Origin: Panopea generosa
Taxonomy: Eukaryota; Mollusca; Bivalvia; Adapedonta; Hiatellidae
DNA: 64,000 bases
Assembly (NCBI GenBank): GCA_029582155.1
Contig: CM055897.1
Span: forward strand, 2,835,001 to 2,899,000
Reading direction: 5' to 3'
Positions 1 through 64,000 of the stretch are shown here, piece by piece. Both the position numbers and the translations under genes were made by a program. Position 1 is the stretch's first letter. Each line of letters starts with the position of its first letter. Under the pieces are notes generated by a model. That model ran no database searches and was not told where the DNA came from. It worked only from the letters and a program-made list of their open reading frames with translations.

Positions 1-345
1 CCTCTTGGTACATACACCACACTTGATTCGCCCGTAGTACATACACTACACATGGTCTTCACGTGGTACATACACCACATTTGATCTCCCCGTGGTACAT
101 ACACCACACTTGATCCGCCCGTGATACATACAACACACTTGATGTCCCCGTGGTACATTTACCACGCTTGATCTATCCCAGGTACATACAACACACTTGA
201 TCTCCCCCTGGTACATATACCACACTTGGTCCGCCCGTGGTACATTCACCACACTTGATCTCCCCGTGGTAAAAACACCACATTTGATCCGCCCTTGGTA
301 CATACACCATACATGATCTCCCCGTGGTACATACACCACGCCGTA
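1..345. repeat. 30-bp minisatellite, truncated by window edge
   Basis: About 11 units of a 30-bp repeat with core GTGGTACATACACCACACTT. Successive units tend to alternate between a TGATCTCCCC ending and a TGATCCGCCC ending, which suggests a 60-bp dimer. The array runs off the left edge, so its real length is unknown. ORFs across it are repeat translations, not genes. Confidence 0.9.
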
Positions 346-715
346 ACGAGTATTGTACATCCACCCCTTGCTCCTACAACAAATCGTGGCCTGTATCATT
401 AGACCCGCCTCTGGTATATACACCACACCGTTCCCTGTAGTGTTAGAGCCGTGCCTGGTTCACACTCCTCATCGTTGTATGCATTGTTAGAGCTACCCCT
501 GGTACACATGCCTCATGTTAGAGCCGCCCCTGGTACATACACCACACTGTTGCCTGTATTAAATTCGTCCCTGGTACACACCTCACACCGTGACCTGTAT
601 TGTAAGAGTCGCCCCTGGTACATATACACCGCACCGTGTATTATAAGAGCCGCCCCTGGTACATGCACCACGCCGTGACCTGTATTGTTAGAATAATAGT
701 ACAAGTTATTAACTC
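345..715. repeat. Second minisatellite related to the first, longer period
   Basis: Units of roughly 45 bp with the shared core CCTGGTACATACACCACACC followed by a TGACCTGTATTGT-AGAGCC segment, diverged and with indels. The shared GGTACATACACCAC segment shows it is related to the adjoining 30-bp array; one probably arose from the other by unit expansion. Confidence 0.8.
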
Positions 716-1190
716 TCACCTGCTAAAAAAAGCGGCCAAAAGACCAACGGTTAGGTAAATGTCACGTAAAGCAGCAAACAGAGCGGACTTCACAATAGCT
801 GGCTTACGTGCTGTTGCATAAGACAAACGCTTAACTTTACCGATCTTACGTAAATACTCCGGTAAACAGTTTAGTCACTCAAAAGAATTACCTAATCGAG
901 GTCAAAACGTACTGTATGACTTATATCAATCATAGTTCACAAAATGAAGTCCAGCCCATCTTTCGATAATTTTTAAATGTCTTTAATCGGAAAACTATGA
1001 AATGTATATTTAATTGAGAAATTCATGCAGACAGTTTATTCAAATGAATTTTTCGTTAATAAATAGATGTATAATATTGTAAATATTACTACTATACAAG
1101 AACTGATGTATTTCTAGATATTATAAGTATCATCATGAATAGACAGGCGAAGTGAAGCGAAAGTAAGGACCATTTATATATTTATGTTTA
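716..1190. other. Unassigned AT-rich sequence
   Basis: No ORF with homology, no tandem structure and no recognisable RNA gene seen on either strand. Confidence 0.6.
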
Positions 1191-1194
1191 TTAT

Positions 1195-1445
1195 CCTTGG
1201 TTTATCAATCCAGGAGTCATGAATACGAATCCCCGCCCGGCCACAGTCAAGGTGATGATTGATATACGACATTGCGTCTCATTATCATTTGTCCATCACC
1301 GCTGATTCAAGTGGAAAGTTTTCATTTACTTGCGGAGATAGGGTGTGTTCGGGTTAACCTTCCAGGATCCCAATACACGGTGGTTAGATTAACTGATAGT
1401 CTGGTAGCCATCGATACCATAAAATGACGCTAAATATTCAATCAA
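1195..1445 (+). mobile_element. tRNA-derived SINE with 3' (AATC)n tail
   Basis: A degraded polymerase III B-box-like stretch (AATACGAATCC) near 1228 is followed by a body containing GATATACGACATTGCGTCTC and ACTTGCGGAGATAGGG, ending in ATGACGCTAAATATT plus a short AATC tail. The body aligns with the minus-strand copy at 4830-5130 over most of its length, so this is a dispersed SINE family and not a unique gene. The head, with its A box, is poorly preserved here. The ACTTGCGG core resembles SINE core domains I know from molluscs; that assignment is from memory. Confidence 0.75.
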
Positions 1446-4400
1446 TCAATATCCTTGGTTGATACCACAACATATAAGACACAGTAAACAAATTCGTATT
1501 TACGTTTTCACATGTCATAATGGATAACTATTACCCAACCCATGCCAAAATCCGATTACTTCTTAATCGATCAAACGGTCAAACATTATATAAATAACCT
1601 ATGTTATATAACCAAATGTAACTTAATCGGGATTTAAAGTTCACAGTTTTGTTATTAAAAAACATTTTATAGCCATATAGACGTATCAAATATATAGAAT
1701 ATTGTTATTACAAAGCGAAAGTTCAATGTTTTCAAAACATTAAAACTACCGCACCACATTTATTGTGTTATTTCTAACCAACGAAAAAAGATATTTTGGC
1801 TGTATTTTTATTTCAATAATTAATACGAATTTGTCAGATGCAATACATTAGTCGGAAAGCAACCGAGTCATTACGGAATTACAAAAATGTAAACAAAAGT
1901 TAAAAGCTCAGTCCGCTCGTATAAGAAATGTACGTTTCGAACGAAATTATTAATTTTCTCGCTTTTTTAAAAATAGCCACTAAGTGGTGTACAGGAATGG
2001 TTTTAGCAATACTTTAAACACATTTAATTACAATCATTTTTGTTATTATCAAAAACGTGCATTTCAGAAGTTTAATGAGGCTTTAAAGGGACACATGATA
2101 ATTTATTTTAGCTCAGTTGCGAAGAAAACCCCGAGTTATATAAATCAGCAAAGAGTAAATTCTCTTGTTACACCAAGTACTTAGCGTGTTTTTTCAAAAC
2201 CGACAGACCAACACCATATCAACAAATCAAATCAAACTGCATCGGCAATATCGACAAACGTTACATTTATAATGTAATTTAATGTAATAATATAATTTCA
2301 CAAACATTGTTTTAAATAACGTTAAATAGATGATTCTTTAATTTGCTTTTCTGTTACAAATTAAACAATACAAACATAATATCAAAATTATAGTATAATA
2401 ATATAAAACAACTCTTACTATAGATAAATATTTTAGGTTTCATATTATAAATGTTTTAAATATATTACACATTTTATTCATTTTATGCTTTTATACGATG
2501 GCCTTTATTTCATATAGCTTTTATACTATTCTTTATAAGATACTTAAGTATTTTGTTTTACTTAAACTCTGAAAGATGTGCTCGACTTTAGTATGGAATT
2601 GAGCACACTATTGAGTTTAAGTAAAATAACAGACTTAAATATGTTCGTGAAACCGAGGCCAGTGTTTACATTTTCAGAAATACAAATTGATTATATGAAT
2701 TTTTATATCAAAATGAACTATGTTTAAATTTGGAAAATATTTCAACTTGATAAAATTAGTTCTAACCTCTGAACATTGTTTAATTCTCGACTTAGAAAAC
2801 AATATATCCATTTTGTGTTGCACATTTTTTAAGATTGCTCTCATTTTATGACTTGTATCTGGTTTATGCATCGGCTGTTTTGTTGAGACAAATGTTTGTC
2901 TAAAACATTAATATTTACCTACGGCTTAAAATATTTCAAATCGAAATAAGTTAAATCTTCCTCTATTTGAACATTAGATAATTCATATAATATACGGATG
3001 ACATAACTGGCCACGGGACTAATTTTAGCACCATGCTGTGTACATTGGTATAAATCCTGCCCCGACTTTGACCCCAAATAGCCATCTATCTGATTTTATT
3101 TAAGAAATGTCAACAGAAGTAAATCTCAGACAAGGAATTACGTCATTTTAACCAGGGTCAGTCTGGGGTAATGCCCATACACGGTGTTTACCCTATCTTT
3201 ACGTTATATAACCCATGTTCATTTTAACAAGTCATCAGCGCCCTGGTACAAAAGAATTGACCTCACCAACCCCTCGGCCATTTATTCCTCAATTTGAAAT
3301 AATTTCTAGTCACTGGTACCATTAAACGTCGGCTAGGTACTCGAGTCATATAATTCAACATTAGATAATGAACAATGGGCCTATGGGCAATTTGCGGGCT
3401 TTCTCACGCTTTCTGTCGTCATACCCGAGCAGGCGACAATGCAGACGACACTGGACGCCCATTGTCACAGCGCATGCGTGAAGTCATGCAAATTAACATA
3501 TTGACCATACTGAAGACCATCTCATTCAAAATTACGCAACTGAAGTACGAGTTTTACCTTCCGAACAGTTACAAAGGGTCAAGCGTTTTTCAAGTTACCT
3601 TTATAGCGGTCTGAGGTTAAAAGTTCAGTTTTAAAGTTTTCGGATCTACTGCTACTTATATGGACATATTGACACATCTTTATGAATTTTAAATATGCAA
3701 TTTTATTTCGGCGTTTTAATGGTAGTTGCTATAAATCTACATCAAGCGTATTTTCTATTAACAATAGTAGAAGCGCAGCTAAAAACAAAGTTTGAAATTA
3801 AAGTGCAAACTAGATAAATAGATAAATAAATTACAACCGTGTCTTCATTAAAATGAATTTAAAGAAGAGAGTATTTAGACGGCTTAAGAAAGGAGACTGG
3901 AAATTTTATTTCGCCGTTTAAGTTAACCCTGTTCTACAATATGAGAATTCAATATTGAAAAGTTACACAATTGAATATCGAAAGAATCGAACACCAAATT
4001 TCTAACTGCTAATTTCTTTTCACTAATTATTCTGAATTATTCTTAAAAAACAACAAGTTTTGTTTGATTATTCATCTATTGTATGAAATAAAAATATAAA
4101 ATACGAAAGAAAACATGAGTAGCCTTATTTGAATCAGTCTAAAATCGTGAAGCCAGCTTGTATTACGTATTTACCCATAAAAAGACAAAAATTAGTATTC
4201 TTTCTTAATTAAAAATACATTGGAGGATTTTGTATACAGAACCGTCAAACAAAATTGAAACAAAACATTGTTTATCAGTAGTGTAGTAAATTTTGGAAAA
4301 CTATGAAAACTGAAATCTGGATCTATATATTTAGGGCGTTTCATAATTTTACAGAATTTCGGCCTTTTAAAAATAACAATCTGATTAATAACAATAAATG

Positions 4401-4825
4401 TTGTTTTTTTTATTTAAATTGGGTTACCTTTTGCCGGGCAAATTTCTATGCGAAGTTATTCCTTTTTTTCTGTAGATTTTTGTGAAACTAATATGATATT
4501 CATTAGCTGTTAGCTTATTTTCGACACTAGAAAATTGTGAATACATACTATGTATTTTTACTTATATCATTCCTAATACCTCTTCCCTGCCTCCTTAACA
4601 TTATTATAAACAGATTCTTCAAATTTACACATAACACAATATACAAGTACACGTGTAACAAGGTATGATATTAAAATAAACGAATATTAACTGTCAAGTA
4701 TATCAATATATTGAATAATCCCGGCTGCGAGAGAATCTAAATAAGGTACAGCATCTACATATTGGTCCTTGTTTCACACAGGGCCAAGAAGGTACATTAT
4801 CTGAATATGTTGTCCCTTTAAAGGT
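1446..4825. other. AT-rich intergenic sequence without recognisable features
   Basis: Very AT-rich DNA. The only short ORFs (under about 80 codons) have no recognisable motif, no codon bias and no splice context. No tandem repeat or RNA gene was seen. Confidence 0.55.
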
Positions 4826-4829
4826 GTTT

Positions 4830-5130
4830 CTGTTTCTGTTTGTATATTTAGCACCATGTTTATGTCATCGTGGACTAATAGACGACCAGTTAACGTAACC
4901 ACTCAATTCTGGGATCTGAGATGGTAAACCAGTAATCAAACACACATATCTCAGCAAGTAAATAATATCTTTACAACTTGAATCAGCGGTGTGAGACGAA
5001 TGATAAGGAGACGCAATGTCGTATATCAGTCGACACGGTGTTTGTGACGGGACATGAAATCGAACTCGTAAAACCTATATTGATAGTCAAACGCGCTACC
5101 ACCTGTGCTAATCGTGCTCAGCCTTTTGAA
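4830..5130 (-). mobile_element. tRNA-derived SINE, best-preserved copy
   Basis: Read on the minus strand, the head at about 5120 carries an A-box-like GGTGGTAGCGCG and a B-box GAGTTCGATTTC, as in a tRNA promoter. The body then matches the 1195-1445 element (GATATACGACATTGCGTCTC, CACCGCTGATTCAAGT, TTTACTTGC-GAGATA) and ends with GTGCTAAATATA and an A-rich (CAAACAGAAA) tail near 4835. This is the classic architecture of a tRNA head, a body and a simple tail. Its 5' end lies about 65 bp from the start of the large 30-bp array. Confidence 0.8.
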
Positions 5131-5194
5131 AGTGTATTTGTCTGCTATAGAGTAAGCATCGTTATAACTCTTACAGCTGGCAAATGTCCAACTC

Positions 5195-8100
5195 CAACAT
5201 TGGTGTTCAATACCAAGATATATGATGTATGGCAGTTCAACTCCAAGATATATGATATATGATATATGACAGTTCAACTCCAAGATATATGATATATGAC
5301 AGTTCAACTCCAAGATATTTTATGTATGACAGTTCAATTCCAAGATATATGATGTATGACAGTTCAACTCCAAGATATATGATGTATGATAGTTCAACTC
5401 CAAGATATATGATATATGACAGTTAAATTCCAAGATATATGATGTATGACAGTTCAATTCCTAGATATATTGTGTATGGCAGTTCAACTCCAAGATCTAT
5501 GATGTATGACAGTTCAACTTCAAGATATATCTTGTATGGCAGTTCAACTCCGAGATATATGATGTATGGCAGTTCATTTCCAAGATATATGATGTATGAC
5601 AGTTCAACTCCAAGATATATGATGTATGGCAGTTCAATTCCAAGATATATGATGTATGGCAGTCCAACTCCAAGATATATGATGTATGGCAGTTCAACTC
5701 CAAGATATATGATGTATGACAGTTCAATTCCTAGATATATGATGTATGGCACATCTACTCCAAGATATATGATGTATGGCAATTTAATTCCCAGATATAT
5801 GATGTATGACAGTTCAACTCCAAGATATATGCTGTATGGCAGTTCAATTCCAAGATATATGATGTATGGCAGTTCAACTCCGAGATATATGATGTATGAC
5901 AGTTCAATTCCTAGATATATTATGTATGGCAGTTCAACTCCAAGATATATAATGTATGACAGTTCAATTCCAAAATATATGATGCATAACCGTTCAACTC
6001 TAAGATATATGATGTATTGCAGTTCAATTCCAAGATATATGATGTATGGCAGTTCAACTCTACGACATATGATGTATGACCGTTCAACTCCAAGATATAT
6101 GATGTATTGCAGTTCAACTCCAAGAAATATGATGTATGACAGTTCAATTCCTAAATATTTTATGTATGGCAGTTCAATTCCAAGATATATAATGTATGAC
6201 AGTTCAATTCCAAGATATATGATGTATGACAGTTTAATTCAAGATATATGATGTATGACAGTTCAACTCCAAGTAGATGATGTATGACAGTTCAATTCCT
6301 AGATATATGATATATGGCAGTTCAACTCTAAGATATGTGATGTATGACAGTTCAACTCCAAGATATATGATGTATGGCAGTTCAATTCCAAGATATATAA
6401 TGTATGACAGTTCAATTCCAAGATATATGATGTATGACAGTTTAATTAAAGATATATGATGTATGGCAGTTCAACTCCAAGATATATGATGTATGGCAGT
6501 TCAACTCCAAGATATATGATGTATGGCAGTTCAACTCTAAGATATGTGATGTATGACAGTTCAACTCCGAGATATATGATGTATGACAGTTCAATTCCTA
6601 GATATATTATGTATGGCAGTTCAATTCCAAGATATATAATGTATGACAGTTCAATTCCAAGATATATGATGTATGACAGTTTAATTCAAGATATATGATG
6701 TATGACAGTTTCATCCAAGATATATGATGTATGGCAGTTCAACTCCAAGATATATGATGTATGGCAGTTCAATTCCTTGATATATGATGTATGGCAGTTT
6801 AACTCCAAGTAGATGATGTATGACAGTTCAATTCCTTGATATATGATGTATGGCAGTTCAATTCCTTGATATATGATGAATGACAGTTCAACTCCAAGAT
6901 ATATGATGTATGACAGTTCAATTCCAAGATATATGATGTATGGCAGTTCAATTCCTTGATATATGATGAATGACAGTTCAACTCAAAGATATATGATGTA
7001 TGACAGTTCAACTCCAAGATATATGATGTATGGCAGTTCAATTCCTTGATATATGATGTATGACAGTTCAACTCCAAGTAGATGATGTATGACAGTTCAA
7101 TTCTTAGATATATGATGTATGACAGTTCAACTCCAAGATATATGATGTATGGCAGTTCAATTCCTTGATATATGATGAATGACAGTTCAACTCAAAGATA
7201 TATGATGTATGGCAGTTCAACTCCAAGATATATGATGTATGGCAGTTCAACTCTACGACATATGATGTATGACCGTTCAACTCCAAGATATATGATGTAT
7301 TGCAGTTCAACTCCAAGAAATATGATGTATGACAGTTCAATTCCTAAATATATTATGTATGGCAGTTCAATTCCAAGATATATAATGTATATCAGTTCAA
7401 TTCCAAGATATATGATGTATGACAGTTTAATTCAAGATATATGATGTATGACAGTTCAACTCCAAGTAGATGATGTATGACAGTTCAATTCCTAGATATA
7501 TGATTTATGGCAGTTCAACTTCAAGATATATGATGTATGGCAGTTCAACACCAAGATATATGATATATGGCAGTTCAACTCTAAGATATGTGATGTATGA
7601 CAGTTCAACTCCGAGATATATGATGTATGGCAGTTCAATTCCAAGATATATAATGTATGACAGTTCAATTCCAAGATATATGATGTATGACAGTTTAATT
7701 AAAGATATATGATGTATGGCAGTTCAACTCCAAGATATATGATGTATGGCAATTCAACTCTAAGATATGTGATGTATGACAGTTCAACTCCGAGATATAT
7801 GATGTATGACAGTTCAATTCCTAGATATATTATGTATGGCAGTTCAATTCCAAGATATATAATGTATGACAGTTCAATTCCAAGATATATGATGTATGAC
7901 AGTTTAATTCAAGATATATGATGTATGGCAGTTCAACTCCAAGATATATGATGTATGGCAGTTCAACTCCAAGATATATGATGTATGGCAGTTCAATTCC
8001 TTGATATATGATGTATGGCAGTTTAACTCCAAGTAGATGATGTATGACAGTTCAATTCCTAGATATATGATGTATGGCAGTTCAATTCCTTGATATATGA

Positions 8101-8985
8101 TGAATGACAGTTCAACTCCAAGATATATGATGTATGACAGTTCAATTCCAAGATATATGATGTATGGCAGTTCAATTCCTTGATATATGATGAATGACAG
8201 TTCAACTCCAAGATATATGATGTATGACAGTTCAACTCCAAGATATATGATGTATGGCAGTTCAATTCCTTGATATATGATGTATGACAGTTCAACTCCA
8301 AGTAGATGATAGTATGACAGTTCAATTCTTAGATATATGATGTATGACAGTTCAACTCCAAGATATATGATGTATGGCAGTTCAATTCCTTGATATATGA
8401 TGAATGACAGTTCAACTCCAAGATATATGATGTATGGCAGTTCAACTCCAAGATATATGATGTATGACAGTTCAACTCCAAGATATATGATGTATGGTAG
8501 TTCAACTCCAAGATATATGATGTATGGCAGTTCAACTCCAAGATATATTATGTATGGCAGTTCAACTCCAAGATATATGGTGTATGGCAGTTCAACTCCA
8601 GGATATATGATGTATAGCAGTTCAACTCCAAGATATATGATGTATGGCAGTTCAACTCCAAGATATATGATGTATGGCAGTTCAACTCCAAGATATATGA
8701 TGTATGACAGTTCAACTCCAAGATATATGATGTATGGCAGTTCAACTCCAAGATATATGATGTATGGCAGTTCAACTCCAAGATATATGATGTATGACAG
8801 TTCAACTCCAAGATATATGATGTATGACAGTTCAATCCATGATATATTATGTATGACAGTTCAATTCCAAGATATATAATGTATGATAGTTCAGCTCCAA
8901 GATATATGATGTATGATAGTTCAGCTCCAAGATATATGATGTATGATAATTCAATTCCAAAATATTTGTTCAACACCAAGATATG
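5195..8985. repeat. 3.8-kb array of a 30-bp minisatellite
   Basis: About 125 units with core GATATATGATGTATGGCAGT followed by TCAACTCCAA. Most differences between units are transitions at two columns (TGGCAG/TGACAG and AACTC/AATTC), with a third variable spot (CCAAG, CCTAG or CCTTG). Units near 6232, 6440, 6690, 7432, 7700 and 7910 have lost one base (TTTAATTCAAG or TTTAATTAAAG). Because 30 is divisible by 3 and the unit has no stop, long ORFs with a 10-residue repeat appear on both strands. The unit differences are mainly amino-acid-changing and the one-base losses break the frame, so I do not call a gene. Confidence 0.97.
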
Positions 8986-10215
8986 TGATTTGTGTTGCAG
9001 TTAAACTCCCTGATATTTTCAGAAATGTCAAACTTTCTATCAAATATAAAATCTTTGAGAATTTCATTTTCTACCTACTTTGTTGATTTATTCCGCTCAA
9101 AAGTGATAGAAAAATAGCCGAAACAAAGAGCTTCAGTGGTCATTACCATAATTCTATAATGAAATTGTGCAATAGCGAGAAGCTATTTATTCTACCCCGT
9201 GACCTAGATTTGCAACCTTCAGTCGACATTGGCGATTATTGGCCATGTGAAGATAGTTCGGCATATCTATATTCGTGTGTTTTACTATGTACTTTAATTG
9301 AATGTTGTAATATTAATCAGTGCTTCCAATATACAATTGTTTTTTATATTTATCTACTTAGGTTAACCATAACTGCACGGTATGCTTATTGATGTTATCG
9401 TTGACTTCAAATAAATATGTAACATTTGCTCTGAATGCCTTTGCCGGGACGATAATGTCAAGCCAATTTTAATAAAATGTCTATCAATGTACTGGAGAAT
9501 AAACGATTATATAATTCATTAGAAAATAAAAGTAATCGTAAGTAGACTCGCCGTTGCTCCACATTGAATATTGCTGTGTCATTTTGGTAAATTGTAAGAT
9601 TCATATTTGTAAGATTTAAACAAGGCTGAAAGACTCATCCTTGATATAAAATAAGACACACTCTCTGTTGAACTGTTTGCATCTCTGGTTTGGATTATTT
9701 TTCCATAAAGGGTAAACTTTCCAATAAGCAGGTATCTTTGAATAAAACGTAATATAACCTTTCTCCATCGAATATTGGGAATACACTTATTCTAAAAACT
9801 AAAGTTCAAGAAAATTGAAATCTTCATCCATCCAGAATACTCCCGACAAAATCATGAATTATTTACAAGATCTTTTGAATATTCGGAATCAAAAAAAATT
9901 GTCTTCCAGTTAAGTTAAAAATGTCAATTCAGTGAACCATTTCGAAACTTTATATTTGCGATGGGTAAATGTACGAATTCCAGAGCCAGTTCATATTCAC
10001 TGTTAGTAGTATAATGTTTAGCATGGTCTAATCTATATTAATATTACGTATTCTTGTACCTTAAATTGATAAATAGATTCATATACTGCTGTTGCTTATA
10101 CTTTTCATATGACTGTGTTATTTAGCGCATTGATGCAAATAACGTATATATCGTTGTTTGAGGGCTCATGGAGAATGACTCAAGTAAATGAGTTATGTTA
10201 CTTAATAACAACTTA
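8986..10215. other. Unassigned sequence
   Basis: Unique-looking AT-rich DNA between two repeats. A 77-codon ORF at 9159-9392 (+) has no recognisable motif and is not called. Confidence 0.55.
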
Positions 10216-10217
10216 AA

Positions 10218-10355
10218 AATAGTTAGTAGTTGTGGTAGCAGAAGTAGTAGTAGTAGCAGTAGTAAAAGTAGCAGCAGCAGCAGTAGCAGCAGCAGCAATA
10301 GCAGTAATAGTAGTAACAGCAACAGCAGCAATAGTAGTAATAGTAGTAGTAGTAG

Positions 10356-10409
<54 letters not shown>

Positions 10410-10545
10410 CAGCAGTAATAGTATTGGTTATTGGTAGTAGTAACAGTAGTATTAGTAGTAGTAACAGTAGTAGTAGCAGTAGTAGTGGTAGCAGCAGCAG
10501 CAGTCATAGTAGTAATAGTAGTAGTAGTAGTATGCAGCAGCCAGT
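10218..10545. repeat. (AGT/AGC)n trinucleotide tract
   Basis: Imperfect AGT repeat interspersed with AGC and AAT triplets, with a pure AGT stretch around 10350-10410. Poly-Ser, poly-Val, poly-Leu and poly-Tyr ORFs here are artefacts of the triplet period. Confidence 0.95.
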
Positions 10546-11020
10546 AATCATACACAGAAGTAATATCCGCGCCTTCCATAATTAGAAACAATATATCAAG
10601 CCACACTTATATATATAACAGTTTATATGTTACAGTGTTGTCACAAAGGCCACAAGTGGTCGTTATATGTTACATGTTACATATTGCAACGGGATGATCT
10701 TGTTGTTGTTAATGTTTCCACCGCTCACTTATTATGTTAGTCTTGGCCACCTCGTAAAACTGTCATAATAACGTATAAATAATTGATTTTTATGACGAAT
10801 TTGGCAAGCCCCTCTCCTCAATGGTTAAGCAGCCATGTCGCATGCCTTGCTTATTTACTGTAATTGATTAAGACGACGAGAGTTACGCGATAGAAGCACA
10901 CAATAAACTACATAATTACTAACGACATGCGGGCAGCGACCTAGTTATGCTATTTACCGCTCACAGATCACAGCCGTGACATAAGTGACATGCTATATTA
11001 GCTGATGACAGGACACAGAT
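10546..11020. other. Unassigned sequence
   Basis: No homology, tandem repeat or RNA gene recognised. Confidence 0.5.
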
Positions 11021-11024
11021 ACAA

Positions 11025-11180
11025 TTAGGCTAAAAATAAAAGTGTTTACATGGCTTTGAAGTACAGTCAAACCTATGTTAGTGGTCACTACAATTTAGCA
11101 ACCATTTGTCTAAAACAACCACATTTCCTATATACCACCATATTGTTAATTTTAATCACCCTGTATTAAGACGCTACCTG
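11025..11180 (-). repeat. Dispersed repeat, copy 1 (partner at 46395-46560)
   Basis: On the minus strand this reads GACAGGTAGC, CTTAATACAGG, then GTTTTAGACAAATGGTTGCT and CATAGGTTTGACTGTA. The same ordered blocks occur on the plus strand at 46395-46560. The order and spacing of four conserved blocks make common descent clear, although the copies are strongly diverged. I recall similar sequences as interspersed repeats of marine invertebrates, but cannot name the class. Confidence 0.6.
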
Positions 11181-11189
11181 TCATAAATT

Positions 11190-11995
11190 TTCATTTTTGC
11201 TCTTTCCCTTGAATAACTGCTTGAAGTTGACTGCATCTTTATTTCATGTGCTTCTGCTGCCGCTGTCGCTGAAACTACAGCTGGTTACTTGTAGACACTA
11301 TGATACGGTACCACCCGGCCTTCGAGGATCCCCTCTTCTGTTACTTCTATTAAAGCTTCTGCTATTGCTGTTACACTATGTATTTATATTGTATCTACTC
11401 TGACTACTGCATCTATTCCTATTACACATATTACTTCTATTATTGAATTTGGTACTTCTATTATATCTACTGTGACTATTTCTTCTGCTACTGTTATTCA
11501 AACTTCTGCTATTGCTGTTATAGTATGTTCTTCTATCATATTTACTGTAACTACTGCTTCTATTCCTATTACACACATTGCTGCTACTGTTGCATTTGAT
11601 ACTTCTGTTACATTTCAATGATTTACTGTAACTATTTCTTCTGCTATTGTTATTCAAACGTCTGCTATTGTTGTTATGGTATGTTCTTCTATCATATTTA
11701 CTGTAACTACTGCTTCTATTCCTATTACACACATTGCTGCTACTGTTGCATTTGGTACTTCTATTATATCTTATGTGACTATTTCTTCTGCTACTGTTAT
11801 TTAAACTTCTGCTATTGTTGTTATAGTATGTTCTTCTACCATATCTACTGTACTGCTTCTATTCCAATTACAAATATTGTTGTTACTTTTACATTTTGAG
11901 CTTCTACTGTATCTACTGTGGCTACTGCTTCTATTCCTGTTACAAATATTGCTACAGCTGTTACTATAACTGCTACATTTGCTGTTGATGCCATG
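11190..11995. repeat. Degenerate trinucleotide DNA with a ~150-bp super-period
   Basis: Pyrimidine-rich DNA of TTC, TGC, TAC and ATT triplets. Landmark TATTCC-ATTACA recurs at about 11414, 11564, 11719, 11861 and 11933, so a ~150-bp unit was duplicated from what was already triplet DNA. ORFs here are low-complexity translations. Confidence 0.85.
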
Positions 11996-12019
11996 CATGC
12001 AGCGGCTGTTGTGATGCTG

Positions 12020-12400
12020 CTATCGACAAACGTGTAGCTTGAGTATTACAACAAATGCAAAGGTAGCCAAATGTGTCAACAATCATTACAGCAATAAACT
12101 AATTAATATAAAAATGCCAACAATAACGGTACAATTATGTACGTGCTCTCCGCAATTAAATATATTACACCCTCGCAATAAACAGTAAATGTCAAAACAG
12201 TTGTAATAAGCTGATAAATAGAATGCTTTATTTTTCTGATATAGATGAGCAAAAACCTTATATCAGCCGTACCGTAGGCGTTCTTGTGTACATGAACGTC
12301 GTGTTATGTAACGAATCTCGTACACCACATAAGAACAAAAGCAGGTAATTAATACTGTGACCAGGTTAATGTGACATGGTGAGGGATGGTAGACGTTTAA
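12020..12400. other. Unassigned sequence
   Basis: Nothing recognised on either strand. Confidence 0.5.
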
Positions 12401-12401
12401 T

Positions 12402-12950
12402 ACTTAGCTAACACACTATTATGTTGTAACTTTATTCCGGGGAAAGGTGGTGGGGAAGGTTACAACTACAGAACAAAGGAAAACGGACATGATGCCCAAC
12501 GAAATAATCTCATATTTGTTTTACATGTTTATATGTATTAAAACTAACATCACCCTTACAGTATATATACATAAGTATAATGTTATTATCCGATGGCGGA
12601 TAGCTTTACACATATTATGTTTCATGGCTTATTATTTCAACTAAACTTAGTTAACACACTATGTAGTAAATGTGTTCCGGGTTTTACATGTCCAACACAA
12701 TAATATCCCGTGTTTTTACATATTTTTTATAATGTTATTGTTTCCTTATAGCGGATACCTTTACAACATGTTTTTGTTGGCTTGTCATATTAATTAAACG
12801 TAGTTAACACACTGTGGAGTGAATGTGTTCCGGGTTTTAAAAACACAAGAACAAAGGAAAACAATATTTTGTTTAATGTTATTAACAGATAACGGATATC
12901 TGAAAATATGTCTGCATATTATATGATATAACAGACATGCCAGTGTTTAA
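12402..12950. repeat. Three diverged direct repeats of 150-240 bp
   Basis: The landmark ACTTAGYTAACACACTAT with a following GTTCCGGG or ATTCCGGGG recurs at 12402, 12645 and 12797 (the last as ACGTAGTTAACACACTGT). Between landmarks the copies share ATAATGTTATT, the GCGGAT-CTTTACA block and a terminal GTTGGCTTGTCAT or TTCATGGCTTATTAT segment. Unit length varies through internal deletion. Confidence 0.75.
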
Positions 12951-13312
12951 AAGAGAATTGAAGATATGAAATATATGTTTTTTTTCTTTCATTTTTTTTA
13001 TATTTCCATAGTACATTCACATACAATTTATTATTACATACATAATGCAATTTACAATCTTTATATATATTTGTTTATGAACGTAATATTAGAAATAAAG
13101 ATTAGGATTTTGAGAGAATAGGTCGGAGAGATGAGAAAAAAAAAGAAAGTGAAGAAGAAGATTTTTTTTTAGAAAGAAAGGTAAATTTCTCCACACTGTC
13201 ACTTTATAGATTAACATCTTTTATTAGAAAAGTCGCAGTTTATTCCATTTGTTTTCATGTTATGTAATTTTGTCTTTTGTCAATGCTATTAATCTTTCAA
13301 GTTTTCATGGAA
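12951..13312. other. AT-rich spacer with poly-T and purine tracts
   Basis: Homopolymer-rich DNA (poly-T near 12978 and 12995, an A/G-rich stretch at 13130-13180). No gene recognised. Confidence 0.55.
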
Positions 13313-13313
13313 T

Positions 13314-15645
13314 ATGAAATATACACTGAACAGAACAGCTAACCCGCCGCTATTGAAAGAAACAACTAAACCGCCACTACTGGACGGAACAGCTAACCAG
13401 CAACTACAGGACGGAACAGTAACCCACCACTTATGTACGGAAGAGCTAACCCGCCGCTACTGTACGGAACAACTAACCAGCCACTACTGTACGGAACAGC
13501 TAACCTACCACTACTGAACAGAACAGCTAACCGCCACTACTGGACGGAACAGCTAACCCGCCACTACTGTACGGAACAGCTAACCTGTTACTACTGAAAG
13601 GAACAACTAAACCACCACTACTGATCGGAACAGCTAACCCGCCACTACTGATTGGAACAGCTAACCCGCCACTACTGGACGGAACAGCTAACCTGCCACT
13701 ACTGAAAGGAACAACAAAACCGCCACTACTGATCAGAACAACTAACCCGCCACTACTGTACGGAACAGCTAACTAGCCACTACTGTACAGAACAACTAAC
13801 CAAACACTACTGTATGGAACAGCTAACCCGCCACTACTGTACGGAACATCTAACCCGCCACTACTGATCGGAACAGCTAACCCGCCACTACTGATCGGAA
13901 CAACAAAACCGCCACTACTGGACGGAACAGCTAACCTGCCACTACTGAAAGGAACAACAAAACCGCCACTACTGATCGGAACAACTAACCCGCCACTACC
14001 GATCGGAACAGCTAACCCGCCACTACTGATCGGCACAGCTAACCCGCCACTACTGGACGGAACAGCTAACCCACCACTACTGGACGGAACAGCTAACCCA
14101 CCACTACTGATCATAACAGCTAACCGGCCACTACTGATCGGAACCGCTAACCAGCCACTGCTGAAAGGAATAACTAAACCGCCACTACTGATCGGAACAG
14201 CTAACCCGTCACTACTGATCGGAACAGCTAACCCGCCACTACTGGACGGAACAGCTAACCCACCACTACTGATCGTAACAGCTAACCCGCCACTACTGTA
14301 TGGAACAACTAATCCGCCACTACTGTATGGAACAACTAATCTGCCATTACTGTACGGAACAGCTAACCCGCAACTATTGTATGGGACAGCTAACCCGCCA
14401 CTACTGTATGGAACAGCTAACCCGCCACTACTGTATGGAACAGCTAACCCGCCACTACTGTATGGAACAGCTAACCCGCCACTACTGTATGGAACAGCTA
14501 ACCCGCCACTACTGTATGGAACAGCTAACCCGCCACTACTGGACGGAACAGCTAACCCACCACTACTGATCGTAACAGCTAACCCGCCACTACTGTATGG
14601 AACAACTAATCTGCCATTACTGTACGGAACAGCTAACCCGCCACTACTGTATGGAACAGCTAACCCGCCACTGCTTTATGGAACAGCTAACCCGCCACAA
14701 CTGTACGTAACAGCTAACCCGCCACTACTGATCGGAAGAGCTAACCCGCCACTACTGGACAGAACAGCTAACCCACCACTACTGGACGGAACAGCTGACC
14801 CACCACTACTGGACGGAACAGCTAACCTGCCACTACTGATCGGAACAGCTAACCCGCCACTACTGATCGGAACCGCTAACTAGCTGCTACTGAACGAACA
14901 GCTAACACGCCACTACTGATCGTAACAGCTAACCTGCCACAACTGTACGGAACAACTAATCCGCCACTACTGTACGGGACAGCTAACCCGCCACTACTGT
15001 ATGGAACAGTTTACCCGCCACTACTAAACGGAACAGCTTACCCGCCACAACTGAACAGAGCAGCTAATCCGCCACTACTGTACGGAACAGCTAACCCGCC
15101 ACTGCTGAACGGGACAGCTAGCCCGCCACTACTGAACGGAACAGCTAACCCGCCACTACTGTACGGAACAGCTAACCCGCCACTACTGAACGGAACAGCT
15201 AACCCGCCACTACTGTACGGAACAGCTAACCCGCCACTACTGAACGGAACAGCTAACCCGCCACTACCGAACAGAAAGCTTACCCGCCACTATTGTACGG
15301 AACATCTGACCCACCACTACTGTACGGAACAGCTAGCCCGCAACTACTGTACGGAACAGCTGACTCGCCACTACTGTACGGAACAGCTAGCCCACCATTA
15401 CTGAACGGAACAGCTGACCCACCATTACTGAACGGAACAGCCTTCCCGTCACTACTGTACGGAACAGCTAACCCGCCACTACTGAACGGAACAGCTTACC
15501 CGTCACTACTGTACAGAACAGCTAGCCCGTCACTACTGTACGGAACAGCTAGCCCGCCACTCCTGAACGGAACAGCTTACCCGTCACTACTGTACGGAAC
15601 AGCTAGCCCGCCACTCCTGAACGGAACAACTTACCCGCCACTTTA
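13314..15645. repeat. 2.3-kb array of a 27-bp minisatellite
   Basis: About 86 units with constant core GGAACAGCTAACCCGCCACT. Variation is concentrated in two slots: the triplet after CTACTG (TAT, TAC, ATC, GAC, AAC or AAA) and the triplet after GCT (AAC, AGC, TAC or GAC). Read in the plus frame this is a nine-residue repeat x-G-T-A-x-P-P-L-L, open for 168 codons at 14380-14883 and 117 codons at 15293-15646. Single-base losses (for example near 13408 and 13528) interrupt the frame elsewhere. No promoter, splice signal or signal peptide supports a gene, so I call it a minisatellite. Confidence 0.95.
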
Positions 15646-15649
15646 GTAT

Positions 15650-16985
15650 TTTCAATATATTCGTCAAAATATTGAGTAGCGTTATCAAAAGTTGCATACG
15701 AAACAATCAGAAAATTGTGTATTGATACTACACAGCAATGTTCTATCTTATTTATAACCAAATTTCAAGGAAATTGCTTTGAGACTTTTTAGAAATAAAT
15801 AAATTGCCAGGTAGGTAAAATATCAGGTGGCGTGTTCCGTTCAGTATAGTTAAGAAATAATCGTGTAAAATGTTTTGTGCATTGTTTTTTTTTTACAGCA
15901 AATTGTATCACAATATATTTTACGAGCCTTAAATATTGAATATAATACACATAAATAGTTACTCTATTTAGTTGACAGGAACAATATTATGAACAGATGA
16001 ACTTTGAACAGATAGCAACTATCCAGTGAACCATATACATGTATGTTTCTATTTTTTCTTGTTTAAGATTATTTCAGTACACTTTATACCGTTTTATTCT
16101 ATCTATAAGGTGTAAGCCCACCATTGCTTTTTGTTCTTTATTCTAGAGTAAATAATAAAAGTTTGAAGGCTTGTCAGTCATAGAGAGACCAAAATGAAAG
16201 AAATGAAACTAACATTTTATTGTTTGTCAACCTCTGCTCTACCAAAATATGAGGATAAAAGTAGGGGCCATGTGTCATATATGATCTTTTTTTTTATATA
16301 AAGCGTGTACACTGTTGATAAAGTGAAAGTAGACTTACGAAATCATGTATTCACACGCAAATTTCCAAGCATATTTTTTTCTAAATTCACAACTCAAACA
16401 AGACAATGCTTTCAAAATGTTAAAAAAAACCTATAATGCCATTCAAATAAAAAAGAGCATTAAAATAAAGAAAAAGCATTTTTAAAGAAGGGGAAAAAAA
16501 ACAAGGATTATTTATAACCGCCACTATGCGGAAACATTTCCTGTTTCCAATGGCGGTACTGTGTCTATAAAGTAATCGTTTGCCGAATTGCAGCATACAT
16601 GCACATGAATACATAGAGCGATATGAACACTGCCAAAGACGTACTTATATTTTTGCATTACTTATGACTTCCATGTTTTTGAAGTTTATATTGAGGGAAG
16701 CTCTGAGGTGAGTAAGACAGAGAGAGTTGTATTTTGTATTTAGTTTGAATCGTATCAGAGAATACTTAAGGTCTCATTCAAGAATTACCTCCCGTACATG
16801 ACGGTAAGATTCTTACGCCCTTGAAATTAGAGCTGTGTAAAGTGGTTGGGCATTATTTTTGTTGAAAGTGCATGAAACTGTGATATTTCTTTGTGCATAT
16901 GCAAACATTGGAACATTTTTATGATTTCTAGCAAGTCTCATTTCTCTATATGCAGAACAGTACAAAATTATTTGTTGCGTGAGAC
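15650..16985. other. Mostly unassigned sequence
   Basis: No gene recognised. It contains a minus-strand motif related to the neighbouring 27-bp unit (15826-15852, listed separately) and an imperfect hairpin at about 16518-16556 (ACCGCCA and GGAAACA blocks with their complements). Confidence 0.55.
15826..15852 (-). repeat. Stray relative of the 27-bp minisatellite unit
   Basis: The minus strand reads TATACTGAACGGAACA followed directly by CGCCACCT, which equals the array unit minus its GCTAACC segment. It lies about 180 bp beyond the array and in opposite orientation, so it is not simply the array end. Confidence 0.6.
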
Positions 16986-17007
16986 GTTAAACATAAAAAT
17001 GATAGAA

Positions 17008-17050
17008 ACGCACACGCACACGCACATATATACACACGCGCACGCACACA

Positions 17051-17111
<61 letters not shown>
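17008..17111. repeat. (CA)n microsatellite
   Basis: A pure CA tract of about 60 bp preceded by CGCACA-type imperfect repeats. Confidence 0.97.
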
Positions 17112-17146
17112 AGCTAGCATCATGTTTTCTATACTCATATTCATCA

Positions 17147-17370
17147 GGAGCCTGTTTCACTAACATTCGTAAGTTTATGTACTACTTAGTGTTACGAAAA
17201 TTCAAGTCGGGAATTTCAATTAGTGTTTCGCTTACTTATTTTACGATCTTTTGTAAGTCTTGTAAAAATTGTTTTTTCTTAAAGTACTGCGCAAAATGAA
17301 ACGTTCCAAGATGTCACATTGTGTTTGTACGGAATTCGTAGGACCTACGAGGGTTAGTAAAACGGGCCGC
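17147..17370. mobile_element. MITE-like element with ~28-bp terminal inverted repeats
   Basis: The left end GGAGCCTGTTTCACTAACAT and the complement of the right end (GCGGCCCGTTTTACTAACCC) align over 28 bp with about 21 matches, continuing into TCGTA-GT. Length is about 224 bp with no coding capacity, as expected for a non-autonomous inverted-repeat element. No clear target duplication survives, so the superfamily is undetermined. Confidence 0.65.
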
Positions 17371-17950
17371 ATAAGTGTAAAACCGTGTTTGTAATTATGT
17401 TACAAATTGTTTTTATCATAATTATAAATTGTTTCCCAAAATAATTAACATCCATACTGCAAGTTTCTAATGAACTGGCGCATTTAATGTATTCACTATA
17501 AATTCAATTTTCTTCAATTACCGTTATAAAAACATTTCCAATTCAAATTCATTGTGTTCGGGAATTTCAACTATTTGACCAAGTTACATTGAAATCGTCA
17601 CCAAGTCACTTTACAGGACTGTACGATGTACCGGGTGCACAATAGGAAATATACCAAAATCCTATCCACAAAAGGTTGTCATATCTGGTCACCTTATATT
17701 GACACCCAGCATTCACAATACAATGTAACCCAATGGCCAACATGTAGTTTCCACAGATCAATCGGGTATCAAGCTGACCGCAGTTGTGACCCTGGAATAG
17801 TCAGGTCAGCTCGTCAAGACGACGAGTACAGTTTTCTTCGTAGCTGTGTATATAAATATAACTCATTGCTATCCTAGTATCTCAGTACCATGATGGCAAT
17901 GTAAAATATAAATAACTGAAATTATTTTATTTGACGATGTTTAACGATGA
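17371..17950. other. Unassigned sequence
   Basis: An 83-codon ORF at 17626-17877 has no recognisable motif and no splice context. Nothing else seen. Confidence 0.5.
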
Positions 17951-17959
17951 CTTCAGGTT

Positions 17960-18240
17960 TCTACACAGAAGTTTGTTCTTTGTGCCATATACAATAGGTC
18001 AAGGATTTCAGCGATAAAAATATTTCACATAAAAAAAGTTCATAGCAGCAATGTATTCTGACATAACATGCACAATAACTGGTAGGTTGACCAGCTTGTT
18101 TTTTTAAATAGGATGCAGTACCACACTAAGATTATTCTGAGCAAAAAGTCCTCAAATCCTATAAAAGTCACCTTTCTAACACCAGTGATGTCTTATTGCA
18201 GTATATGCTATGCCAGCGCTTGTTCTACTTAACTGCATCA
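17960..18240 (+). repeat. Dispersed ~290-bp repeat, copy 1 (partner at 52090-52395)
   Basis: Contains GCACAATAACTGGTAGGTTG, CTATAAAAGTCA and TTGCAGTATATGCTAT in that order. The same blocks, reverse-complemented and in reversed order, occur at 52090-52395. The copies are clearly homologous but diverged, with small indels. There is no coding potential, and the element class is unknown. Confidence 0.7.
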
Positions 18241-18462
18241 AGAAATCACAACTACTTCAAAAATATATCTAACCAAATTACATAGGACTTTTTAAAGCGC
18301 AAGAATCATGTTACCGTGGGGAAAGGGGGCGCAACTGTTTATAGAGACATACACTCACAACTGACTGATAATACCAATGTTACCTTGGTAATCAATTAAG
18401 TAAAAACAAAATTACACGACACTTCTCATAACAAACAATTAACTGTATACATTTTCGTTATA

Positions 18463-18534
18463 GAATGAATGAATGAATGAATGAATGAATGAATGAATGA
18501 ATGAATGAATGAATGAATGAATGAATGAATGAAT
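18463..18534. repeat. (GAAT)n microsatellite
   Basis: About 18 uninterrupted GAAT units. On the minus strand it follows GCGTGAAACCCCAAA, a context typical of a SINE 3' end with an ATTC tail, so it may be the tail of a minus-strand SINE whose body covers about 18535-18665. Confidence 0.95.
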
Positions 18535-18665
18535 TTGGGGTTTCACGCTGAAGCAAAATATAAAGGTTATAATGCGGCCACCAAGAAAGAAGTAGACTCA
18601 GTTTCCATTTATTTTTCTATGCTCATTCCCCTTGTACAATCAACAGACAGACTGAAAAAAGCTTT
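18535..18665 (-). mobile_element. Possible SINE 3' end feeding into the (ATTC)n tail
   Basis: Minus-strand text reads TTCTTGGTGGCCGCATTATA, then TTTGCTTCAGCGTGAAACCC and the ATTC tail. The body-plus-tail arrangement is SINE-like, but no tRNA head was found, so this stays tentative. Confidence 0.35.
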
Positions 18666-18667
18666 CG

Positions 18668-19174
18668 TTATGTAACAGGGGGACGAACGTTTTTTTTCTC
18701 AGGGTATTCGTTCTTAGGCGGTAAAAATGAGGGGATGCGTTAAAAATGGCGGATTTTCGTTTGTAAAAGTTACGTCAAGGCACACAAAAACACGGTAATT
18801 TGTTTTATACTCACTATTTTTCTTAATGCATACTCCCGAGATGTAACTAAGTATATTGTCTTCCATCGGTGGTTCATTCCTACCTTGCAGCTATCACCAT
18901 AAAAGACGCAATTCGAGAAAACCGAGAGTGTTTACATGTACTGAAATCCTTATTCACTAATTGGCACCTTCTTTTGGACTTTTTCTATGATATTACGCTT
19001 TGTTGTCATGAATTATACTGTCAGTAATGTTTTCATCACCAATTATTTCCAAATTACACTTGATTCGTCCGTTTAAGACCTCCTCGTTTTGAAATCCATA
19101 TGTGTACGACAATATATGAGAGTTTTCGTCAATTGTATGCCATAAATGAATGGATGCGTTCCAAGTAGGGAAAA
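18668..19174 (+). repeat. Inverted dispersed repeat, left copy (~500 bp)
   Basis: Landmarks in order: TATTCGTTCTTAGGCGGTAA, TACGTCAAGGCACACAAAAA, GTAACTAAGTATATTGTCTT, GAGAGTGTTTACATGTACTG, ACGACAATATATGAGAGTTT, CATAAATGAATGGATGC and a terminal CCAAGTAGGGAAAA. The whole series recurs in opposite orientation at 23050-23540. By eye the two copies are about 80-90% identical with a few indels. No ORF is conserved between them. Confidence 0.85.
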
Positions 19175-21005
19175 TACAAATATAGATATTGTCTAGACTG
19201 TGTATTTGTGAAACTATAACAGTTAAGGTGCTTCATTGAATAAAAAATCAGCAACGTGTGTCCTTTATTATGATTCATTAAGATTATCAAAAAGAAAATT
19301 TGATTCTCCGTTATCATCTATAAAGAAAAGACGTAGGCATGAACAATTATTGGCAGCATACTTCAGAACATTGTCTTTAAGATACTAGTAGCACATTCTC
19401 TCCTGGAGTATACATAGCCAAAACAATAATGAAAACTCCAATAAATCAACCTTTTCGAATTAGTAAGCGTAGATTAAACTTTGCAGATGGGTTCCATGAT
19501 ACAGATATCACAATATCACTGAGTCACGGATATAACCCTCTTTAGGACTCAGTGTGACAGAGAAAAAACTATTTGAAGCAGAACTAAAATAGTACTTGTT
19601 CGTACTACGGATATTCATGGCAGTTATGCTTGTCAAGAGATTGCAAAATACGACTGTGTTTAAACAGTGGGTAACCAAATACAGTTCACATGGTATAAAT
19701 CATTACGCCATGCAGTGCTAGCGTGTAGGCACAAGTTTCTTGTGACTAAGACATATTTACTTTCAAAGAAGTTGTGATTTTACATTACAATAAAACGAAA
19801 AAAATAATACGTATTAATACACACAAGATAAAAAGTATTCATTGGAAAATGCATAAAAAGGATATCACATTCAGATTAGTTTAATCAAACACAATCAAAT
19901 CTATATATTAATGCAAAGACTGATCATGAACGTAAATAAATTATTAGATTAAAGGTTATATAATGCAGTCTGAAACAAAATAATATATACTCGATATCAG
20001 TAAAAAGAAAACCAATTAAAATATTTTGATATGCATAATATACACAGAATCTTTATTATTTCTGAACTGCGTGTTTCGTTACTGAAGCAGTTACCTTTAA
20101 CAGTATGAATAGATCATAGACTTACCAACACGTATGTGACACCCTGGAACCACGCAGGGTTAGATAATTAACTTCAATAATGAACACCAAAAAATGAGGG
20201 AAAATGTGTATTGAGATTTACAGTGATCATATTTAGTCTTACCTGAAACCAGACAAATAAATAAATAAAGTTATGTATTTAAAACAGTTTAAGTTTAACA
20301 AATAAAGTGTGCAACTTGCAATATAATGGAACGATTGAAATATTCCTTGAAAATAATACACAATACGAAGCAATTTCAATGAGCACAAACTATGACACTT
20401 TAACTTCGATCAGGCCCTGGTGCGATTATTTCAATGGCCGTGTCTTGCTGTGAAAATATGTTTTTCGAAGTAACCTTATCTACGATAATCTAGTATATAT
20501 GAATAAATAATGACACAATTTGAACGAATCGGATTTTACGGCTTACAAACATATTATAGGTTATTCGACGTGAACATGAAGGAAGATTCAAGGCTCACCC
20601 TATATGTACAAAACAACACATTAACATACAAATTAAAAAAAATACATCAACAAATGAATATGGAGAATGAACCTAGAACCTTGATACAGAACTGCAGAGT
20701 TTCAGCAAATTGTATAGTATTACTCAAATTGTCGCTTCCTACGACATGTATTAACCACATTAATCCTAATTGCTATCACGAATATGGCTCACTGGAAGAT
20801 ACAATTTGAAAATAAAGTGTTGCAATTGGATCGTTAAAGTAGAAAGAGAAACACTTAAAACAACATTTCAATAAAACAACATTTAAATATGCAAGTAAAT
20901 ATTGATTGTCGCACAATGAAAAATGTATCAATCAAGTTAATCTAACCGTAAGAAATAGATGTCTTTATTGAAAGTAAATATGTTGAGCAAATAAGATAAG
21001 CTTCA
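19175..21005. other. Unassigned sequence between inverted repeat copies
   Basis: AT-rich DNA. A 99-codon ORF at 20510-20809 (+) has no recognisable motif. No other feature seen. Confidence 0.5.
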
Positions 21006-21009
21006 AAAC

Positions 21010-21660
21010 TTCGTGGAAACCAGCAAAGTGTTTTATGTATGACACACTTTGATATGTTTATGGAAACTAGACTCCCAGATAAATATTCTCCTACACACTG
21101 TGCACACATACGAAGGTTTCATTGTGAAAAAGCATGTGCTGTTTCAGTCCCTTTTTACTTTTGATCGCCTTTAGGCACGAAATACAGGTATAGTCCAATG
21201 GCCTAACCTTATTCTTACAACTGTTTCCTTGTTGGTGCCTTTGGAGTTTTTTTACACAATAAAATATATGTGTCCACTTGACATTTGACATTCAAATGGT
21301 TTCTGACCACACTGTTTGGTAACATGAGCCGTTAGTACAGTCTTGTTAGCAAACCTTTCGCTACACAGGTAACAAGTCAATTTCAGAATCCTCTGATGAA
21401 CTTTCATGTTGTGTTTACGTAAATTCCATTGACTGGAAAATGCTTTTCAACACTCCAGGCATAGATACTTGTCCCCCTGGTGTGACTGTATATGCCTATC
21501 ATAGTCGTATCTAATATGATTTTCCTTGTTACGCACTTGGCATACATAATTCGCAGATCCATGAATTCGAATATGTCGTGACAATGCAGATTGTAATTTA
21601 TAATTCTTGTCACATACAGCGCACTGAAACCCTCCATCTATCTCCATAACCTCATAAAAG
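21010..21660 (-). pseudogene. C2H2 zinc-finger gene relic with about seven fingers
   Basis: Minus-strand translation yields a tandem run of C2H2 fingers. Finger 1 is intact (FQCAVC, 12 residues, H-x3-H). Finger 2 keeps its histidines but its second cysteine is arginine (YVCQVR), a one-base change. Finger 3 (YLCLEC) is followed directly by an in-frame TGA, after which the remaining finger residues and both histidines continue. Finger 4 (LTCYLC) ends in cysteine. Finger 5 is split by a frameshift. Finger 6 is canonical (YTCISC ... H-x3-H) in the shifted frame, and finger 7 (FVC) is cut by another frameshift and stop. Such arrays normally bind DNA in the nucleus. With at least one stop, two frameshifts and a lost zinc ligand, this is a decayed copy, either of a host gene or of one carried by a transposon. 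No KRAB or other effector domain is visible. Confidence 0.85.
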
Positions 21661-21689
21661 TATCAAATGTATTTGCAGGCTATATTGAA

Positions 21690-21900
21690 GTGGATTCAGG
21701 AATCTACGTACCGATAGTCGCCGGTTCGAGCCCCTCCCAACTAGGAATTTGATTGCCCTTTATTAACTGCAAATGTTTTCTATCCAGGAAGCGGACGCGG
21801 GAGTCATTTACATTAGCAATAGAAACTTGTAACTGTGTGATCGATCCATCATATTGAGTGCCATAGTCTAGTTGTAAGGGTGTTATGTAATCTCGTTTTA
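21690..21900 (+). mobile_element. Possible tRNA-SINE head and body
   Basis: CGCCGGTTCGAGCCCC near 21721 is a good B-box-like T-arm sequence. The opposite strand translates to EGLEPATIG, a signature often produced by tRNA-derived SINE heads. No clean A box or paired tail is visible and no second copy lies in the window. Confidence 0.35.
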
Positions 21901-21904
21901 AAAC

Positions 21905-22325
21905 AAAATAGTAATAATAACAAAATAAGTTAATCATTTTGGAAGTTTGATGACGTTTTAATGACCGGCAATACCGTTTCATAGCAAAGAGAAACATTCA
22001 TGTTACAATTATCGATATTAGAACGGTAAGACTTTCTTCACAAAGTCACAATTTGTACTTTACTGAGCGTCCCTGGTTCTAGATAAAGTCTGTTTCCGGG
22101 TTTTCATACCGGAAACTTTTAAATTACATTTTTAATGTCAACCTGCTCTCGTTTCTTACTATGCATGATTAGTCCTGAACGGCATTCAGATCTCATGGTT
22201 AACGTTAGGTAATCCTTACTCTACGCATGACACTGAACGACCTTTCCGCACTGGCATGGTTATAAATTAAGGATATCAAGATATAGTATACTTCACATCG
22301 GAAGCTCTCACGGTCACCGTTGATG
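21905..22325. other. Unassigned sequence
   Basis: Nothing recognised between the SINE-like segment and the hAT relic. Confidence 0.45.
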
Positions 22326-22329
22326 TCAG

Positions 22330-22905
22330 TAAAGCACTGTATCCCTGTTGTGCCGTCTGCTGAAGCAACATACTGGACAAGGAAGCGGCCATGCGATATG
22401 AGTAGACGATCCTGAGAGCTCTGTCACAAGATGGCCGAGTAAAGAACACGCTTCCGGTACATGGAGACAGAACCAGCTTCCGACGTTCCCGCGATGTTGC
22501 TCATGCTGAGCTGTTCTAGGCTTCGAAAGTTCAACATCGTTCACTTCAGCATCCTGGTTAAGCTTGACCCATACAGCATCATCCTCACTCTCGGCACGAA
22601 TCTGTGTGATAAGCACAATGCTCTCCTTTACCGCTTCAACCAAGTTGCTGCCCTTTGCCTGCAACTACTTGTTAAGAGGCATTACACCCTGCGAAACTAT
22701 GTCAGACTTCAAGATGCTGCATCTGTAACTGCGCGCCTTGAAGTATCCTTCGTGATCTTGCACTTTAAGTGAACTCACAGTTATTGTAGAATAGGCTGAT
22801 TTAAGCGTACGTGTACAAGGAGTCTGCCCGACTTGCCCAACTAGTTTCGCAAAGGTTTTGAAGTTGGTCCGTTTCTCCATCAAGATCATTTTCATATTCA
22901 TAACG
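22330..22905 (-). pseudogene. hAT-type transposase relic
   Basis: Between about 22690 and 22470 the minus strand reads LNK-stop-LQAKGSNLVEAVKES, a glutamate/aspartate-rich linker, then VELSKPRTAQHEQHRGNV. The pattern of a leucine-rich helix with LQ-K-x-L-x-EA followed by S-x-PRTA-x-x-Q-HR-x-NV is what I know from hAT-related transposases and the host proteins derived from them (THAP0/52-kDa repressor and TTF-type families). An in-frame TAG interrupts it, and homology fades after about 22470. The segment 22665-22905 upstream is open in the same frame but not recognisable. Neither the catalytic core nor terminal inverted repeats can be identified. The family call rests on memory of motif shape. 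Confidence 0.55.
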
Positions 22906-23049
22906 TTGACATTTACCCATAAAAGTATGCATAGAAATATTTCGAAACCAAAAAAATCTGAATACGTTTACATGTACGCGTACGTGTAGCCACACGTACC
23001 AGTACACGTAAAAGTATCAAATCGAAACCTCTCTAATCAAGAACATATT

Positions 23050-23540
23050 TTTCCCCTACTTGGCATCAAAGGCATCCATTCATTTATGGCATACAGTTGA
23101 CGAAAACCCTCATATATTGTCGTACACACATGAATGTCAAAATATGGAGGTCTTAAACGAACGAATCAAGTGTAATTTGAAAATAATTGGTGGTGAAAAC
23201 AGTACTGACAGTAAAATTCGTGTAAACACAGCGTGATATCATAGAAAAAGTCCAATTATTGAATATGGATTTCGGTACATGTAAACACTCTCGGTTTTGC
23301 GTCTTCTCTGGTGATAGCTTCAAGGTAGGAGTGAACTACCGATGGAAGACAATATACTTAGTTACATCTTGGGAGTATGCATTAACAAATATAGTGAGTA
23401 TAAAATAAATTACCATGTTTTTGTGTGCCTTGACGTACAAACAAAGTCCGCCATTTTTGACACGTCCCCTAATTTTTACCGCCTATGAACGAATACCATC
23501 AAAATACGTTCGCCCCGACTCCCCAACCACTATGTAACAA
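23050..23540 (-). repeat. Inverted dispersed repeat, right copy (~490 bp)
   Basis: Reverse complement of the 18668-19174 repeat, sharing its landmarks in order from TATTCGTTCATAGGCGGTAA to the inner end CCAAGTAGGGG. It lies in mirror orientation, so both copies present their CCAAGTAGGG ends to the 3.9-kb interval holding the zinc-finger and hAT relics. Its outer side runs within about 45 bp into the G-rich minisatellite. Confidence 0.85.
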
Positions 23541-23581
23541 AAATAGTAGAGCGAGGTTCATTCAAATTTTGCTTCACAAAA

Positions 23582-24716
23582 CATGGTGACGGGAGGTGGG
23601 GGGGGGGGGGGGGACACAGTACATGATGACGGAAGGTGGGGGTGGGTGGTGAGTGGGGACACAGAACATGGTGACGGGAGGTGGGGGTGGGTGGTGAGTG
23701 GGGACACAGAACATGGTGACGGAAGGTGGGGGTGGGTGGTGAGTTGGGACTCAGAACATGGTGACGTGAGGTGGGGGTGGGTAGGTGAGTGGGGACACAG
23801 AACATGGTGACGGAAGGTGGGGGTGGGTGGTGAGTGGGGACACAGAACATGGTGACGGGAGGTGGGGGTGGGTGGTGAGTGGGGACACAGAACATGGTGA
23901 CGGAAGGTGGGGGTGGGTGGTGAGTGGGGACACAGAACATGGTGACGGGAAGGTGGTGGTGGTGGGTGGGGACACAGTACATGGTGACGGGAGGTGGGGG
24001 TGGTGGGTGGGGACACAGTACATGGTGACGAGAGGTGGGGGTGGGTGGTGAGTGGGGACACAGAACATGGTGACGGGAGGTGGGGGTGGTGGGTGGGGAC
24101 ACAGAACATGGTGACGGGAGGTGGGAGTGGGTGGTGCTGACACAATACATGGTGACGGGAGGTGGGGGTGGTGGATGGGGACACAGAACATGGTGACGGG
24201 AGGTTGGGGCGGTGGGTGGGGGACACAGTACATGGTGACGGGAGGTGGGGGTGGTGGGTGGGGACACAGTACATGGTGACGGGAGGTGGTGGTGGTGGGT
24301 GGGGACACAGTAAATGGTGACGGGAGGTGGGGGTGGTGGGTGGGGACACAGTACATGGTGACGGGAGGTGGGGGTGGGTGGTGCTGACACAGTACATGGT
24401 GACGGGAGGTGGGGGTGGTGGGTGGCGACACAGAACATGGTGACGGGAGGTGGGGGCGGTGGGTGGGGACACAGTACATGGTGACGGGAGGTGGGGGTGG
24501 TGGGTGGGGACACAGTACATGGTGACGGGAGGTGGTGGTGGTGGGTGGGGACACAGTAAATGGTGACGGGAGGTGGGGGTGGTGGGTGGGGACACAGTAC
24601 ATGGTGACGGGAGGTGGGGGTGGTGAGTGGGGATACAGAACATGGTGACAGAAGGTGAGGGTGGTGGGTGGGAACACAGTACATGATGACGGAAGGTGGG
24701 GGTGGGTGGTGAGTGG
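23582..24716. repeat. 1.1-kb G-rich 41/45-bp minisatellite
   Basis: About 26 units with core ACATGGTGACGGGAGGTGGG followed by a GT/GGG-rich segment and GGGGACACAG. Units are mostly 45 bp left of about 23940 and 41 bp to the right. In the right part a six-unit block of about 247 bp is duplicated: the variant TGCTGACACA recurs at 24135 and 24382, and the variant AGTAAATGG at about 24309 and 24555. The 41-bp unit contains four G-runs of at least three with loops of 4, 4 and 1 bases, a canonical G-quadruplex pattern. The minus strand lacks stops, giving 300-384-codon Pro/Thr/His ORFs that I regard as spurious. Confidence 0.95.
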
Positions 24717-25605
24717 GCTTTATTTGGTAAAATAGAGTTTGTTTTTGCTACCCACCGTTACACGGCCAACGGTTTCGTTTTTTGTCAGCTAGCTAGATGA
24801 TATTCACAATTTACCTTTATTTCAAACAAACGTGATGCAAATATAGATATTAACAAATTATATTGATTAGACAGTTTTCTATTCCGTGGACAATACTGTG
24901 GAAATATAATTATATATTACGCATCTTAACGACCTATTCTCATATTTATTATAAATTAGCTGTATTTCATGAAAATATTGAACATAATAAAATAACGATT
25001 AGATATAAATACATTGTGCCAAAAAAGAAAGCATTAACAAACTTCGATTAACCACTCAACAATCGTTTACCTGCCCAGCCTGTAACACTTACCTGTAACA
25101 CTTACCTGTAACACTTACCAGCGACCTGTATAACGGACTTACGTAACCACTGCGCAATACTTTGTCAGCATTGCTATCACATATTCAATCGTTTGTTGGT
25201 TTTGTGTATTTCCCGCCGCCCATTCGATCCGATGGCCGACAGTGACCTGTTAAGTCAAATAAAACATGTTTACATAACGTGGTCAAGCATTGGAAGTGCT
25301 GTAATGTTACACAGTGTTGACCAAAATAGAAACACTGTTCACATAGTCATTGAATGGCTAAATAGGACAGATAAAATGACAAGTCTATCACACGCACGCA
25401 CGCAAGCACGCACGTACGCACGCACGCATGCACGCACGCATGTATACATATACTATATATATTAAATAAAAGTACAAAACTCATTAATGATTTTTTTCTT
25501 GCTTGACAAAATGTATGCATCGTAATTAAACAATTATGCAAATTTGGCTGAAAAATAAATTGCATCATGAATAATAAACAATACGAGATAGGGTTAGTAA
25601 TATAA
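24717..25605. other. Unassigned sequence with short simple repeats
   Basis: Contains three copies of a 13-bp TGTAACACTTACC repeat at 25081-25119 and an ACGC-type tract at about 25385-25445. No gene recognised. Confidence 0.6.
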
Positions 25606-26040
25606 CACCTGCTGCTGCAGATGATGTCTGTAATGATTATGGTAACGATGATGTTGATGAAGAAGATGATGATGACGGTTTGAATAGTGATGTAGTCTTT
25701 ATGATGACGATGATTGTGGTTTTGATTTTAATGATAATAATAATATATATATATATTATTTAAACTATTACTACTAGTAATAATAAAATGTAATAAAATA
25801 ATACTGATAATAAAAAAAATAGCAAAATATGTTTTATGTTTTACTACTTTTGCTACTACTACCACCACTACCACTGCCCTTGTCACTGCAACTGCTACTG
25901 CTGCTACTGATGCCGCGTTAACTACCGCTATCACTACAACCACCACCTCTACTACTACTACAACTAATAATAATACTGTTGTTATTACCACTGCTACTGC
26001 TGCTGCTGACACTGCCACTGCCGCTGGTACACAATCATTA
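25606..26040. repeat. Degenerate trinucleotide DNA
   Basis: GATGAT-type and ACCACTACTGCT-type triplets interrupted by an AT-rich core at 25735-25830. It looks like an eroded edge of the neighbouring CTA array. Confidence 0.75.
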
Positions 26041-27340
<1,300 letters not shown>

Positions 27341-28225
27341 GGTATGTTCTCACTTTCCAAAACTCTATTGTTTAAAATAGAAAAAAAGTAGGAAATGTAT
27401 TGTTTGGATATAATAATAGATTTAAGTAGTGATAATTACTCTGGTGGGCTATATTTTTAGAAAAAAAATGGTTACACTTTCTCCTTATTTTGATGAAAAG
27501 AACACGTAGAGTAACTGAATAATGCATTGCTATTTTTTCAATATAAACAAGCAATATTTAATTCACTAATCAGTACATTTTATAGTAAACTTTAATTATT
27601 TATGATTATCAGTGTATATATGTGTAGATAAAAACAAATTAGCCGGTAGTTTCATTTTTTTGTTTTGATTTTAGCATTGCAGCCTCTGTTACTGCAGTTC
27701 CAGTAACTATTTTCACGTTTCCTTGTTTTGAGACTGAACATGAATTCATTATGCACCATGACTGTTTTCTATGAACCCAATGTTGACTTGCACATTTGCC
27801 ATATTGGCATGAATGATAATGAACTACTAAACATGACCCAATATATAGGCACTAAAATGATGATTAGCCTTCTTGTTTGTATTACAGTAAAAAACTTTAA
27901 CTTGGTTTTTGTAATTATCAATTTTAATCACATTTAAGTGACCCCTGGTCATTTCGTTTGTAACATTAGATATATGATTATTTAGTTATTCATTAACCTA
28001 ATCACCCCAATCAGTCCTTTAATTATCCCATCAGTAAATTGCTTAATTTTCAATCCACTAATTATTTATATATATATATATATTCTCTCTATTTCCTCCA
28101 TTAAGTAAATTATGAACATAGAATGGTAACAATAAATATGAAATGTGCAAATTATACAGCATTATGTGTGAACAAGTATATATGTTTACTGGGAATATAA
28201 ACAAATATTATATACATATAACATG
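27341..28225. other. Unassigned AT-rich sequence
   Basis: No gene recognised; only a short TA tract near 28068-28082. Confidence 0.5.
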
Positions 28226-28228
28226 AAA

Positions 28229-28230
<2 letters not shown>

Positions 28231-28322
<92 letters not shown>

Positions 28323-28345
28323 GGGGCAGGCAGGCAGGCAGGCAA
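28231..28345. repeat. (GA)n microsatellite followed by (GGCA)n
   Basis: About 85 bp of GA with one interruption near 28274, then a short G run and five GGCA units. Confidence 0.97.
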
Positions 28346-28743
28346 CTGTGCCAATTGTTGCATAATCGTTACAGAATATTTCAATACCTATTATTCGTTC
28401 ATCTGCGATCTCGTCCATGTTTATAAGTGCAAATTCAAGAGAGGATTTATACATGATTAAAAACCACTTTTAAAAAAAATATCAGTCATATTGCATATTA
28501 TTTATCATAATAAATTATTGCTTGCCTTATACATAATTTGTGATCGCTTTTATTTTCAATTTTAATGAGCAGTGTAGAAAAACACAGGTAATTTGAAGGC
28601 GCGAAGTGGAAAGTTGGGAACATGAGATTGTTTGCATAGGTGCTAAATTAAAAGGTTGCGAAAGTGAGATACAACCTACTACTAATACTATTGATAGTGA
28701 TTGTTTTTCATCTATAAGGCGAATGGACAGTATTTCTGGTAAA

Positions 28744-29515
28744 GGATGAAACAAACTACGCACCTACCGCTTATTTAAATCTAATTTTGAAGTTGAAAAT
28801 TATTGTAAAATTATATTACCTTTAAAGCACAGGTCTGCTTTTAGTAAGTTTCGTTGTGGCTGTTGCCCCAGTAAGAATTGAGACCGGTAGATATGACCAT
28901 CTCAAATTAGAAGATAGAAAATATCCCTTTTGTAACACAGTGGAAGATGAAAGTCATGTTATTTTCAGAATGTCATCTTTAAAATGATCTTAGAAATATT
29001 TAATTTGAAAAAGCAGCTGCAATTAATGATAATTTTAATAATTTCAAATGTTGATAAGACAGAATTCTTATTTTCCCACTCTTCTTTGATTCGTGTTTGT
29101 GCCAAAACCTGTTTTAACATATTACAAAGACGTGCATTTTACCTCTGTAAATAATGCATTTTTTTGTTTTATATGTATAATGTTACCTTTTTATCAACTC
29201 CTATGTGTATGCTGCAAATCAGTTCTTTTCTGATCTGATCAGAGGGGATAATCGATACTTTAAGATAGTTTTATATTGCGCACTAGTGCTTTTGTTTTCT
29301 TGTCAGAATTTTAAAATGTTGTTTATCTTAATACTTTTTTAATAGCTCTTACACATAGTCTTATTATGTGAATAAATAATTGTATTTTGCATTGTGTGAT
29401 AGTCTCTTGTAATTCATATATTTGAGTGACTATGTACATATACTGTATGATAATAATGTTATTGTTATTGCGATGTACGTAGATGAGACTGAAATAAAGA
29501 TTAAATATTATATAT
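28744..29515 (+). mobile_element. LINE 3' fragment (CR1-like), ORF2 C-terminus plus 3' UTR
   Basis: The translation has LRTYRLFK, then KHRSAFSKFRCG, then (after a one-base frameshift) RIETGRYDHLKLEDRKYPFC and DESHV. This ordered set (LRTY-LFK, FR-G, R-ETGRY, R-C-C, D-HV) is the C-terminal tail after the reverse transcriptase in CR1-like non-LTR elements. Expected cysteines are partly lost (YPFC). It is followed by a 3' UTR and an AATAAA at 29493, where homology would end. The copy is strongly 5'-truncated and non-functional. Confidence 0.8.
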
Positions 29516-29689
29516 ATTTACTACTTCTACTATTTTAACAACCATTTCTACGATTGATGTAATTTCTACTATTACTTCTACTATCGCTAAAAAATAACAT
29601 GTCCAATACCGTACACCATGCGTGGTCATATATATTAAAACGCTGGTTATCGATATATATCATTGGTTCCCAACAAATAACAGGTTATA

Positions 29690-29955
29690 TATGGCATGTC
29701 CAGTTTTATTGGTGGAGGATGCCCTTTATATGAATGTGAGAAGAACCACCGTCCTTCCGCAAGCTACTGGCAAACTTCCTCACATACAGTTTTTTTACCT
29801 AGCTGGACTCGAACCCACGACCTCAGCGATGAGAGATAACTAGTCGGTAGCCAATCGCGCCTTACTCGGACACGGACGGGTCTTTCTGAACTTCCAATGG
29901 ATATGAGATAACAAAGCAAATCAGATGAAAAGATCCAATAACACAAGTCCTGCAT
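29690..29955 (-). mobile_element. tRNA-SINE with core domain
   Basis: On the minus strand, the head GTCCGAGTAAGGCGCGATTG with GGCTACCGACTAG resembles an A-box region, and GTGGGTTCGAGTCCAGC is a B box. The body GTGAGGAAGTTTGCCAGTAG, CTTGCGGAAGGACGGTGGTT and CTCCACCAATAAAACTGG matches a core-SINE body I associate with molluscs. The T-arm does not pair well, so it is not a functional tRNA. The plus-strand translation LAGLEPTTSAMRDN is the usual SINE-head artefact. Confidence 0.75.
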
Positions 29956-30225
29956 TATTCCAAATTCATATCGACAAGTAATATAATAGTAGGTGTGTGT
30001 GTGTGTGCTTCAACAGAAAAATGTAAAAGGCAATCAATGTTACTCATCTATTCCCCGATCTGTATAACAAGCAGATCATAATCTGCACATACACCACAAC
30101 AACCCTGCGGTCAGTTCGACCTGAAACTGACCAGCAATCGCATATCACTACGCCGTGCGCTTGCGTGAAATAACCGCTTGTTACGCGATAATTGAACGGT
30201 CATTTCTGAAGTGCAACCATTTCCA
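29956..30225. other. Sequence upstream of the bZIP gene
   Basis: A short GT tract lies at 29993-30007. Otherwise nothing is recognised; distal promoter elements may lie here but I cannot support any. Confidence 0.4.
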
Positions 30226-30230
30226 AAGAT

Positions 30231-30238
30231 TATATAAG
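30231..30238 (+). promoter_or_regulatory. Candidate TATA box of the bZIP gene
   Basis: TATATAAG lies 785 bp before the start codon. It would place a transcription start near 30262 and make exon 1 run to 30548. TATA-like strings are common in AT-rich DNA, so this is a weak prediction. Confidence 0.3.
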
Positions 30239-30548
30239 CGAATCTAATGAGATATAAATGGATATCTGAAATAAAGAATTAGAGTTAGAGGCAATGTCAG
30301 CTGACCATGTTCGCAACATTATAGCGGATACACATCGTCATACTCTCCGCGCTTTATGCATAGATTGTGCAAGAGGGTCAAGTTGAGTTCACTCTAACTC
30401 TGGTTGATATAAGCTATGGTCATTGGCTGACCAGTGCATTAAGTGTTGGTCAGTAGGAGGATCATATTGTACAACTGTAATAACGGAGAATTTACACACA
30501 TCAAAGTGAAATCTGGACCTTACCGCACTGGCTGTGTGAATGAAAACT

Positions 30549-31014
30549 GTAAGTCACAGACTTTGTTTTAGTGTTAGTAAACATTTAAAACATTTAATTG
30601 GGAACTTATTGTACTGTTATATTGTTGATTTGATTTGTTTCACACATTCATGAATTGAATCATAACTGCTTTATACATATCCTAAACTATTAAACGTTTT
30701 TGTTCATGTGATATTTTTAATAACAGGTAAAGTTTGGTGATTTCCACTGTTCTAAATACTCGATTTTGAAACTATACCCGTGATATATAGATTTTATACA
30801 TAACATCGGCGAAGGTAAATAAACGTTTTAAAAGACATGTCACAAAATGTCAAAGAATGTACTTTAAAATGGGAATTTCAAAATTGTTTTATTGTTGAGG
30901 AAGTAATGAGAAAGAGATGTTTTACGTATTAGGTCACGTTACACTTTCAGTAATTATTCAAATATCCGGTTTATGAAGTAGTTGTTATTTATATTTGTGT
31001 TTGTTTAATTTCAG
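30549..31014 (+). other. Predicted 5'-UTR intron of the bZIP gene
   Basis: Donor ACT|GTAAGT at 30549 and a T-rich acceptor TTTAATTTCAG ending at 31014 give a 466-bp intron placed 8 nt before the start codon. Translating back through the junction, the frame stays open to about 30443 but contains no ATG, so exon 1 would be non-coding in the main frame. A four-codon upstream ORF (ATG at 30540) would be completed across the junction and stop 2 nt before the main ATG. Confidence 0.55.
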
Positions 31015-31022
31015 ATATAAAA

Positions 31023-31805
31023 ATGTGTGACGCAGTGTTGGACTTGTCGGCGAAGTTCACGTCGTCGGACGGTGGATATTCCCGACGGTCTCTCTCAAAT
31101 GGCACACCACCATCACCTCACACCCCCAGGACACCGATTCGTCATACGTCGTCTTCCGACGGCAACGACAGCGACTCGTCTCTACCAAGCTCTGCAATAA
31201 AACCAGTAGCTGGTCCGGTACCGACAAGATTGCGAGATTCGCCGGTATCGGGCCCGGAGATTCACGATCAGCCAGATTCACCATCGTCACCGACGCTCTC
31301 ATCCGCCGGCGAAAATCGACCGTTTAAATCTTACCCAATGGACTCAATGGCGAATTTGTTTGCCTCTCAATCGTCATCATTATTATCTGGTCAATCATCT
31401 GCATTGCCGACGATGGGTCTTCCCGTCGGTTTAGGAATATCATCACTATATGACACTAATTCGTCGTTTCCGTCGTTTCCAATCACCCCATTAACATCTC
31501 ATTTGTTGCAAAGAAAACGCAGGGCTGAAAGTCGAACACATGGACATAGTGACAATACATCAGATTCCGAAAGTAAAAAACTGAAACATGTGCCTGAAGA
31601 AAAGAAAGATGGATCCTACTGGGAAAGAAGAAGAAAAAACAATGAGGCAGCAAAGAGATCACGTGACACGCGTAGACAAAAGGAAGAAGAAATAGCAATG
31701 AGGGCAGCGTTCTTGGAACAAGAAAATTTAAAATTGCGTGCCCAAGTGGCCATATTGAAAAATGAAACAGCTAAATTACACTATATGTTATATAACAGAT
31801 TATGA
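31023..31805 (+). CDS. PAR/CES-2-like bZIP transcription factor
   Basis: A 260-residue protein in one uninterrupted exon, predicted to bind DNA as a nuclear dimer. Residues about 195-220 form the basic region: [20 protein letters not shown] contains the NxAAxxSR DNA-contact signature. A zipper follows with leucines at 231, 238, 245 and 252, and the protein ends eight residues later. The [15 protein letters not shown] and [12 protein letters not shown] segments are characteristic of the PAR family (HLF, TEF, DBP) with fly giant and worm CES-2. NFIL3/E4BP4 shares the basic region but differs in the zipper. I cannot identify a PAR domain, so CES-2/giant-like is as likely as true PAR. The first 160 residues are Ser/Pro-rich and low complexity with several S/T-P sites (residues 28-38), followed by a basic patch QRKRR (163-167), a possible nuclear localisation signal. 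Family members commonly recognise TTAYGTAA-type sites; the target genes here are unknown. The start is the first in-frame ATG after a good splice acceptor. GC content is higher than the flanks, as expected of real coding DNA. Confidence 0.93.
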
Positions 31806-32460
31806 TCGCAGAGTGACGCAGCCAGTGTAGAAGATGTGTTAATGTGTTTATAGAGAATAGCAACAATTTAATATATGTATATTGATATTAAAAAAAAGTT
31901 TAACCTTTTGTCTTTTAAGACAAAGGAACTATACACCTGATAATACCTCATTGGGCTAAGTTTGGTGCATGTTTGCTTTGTCTGCGAGGGATGGTCAATC
32001 TGCAATGTGTGACTGATTGTGTGAATTATACTAAGTGCTGTTTGTCATCATTGTTGTGCTATACATGTCGACGGCGAGGATATATAACTGGAAACTGTGC
32101 TGTGAATACGTAGTTGGATCAAAGTTTGGTATTGTAAATTTAAGGACTTATATAGAGAAGGAATAGCAACTGACTTAGATGTTATGAACGCTAGCGTATT
32201 CACGCAAAATCTCGGGAAATCTCGTTTTCAGTTATCCTAACTTCAGCTCATCTCAGAAATACAAATTAACAAGTATTTTTGTTTACACAATAGAATTCTC
32301 TACAAAATGAGATGTATATACATGTAGGTAATTATGTAATTAATAGGGTTCAAACAATTATTTCCTTTTATGGTTATTATCTTAGAGATCTCGTATGTAA
32401 TTTAAGATTGATATTTGTAACAAGGTGATAACAATTTTAATAAAACAGAAGTATTAAGGT
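31806..32460 (+). other. Predicted 3' UTR of the bZIP gene
   Basis: AT-rich, no ORF, ending near the first well-placed AATAAA (32439-32444). AT-rich DNA offers later signals too, for example an AATAAA near 34976, so a longer 3' UTR is possible. Confidence 0.5.
32439..32444 (+). terminator. Candidate polyadenylation signal
   Basis: AATAAA 634 bp after the stop codon. Confidence 0.45.
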
Positions 32461-34990
32461 AGTTTAGTATAATGTTACTCACCAATGCTATTTTATAAAC
32501 ATTTAGTAGACAGATGCATGTTGCCAGTCCTTCTATACAAGTCCTTGTAAATCAGAGCATACTGGAAAAATGTTGTCTGATACCAGTTGATACAATTTAG
32601 TTTTTTACTTTATCATTTTCTGTCTACTCTGGCTAAAACAATATCCGTTAGAGATTATTTTGTTTTCTTCTTCAAAATTGTCACTGATAAATGCAAACAT
32701 ACGTGACACAAATGCAAAAATAAGAATAAACATGTATTGACTCCCCTCCAGTTTAAGGAATGGAATTGAGTTGCAGTTTAGACGTATGCTTTATGTCTGT
32801 ACGGATGAGATTGTTTTTTCCTTTACAAATTGAAATGTGCTAATTTATTGTTTATAAGATATTTACTATTTTTTGGACACAACAAAGCGACTTTTGTTTT
32901 CTGTTCTTACATACTAATTCAAACATTGGATTAATGTAATGTTTTATTAAGGTTATCATTCAAGTTTAGTTCTAACGGTGATCTAAATTTGATAAAATGG
33001 TTGAGATCTTTACGGGTATTTGTGTGCTACAAGGCAGGTATATGTTGACATGTTTACATGTATTTGTGTGCTTCAAGTCAGCTATATGTTGACATGTCTG
33101 TGTGCGATCAACGTTTATGTTTTGTGTTTAACTCTTGTATCTCAGGGATCTACAGTGCTCAAACCCATAAACTTACACATAATTTGTTAATTCGCATGCT
33201 TTATTGACCGAACATTGAAGCATAATTGTACTGACGTGTTTATATATTGTTTAAATAACGTAATTCGGTGTATCAATTATTCAATTTTTTAAATAATGTT
33301 GTTTTGGTCACATTTCAACTTATATAAAGTATATGGAATAACTGTTGATTTTATGAAATACCATTTGTATCATCAAGTGAATACTTAACAAGTGAAATAC
33401 AATTGATATTTCATTTTATCATTATTTTTTTTATTTTATAATGCAAAACAATTAAATTACCATTTTTATATAACTCAGCAATCAAACATAATTCATTGAG
33501 ACATCTCTATAAGTCACGAAAAAGCATAAAATAAATCAAATTTATTTCACATGACATTATACAAGTTTACAAATATATTTATATCTTTTACCAAGTATGT
33601 AACTAACATGTAATACGAAACAGATATCGGACATATTCGAACTTCTAAAATCAACAATGTTTTATTTCATTTAATTGATTTTGTTTTAGTTCTAAAAAGT
33701 TTTGTTTTTAATTTATAAATTCACATTTGGTTTTAATTATGAAAACTTCAGTTTTGATTTATTACGTCGCTTTTGGTTTTAGTTACTTCTCTTTCAGTTG
33801 GTAACTATTTGATACATGGTTGGCGTGCCCAGTTCAATGAAAATACGCTTTTATCTCTTTTTCCCTTATGAAGTTATTTTGTGTGTCTAGAACCACGTGA
33901 CTATTTTTTGTTTGTTTTATTTCGAACAGAAGTGCTTACAGTGTACAGAGTATGGAATTGTAATACAGACCTATTTTAATTAATTGTTATCAGCAGAGCG
34001 TATATCTACCACTCAACACTGTTTTAATGTATATTTATCATAACGAATCTCATTTCTATTTACAATTTATATTTGTTTAAGATATTTATCTTTAAACTTA
34101 ACACCCTCCTACAATCTTTAAACTTTACACTTTTAATACAAGACGTAAAAATAGAACAAATAGAAGTAAGAAAAGCATTTTGAACAAGTTTCTCTTAATT
34201 GAATAACAATGCGGTACGACATTCATCAATAAAAACGGAGGAATAAACGATAATAAATAACAAATACATACAAACACTAGATTAAAATGTATAATTGGTC
34301 TTTTTTCGGTATGTCTTAAAAGAACTTTGATGAAATTTGATTTTTTTAGGGATTATTTGATAAGTGTAAACTATTAATTTTTCAGATTGTAATAAAATAT
34401 TAAAATGTTAACACCAATAAACCATTGTATTATGAACGTTATACCCATATAGAGGCAATGATTGAATTCTTATTTTTTTGCTAACGTCTGTGGCAGCTTT
34501 TACAATGCATTGCGACAGTCGTACGAAAGACATACACAGTTAACTCATATGCCGTTACTGTATTTTCTTAACAAATCCATAACAACACATTTAAGAGGAT
34601 TTAATAGTTTTGAATTACACAAAACACATCAATACAACCTTATGTCGGTTAAATAAATATCAGCAATTAGAATTTTAATCTAGTGTATGGAATATTTGCA
34701 ATTATTTTTGTCTTATATATGTGTTTCTAAATGTTCGACATTATTTGTATGTAACTTTATGTTGGACATATATTTTCTTATTTACCATGAAAGTGGCCTA
34801 CATTTTGTTTAAGTGTCCGAAAACGTTAATTATATATTGCTGCAAACATATATGTTACGCAGCAACACCATTCGTGCTCATCTTGCTATATGTGTGCATG
34901 TGATACAAATGTGTATACATGTGTTAAATCCATTGTCGCTTTTATCATTTATGTACTGTTAAACATTTCGTATGAAAATAAAAGTAACAA
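32461..34990. other. Unassigned AT-rich sequence downstream of the bZIP gene
   Basis: No ORF with motif content and no tandem structure. Small ORFs near 34462 and 34721 look random. Confidence 0.5.
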
Positions 34991-34994
34991 ATAT

Positions 34995-35415
34995 TACATT
35001 TGTGTTCTTATTATTAGTTGTAATACTGTCATCATTTACACATAACATAAACAAACATGTATTTTTACTGCTTTAATTCAAATATTACATTAAACATTAT
35101 TGTACCATGAGTTGTAATATTACCATTAACACATAACATATACAAACATATATTTCTTCTGGCTGATCTCAGATAAGCATCAAATATTATTGTCCACACG
35201 TTGTGGCAGTATTGCCACAAACATATTATACCACATACATAATATTTCTACTAGTAAATCTCAACTTATCATCAAATATTGCATCGCAATCATGTCCATA
35301 TGTTGCAATATTATCATAAACAAATTCAAACATATACAAAAATATATTTCTACTGGTTAATCTCAGCTTGGTATTAAATATTGCATTAATACCAAGTCCA
35401 TATATCTAATATTTA
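34995..35415. repeat. Four degenerate direct repeats of ~110 bp
   Basis: The landmarks ACACATAACAT-ACAAACAT, TATTTCTACTG, TAATCTCAGCTT, ATCAAATATT and TTGTAATATTA recur in order about every 105-115 bp. They are strongly diverged, so this is an old tandem duplication. Confidence 0.65.
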
Positions 35416-36415
35416 TAGCAATGACTACCACCAAGTCACGTTAAAACATGCTTAGCTTATTATATCACAAACAGAAATATTGAAAAGTCAAAACAGTGTC
35501 ATATACTAACCTAAATAACTAATTCGTCAATAGAGGAAACTGGCGAACTTGTGCAATCGTTTCGATTGGATTATTTATTTGTTTATGTAATACGAGGTAA
35601 AAGATTAATTCGTTCAAAAGAGGCTTAATTATTGCTCATAGATTAAACACAGTTTTGATATTGTTTGAAGAAAATCTTAATAAGCAAATACAACATTTAA
35701 TGTAATAGTTCTTTCATACGGACGAGGCTACAGAAGGTCGTGACCGCCGATAGTTGCAAGTTACGCCAGCATTACACAAGACTATCGATCCGGGTTTGCA
35801 GCCTTTACAAAACATTGCATAACCTGTTGGATGAACTCTTGACCAGGGCTTATGTCCATAATTTCAATAGTATTTAGAAGGTTACATAAGACAGGATTCA
35901 CTTTACGTTTGCTCCCAAACGGCACAAGATAATAACAGTTAAACCAAATGTTACCCAATATCAGCTATTACTGGACATCCCAGTGTTCGATATAAACTTG
36001 CAGGTAAAGAGTTCACTTCTTTATGTAGAATTAATTTGAAGAGGTGCAGCCGTGTTAATAATTAAGTGAATAAAATATCAAATCAATTATGATATAATTA
36101 CTAAATAAAGCAAACATATTCTACCCTGTCAATAAAATATGTTACATAAACTTTAAGTTAATGATGTGTAATTACCCACAGGTCTAGTTCTATATCACCA
36201 CCATCTAATGTTGTAGATATATACAAAAAAAAAACGATAAAAATAAAAATAAGATACTTGTGAATGAAATAATGAAAACAGCAAAATGGAATTACAAGAA
36301 ATTACTTTATTTTTAAATGTTTTAAAAAGTAAAGCTTTATAATTAACTAATTGTACACATTTTACATTGTGTTATTTCGAAATACCAATTTAAATATTTA
36401 ATAACTAAATGCCTC
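35416..36415. other. Unassigned sequence
   Basis: No gene, repeat or RNA recognised. Confidence 0.5.
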
Positions 36416-36417
36416 TC

Positions 36418-37015
36418 TCTATTATTACACTGTGTACGTGCTTGTTGATGTATTACACTGTGTACGTGTTGGTTAAATCATTACATATGTACATGTTCGT
36501 TAAAGTATTACACGTGTACATGTTTGTTAAATAATTACACTGTGTACATATTTGTTAAATTAAAACACTGTGTACATGTTTGATTAATTATTACACTGTG
36601 TACATATTTGTTGAATTATTACTCCGTGTACATGTTTGATAAATTATTACACTGTGTACATATTTGTCAATTATTATTCCGTGTACATATTTGTTAAATT
36701 ATTACACTATGTACACATTTGTTAAATTATTACTCCGTATACATATTTGTTAAATTATTATTCCGTGTATATATTTGTTAAATTATTACACTATGTACAT
36801 GTTTGTTAAATTATTACACTATGTACATGTCTGTTAATTTATTACACTATGTACATATTTGTTAAATGAAAACTCTGTGTACATATTTTTTTAAATTATA
36901 ACATTATGTACATACTTGTTAAATTGTTACACTATGTAAATATTTGTTAAAGTATTACACTGTGTACATATTTGTTTAATTATTACACTGTGTACATGTT
37001 TGTTCAATTATTACA
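36418..37015. repeat. 28-bp minisatellite
   Basis: About 21 units with core ATTACACTGTGTACATATTT followed by GTTAAATT. Main variants are ACTCCGT for ACTGTGT or ACTATGT, and ACATG for ACATA. Confidence 0.95.
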
Positions 37016-37387
37016 TGTTTAGTACTGGAAGTTGTCAGAGGCGGAGTTACTAGGATGGCAGCGATTCTTCTAAAATTATGGAATCGCGCAATAATGTCGG
37101 TACCGGGTTAAAGCATGTTTTTTTTTATCATAAATATTTGTTTCCAGATCGCCCACTTAGTGGTAAAATGTGCTATGTTCCTTGTATGTTTCTATTTTCA
37201 CATGGACATAGACTGTTTTACTATTGAGAGGGCGTAATTTACTACTGTGTTCTAAATTAGCGTTAAAACACCATACACGAGTATTATTAGAAAGTCACAC
37301 TTCTGCAGTTCAGCAATCATCACAAACTATACGAATATCCACACCCGTTTACAACATCATTATGTGATACTTATGCAATACTAAAAT
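37016..37387. other. Unassigned sequence
   Basis: Nothing recognised. Confidence 0.45.
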
Positions 37388-37476
37388 ACTGCAGGTCATT
37401 TCGAGGGAATCGAAACCGTTATAATAGGTGTAACACCTATTATAACGGTTTCGATTCCCTCGAAATGACCTGCAGT
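37388..37476. repeat. Perfect 89-bp palindrome
   Basis: Two 44-bp arms are exact reverse complements separated by a single A. Each arm begins or ends with the CTGCAGGTCATTTCGAGGGA sequence or its complement. It is not made of tandem subrepeats and has no clear flanking duplication. Confidence 0.97.
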
Positions 37477-37903
37477 TTGCCCTGAATATATAAAGATACA
37501 AGATGTATGATTAACCCGCTACATACCGCTGATAAGGTAACGTTAAATATAAAACCCTATCTGTCTGTTACGACTACACCTTACCTGTAGGCTCAGTGTG
37601 CATAGCGGAGATTACATGTACAGATGAAGTTATACAGATACGTTACGTAACGTTTACTACATTAACCTGGAACATTATATAATCTAATTAGCTTGGTCAA
37701 ACATTTATATGCGTAACCTACATTTCGCGGACATCTACATGCCTGTGAATGATGGCGTATGTTTCTGGACATGTACATATTTATTAATGAATATCCGAGT
37801 GTTTGCAACTGTCATACAGCGTTCATACATATTTAATTAGTAGCAAATACAACTATGTAAACGTGAAGTGGAATTAATGTTTCAATTCAACATTGACCAT
37901 AAG
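37477..37903. other. Unassigned sequence
   Basis: Nothing recognised. Confidence 0.45.
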
Positions 37904-37996
37904 TTAATGTCGTGTGGCATACATAGTAATGTCGTGGGGCATACATAGTAATGTCGTGTGGCATACATAGTAATGTCGTGGGGCATACATAGTAAT
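37904..37996. repeat. 22-bp tandem repeat, four units
   Basis: The unit is AATGTCGTGTGGCATACATA plus GT. Units alternate GTGTGGC and GTGGGGC, so the real period is a 44-bp dimer present twice. Confidence 0.93.
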
Positions 37997-38039
37997 GCCT
38001 CAAAAAAGTATATGCTAAGTTAAATAGTATCGAAATCAC

Positions 38040-38489
38040 AATACAAGTACCGGTTTGTAAAACCATATTTGATTAATCACCATATGTGATAAACCACTAT
38101 ATGTGATAAACCACCATATTGGTACCGGCTTGTAAAACCATATGTAATAAACCAACGTATTGGTACCGGTTTATAAAACCATATGTGATAAACCACCGTA
38201 TTGGTACCGGTTTATAAAACCATATGTAATAAATCACCATATGTGATAAACCACCATATCAGTACCGGTTTATAAAACCATATGTGATAAACCACCATAT
38301 TGATACCGGCTTATAAAACCATATGTGATAAACCACCGTATTGGTACCGGTTTATAACACCATATGTGTTAAACCACCGTCTTGGTAACGGCTTATAAAA
38401 CCTTATGTGATAAACCACCATATTGGTACCGGCTTATAAAACCATATGTGATGTAATAATTCACCATATTGGTACCGGCTTATAAAACC
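38040..38489. repeat. 41-bp minisatellite, left part
   Basis: About 11 units with core CCATATTGGTACCGGTTTAT followed by AAAACCATATGTGATAAACCA. Some units lack the TTGGTACC half. The array continues at 39082 after a LINE fragment. Confidence 0.93.
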
Positions 38490-39081
38490 ATCTGGGGTAA
38501 ATATGGACGGACTTATTCATTCACACATTGACTTCTGCAATGGACTTTTCACTAATATACCTGCCTATCAGATTGAGAGACTTCAAAGAATCCAAAATTG
38601 TGCAGCTAGGGTTGTCACCAACCTATTCGTGAAATTCTAAAGTCTCTCTACTGGCTGCCTGTAAATGCAAGAATCATGTACAAAATATCGAATTGTGCAG
38701 GGAACAGCTCCATCATATTTGAAGGATTTGCTCAATCGTGTTCAGGGAAAATACAGATTAAGATCATCTGATGAAACTAACTTTATAGTCCCAAGAACAT
38801 TAATGAAAATGACATACAGATCATTTACTGTAGTCGGCCCAAAATGGTAGAATGGACTTCCAAAATATCTCAAATGTGTAACCAGTGAAAGTATATTAAG
38901 GCAAAAACTGAAAACTCATTTTTTTAATATGTTTTATAACTAAATGATATGACTGTGAAGTTTTTATATGCATAATTATTGTTGGACTGTGTATATAATT
39001 TTATGCAACCGTGTGAAGCACAACAGAATATTGTGCTTACGATACATTTTTGCGCGATACAAATGTATTTGTATTTGTATT
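38490..39081 (+). mobile_element. LINE 3' fragment inserted in the 41-bp array
   Basis: The translation gives SHIDFCNGLFTNIPAYQIER, LQRIQNCAARVV, then ILKSLYWLPVNARIMYKI, GTAPSYLKDLLN, RLRSS and GLPKYLK in order. This is the C-terminal tail after the reverse transcriptase of jockey/CR1/L2-like non-LTR elements (S-DYCN, LQ-QN-AAR, L-WLPV-RI-YKI, P-YL-L). Damage: two frame shifts, a short deletion, and TGG to TAG in the PKWWNGLP-like motif. The 3' end is a (TGTATT)n simple tail at about 39065-39081, after which the array resumes. Confidence 0.85.
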
Positions 39082-39130
39082 AAACCACCATATTGGTACC
39101 GGTTTATAAAACCATATGTGATAAATCAGA
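39082..39130. repeat. 41-bp minisatellite, right part
   Basis: One further unit (AACCACCATATTGGTACCGG onward) directly after the LINE tail, showing the LINE entered a pre-existing array. Confidence 0.9.
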
Positions 39131-39695
39131 ATAACTCGGTGAGCAAATAATCATCTATCGTACTTTTTAATTATAGCTTCACTCCTGGCACCATCGCAAA
39201 TGAATTGAATTTGGTCAAGTGTGTGTGCGTACATGCGTGCGTGTTTGCGTGTGTGCGTGTTGCTGGCTGGTTAGTTGGCTAGGCGGGTGAGTGAGTGATG
39301 AATGCGGTATATCGAATAAGTGAGTTTGTGGATGTTAGATTAGAGTAAAAGTAAAACACACAGAGCACTTAATAGTCTGTGCTCTTAATTAGAAATATGG
39401 ACAACACGGAATATACCAGTGTGTGCTACTGGCTCATTTATTACATCGCGAACTTATACCCAGGCTATAATACTGAGTATATGACATCTATCATTAACTG
39501 GTTATAACATTAAGGTTTGTCATAACACGTTCATTAAGATCTAAAATGTGATTACCACTCTGGATAAATACACCCATAAGCAACAAAATCGTATTCAAAC
39601 AGACGAGAGTCATGTGAAACAATCTAATTGTGATCTATATATTATATATCGCAACACATGTTAAATAAAAAATAATTTATATAGTGTCCTACATT
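39131..39695. other. Unassigned sequence
   Basis: A short GTGTGC-rich stretch at 39219-39260. No gene. Confidence 0.5.
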
Positions 39696-39696
39696 T

Positions 39697-39787
39697 TCTT
39701 TACTTATAAAATCGTTTAGATTTTTCAGAATAGGACATTCCATTGTACATAGAATGTCATGACCGTCGGTAGATGTTGATCTACTTC
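39697..39787 (+). repeat. Host repeat copy A, left half (split by the foldback element)
   Basis: The sequence ATCGTTTAGATTTTTCAG, ACATTCCAT, CATGACCGTCGGTAGATGTT, GATCTACTTC aligns with the reverse complement of 42300-42440 and with 63165-63262. The homology to those copies is interrupted at 39787 and resumes at 40919. Confidence 0.75.
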
Positions 39788-40918
39788 CTACGGTGTCCCG
39801 TTGAGGCCATCGCGGCATATTTATTAAATTAAGTAAAGTCGAAACAACGAAACTACGATGGTGAAAAGTCGATACAACGATGGTGAAAAGTCGAAACAAC
39901 GATGGTGAAAAGTCGTAACTACGATGGTGAAAAGTCGAAATTACGATGGTGAAAAGTCGAAACATTCATCGTTGTTTCAACTTTTCACCATCGTAGTTCG
40001 GTTTTTCACCATCGTTGTCTCGACTTTTCACCATCGTAGTTTCGCGTTTTCACCATCATAGTTTCGACTTTTCACCATCGTTGTTTCGCGTTTTCACCAT
40101 GTAGTTTCGACTTTTAACCATCGTTGTTTCGTGTTTTCACCATCGTAGTTTCGCGTTTTCACCATCGTACTTTGTGTGTGTGTATGTGTGAGAGAGAGAG
40201 AGAGACAGAGAGAGAGAGAGGGGGGGGGGGGGAGAGACAGAGAGAGACAGACAGAACGAGAGAGAGAGAGAACGAATGAACGGAGGGATGGAGGGAAGGA
40301 GTGAGAGATGGAGGAAGGCAGGAATATTAAGTACTGTTCGTTGTTTATTGTATTTTGTTATACTGATAACAAGTTAATTACCGAAAACTTACACGATTAA
40401 TTACTCTTAATCTAATATGATCTAAATGATTGCGAATTACATCTTATATAGCTACTTGTACTGACGGCTCAATTTAAGTACAAAACAGCAATAAGTAAGT
40501 TAGTCATTCAGTCAGTCAGTAACAAAGTAAGTGAGCAAATGAATTAATGAGCAAACAAACAAATCAGTCATTCAGTCATCAATCAAACGATCAACGAATC
40601 AATAAATCGATAAATAAATTACTGATTCGTCCATGCTTTTAATTTTGACTGCGCATGAGAAACAGGAAGGCAAATGACTACGATGGTGAAAAGTCGAAAC
40701 TACGATGGCGAAAACGCGAAACTATGATGGTGAAAAATGATTTCGACTTTCACCATCGTTGTTTCGTTGTTTCGACTTTTCACCATCGTAGTTTCGACTT
40801 TTCACCATAGTTGCGACTTTTCACCATCGTTGTTTCGACTTTTCACCATCGTAGTTTCGTTGTTTCGACTTTACTTAATTTAATAAATATGCTGCGATGG
40901 CCCCAACGGTACACCGTA
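39788..40918. mobile_element. Foldback-type transposon with subrepeated inverted ends
   Basis: The two ends are inverted copies: 39789 onward (TACGGTGTCCCGTTGAGGCC ... ATTTATTAAATTAAGTAAAG) matches the complement of 40918 backward over at least 84 bp with three differences. Inside each end are tandem 22-bp units with core ACGATGGTGAAAAGTCGAAA: about five forward then nine or more reversed on the left (39844-40172), and three forward then five reversed on the right (40676-40863). The middle holds GA/GT and poly-G microsatellite (40170-40320), unique AT-rich DNA, and a degenerate tetranucleotide tract (40490-40620). There is no ORF, so it must be non-autonomous. ACTTC flanks both sides (39783-39787 and 40919-40923), a probable 5-bp target duplication. 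This matches the plan of foldback (FB-like) elements; the responsible transposase is unknown. Confidence 0.88.
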
Positions 40919-41000
40919 ACTTCATCCGTCAATGAAATCGCTCCAGGAATGAAAAAGTATACCAAAATCTAAACCGGTTAGAAGTTACATGGAATTTTCT
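40919..41000 (+). repeat. Host repeat copy A, right half
   Basis: ACTTCATCCGTCAATGAAATCGCTCCAGGA continues, in the same order, the homology to copy B that broke off at 39787. Beyond about 40945 the similarity to copy B changes orientation (GGTTAGAAGTTAYATGGA is direct in both), so the host repeat is itself partly palindromic or was rearranged. Confidence 0.7.
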
Positions 41001-41610
41001 GCTGGCTACTTAAATAATCTAACCTAAACAATCTCAATTTGTATTCTAGCATTCCATCCATGTACAACAATTCGCATGCAATGTATAGATATATTTCATT
41101 TCTATTCTATGGATTGAAACTAAGACACAATCTCAATACAAACACACATGTCGGACTATCAACATTGTTCAATATTAAGCAATACTGTGCTTCATGTACA
41201 CATACAGACATTCCCCAGGCAAGCTATTACTGCACTGTCAATAGGTCAGACTGATAACATTACACAATCGTGCTACATGCGCCATGTTACGTCAGATATC
41301 GGTGTCGGATTACGTCACCAGGTGTCATGCATTTCACTAAAACGTGAGACTCACGAGGACTTAAACGTACTTTAAAACAATTGTACCAAATCAATTAAGA
41401 TGTTATATTTATAAACATGGCTGGAAACGATACAGGTTTATCAAGTAATTTACGATGCAGGAATTAGCATAGATATGTATAGTCTTGATCATATGCGACG
41501 CTTGCTTTTCTAAAAGACAAATGTCTTGAAAGCTTCCATCGTGAACAAAAATGTAACGGTATCCTGATAATGTTTCGAACTACCTCGGAGATTTCCTTAG
41601 GATTTTAAAT
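41001..41610. other. Unassigned sequence
   Basis: No gene recognised; small ORFs only. Confidence 0.5.
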
Positions 41611-41617
41611 GAGTATC

Positions 41618-41800
41618 GGTTATTCAATTCAATTCAATTTTATTTTATTCAGGCATAAAAGATCAGTATACAAACTACAAAAACAATTGATAAATGAGGT
41701 AACACAATATCTAAATAAAATACAATATCACAACACAAAAAGTATAAATTTATTCAAAATTCATGAGTTACTAGATCTAGATCTATCTTAAAAGTACACA
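41618..41800 (-). mobile_element. Probable LINE 3' end with (GAATT)n tail
   Basis: On the minus strand a short AT-rich stretch ends GCCTGAATAAAATAAAATTG followed by GAATT repeats. A polyA-like signal directly followed by a pentanucleotide tail is characteristic of CR1/L2-like LINE 3' ends. No ORF2 sequence remains, so the call is tentative. Confidence 0.5.
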
Positions 41801-42250
41801 AATGTAATATGTAGTTTTTAATTTCTCTGATCTTACTAAAAGTACACATAAGATAGCCCACTGAAACCTTTATGTCTTGTTTCCAAAGGCGTACTTTGAT
41901 AAAAAAAATATCAAGTAGACCTAGATCTACTTTTAAAAAAAACAACATTAATAATAAATACAAAATTACTATATATCTATATGTAACGTTCATTTCGGTT
42001 ATCAAGATGTTTATTTCTTCATTTATTTTTTACATTTTATATTTGACAAACATCTTGGGTAAGATAACGGTCTGCGTTGACTTCCGTCTGATAAATAGTT
42101 TTTAAATTATGACCACCGTTTGTTTCAGCCAATCAGACCTTACTTCCTGATTTAAACGATTTTTTTCTGCACAACTTGTCAAGACGCTTGTCTGTTAGAA
42201 AAGCAAGCGTCGTAGATGGCCAATACTAAGATAGTGTGATACCACAGTCA
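41801..42250. other. Unassigned sequence
   Basis: Contains a repeated AGATCTA motif at about 41772-41784 and 41918-41930. No gene. Confidence 0.45.
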
Positions 42251-42254
42251 TGTA

Positions 42255-42440
42255 AGATGCCGAGCTACGTAAAGGTTAGAAGTTATATGGATTTTTTAAC
42301 GCCAGGTTAATATGTTGATCTACGTTCTCGTTCCTGGAACGATTTCATTGGCCGAGAAAGTAGGTCAACATCTATTGGTGGCCATGACCTTCTACGAAAA
42401 TGGAATGTTCTATTTTAAAAAATCTGAGCGAATTTATTGG
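42255..42440 (-). repeat. Host repeat copy B (uninterrupted)
   Basis: The reverse complement has GAACATTCCATTTTCG, GGTCATGGCCACCAATAGAT, GTTGACCTACTTTCTCGGCC and AATGAAATCGTTCCAGGAAC in one block. It is the paralogous empty site for the foldback insertion in copy A. Around its centre TGTTGATCTACGTTCTCG and CGAGAAAGTAGGTCAACA form imperfect inverted arms. Confidence 0.75.
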
Positions 42441-42818
42441 CTAATTCCGATTTGCCTGAATATCTATAAATGACGTCGAGTTGTCAAGGTAAATGACGCT
42501 ATTCTCATGTAAGATCCTCTATATATCACCGATCTAAATTTACTTGGCTGCAAAAAAAGTGCTGCTGTGACAAAGGCGTAGGTCTGTATGGGTTACCATA
42601 GATCTGAAAAAATGGCACTCCAAATGTTTCTCATTCATATTTAAGTGTGTACTAAACGTGAATAAAAACTATGTCGATATTGTTAATAAATGGCTTTTAC
42701 TTTGTGACGACACACTTTCTAAATAAATGTTAAGGCGAGATGTAGGAATATAATACTTGATAAAATATTACTGAACCGCGTACCAATGCATAAAACGACA
42801 GACAAATATCAAGCAATG
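42441..42818. other. Unassigned sequence
   Basis: Nothing recognised. Confidence 0.45.
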
Positions 42819-42819
42819 T

Positions 42820-42907
42820 TTTCCTTTCTAGTGTCACATTGTTTCCTTGCTAGTGTCACATTGTGTCCTTGCTAGTGCCACATTGTTTCCTTGCTAGTGT
42901 TTCATTG
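42820..42907. repeat. 22-bp tandem repeat, four units
   Basis: The unit is TTTCCTTGCTAGTGTCACATTG with a few substitutions per copy. Confidence 0.93.
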
Positions 42908-43425
42908 TAAAATTTTGTAAGGTAGCAATGGACATTTGCTTTTACTTAACTGTATTTAAAAGAAACATGTTGCCTTGTGTAAATCTCCCTGATTTTTTTA
43001 CCAAAGAATGTATATGTCCTTTGGTTTTACGACATAAAAACATGTACTGGAAAAAGAGCCCATTTGTAAACAAGAAGTGCATTCAAAAAAATAACAAACG
43101 CTCAAAATTATGTTTCGGTAGGATCCACGTCGCCTTTTCAACAAGGAATCGTATGATATAAGCCCCTAATAAAACAAAAAAATGATATTTATGTACATAA
43201 GATAATATTAAAAATTGCATACTCGAAATTTAGCAAAAATACTATTACAAGGAGTCGTTGTTTTTATTTCGTTTGAAACAAGAAAATATGTAACCATGGG
43301 AAATCGTAGCATTCTAAATGAAACATTCACCAAAGTAGTCATTGGTAGACAAACATACATCTTGTAGATAATACACCAACGTTGATTTCAATAACTGTTT
43401 TGATATGTAAAACTATTATCTTGGA
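42908..43425. other. Unassigned sequence
   Basis: A 77-codon ORF at 42928-43161 (+) has no recognisable motif. Nothing else seen. Confidence 0.45.
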
Positions 43426-43426
43426 A

Positions 43427-43488
43427 AACACCATGTTTCTCTAATATTGAGACTATATATAGTCTCTATATTAGAGAAATATGGTGTT
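43427..43488. repeat. 62-bp near-perfect palindrome
   Basis: Arms of 31 bp around the centre GACTATATATAGTC, with two mismatches and no spacer. The arm starts AACACCATGTTTCTCTAATA. Confidence 0.95.
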
Positions 43489-43539
43489 ATATATATACGC
43501 TGTATTGTTTTGTAATTGTATAAACAAATTACCGTTCTT

Positions 43540-44065
43540 CGTCACAATATTCTTTCAACCTTTATATTGTATTGTCGCATTTTCAAACTATTCATGCATC
43601 CATTACATTGTCGTATTTCGTAACAGTACTTTTTTAACCTTTGAATTGTCGTATTTTTTAAACAATTCTTCCAATGTTTATGTTGTCATATCTCATCACA
43701 CTACTCTTCCAACCTTTATATTGTTATATCCCGTCAAACTATTCTTCCAACCTTTATATTGTCATATCCCGTCAAACTATTCTTCCAACCTTTATATTGT
43801 CATATCACGTCAAACTGTTCTTCCAACCTTTATAATGTCATATCCCGTGAAACTATTCTTCCAACCATTATATTGTCATACCACGTCAAACTATTCTATC
43901 AATCTTTATATTGCCATATCACGTCAAACTATTCTTCCAACCTTTATATTGTCATATCCCGTGAAAGTAGTCTTTCAATATTTATATTGTCATATCTCGT
44001 CAAACTATTTCTCCAACTTAATCTCATGGTCGTATTTCCGTCACACCATTCTTGGTACATTTCAT
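43540..44065. repeat. 38-bp minisatellite
   Basis: About 13 units with core TCAAACTATTCTTCCAACCT followed by TTATATTGTCATATCCCG; the left part is more diverged. A 199-codon ORF spans it only because the unit lacks stops in all three plus frames; 38 is not a multiple of three, so the translation cycles frames and is not a credible protein. Confidence 0.93.
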
Positions 44066-45135
44066 CACGTTAAACCTTAACAATTTTGTCAAATATTTGC
44101 AAACTTGTTCTCTACAAAAATTCAAAATGTTATCAATTTTCGATCAAGCATTTGAATCTATACCCCAGAACGTTATAATTTGCTTTATGGTGTTTAATTA
44201 ACATTTCATTAGGAGTAATAATCAGTGAAAGATTGGTAAAATATCGAATTGAAACTGAAATAGTCATTGGCGAAAACCAAAAGGGCCGGCCGTGTCAAGT
44301 ATGTTAGACACATACACTTATATATAAGATGAAAAACATTTCTAGGTCATTATGAAGGTATAGTGACTTGCTTTGGGATTTAGTTCATGGCCAGTAGTCC
44401 TAAGACCGCTCAGGTAATCTGCCTGAAACCGATACACCTAAATATTTGAAGACAATCACTTTAAAATCGGTTTGAAATACTCTGCAAATGTTCACATACA
44501 TCTTCTTACTTTATATTGGTGCACAAAAGGCAATGCTCTAATAACGATTAATTATAAATGTATGTTATAGAATTAGATAAGAACGAAATATATTTAATTA
44601 ATTTTACAGACACATACTGGACCGTCCTGCAGCCTATACTGTTTAGTAATACAGGGATGGGAACGTGTCGTTGTCCGACATAACTTTTCTCCCTGTACAC
44701 CTTATGCTGTATGAAATTGTAATTATCGGCGTGTGATGCATGAAGCACGCTCATTTATCATGCATTGCACAGCATCACATGCCAATGATTGCGCTGAACT
44801 GTCGTTACACACTACTCAGGGAACGGTAAGGTACACGTGGATTCCAGAAGTTAACCAATTACAGTCATTTTGAAATGTGCCAGGAATATCTCAGCGTGTT
44901 ACTTGTTCCAGGGAACATATCATATTGCTTCGAGGAAAAATAAACAGAACAGAAGACATACAAGATAATATTATAGTAATTCGAATAAAATTAGACAAAT
45001 AATAACAAAATCTAGTTTAAATTTATATTTTTTCAAAAATACATAACACACTCACATTAGAGCAATTATGTTATTATATCATATGCCCATATCAAATCCG
45101 CAATTATCATTAGTCGAAAGAGGTCACATGAAAAG
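44066..45135. other. Unassigned sequence
   Basis: No gene, tandem repeat or RNA recognised. Confidence 0.5.
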
Positions 45136-45154
45136 TCCGCTCAAAGTGATATTG

Positions 45155-45240
45155 TTGTTGTAATTCTAAGGTTTTTAGGCTCTCCGCCAAGTGATCCCGG
45201 GGGCTTGTCCCCGGATTGGCACAATAGAGTGTGGACTGAA
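45155..45240 (-). mobile_element. Short SINE with perfect 15-bp target-site duplication
   Basis: The 86-bp segment is flanked by exact CTCAAAGTGATATTG at 45140-45154 and 45241-45255. On the minus strand it reads CCGGGGACAAGCCCCCGG (a strong 6-bp-stem hairpin), ACTTGGCGGAGAGCCTAAAA and ends in a TTACAACAA tail. A simple 3' tail plus a long exact duplication is the signature of LINE-machinery retrotransposition. The 3' sequence resembles SINE ends I recall from molluscs. No tRNA head is present, so it is 5'-truncated. Confidence 0.85.
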
Positions 45241-45255
45241 CTCAAAGTGATATTG

Positions 45256-46390
45256 ACTGGGGTCTATATAGGCATGACATTTCTTACATGCGTGTTATTT
45301 TAACAACGCTGTTGTAAATAGCACTGTGGTAAAACAATGTGAATTCATTTCACAACAGTCGTGGTAAGACTGGAAAGTAAAGAGAAGAAAAAAAACGAAG
45401 CATTTTTAAACATTAATGAAACTGACTTAAAAATTTAAGATCAACATTTAAATTCGCTAACTATTACACATATGATATAATAATTATAGATATTCACCTC
45501 AGTCAAAGGCAATAATTGTACATGTAATTAGGAGGTTTCATATTAGCCTAGTTATTGATCCAAAGAGTGTCATATTATCACAAGTCAAACTACTGTCACA
45601 TGTCCCAGGACCAATAACTTGGCCAATATGAAATCACTTAATTTACGACATTTTTATAAATAAATTTATTGTAATACCGGGTTATTTTATTTTTGTAAGT
45701 TAATGAAATAAAAGTAGGAAATTATGATTGTATTTCATTTATAAGATATATTGAACGGGGTTCTGTGCTAGACATGTAATGCAATATGCTGCATATTTAA
45801 TTGGTTTCAGAGCACCGGAAGTAGTCGTACTGGCCCAGTTTCGGTTTACATTGGACTTGTTTATTCGTAATGGCCGAGCTTGGTTCGTATTGGCCGAATT
45901 CGCGTCATATAACGTTATACATTTCCTCGATAGCAAAGCCAATACAGTAAAGTTAATTAATAAAAAAGTAATATATTTTGAGAACGAAATACACCAACCC
46001 CTGGACTTGGTGTAAATCTGCTTGTAAACGTGTGCTAGTTAAGATGCATGCAAATACGACGGACGAAAAGTACTCGAATCGCTTGTATGCCGCTGTAACA
46101 CTGTCTTCACGTGTACGCGCCTTTCAATAATTTTGAACCTAACCAAATACAAATGATTTTTTTTAAATTATAATGATTCTTTTTTATATAATTAAAACAT
46201 GCATAAACCTTATGTACACATAGCAATACCTATATAGTACAAATGCTTGAAATGTTTACGAAGGCTGGATTGATTACAAACATATTGGAGAGCTTGATGA
46301 GCTATAATATGTCTACGCAGAACGTAATCATTTCGCACCAATGTGTTCGTCGCCGTACAACTTTGAAATGTATGTAGAGTCAAATCTGTC
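45256..46390. other. Unassigned sequence
   Basis: A 78-codon ORF at 45779-46015 (+) has no recognisable motif. No other feature. Confidence 0.5.
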
Positions 46391-46394
46391 TTGA

Positions 46395-46560
46395 TCAGCC
46401 TGTCAGTGAAGGGACAACAGTGGTATTTAATGACAGGTTAATGCGCTTAATACAGGTCAGTTTGCTCTGAACGCATAGAAATGGGGAAAAAGCAAATGTG
46501 ACTGCTTAAGACAAGTGGCTGCTCAATAGAGGTGGCCGCTTACGCAGGTTTGAATACGTA
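46395..46560 (+). repeat. Dispersed repeat, copy 2 (partner at 11025-11180)
   Basis: Ordered blocks AATGACAGGTTAATGCGCTT, AATACAGG, GACTGCTTAAGACAAGTGGC and GTGGCCGCTTACGCAGGTTT match the minus strand of 11025-11180. Confidence 0.6.
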
Positions 46561-47690
46561 TGTAGAAAATACAAAAATAGAAAATTTATGGGATAAACTT
46601 TAATTCCAAAATAAATATTATTAATGTTAAAGAAGCATATCTGCCTCGTTCTGTCTAGGAAGATAGTTATCTATATTGCTAATTCATATCATCTGTCGTA
46701 TTCACGCGCTGAAATAGTACTTTTTAAATATCAAACATAAAAACTCATCACGAAACTAGACTATCGGTTTCCAAATCAGTAGAAATCAATTTAGTTTTAA
46801 CCCATTATCGATTAGCATTCTATTAAAGGTTATCATTGTAACTTGTAGTCAATGTTTCTGATACAGTCTACAATGGACAACACAATTTGTTTAAATTTCC
46901 ACCTGCGCAAAAATAATACAAACCCCTTCTGTTTGATACTATCAGGAGGTTGACCAAAATCCTTAGTACAAATCTTTCACTAAATCATAAAAATCAATCA
47001 CAACTCTATTAAGTTTATCTTAATATTCTGTGAATTTAAAGGTACTGAAGAGAATTTGATTTCATTTGATAATTTGATTTTGCGAAAGCTTAAAATGCCG
47101 GTAGGATGTGTGCACGCGCCTGATACGCTATCTGCACGTGTCATCGACGTCTTTATGTATTTAAGATAGCATCGTTGGCCAAATTCTGTTATCTGATAAT
47201 TTTGATAAAAACTGTTTATTCCTATCATCAATCAAAATTCAGTAGAGCGTTTTGATTGGCGGAATATGACAGTTGTGACACGTGACCACTTATGTCTCGA
47301 TATTTCATTGCTTGCTACAGTCTGTTTGTTTGTTTTATTTGTATATTTACAAAATATATCAAGTGTTAATTTTGTTAAATAGTAGCTACTTGTCCTTGTT
47401 CCATTTACATGATACACAGAAAATATTTACTTAGTATTGCCTATGTGGCTAGAGCGATTACACTGATAACTCTGCCCAAATTGTCTGCCGATCCGGTAAA
47501 TAAACTAAAGGAAATGTTTAATAGGTGTTTAAACCAAAATATATAAGCAGTTAGAAGTTATATTGTTGGTTCGCAATTCTTCAATATAGGAGGCGGAGAC
47601 GGTTGGGGGTAGTGTCATGGTGAATATCGAACACACGATGCGTTCTATAAGTGGTGTATTATGATAGTATGCGTTCTTGTTCAATCATAT
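46561..47690. other. Unassigned sequence
   Basis: No gene recognised. Confidence 0.5.
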
Positions 47691-47694
47691 TGAG

Positions 47695-47976
47695 AAAGTT
47701 GTATTATTAATGGGTTTTATATGAGTATAAACATATATGATATCATGCGTTGTATTTTTAATGGGTTTTATATGAGTATACATATATATGATATTGTATG
47801 TTGTATTATTAATGGATTTTATGTGAGTATACATATATATGATAGTATACGTTATATTATTAATGAGTTTATATGAGTATACATATATATGATAGTATAC
47901 GTTATATTATTAATGGGTTTATACTAGTATACATATATATGATATTGTGCCTTATATTATTAATGGGTTTATACGA

Positions 47977-48018
<42 letters not shown>

Positions 48019-49935
48019 GCGTTATATTATTAATTGGTTTTATATGAGTATACGTATATATGATATTGTCCGTAGCATTATTAATGGGTTTTATGCGAGT
48101 TTACATATATATGATATTGTGCGTAGTATTATTAATTGGTTATAGGAGTATACATGTATATGATATTGTCCGTAGTATTATTAATGGGTTTTATAGGAGT
48201 ATACATGTATATGATATTGTCCGTAGTATTATTAATTGGGTTTAAAGGAGTATACATATATATGATATTGTCCGTAGTATTATTAATGGGTTTTATAGGA
48301 GTATACATGTATATGATATTGTGCTTAGTATTATTAATGGGTTTTATAGGAGAATACATGTATATGATATTGTCCGTAGTATTATTAATGTTTTTTTACG
48401 AGTATAAATATATATGATATTGTGCGTTATATTATAAATGGGTTTTATACGAGTATATATACATATGATATTGTGCGTTGTATTATTAATGGATTTTATA
48501 TGATAGTATATAGCTATGATATTGTACGTTGTATTATCAATGGGTTTTATATTAGTATATATGTGTATGATATTGTGCGTTATATAATTAATGGGTTTTA
48601 TATGAGTATACATATAGATGATATTGTCCGTAGTATTATTAATGGGTTTTATATTGGTATACATATATATGATTGTATACGTTATATTATTAATGGGTTT
48701 ATATGAGTATACATATGTATGATAGTATATGTTGTATTATTAATGGGTTTTATACAAGTATCTCAAGCAGACACCGTCGCGATATGACTGAAAAATTGTT
48801 AAAAGCGACGCTAAATACCATACAACAACAATATTTATACGAGTATACATATATACGTTATATTATTAATTGGTTTTATACGAGTATACATATATACGTT
48901 ATATTATTAATTGGTTTTATACGAGTATACATATATACGTTATATTATTAATTGGTTTTATACGAGTATACATATATACGTTATATTATTAATTGGTTTT
49001 ATATGAGTATATATATATATGATAGTATACGTTATATCATAATGGGTTTTATATGAGTATATATACATATATGATATTGAGATAGTTCTATTATTAATGG
49101 GTTTTAAATCAGTATACATATATATGATAGTATACGTTATAGTATTACTTGGTTTATATGAGTATACAGATATATGATATTGAGATAGCTCTATTATGTA
49201 TAGGTTTATGCCAGTATACATATATATGGTATCGTGCGTTGTATTATTAATGTGTTTTTATGTGTATACATATAATGATAGTATACATTTTATTATTAAT
49301 GTTTATATGAGTATACATATATATGATAGTAAACGTTATATTATTAATGGGTTTTTATGAGTACACATATATATGATAGTATACGTTATATTATTAATGT
49401 TTTTTTATGAGTATACATATATATGATAGTATACGTTTTATTATTTATGTGTTTTTATGAGTATACATATATATGATAGTATACGTTATATTATTAATGT
49501 GTTTTTATGAGTATACATATATACGATAGTATACGTTATATTATTTATGGATTTTATGAGTATACATATATATGATAGTAAACGTTATATTATTAATGGG
49601 TTTTTATGAGTATACATATATATGATAGTATACGTTATATTATTAATGTGTTTTTATGAGTATACATATATATGATAGTATACGTTATATTATTAATAGG
49701 TTTTTATGTGTATACATATATATGATAGTTTACGTTATATTATTTATGGGTTTTTATGAGTATACATATATACGACAGTATACATGAGTATACATATATA
49801 TGATAGTATACGTTATATTATTAATGTTTTTTTATTAGTATACATATATGATAGTATACGTTATATTATTAATGGGTTTATATGAGTATACATATATATG
49901 ATAGTAGATGTTATATTATTAATGTTTTTTTATGA
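47695..49935. repeat. 2.2-kb array of a ~51-bp AT-rich minisatellite
   Basis: About 43 units with core GAGTATACATATATATGATA flanked by TATTATTAATGGGTTTTAT. A regional shift is visible: GTCCGTAGTATTATTAAT units with TAGGAGTATACATGTA dominate at 48060-48370, while AGTATACGTTATATTATTAA units dominate to the right. A pure TA tract lies at about 47980-48010. Interrupted by a SINE fragment at 48765-48835. ORFs on both strands are repeat translations. Confidence 0.95.
48763..48833 (+). mobile_element. SINE 3' fragment inside the 51-bp array
   Basis: GACACCGTCGCGATATGACT, GAAAAATTGTTAAAAGCGAC and GCTAAATACCATACAACAAC with a CAA tail. This matches the 3' end of core-type molluscan SINEs I recall, and its GACGCTAAATA is shared with the 3' end of the 1195-1445 SINE. 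The array continues on both sides. Confidence 0.75.
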
Positions 49936-49945
49936 ATATGCATAT

Positions 49946-49965
49946 ACTGAACGGAACAGCTAACC
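49946..49965 (+). repeat. Single stray unit of the 27-bp minisatellite
   Basis: ACTGAACGGAACAGCTAACC is an exact 20-base match to units of the 13.3-15.6 kb array (for example 15131-15150), 34 kb away, placed exactly between the 51-bp array and a LINE 3' end. Confidence 0.8.
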
Positions 49966-50290
49966 TATATATCTTTATTTTCCTCCAAATCATACAGGAG
50001 AGCATACAAACAATAATATACATTGTTGACAAAAGACAAATGAAAAAAAGGTAATACTATACAGATTGAATACATATATAAAGTAACGATAATTTACAAT
50101 TGACAAAACGATATACATTCATTTGATAGCTATACTATCATGCACACACACAGACAAAATCGCTTGCACACAAACACACTCACTCACGCACGCTGACATA
50201 AATATACAGACGCTAAATGAATTATCTTCATATGAAATAACTTTATCGAAACGAAAATTAAGAATTATTAACATGAAAAGCAAAGTCATT
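49966..50290 (-). mobile_element. Probable LINE 3' UTR
   Basis: On the minus strand the segment ends ATTTGGAGGAAAATAAAGAT followed by ATAT, closely resembling the 3' end of the LINE at 55190 (GGAGGTTAATAAAGATTATA). The body is AT-rich with a CA-rich stretch at 50140-50195 and no ORF2 remains. Confidence 0.5.
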
Positions 50291-50323
50291 TGAATCCATA
50301 TTGGTACATATTCTCTTTTTAAT

Positions 50324-50425
50324 ATCAATACATGTCTGTTTATATCGTATCAATACATGTCTGTTTATATCGTATCAATACATGTCTGTTTATATCGTAT
50401 CAATACATGTCTGTTTATATCGTAT
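50324..50425. repeat. 25-bp tandem repeat, four units
   Basis: Unit TCAATACATGTCTGTTTATA plus TCGTA, repeated almost perfectly four times. Confidence 0.95.
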
Positions 50426-50497
50426 GCTCATTTTGGTAACGCTACTTAATATTGTGACGAAGATATTGGAAATACAAAAGTAGCGGGTTAGTTGTTC

Positions 50498-50506
50498 AGT
50501 ATATAC

Positions 50507-50571
<65 letters not shown>
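50498..50571. repeat. (TA)n(TG)n compound microsatellite
   Basis: About 14 bp of AT followed by about 48 bp of GT. Confidence 0.97.
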
Positions 50572-50572
<1 letters not shown>

Positions 50573-52085
50573 TATAATTCGTTATATTATTGATGAGTTT
50601 TATATAATTGTGTACGATATTTGGTAATGTTGAACCATCAGTGTCTTTGTATAGCTGGTACATCCCGTCATATTACAAAACTATTCAACTAGAAAATAAA
50701 AAAATTCAAAATGCTCGCATTGAGCCTTGAGGAATATTATCCATTTATTCAAATCATGTTAGAAAAAAAATCATCAACAGTTAGTAATCATCAAATAATC
50801 ACCGCATTTACGGTAAATAACCATAAATAATAACCCTGCGGTGTTAAGCAATGTTCAGTTTTGCGGTCGCTGCATTTTATGCATAATTTATACTCATAAT
50901 GTAAACCGTGACCGTACATTTCATCAGATATGACTGCAAAATGTCATGGACATATCGAGGTTAGGTCATACCAGTTATGATGCTTCGTTATCCGGCTTGA
51001 CCATCGGTAAACAATTCTGTCCGGAGGAAGGTGATATAGTCAGTTAAACTCATCCCTTAGTATTTGTTTTGACAAAATAACGCAAAAACTCGTACCATTA
51101 ATAATGCGTTGACTAATTCCATCACGCCTTACTAAGCATTTAATAGGTTAATTGGGACATTTAACTTCTACGTAGGTCAATTAAGTGGAGACAAACTCTT
51201 ACATGTATATGATAGGATTGATGATATGTTATAATATAATGTATACAATCTCGTTAAAATCTAACTTTAAACTTCCATACTCTACGCACAGTAGCTATTT
51301 TTGTTGCGTAGAGTATGGAAACTTAAAAGTGGATCTGATTGTAATGAGATTGGAATGTATATGTTTATTGTTTTTTGTTATTTATACACCGATTCTGAGG
51401 GATATTGTTCATACGTTATATATATAAAGCAACGTAAGAAAGCCATATTATAACACTTAATAAGTCTACACTTCTATATTAAGTATTTTATTAGTTATTT
51501 CATAGTAAATATTATACCTCATTTTCACATTTCCTTCATTGATGCAATCCGGTCAATATTATAAGGTTATTTTACAGCGTTTTGTACAATATGGGAATAT
51601 ATTGTACGAGTATGTAAACGAAAAATCAAGTAAATAAACCGTGAGCTCAAAGCGGCAGACAAAGAAAATTGCAATGACAGGTATTCGGATTTTCTCAACG
51701 TCATCGTCATGAGAAACATTTTGTCTGTTGTTTGTTTTAATCGTTAACATTTCTACAAAATTTATTTCCTTTTCTTTTGAAGACGCCATCTTGAATTTTG
51801 AACTGTACACTATAAAAGTTATTGGATCCAATAAACTTTTACATATTGTACGATTCCGTGGTAACATCTGGGGTAGCTGATTGGCTATACACGTACAGGT
51901 ATAGAATAAATTAGCATATGGACCTTGATCGGTCCAATATAAAAACGCGAAATGATGTCATCCGGATTAGATTAACGTCTCAATACACAGTTAACGTGTC
52001 CCAGTGTAACATAATTCTTACGCTTAAACGTAATTTGGTTTGAAATAGTTTCAAAATGTTATCAAGTGATTGCGATTTCGTCCTG
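50572..52085. other. Mostly unassigned sequence
   Basis: The only structure seen is a hairpin at 51273-51320 (listed separately). ORFs at 51185 and 51559 are not recognisable. Confidence 0.5.
51273..51320. repeat. 16-bp perfect hairpin stem
   Basis: TTCCATACTCTACGCA at 51273-51288 pairs perfectly with TGCGTAGAGTATGGAA at 51305-51320 across a 16-nt loop; the flanks are partly complementary too. Confidence 0.85.
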
Positions 52086-52089
52086 CAGA

Positions 52090-52395
52090 TGAGTAGAGCA
52101 AAAGCCGGTATAGCATATACTGCAATAAGTCATCACTGCTGTACAAAAATTGACTTTTATAGGATTGAAACAGATGCATGTATTTGTGAGCATTTGAGGC
52201 CTCCTTATTTTTAAATCTTAGAGTGTCACTGCAACCTCCTTAAACAACAAGCTGGTCAACCTACCAGTTATTGTGCATTTTATGTGGATACTTTCTTGCT
52301 ATAAAAATAGAAATACTTCAAAGAAATTATATGCGGAATATTTTTACCGTGGAAACCCTAGACCTCATTTTATATAGAACAAAGATCAAAGTTCA
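52090..52395 (-). repeat. Dispersed ~300-bp repeat, copy 2 (partner at 17960-18240)
   Basis: Contains CAACCTACCAGTTATTGTGC, TGACTTTTATAGGATTG and ATAGCATATACTGCAATAAG, complements of the landmarks in the partner copy and in reversed order. Confidence 0.7.
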
Positions 52396-55185
52396 AATGT
52401 ATAGTGAGACCTAAACAAAATTATGTAAGTAGTTCAGTGTGCAAGCACATCAAAATGCTCAAATAAAACGGGCAATTTGATTTTAATATTGTGTTCGGTA
52501 TAATATAACGACATTAATAATACACGGTGTTTCGGTTCATATTCAAGTTTACGGACTGGTCAGTCAGACCTTAAAAATGGTTTGTTTTAAACATAGTTTA
52601 TTGCATAATTCATATAATAAGCAAACTGATTGGGCCACAAGTTCTAGCAACATTAGTTATTGCCCTCCCCTTTCAATATACAAATAACATTAGAATCAAG
52701 ATGACAATAATAACATTCGATAGGATGTAAACCAACAATCACAAAAGGAAGAGATAATCAAAAAGAGAAAATAGTACAAAAAAAAAAAGAAATAATATTT
52801 GAAAATGATCGCCTTATTACAAAAGCTTCGGAAATAAATTTACTTAAATTTAGAAGTTTGTTTTATAGATTGCAGTAATATTATATATAAACTTAAACAT
52901 ATTTGGCCTTGTGTAATAAAATTATTGATATACTTCTTTCTAATTTCATTATAGTAAGAACATATTAAATACAGCTGGATATCTGCTACATTTACTGTTA
53001 ACTCTCTTTATGCTATGAACATGAAAGTGTTGCCACACAATACAGAAATGAATATTCTATACACGTGTACATGAATCCCTTTAACATCCTTACATGTTTA
53101 TATTAACATGTAATAGATAAATAAAGTGTGAGTAAGATGCGTAGAAACATGTATTGAGATTTTCTATTTCAGTTAAAATGTAGCTTATCTGCTGGATGTT
53201 TTCATAAAATTAAAACTTACGACAAAAATCGACGTAAACGTAAACCAACAAGTATTCATAATACTTTTAATATTCATCGACATGGACCCAATGTTGGCTC
53301 AAACCATTAAGATATTATATATTTTCTTAAAATACAATCATTACAACGTCGATCAGAATTTGAACATACAACGAGGAAATGGTCAAATTGACTTACGGCT
53401 AAGTTATTTTGTGAAACGTAGTTCATGGAACTGTAGTTGTACGATATCGGTGTTGACCACGTGACTACGATGAAGATTACATATTAGAAATACAAAAAAA
53501 ATCAGTTCCAGATGGTGAATAGTTGACCATAACATTGAAGTGACATGTGGTAAGGAAACAAATCCGTTTGACCTGTACTCACGCAATAGTCGCCATGATA
53601 CGTGCTTTGTGCTCTAGCGACAGCTGCTTTCTTTTTAATGTAAGAAGCTGCACACAACAATAGATAAACGTCTTCCAATCGACACATGCATCTATAGAAC
53701 GGAAACCAGACATCATGTCACACAGACGTTTAACAAAAAGAAGAAGTATTTATATCAACGTGTGTTGTATAACTGGTCACTGCTGCTTCCTGCTGGTCTG
53801 TTTTATTCCAGATCATCTCCTATACTCTCTTCTAAAAGTCAAGGTTTCTTGTTCATATTATTGGAAATTTTCTAAGTACACAATTATTAGCGGAATACCC
53901 CACACGACGAAAAGGTCATGTACATCACAACAGTATAACGCTTAATTACGTAACGTTTTAGGGATGAATCAGATGTACGAAAAGTATGTGATGTAAAATA
54001 AATACAGTTTGTCAATTTCGATGCTGTCCATATAAATGAGCTAGAAAAAAAACGAGTGTATGACACATTTCTCATTAAAATATCCCCCACCCCGCTCAAA
54101 ACTGAATACCCGTATATAATCCTTCCATGATACTTTTAAAGGTGGGCATAAAATCACTCTGTGAAAATTTACATACGGACACTCCCCTCATCCCCCTCCT
54201 CAACACCCCCCCCCCCCCCCCCACACACACACACCGCCGACTCCCTATCAACCAATTTTATATAAAAAAAAAGTGAAAACATGGGAGTGATTATGTCTGG
54301 AAAGTCTATTTTGAGAGGTGTGGGATTGTGTACGTGGGTATTTGTCCGTCCACCAACAAAAACATGGTTTGTTATACTAGTGTTATTATTCCTTCAAACT
54401 GGAAAAGAAAAGACGATAGATCTTGGTCTGCTTTGTTACCAGTTGTCAGAATATGATTTACTCGAATAAAACTGGAACAACAAGAACATTGGTATCTGTA
54501 TTTTACTCGAGTATTTGCTTAAGTTATGCCGCTACTGTTGCTTTTACGATGTTGCCGTGGTCTTACAAGACAAGCACAACCTTACCAGTTTATGTCAATG
54601 ATGTATAAACTTTTAGTCATACAATGGTGAGCAAAATGGTCCGGCCCCTTTTGTAATAACCGGAAAGGTGGTCACAGTCATCTTTTCAGCATGCGCATTA
54701 AAATATATTTAGACTGATTCCGTATAATTTAAGCCACAATGCCGGGTTGAAAAAAAAACTGGAACGCAGGCTAAATGTTCGCCACTATTGAGGTGCAGTC
54801 GTACAATAATCGCACTGTCAGTCGTTACAGACCGATTGTTCGTGTCCAGTGATGGATTATCGCATCGTTCATTGCTAATTAATCCTATTGTATGTATTAT
54901 ACGGACAAGATGAAAGACTCAACTCGCAACATACCTGCAGTACATGGTAATACATGTATAACAACTTGTAAAAATGGCATCTGATGTCGTCTCACATATC
55001 TCTGATTGGAGGTCAGTTCCACAGACATGTACAATAGGTGCCGCCAATCAATGCTGGTTGTTACATAGATAATTTATTAACATAGTTATATATTGTATAA
55101 CATTAATGGATTAGCTAACAGTTACGCGGTCTCGACAACAGGTTGATCGAGATATTGGTTTGGTACGTTGATTTGCTGGCACAGT
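52396..55185. other. Unassigned sequence
   Basis: A poly-C/(CA)n stretch lies at 54208-54233. No ORF with recognisable motifs; ORFs near 53502, 53715 and 54281 look random. Confidence 0.5.
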
Positions 55186-55189
55186 GTGG

Positions 55190-56112
55190 CTACGTATATA
55201 TAATCTTTATTAACCTCCAATACTGAAGAGTTACAAAAAACACATGAGAAAATGAAAAAGCAACATACAATTATACAAAACAATATATACATTACAATAC
55301 AATACAATACAATATATCAATAAAGCAACACACATTTTCTCGCCCGAACACACGCACGAACATACACACACGCGTGTGCATTAATCAAAAGCGTGTTAAT
55401 ATTACCAGAGGAAAGGCCTCAAATGGGGAAAAAAACAGAAGACAAAACGGAATAACGAAACGTATGAGGAGAAAATGGTAATACAAACGATCTTAAAAGA
55501 ATAGCAAGGACTCGTCATTCAATCCATCATGCGATGAAAATACCTTACAATAATCTTTAAACATTTTACTTGTAATTCGTCACAGATTAGAAATTGACGT
55601 AGGCCAGCGCATAGATGAGTTATTTGGCTTTTCATGTTAAGATTGATAAAGTTGTTAAAAACAATCGACCCAAACTGTGTGTAAATTACCTTCCACAGTG
55701 CCTCGCGCAAATCTTCATTGGTTATACATTCAAATACAATGTGTATTGCTGGTGAGTTCACAACTGCACCGCACTTAAAACAATTCTGATAATAAGAATT
55801 ACGAGAGTACAACATACTTAATAGCTTCATGGTACTCTGACATTCACCCAAAAGCAATGGATATCTTTTACTCAACATCCACAGTGCTGACGGAGAAAAC
55901 ACATCAGTAGCGGCAATGTATTCAGTAAGTTGAGGATCTTCTAGCATGGCTATTTGACGAACATTATTTTCGTATACGCGGATAGAATGTTTAATTATAG
56001 TTTTCCAACAGTATTTTGATGGGAAACTTCCATCCTTTAAGAAATCATCGAATATATGTTGAAGACGATATTTTGCCAATACCCTATAAATATCAGGAAT
56101 GAATCCACTTTA
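55190..56112 (-). mobile_element. LINE 3' fragment: ORF2 C-terminus with intact frame plus 3' UTR
   Basis: The minus-strand frame is open from after a TAA at about 56112 to the stop at 55519. It begins GFIPDIYRVLAKYRL, then FPSKYCWKTIIKHSI, and carries CFKCG-x8-H-x4-C (NCFKCG then HIVFEC), the zinc-knuckle-like C-terminal motif of CR1-type LINE ORF2 proteins. The expected upstream reverse transcriptase is absent, so the copy is 5'-truncated. It would not be translated as a protein, having no in-frame ATG at the head. The 3' UTR includes a (TTGTA)n stretch (about 55290-55310) and an AATAAAGATTATATATA end near 55195. The lack of stops over about 190 codons suggests a relatively young insertion. 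Confidence 0.8.
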
Positions 56113-58820
56113 ATTGTTCAATGTAGGGCACCTGCACCAGTGAGGATGGCTTACAGTCTTTGTCGCTTTTAGCCAGCCCTGGCTAGACTCTCACTGAAAC
56201 AAACACGGATCACGGGCTCGATGCTCCAACATCACGTGTTACACGGTTTTATTTTTGATTGACGTCAATATTGCGTTGGTCCTGAAGAAAAAAACAACTC
56301 ATTGTATAATCATTGTTAGCGGGTACTGGTTTCCCGGTCACTTATTAAGCTTATGTGTTAAGGAAAATAAAGTAAACCAGACTCGCTTTCCTTATTTTAT
56401 GTATATGTGTTTATTTAGTTCGACTGAAGTTTCTGGACACTTCTTTACCAATTAATATTTACTAAGTTCTATAAAAACAACAACAATATTTTTAAAGAAA
56501 TATCATTTATCCTTCTCTAGATCATCTTTGTTTTATTTGCATCGACCAATTGACTGGTTTTACTAAATCAAATTTAATTTTCTAAACAATGGACAACAAT
56601 ACTAATTGATTAAATTAGCCACAGTGCCAACGTTTGTTACACAATTATCATTTAATATGTATGCTATGTTTATATGAAACAATGCATACTTGCCTTGTTA
56701 AGCGTAACGGTGTTATTATAAAATATATATCATAAAAAGATAATTTTGATGGGCAAAGTTCAATGCGAGCTTTTGATAAATGAAAATATGAAAAAAAATA
56801 TATAACAAAAGAAATTAATGTTAAATTGATTTAATGTGTATCTAATGTCCATATTAGAGAGTACCGACAGCGTTCTGTACAAACGTATAAGTCATATTAA
56901 TACCTAATTAACGCACTAATTATAACGTTGTTTTGTATGACTTTGTTATTTATAATTTCTAATTCAATTAAAGGGACAACATAATAAATTTTCACCTAAC
57001 TTTATTTCTGAAGATTTTGTTATCTACATGATAAATATAATGATGATGAAATTGCAAACTCTCAGTATGTGTGCAAATAGTTTCTGTTTTTTTGTGTGTT
57101 TTAATAATTTAACGCATGTTTTCAACTAGTCTGACAGCACCAGTTTTATATAAGATATATGTATTTGAGAAAAAAGCCAGTTTAACGTTGCCGTGTGTCC
57201 CTTTTTCGAACTCCGAAGTCTTTAAGTTTTGATTTAATAGGATGTATTTTTATATACGTCTTATCATGATTAATACACAGTATATACATAATATAAAACA
57301 ATCCTTTCATCTAACATATAACTATGCCGTTATCTATAAATATTTATAAGGGACTATATTTAAAACATGTACAATGAACAAAACGCTGAAACACGAGAAT
57401 ATGAATATTGTAAAAATTCCCATAATGCAATAGTTCACCTATACACAACCCGGTTTTATATAATATCGTGATTGAGATGCTATCAGGTGGATGTTCCACC
57501 GGCAACATCAAACACGCTTAATTAGCGGCAGCGGTTGATTATGTGATACGCTGGAACTATTGGATAATCCCCGTAATACGCACGTGCAAATTATGATTGT
57601 GAATTATTGACCGAAATAGTATTATGTAATATTTTGGCAACCCTCAAGAAGAGTTCCAGTTCTGTCATAATGTTGGCGGCAAACCTCCAAACAGGCGGAT
57701 AAGTATGAGCCACGTCAGTATTTCTCTCACAGGAAATGAAGCATGTTTATTGCAGTCACGTGAGTAATGGTTTTATAGTTATGTCCAAAATTAACAAATA
57801 GATATGGGAAATTTTAGAGCTTTAATTATAACATTCCCATGATAAGGTCGTTCTAATTTCTAAAATCACGTTATATCAATAAAACATTACATTAACTTTT
57901 ATTTCAATTTAGAAAATATCTCATTGAACTTCTGTTGGTTTGGTTTCTTCTGTTAATCAGTGATTCTAAAGTCCGTAAACTTTCCCTTGAATAAAGGCTG
58001 GTCGGCAATACTCAAGAGTGAGGCCTGGAACTGAATGTAAAAATTAAATAAAAATAAAGTAGTTTTTACAAGTCCATAATTAGTACTTGCACGTTTGTTA
58101 TAGTCAGTTTGAAGGCAATGCCAAATGAACTGTTAACTTGACCACGATAGTTCTATACACTCCGTTACTGCCATGTAACACATTATCATTTAATATTACA
58201 TTCTTCATTATAGAAATCGTGCCCATTAATACGGTCGTACTGATGTCCCGATAAACCTGCCCATACCGCCATTAATGACCGGGCCACAGATACAACGATA
58301 CAAAGGTTACGTAAAGTTTACCAACTTTTAATGAACTGTATATAATGATATGCGATAAAATCATGGTCGATGTTATGCAAGGCCTGTAAATAAAATAAAT
58401 AATTGACTGGTAGGAATGGGGCAGGTGATGCCTTACTTTATTGTAACTAACATTAATGTATTAGCCAATCAAATATTAAATATGTTATGTGTATATAAAA
58501 TGGGACCAGCACATCTTAGAAATTACATTATTAATTAATATTTTTGTCGCCTGAGTAATTAGTTCATAACATAATTGTATACATAATATTGATATGCAAT
58601 GCACGTTTATACTTACGACAAATACCCCACTAAAGTTCAACTGTAACCAGTTTTTCTTCTAATTTTCTACACAATTTGTTAACGTAATGCTGAAACATTA
58701 CCAATTACATTCCATCAGTGCATCTGTTTAAGCATGGAGCGGATTCAAATAAGCATGCTTTCAATCCAATCCATTTTCAGTCTGTGTATAATTCTTACAG
58801 TTTATTATTAAATATTACAT
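56113..58820. other. Unassigned sequence
   Basis: AT-rich, with no recognisable gene, repeat or RNA. Confidence 0.5.
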
Positions 58821-58823
58821 GGA

Positions 58824-58901
58824 ATTGTATTGTTACATATAGATATTGTAATAAAATATGTTATTGTATTGTTACATATAGATATTGTAATAAAATATGT
58901 T
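58824..58901. repeat. 39-bp direct duplication
   Basis: Two identical tandem copies of ATTGTATTGTTACATATAGA plus 19 further bases, implying a very recent duplication. Confidence 0.95.
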
Positions 58902-60205
58902 AACTTTACAACTCTTCAAAATTAAAGGAATTGAGTCTAATATTTGTTTATATTTTATATTTATTTGAGTCCCATCAAGATACAGCTCGTATATTTACAA
59001 GAAAACAAATATCACAAACAATTATATAATGATTATAAAGCTATGCATTTCTAATCAAACTATATCACTATAACAAGATTTTACTACATCATTTAAATGA
59101 ACATATTTCATGTAGATATCTTATTGGCTTCTGAACGTTATTTAGCACGAAGACTGAAAGCTGCGTTTATTTGATAAATAGTGTTTAATATTTTAACATT
59201 CCTAATCTTCAAACGAAATTATATTCGTTTTTTCTTTTCTTTTCTGTTTTATATTAATGCCAATACTGAAAGCGCAGTTCACTTTAAAGGAAGTTAAAAC
59301 ACGCTGTAACAATGCTATTTTGAAATATGAATATGAGCCAATACTTCCGTCTCAGAATAAAACACTGAAATATCAGATGCAATGAAAAGAAATTATATTT
59401 TAAGGAGGTTGAAGCAGACCAGTCATCTTGACCCCCAGGTCATCCTGGGTCATTTATTTCTCACGGACCTTTATTACTGCCAAATGTCAACGCTCTGAAA
59501 ATGACGTGAGAACATGCCCAGGTTGCACAAAATCTCTCTAATTTTCTTCCTCAGGTGCGCAAAATAATTCTACTTTTGTGCGCATGACCGGTGCACAAAA
59601 ATACAGTTAACAAACGATACCGTAATAATAAGGATACCCGTGGCTAGGAATTATGGGAGTAATATGGAAATTCACCACGTGATATGATCACATGGCCAGT
59701 CATGTGATCACTCAACGGTTATCGTAACTGTTTTGAGGCAGGTCATAGCAGGTTACGAACTCTTTTTGAAAAGTTCATCTCTCAAATTTCAGCAATACTG
59801 GTCATAAGCCACGTTGTTATTACACGTCTTTATATCGAACACGATCTGCACCGAATAACGATCTTTATCCGTTTGTAGGAGGACAGGAATAAATTCTTGA
59901 TTTTTTTTAATATATTTTACCCATTTAAAAAAGGTATTTTTAACCAAGCCAAAACACTTCAAATATGAAAATAAGATATGTAAACAGTTCTTTATATTGG
60001 AAAGTTGTATAGAAAACGTGTTAAACTATAAAGCTGTATGTCTTTTTAATATACTAATATTGTCAATTGCTGTGTAATATATTTTAAAGTCTTATCACAT
60101 TTTGTAAATAATCTTATTTAGTATTATTAGCGGTAGTGTGTTCTACTACAGATTGTGTTCTGTGTAACACACTCTCGCTTGGTTAAAAACTGTTCATTTT
60201 AAGTG
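58902..60205. other. Unassigned sequence
   Basis: No gene recognised. Short palindromic CACGTGATATGATCACATGG-type strings occur at about 59677-59710. Confidence 0.5.
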
Positions 60206-60208
60206 GCA

Positions 60209-60276
60209 CATGATATAATCACATGGTCGACATGATATAATCACATGATCGACATGACATAATCACACGGTCGACA
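60209..60276. repeat. 22-bp tandem repeat, three units
   Basis: Unit CATGATATAATCACATGGTCGA with two or three substitutions in later copies. Confidence 0.93.
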
Positions 60277-60365
60277 TTCCAAAATATTTATTCTAAAATA
60301 CATTCGATTTACATATTCCGAATATATATTTCTTGAGAACGTTTAATATGCTCCATGTCCAACTT

Positions 60366-60797
<432 letters not shown>

Positions 60798-60984
60798 GTA
60801 AATGAGGATGGAGAATCTGTAAAACTATGTTTCCCAAACCGATTACATAATCACGGATTCAGATCAGATTTAAATCCCATCAGTCCATCAAGTGATCTTA
60901 AAAATAAAAATAATATTAAAACAGTAAACTCGAAACATATCAGATCATATTCGATTCATGGAGCAAACTAAACTACATATCATA

Positions 60985-61455
60985 TGCCTATAAGTAACAT
61001 ATTATATGCATGTGAGTAACAGATTTTATGCCTGTAAGTAACAGATTATATGCCTGTAAGTAACAGATTATATGCATGTAAGTAACATATTATATGCATG
61101 TAAGTAACAGATTTTATGCCTGTAAGTAACAGATTATATGCCTGTAAGTAACAGATTATATGCATGTAAGTAACATGTTAAATGGATGTAAGTAACATAT
61201 TATATGCATGTAAGTAACATATTATAGGCATGTAAGTAACAGATTATATGCCTGTAAGTAGCATATTATATGCATGTAAGTAACATATTATATGCCTGTA
61301 TGTAACAGATTATATGCATGTAAGTAACAGATTATATGCCTGTAAGTAACATATTATATGCATGTAAGTAACATATTATATGCCTGTATGTAACAGATTA
61401 TATGCATGTAAGTAACAGATTATATGCCTGTAAGTTACAGAGTATATGCATATAA
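60985..61455. repeat. 22-bp minisatellite
   Basis: About 21 units with core TAAGTAACAGATTATATGCC plus TG. Variants ACAT/ACAG and GCCTG/GCATG alternate in a patterned way, suggesting duplication of multi-unit blocks. Confidence 0.95.
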
Positions 61456-63095
61456 GGCCCATGGTTCCTCTTTGATCCTTACTTATGTTTTTAAAACGCT
61501 TGTATTGTGTAGCAAGTGAATAAACTATTGTTTAAATCCAAAGAAATTAATATGCTTATTAAACTTCTTTGTCTTCATATATCGGCCTCTGTTACAGTCA
61601 ACATGATGGGATGCCAATTTTACCAGACATGTAAACACATACTGCCAATCTAGGCTGAAACAAGCGCCAACGTTACCTCGATGAACATCACCGGTACGAC
61701 ACGTCTCGTCAATTACGAAGATAGATGGTATTTTTGACAAGAAAATTTGAATGTGAACATCGTATGAACTTATAATTATTAGCCGAGCAGGTCAAGAAAA
61801 CACAGACGTTGTGAGATCAGATGATTAGAAATGATTCAAGCGTCGGGTAAACCGAGGTGAAACCGATCAAATGCACTTACAAAGGAACTCATAAAATTGA
61901 GTTAGCGAGAGTACCACATTGGTCACGTGACCTTCCACCACAGACGAATGAAAATTAAAGAAAGATGAACCGTATGGAAAATAATTAACTTATTCAACCT
62001 AATGGATCTTGTGGCAGTTTAAATGGCTTAGTGACAAACAATGATAGATGTACGTTTTCAGTAATTTCCTGAAGTTAACTAATAAATATAAGTATTGCAC
62101 GTTTGGCGAATTGCACACTTCCATGCAATGTTCCAGCGTGTATGTGTTAGGTTTGTATTGCGTATAACATTTATTGGCTGATTTAATAATTACCCAATTA
62201 GTTTATCTAATCACGGAATATTGACTAGATAAATGTTCCCAATGCGTACATAGCAGTCCATGCAGTCGGCGCGGAGGCGTCAGAGATAATGTTGAAACAT
62301 TTGATAAGATTGTATTTGCCTGAATTATTGGACATCGAAGAGAGACGCTTGTTGCAGAACGATTAGAATTGATAAGAAGAACGATTGGTTCATATTAGAG
62401 TGATAAGGTAGTGCTTATGCCATAATGTTCCAGTGTTTGTGCGTTGTGGAATCGAGCTAACAATGATGCCATGTGACAAGATTCCCTACAAGATTAGAAT
62501 CCCCACAGATCCGTGCAGGGTTTCATAGCATGGGGTGATTCCAGTTTTCCCATAAATGCTAGGCAGAATCAATAAAACAAAGAAACATGATAGCTGGTAA
62601 TATTTTATTGCCATTTCCTATAATAATCACACTGTGAGCAAACGCTCGTTGGGTCATCTTGCAAATATGCAAATAAGCAAGGTCACAGGCCGGGCAAAAC
62701 GCGTCAGCTGTCCAGTTGAATTGCTCAATCATGTGACACCTGTTGCAACTCTCGAGGGTCATGGAAAATAACCATAGAGCACACATGGATTGGTATGTTA
62801 CGTTAAACTGTCATACATTATATTTCCCAATGTCGACGTAACATATAGTTCGGTCCACATGTATACTAGCTATATGGTTGAGAATAAACTTGATTTAGCT
62901 TGTTTTTTTAAACGAGACCATTAACTTTAAACATTACATTTTTGTTCCTAAAATTTGGCCAATTTTCAGTGAGCACGTAGAATATATTTTCATTCTGACA
63001 GCGTGTAGATAAAGAAATATACCACAAGAACATGGTACATTTTTGACAAATAGCTAAACGTAAAAACAATTTTAAATTTTTCAGAACATTCACTA
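61456..63095. other. Unassigned sequence
   Basis: ORFs at 61525-61740 (-) and 62559-62786 (-) contain several cysteines but no motif I can assign and no splice support. Confidence 0.45.
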
Positions 63096-63099
63096 CGTC

Positions 63100-63560
63100 T
63101 CAAGAGTATGAAACATTCATTACGTTACACTGGACCATCAAACCAGTAAATCAGATGTTGCCCTACTATCTCAACCAATACAATCGCTCAGATTTTTCAA
63201 AAAAGACCATACTATATTACATGACCGCCAGTAGATGCTGACCTACTATGTCAGCTAATGAAAACGCACATGAAAAAAAAAAGTAGATCAACTGTTGGAC
63301 AGTAATTATGTCACACCTACGAGATTATTATACATTCATTTCAGCACACCAGCAATACTTTGGACCAATTATAACGTCATAACAATCATTACGTCACACT
63401 AACAAGACTACAGAACAGTCATTAAGCCACATCAACAAGACGACATAACGTAAGAATATAGCACATGTAGCACGTCTCAACGCGATTGGAGAATATTTAT
63501 TACATCACACCGATAAGACGATGAAACCATTATTAAGTTTTTAAATCTGTATGTTAATTT
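63100..63560. repeat. Degenerate dispersed/tandem repeat region
   Basis: Loose repeats of the phrase CATTACGTCACACYAACAAGAC (at about 63115, 63387, 63420, 63492) at irregular spacing of about 25-35 bp or multiples, strongly eroded. Confidence 0.5.
63165..63262 (+). repeat. Host repeat copy C
   Basis: CAATCGCTCAGATTTTTCAA, CATGACCGCCAGTAGATGCT and GACCTACTATGTCAGCTAAT align with host copies A (39697) and B (42440 reversed). It is uninterrupted at the position where the foldback element sits in copy A, so it is a second empty-site paralogue. Confidence 0.65.
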
Positions 63561-63599
63561 GTTGTTTTTGTACATGTAGAGTGAAAATGGTTTCTTCCT

Positions 63600-63666
63600 T
63601 CCTGTTGGCGTCGAACAACCTATAATGTGTTGGTACGCCGTAAAACCCTATTTATTCATTCATTCC
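63600..63666 (+). mobile_element. Possible SINE 3' end with (ATTC)n tail
   Basis: GTTGGTACGCCGTAAAACCC followed by TATTTATTCATTCATTCC. The sequence CGTAAAACCC plus an ATTC tail is a common SINE ending in molluscs in my recollection. No head was identified. Confidence 0.4.
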
Positions 63667-64000
63667 ATTATTACGTCGCACCAACATTCATTTCGTCACA
63701 CAAACAAGACCATTCTTTCAAATCCCGCCCTTGACTTTCCTGAACCAACTTGCGGACAAGCACGCACAAATGATATCTTACAGAATAAAACTACAATTTT
63801 AGAAAAATAAAGACAAAAGTTAAAGGTGATTTAATACACGTATACGAAGAATGCTACTAGTTTTTACTGATATCAGCATCAGGTATATATATTCCGTGAA
63901 TTCACAAATATTCTCAAAAGTGAGTTTGGCTATACATGTATAAATAATTGTTCTCTCTAACGCAGACATCAACACGGCGGTTCTGACTGTTTATTTTCTC
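63667..64000. other. Unassigned sequence to window end
   Basis: Nothing recognised. Confidence 0.45.

Follow-up and report, generated by a model that had tools for sequence, protein, structure and literature searches.

Positions 39789–40918 of the window, the 64,000-nucleotide stretch of Panopea generosa DNA analyzed here, hold a real, mobile, and non-coding foldback element of 1,130 bp. Judged from its sequence, the element is probably a non-autonomous DNA transposon of IS3EU type with a foldback architecture, a placement based on its terminal signature, the length of its terminal inverted repeats (TIRs), and the length of its target-site duplication. At either end, 22-base repeats have expanded into a separate hairpin, an unusual design that does not amount to a new class of mobile DNA.

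Architecture of the Window Copy

The outer terminal inverted repeats lie at 39789–39844 (forward strand), starting with TACGGTGT, and at 40863–40918 (reverse strand), finishing with ACACCGTA, which gives the window copy the termini TACGGTGT...ACACCGTA and an outer inverted repeat of ∼56 bp per end before the arrays begin. Each was delimited by alignment to the opposite end and by the boundary of other copies, which in the fetched loci is usually TACGG, with some variants. Alignment of the left end to the reverse complement of the right end gives three differences in the first 84 positions and a fourth directly beyond position 84, in agreement with the original prediction of a ∼1.13-kb element with inverted ends of at least 84 bp differing at about three positions.

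Between the outer ends, 22-bp arrays called by Tandem Repeats Finder surround a linking tract and a core. From the left, these are a forward array of 5.3 copies of the unit CGAAACAACGATGGTGAAAAGT (39848–39964, forward strand), a reversed array of 9.5 copies of the same unit (39967–40173, reverse strand), a GT/GA simple-repeat tract linking array and core (40174–40300, with the GA tract at 40190–40271), the non-coding core (40301–40676), a second forward array of 2.7 copies (40677–40736, forward strand), and a second reversed array of 4.5 copies (40764–40859, reverse strand). Folded alone as DNA, the left end region (39789–40173) has a z-score of −17.9, with 0 of 100 shuffles as good, and the right end region (40677–40918) one of −9.7, with 0 of 200 shuffles as good; the array calls and the folding together bear out the earlier description of each end as a hairpin of 22-bp subrepeats in forward and then reversed order. 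As to selection on a folded strand, compensatory changes were seen at 0 of 30 pairs in the fold of four aligned left ends, in which the window piece stopped at the turning point and the alignment barely reached the reversed units. The core majority sequence contains stops in all six frames, and a frame of locus L013 running over the core and an extra ∼470-bp segment had no Pfam match at E 1, on which grounds a coding core was rejected. The element thus has the long inverted ends made largely of tandem subrepeats, and the middle part devoid of coding capacity, that define the foldback type.

Insertion Site and Target-Site Duplication

The window copy is flanked by ACTTCC on the left (39783–39788) and ACTTCA on the right (40919–40924), a 6-bp duplication with one mismatch that is recognized as such from the 6-bp duplications of other copies; from the window copy alone, duplications of 5 and 6 bp are indistinguishable. 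The original prediction had read a 5-bp duplication, ACTTC, under which one C on the left has no partner; the 6-bp reading is preferred because both ends then begin with TACGGTGT and because it agrees with the other copies. Among 40 loci (39 fetched plus the window), exact 6-bp duplications were found in 10 of the 19 two-ended loci, exact duplications of 3, 4, 5, 7, 8, 9, or 10 bp in none of them, and, in a control with re-paired flanks, exact 6-bp matches in 0 of 342 pairings; the best-matching pair was used where one locus had several. The 5-bp duplication was rejected on this count, 0 of 19 two-ended loci being exact at 5 bp against 10 of 19 at 6 bp.

A wider set of 53 loci, to which no control was applied, contained 26 loci with two full ends within 3 kb (28 pairings), and by best pairing 13 of the 26 were exact at 6 bp, seven had one mismatch (the window included), and six had two, which places 20 of 26 within one mismatch. 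Locus L054 was excluded from this count, its left end starting at TIR position 7. Loci L040, L041, and L045 have an identical left flank and are therefore not independent insertions; none has an exact duplication. All three lie on contig C6 at about 73.87–74.03 Mb, where a segmental duplication is probable, and L041 has an additional inward-facing end ∼1.15 kb past its right end.

An empty site was reconstructed by excising the element together with one duplication length and joining what remained on either side. This joined sequence aligns to a paralogue of the host repeat at 42305–42437 (reverse strand) with 105 of 134 positions identical and one 1-base gap, and to a second, more distant paralogue at 63178–63291 (forward strand) with 84 of 124 identical and one 10-base gap; both gaps lie away from the insertion point, which is ungapped in both alignments, as had been claimed for these two empty sites. 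The window copy is best explained as a shortened member of the long form that inserted into an older repeat. In the host repeat, a 23-bp piece at window positions 40976–40998 matches 42274–42296 at 21 of 23 positions (E 0.001) and is turned around relative to the remaining repeat sequence in one of the two copies; either a small inversion occurred locally or the match is due to chance.

Elsewhere in the window, an open frame at 30954–31805 with a bZIP domain (bZIP_2, E 1.5e-16) probably represents one exon of a transcription-factor gene of the host. Long tandem arrays occupy 5205–8965 (30-bp unit), 13325–15642 (27 bp), 23581–24705 (41 bp), 26146–27340 (3 bp), 47698–49946 (about 50 bp), and 60975–61456 (22 bp), and the long frames across several of them look like repeat artefacts.

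Copies in the Genome

The genome searched comprises 1,474,161,289 bases in 39 contigs. A query with the whole element gave 4,418 first-look candidates, the best 40 of which were scored (387 matches), and 39 loci other than the window were fetched; a query with 62 bp of TIR yielded 2,005 candidates, of which the best 40 were likewise scored, 12 loci were fetched in addition to L048 taken from the search itself, and 20 further places were not included. The fetched loci are the best-scoring copies and not a random sample, and their arms and ends resemble those of the window by selection. Across the whole genome, 405 ends match TACGGTGTCCCGTTGGGGCCATCGC with no more than one mismatch (215 forward and 190 reverse) and are spread over many contigs, whereas the control pattern, read backwards, has 0 matches in either orientation. 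Within the window, a 14-base end pattern with up to three mismatches matches 21 times against a shuffle mean of 11.95 (2 of 100 shuffles reached as many), and the two ends of the element are the only matches without a mismatch. In viral contigs, two subrepeat patterns, one inner-TIR pattern, and one TIR-end pattern had 0 matches each.

Among the fetched loci, no transposase or autonomous copy with TACGGTGTCCCGTTGGGGCCATCGC ends was seen; no integrase was recognized by eye in the frames listed, and four frames of the fetched loci were run against Pfam. No transposase was recognized in the frames of L053, L057, and L061, loci that, together with L050, were also set against the remaining loci.

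Family Architecture

In these similarity-chosen loci, a reversed unit, scanned for as the unit motif with up to two substitutions, is reached within 600 bp by 72 of 78 full ends, with 0 to 13 forward units ahead of it (none in three of the 72). The turning point is the exact palindrome GAAAT(C/G)ATTTCGA in 14 of these 72 ends, lies within two substitutions of it in 13, and differs in 45, so that remaking or erosion of this point has been frequent. The core was found in every one of the 40 loci from the whole-element search (the window is one of them), with a mean pairwise distance of 0.083 and a divergence of 1.7 to 6.7% from the majority sequence. By our own reading, the forward array starts at the same place in 33 of the 35 copies in which the match to the core extends to its end (in the other five of the 40 it breaks off earlier), a pattern suggesting a single founding long form. 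All or part of the extra ∼470-bp segment occurs in 35 of the 40 loci, the exceptions being the window copy, L009, L024, L036, and L037; matches of 33–34 bp to the segment represent the 22-bp unit and were left uncounted. Locus L037 carries ∼2 kb of reversed 22-bp units (L037:1335–3531), a possible satellite seed. A 476-column stretch shared by L035 (2722–3196, following the internal segment) and L053 (5168–5642) is 94% alike in the two loci; no frame across it reached a curated Pfam cut-off, and it is possibly captured host sequence.

In general, the two arms within a copy are no more alike than arms of different copies. Over the outer 58 columns of 19 copies, the mean number of mismatches is 5.84 within copies and 6.03 between them, and 287 of 2000 permutations were as low, so that these data do not support concerted evolution between the arms of a copy.

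Short, compound, and rearranged copies accompany the long forms. Core-less palindromes of 223–746 bp with 6-bp flanks occur at five loci, one with an exact duplication (L060) and four with flanks one mismatch off (L051, L056, L058, and L059). Loci L052 and L055, whose duplications are exact, retain part of the core and resemble long forms that have undergone deletion. Locus L034 has the order end-F-R-(inner end)(inner end)-F-R-core-F-R-end (F, forward array; R, reversed array), with the inner end fragments back to back and an exact 6-bp duplication at the outermost ends, and reads as a compound of a short and a long element. In L028, the right part contains an inverted copy (L028:2546–2937) of the left end of the same locus together with 18 bp of its left host flank, with one mismatch in the flank and 345 of 393 positions (88%) identical over the aligned stretch; since the copy includes the element's own host flank, copying probably took place after insertion. 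The short forms may be ancestral to the long forms or may be deletion products of them. This series, from 223-bp palindromes through long forms of 1.1–2.0 kb to a compound, a ∼2-kb array, and the flank capture in L028, makes it possible to test from sequence how foldback arms originate and how satellites are seeded.

Proposed Mechanism and Alternatives

An IS3EU-type, integrase-like transposase made elsewhere in the genome probably recognizes the ∼56-bp outer ends (TACGG..CCGTA). The element would then be excised and reinserted by cut-and-paste with a 6-bp stagger, duplicating 6 bp of the target. The 22-bp units may have arisen by tandem expansion of the sequence just inside the outer end, which is the simplest origin because the units continue the inner part of that end, and the forward-then-reversed arms may have formed by inverted copying, as in L028, or by the joining of neighboring palindromes, as in L034. 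The internal repeats of Galileo have been described as holding extra transposase-binding sites (as cited in the consulted portion of PMC4079207), and a similar role could be a reason for keeping the repeats here.

How the double arms came together is a matter for tentative proposals. One account, which we put forward as possible and rather less than probable, is that an IS3EU lineage independently evolved a double-foldback compound design, in which short palindromes are mobile alone, joined compounds move by their outermost ends, and inverted copying, which can run on into host DNA, rebuilds the arms in place. Another, to which we give the same limited credence, is that two short palindromes (end-F-R-end) once flanked a core, lost their inner ends, and moved as a unit. 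The core-less palindromes with 6-bp flanks, exact in L060 and one mismatch off in L051, L056, L058, and L059, speak for such a compound origin, as does L034 with its inner ends and its exact outermost duplication; the short forms may, however, equally be deletion products, since the long form carries its two R arrays, and likewise its two F arrays, as direct repeats; L052 and L055, with exact duplications and a remnant of the core, look like such deletions; and L034, a single copy, is perhaps a late compound and not an ancestor.

That the sequence is a rearranged satellite and not a mobile element is scarcely credible. Arrays of the 22-bp unit can grow long, as the ∼2 kb of reversed units in L037 illustrates, but the boundary is fixed, the ends lie on many contigs, and this reading was rejected on the empty site, the 6-bp duplications, and the 405 matching ends. 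The original prediction had held that a satellite would be indicated by genome copies lacking a common boundary at TACGGTGT or a consistent duplication; the boundary proved to be common and the 6-bp duplications consistent.

Class Assignment and Comparison With Known Systems

Drosophila FB elements have subrepeated inverted ends, as the element does, and differ from it in their 9-bp duplications and other ends. A foldback of Mutator or P type, like FB, Tm1, Tetris, and Galileo, is a very improbable identity for the element, even though the general plan of long inverted ends built of tandem subrepeats, as described for Tetris and Tm1, is the same (PMC4079207 and PMC3169594, in the portions consulted). 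The duplications of Tetris and Tm1 are 8–10 bp long in those portions, while 0 of 19 two-ended loci here are exact at any length from 7 to 10 bp and the ends match IS3EU; a Mutator-type foldback, for which duplications of 8, 9, or 10 bp are characteristic, was rejected on duplication length. Tetris, a foldback of Drosophila virilis assigned to Mutator by its authors, has a ∼220-bp unit and 8–10 bp duplications, and resembles the element in being apparently non-autonomous, with tandem repeats inside inverted ends and some satellite-like arrays; its ends are common to a smaller MITE, DAIBAM (PMC4079207, in part). Similarly, Tm1, a Mutator/Foldback family of root-knot nematodes with mostly 9-bp duplications, shares composite inverted ends with a short tandem unit and the presence of MITE-like and longer forms in one family, but it has a unit of 13–15 bp, asymmetric outer motifs and a Phantom-like Mutator transposase (PMC3169594, in part).

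Among the matches listed from the literature searched, with Repbase, Dfam, and most subscription journals outside its scope, no IS3EU foldback family was found. The words foldback and IS3EU occurred together in one paper, PMC8268682, the former in a reference title and the latter in two table rows, and text searches with the TIR and subrepeat letters gave nothing related by title among the matches listed. IS3EU has already been connected with tandem repeats in the literature, as far as the partial texts of two papers go: the oyster satellites CgiSat35 and CgiSat47, with units of 690 and 129 bp, are labelled DNA/IS3EU (PMC8268682), and half of the beetle TCAST10 sequence is 86% similar to IS3EU (PMC5844308). 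All three repeats are likened to the element by description and not by sequence, and, unlike the element, none of them is described with inverted subrepeat arms in those texts.

The closest likeness is to the IS3EU/GingerRoot group of integrase-like DNA transposons. In the excerpts consulted, TA..TA termini are invariable and 6-bp duplications usual among complete IS3EU families (PMC10045372), and IS3EU elements of rust fungi have TIRs of >30 bp ending in TAYGG..CCRTA and 6-bp duplications (PMC12730594). The termini TACGG..CCGTA fit this signature, the outer repeat of ∼56 bp exceeds 30 bp, and the duplication is exact at 6 bp in 10 of 19 two-ended loci and in 13 of 26 in the wider set. The original prediction, which could not assign the element to a class it could name, was right about the foldback type, the hairpin ends, and the empty site, and a probable name can now be given from termini, TIR length, and duplication length. 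The element departs from IS3EU/GingerRoot in its palindromic subrepeat arms, which the excerpts do not describe for IS3EU, and in that no transposase was recognized in the fetched copies. If a foldback family does carry IS3EU ends, the superfamilies in which the foldback design arises would come to include an integrase-like one.
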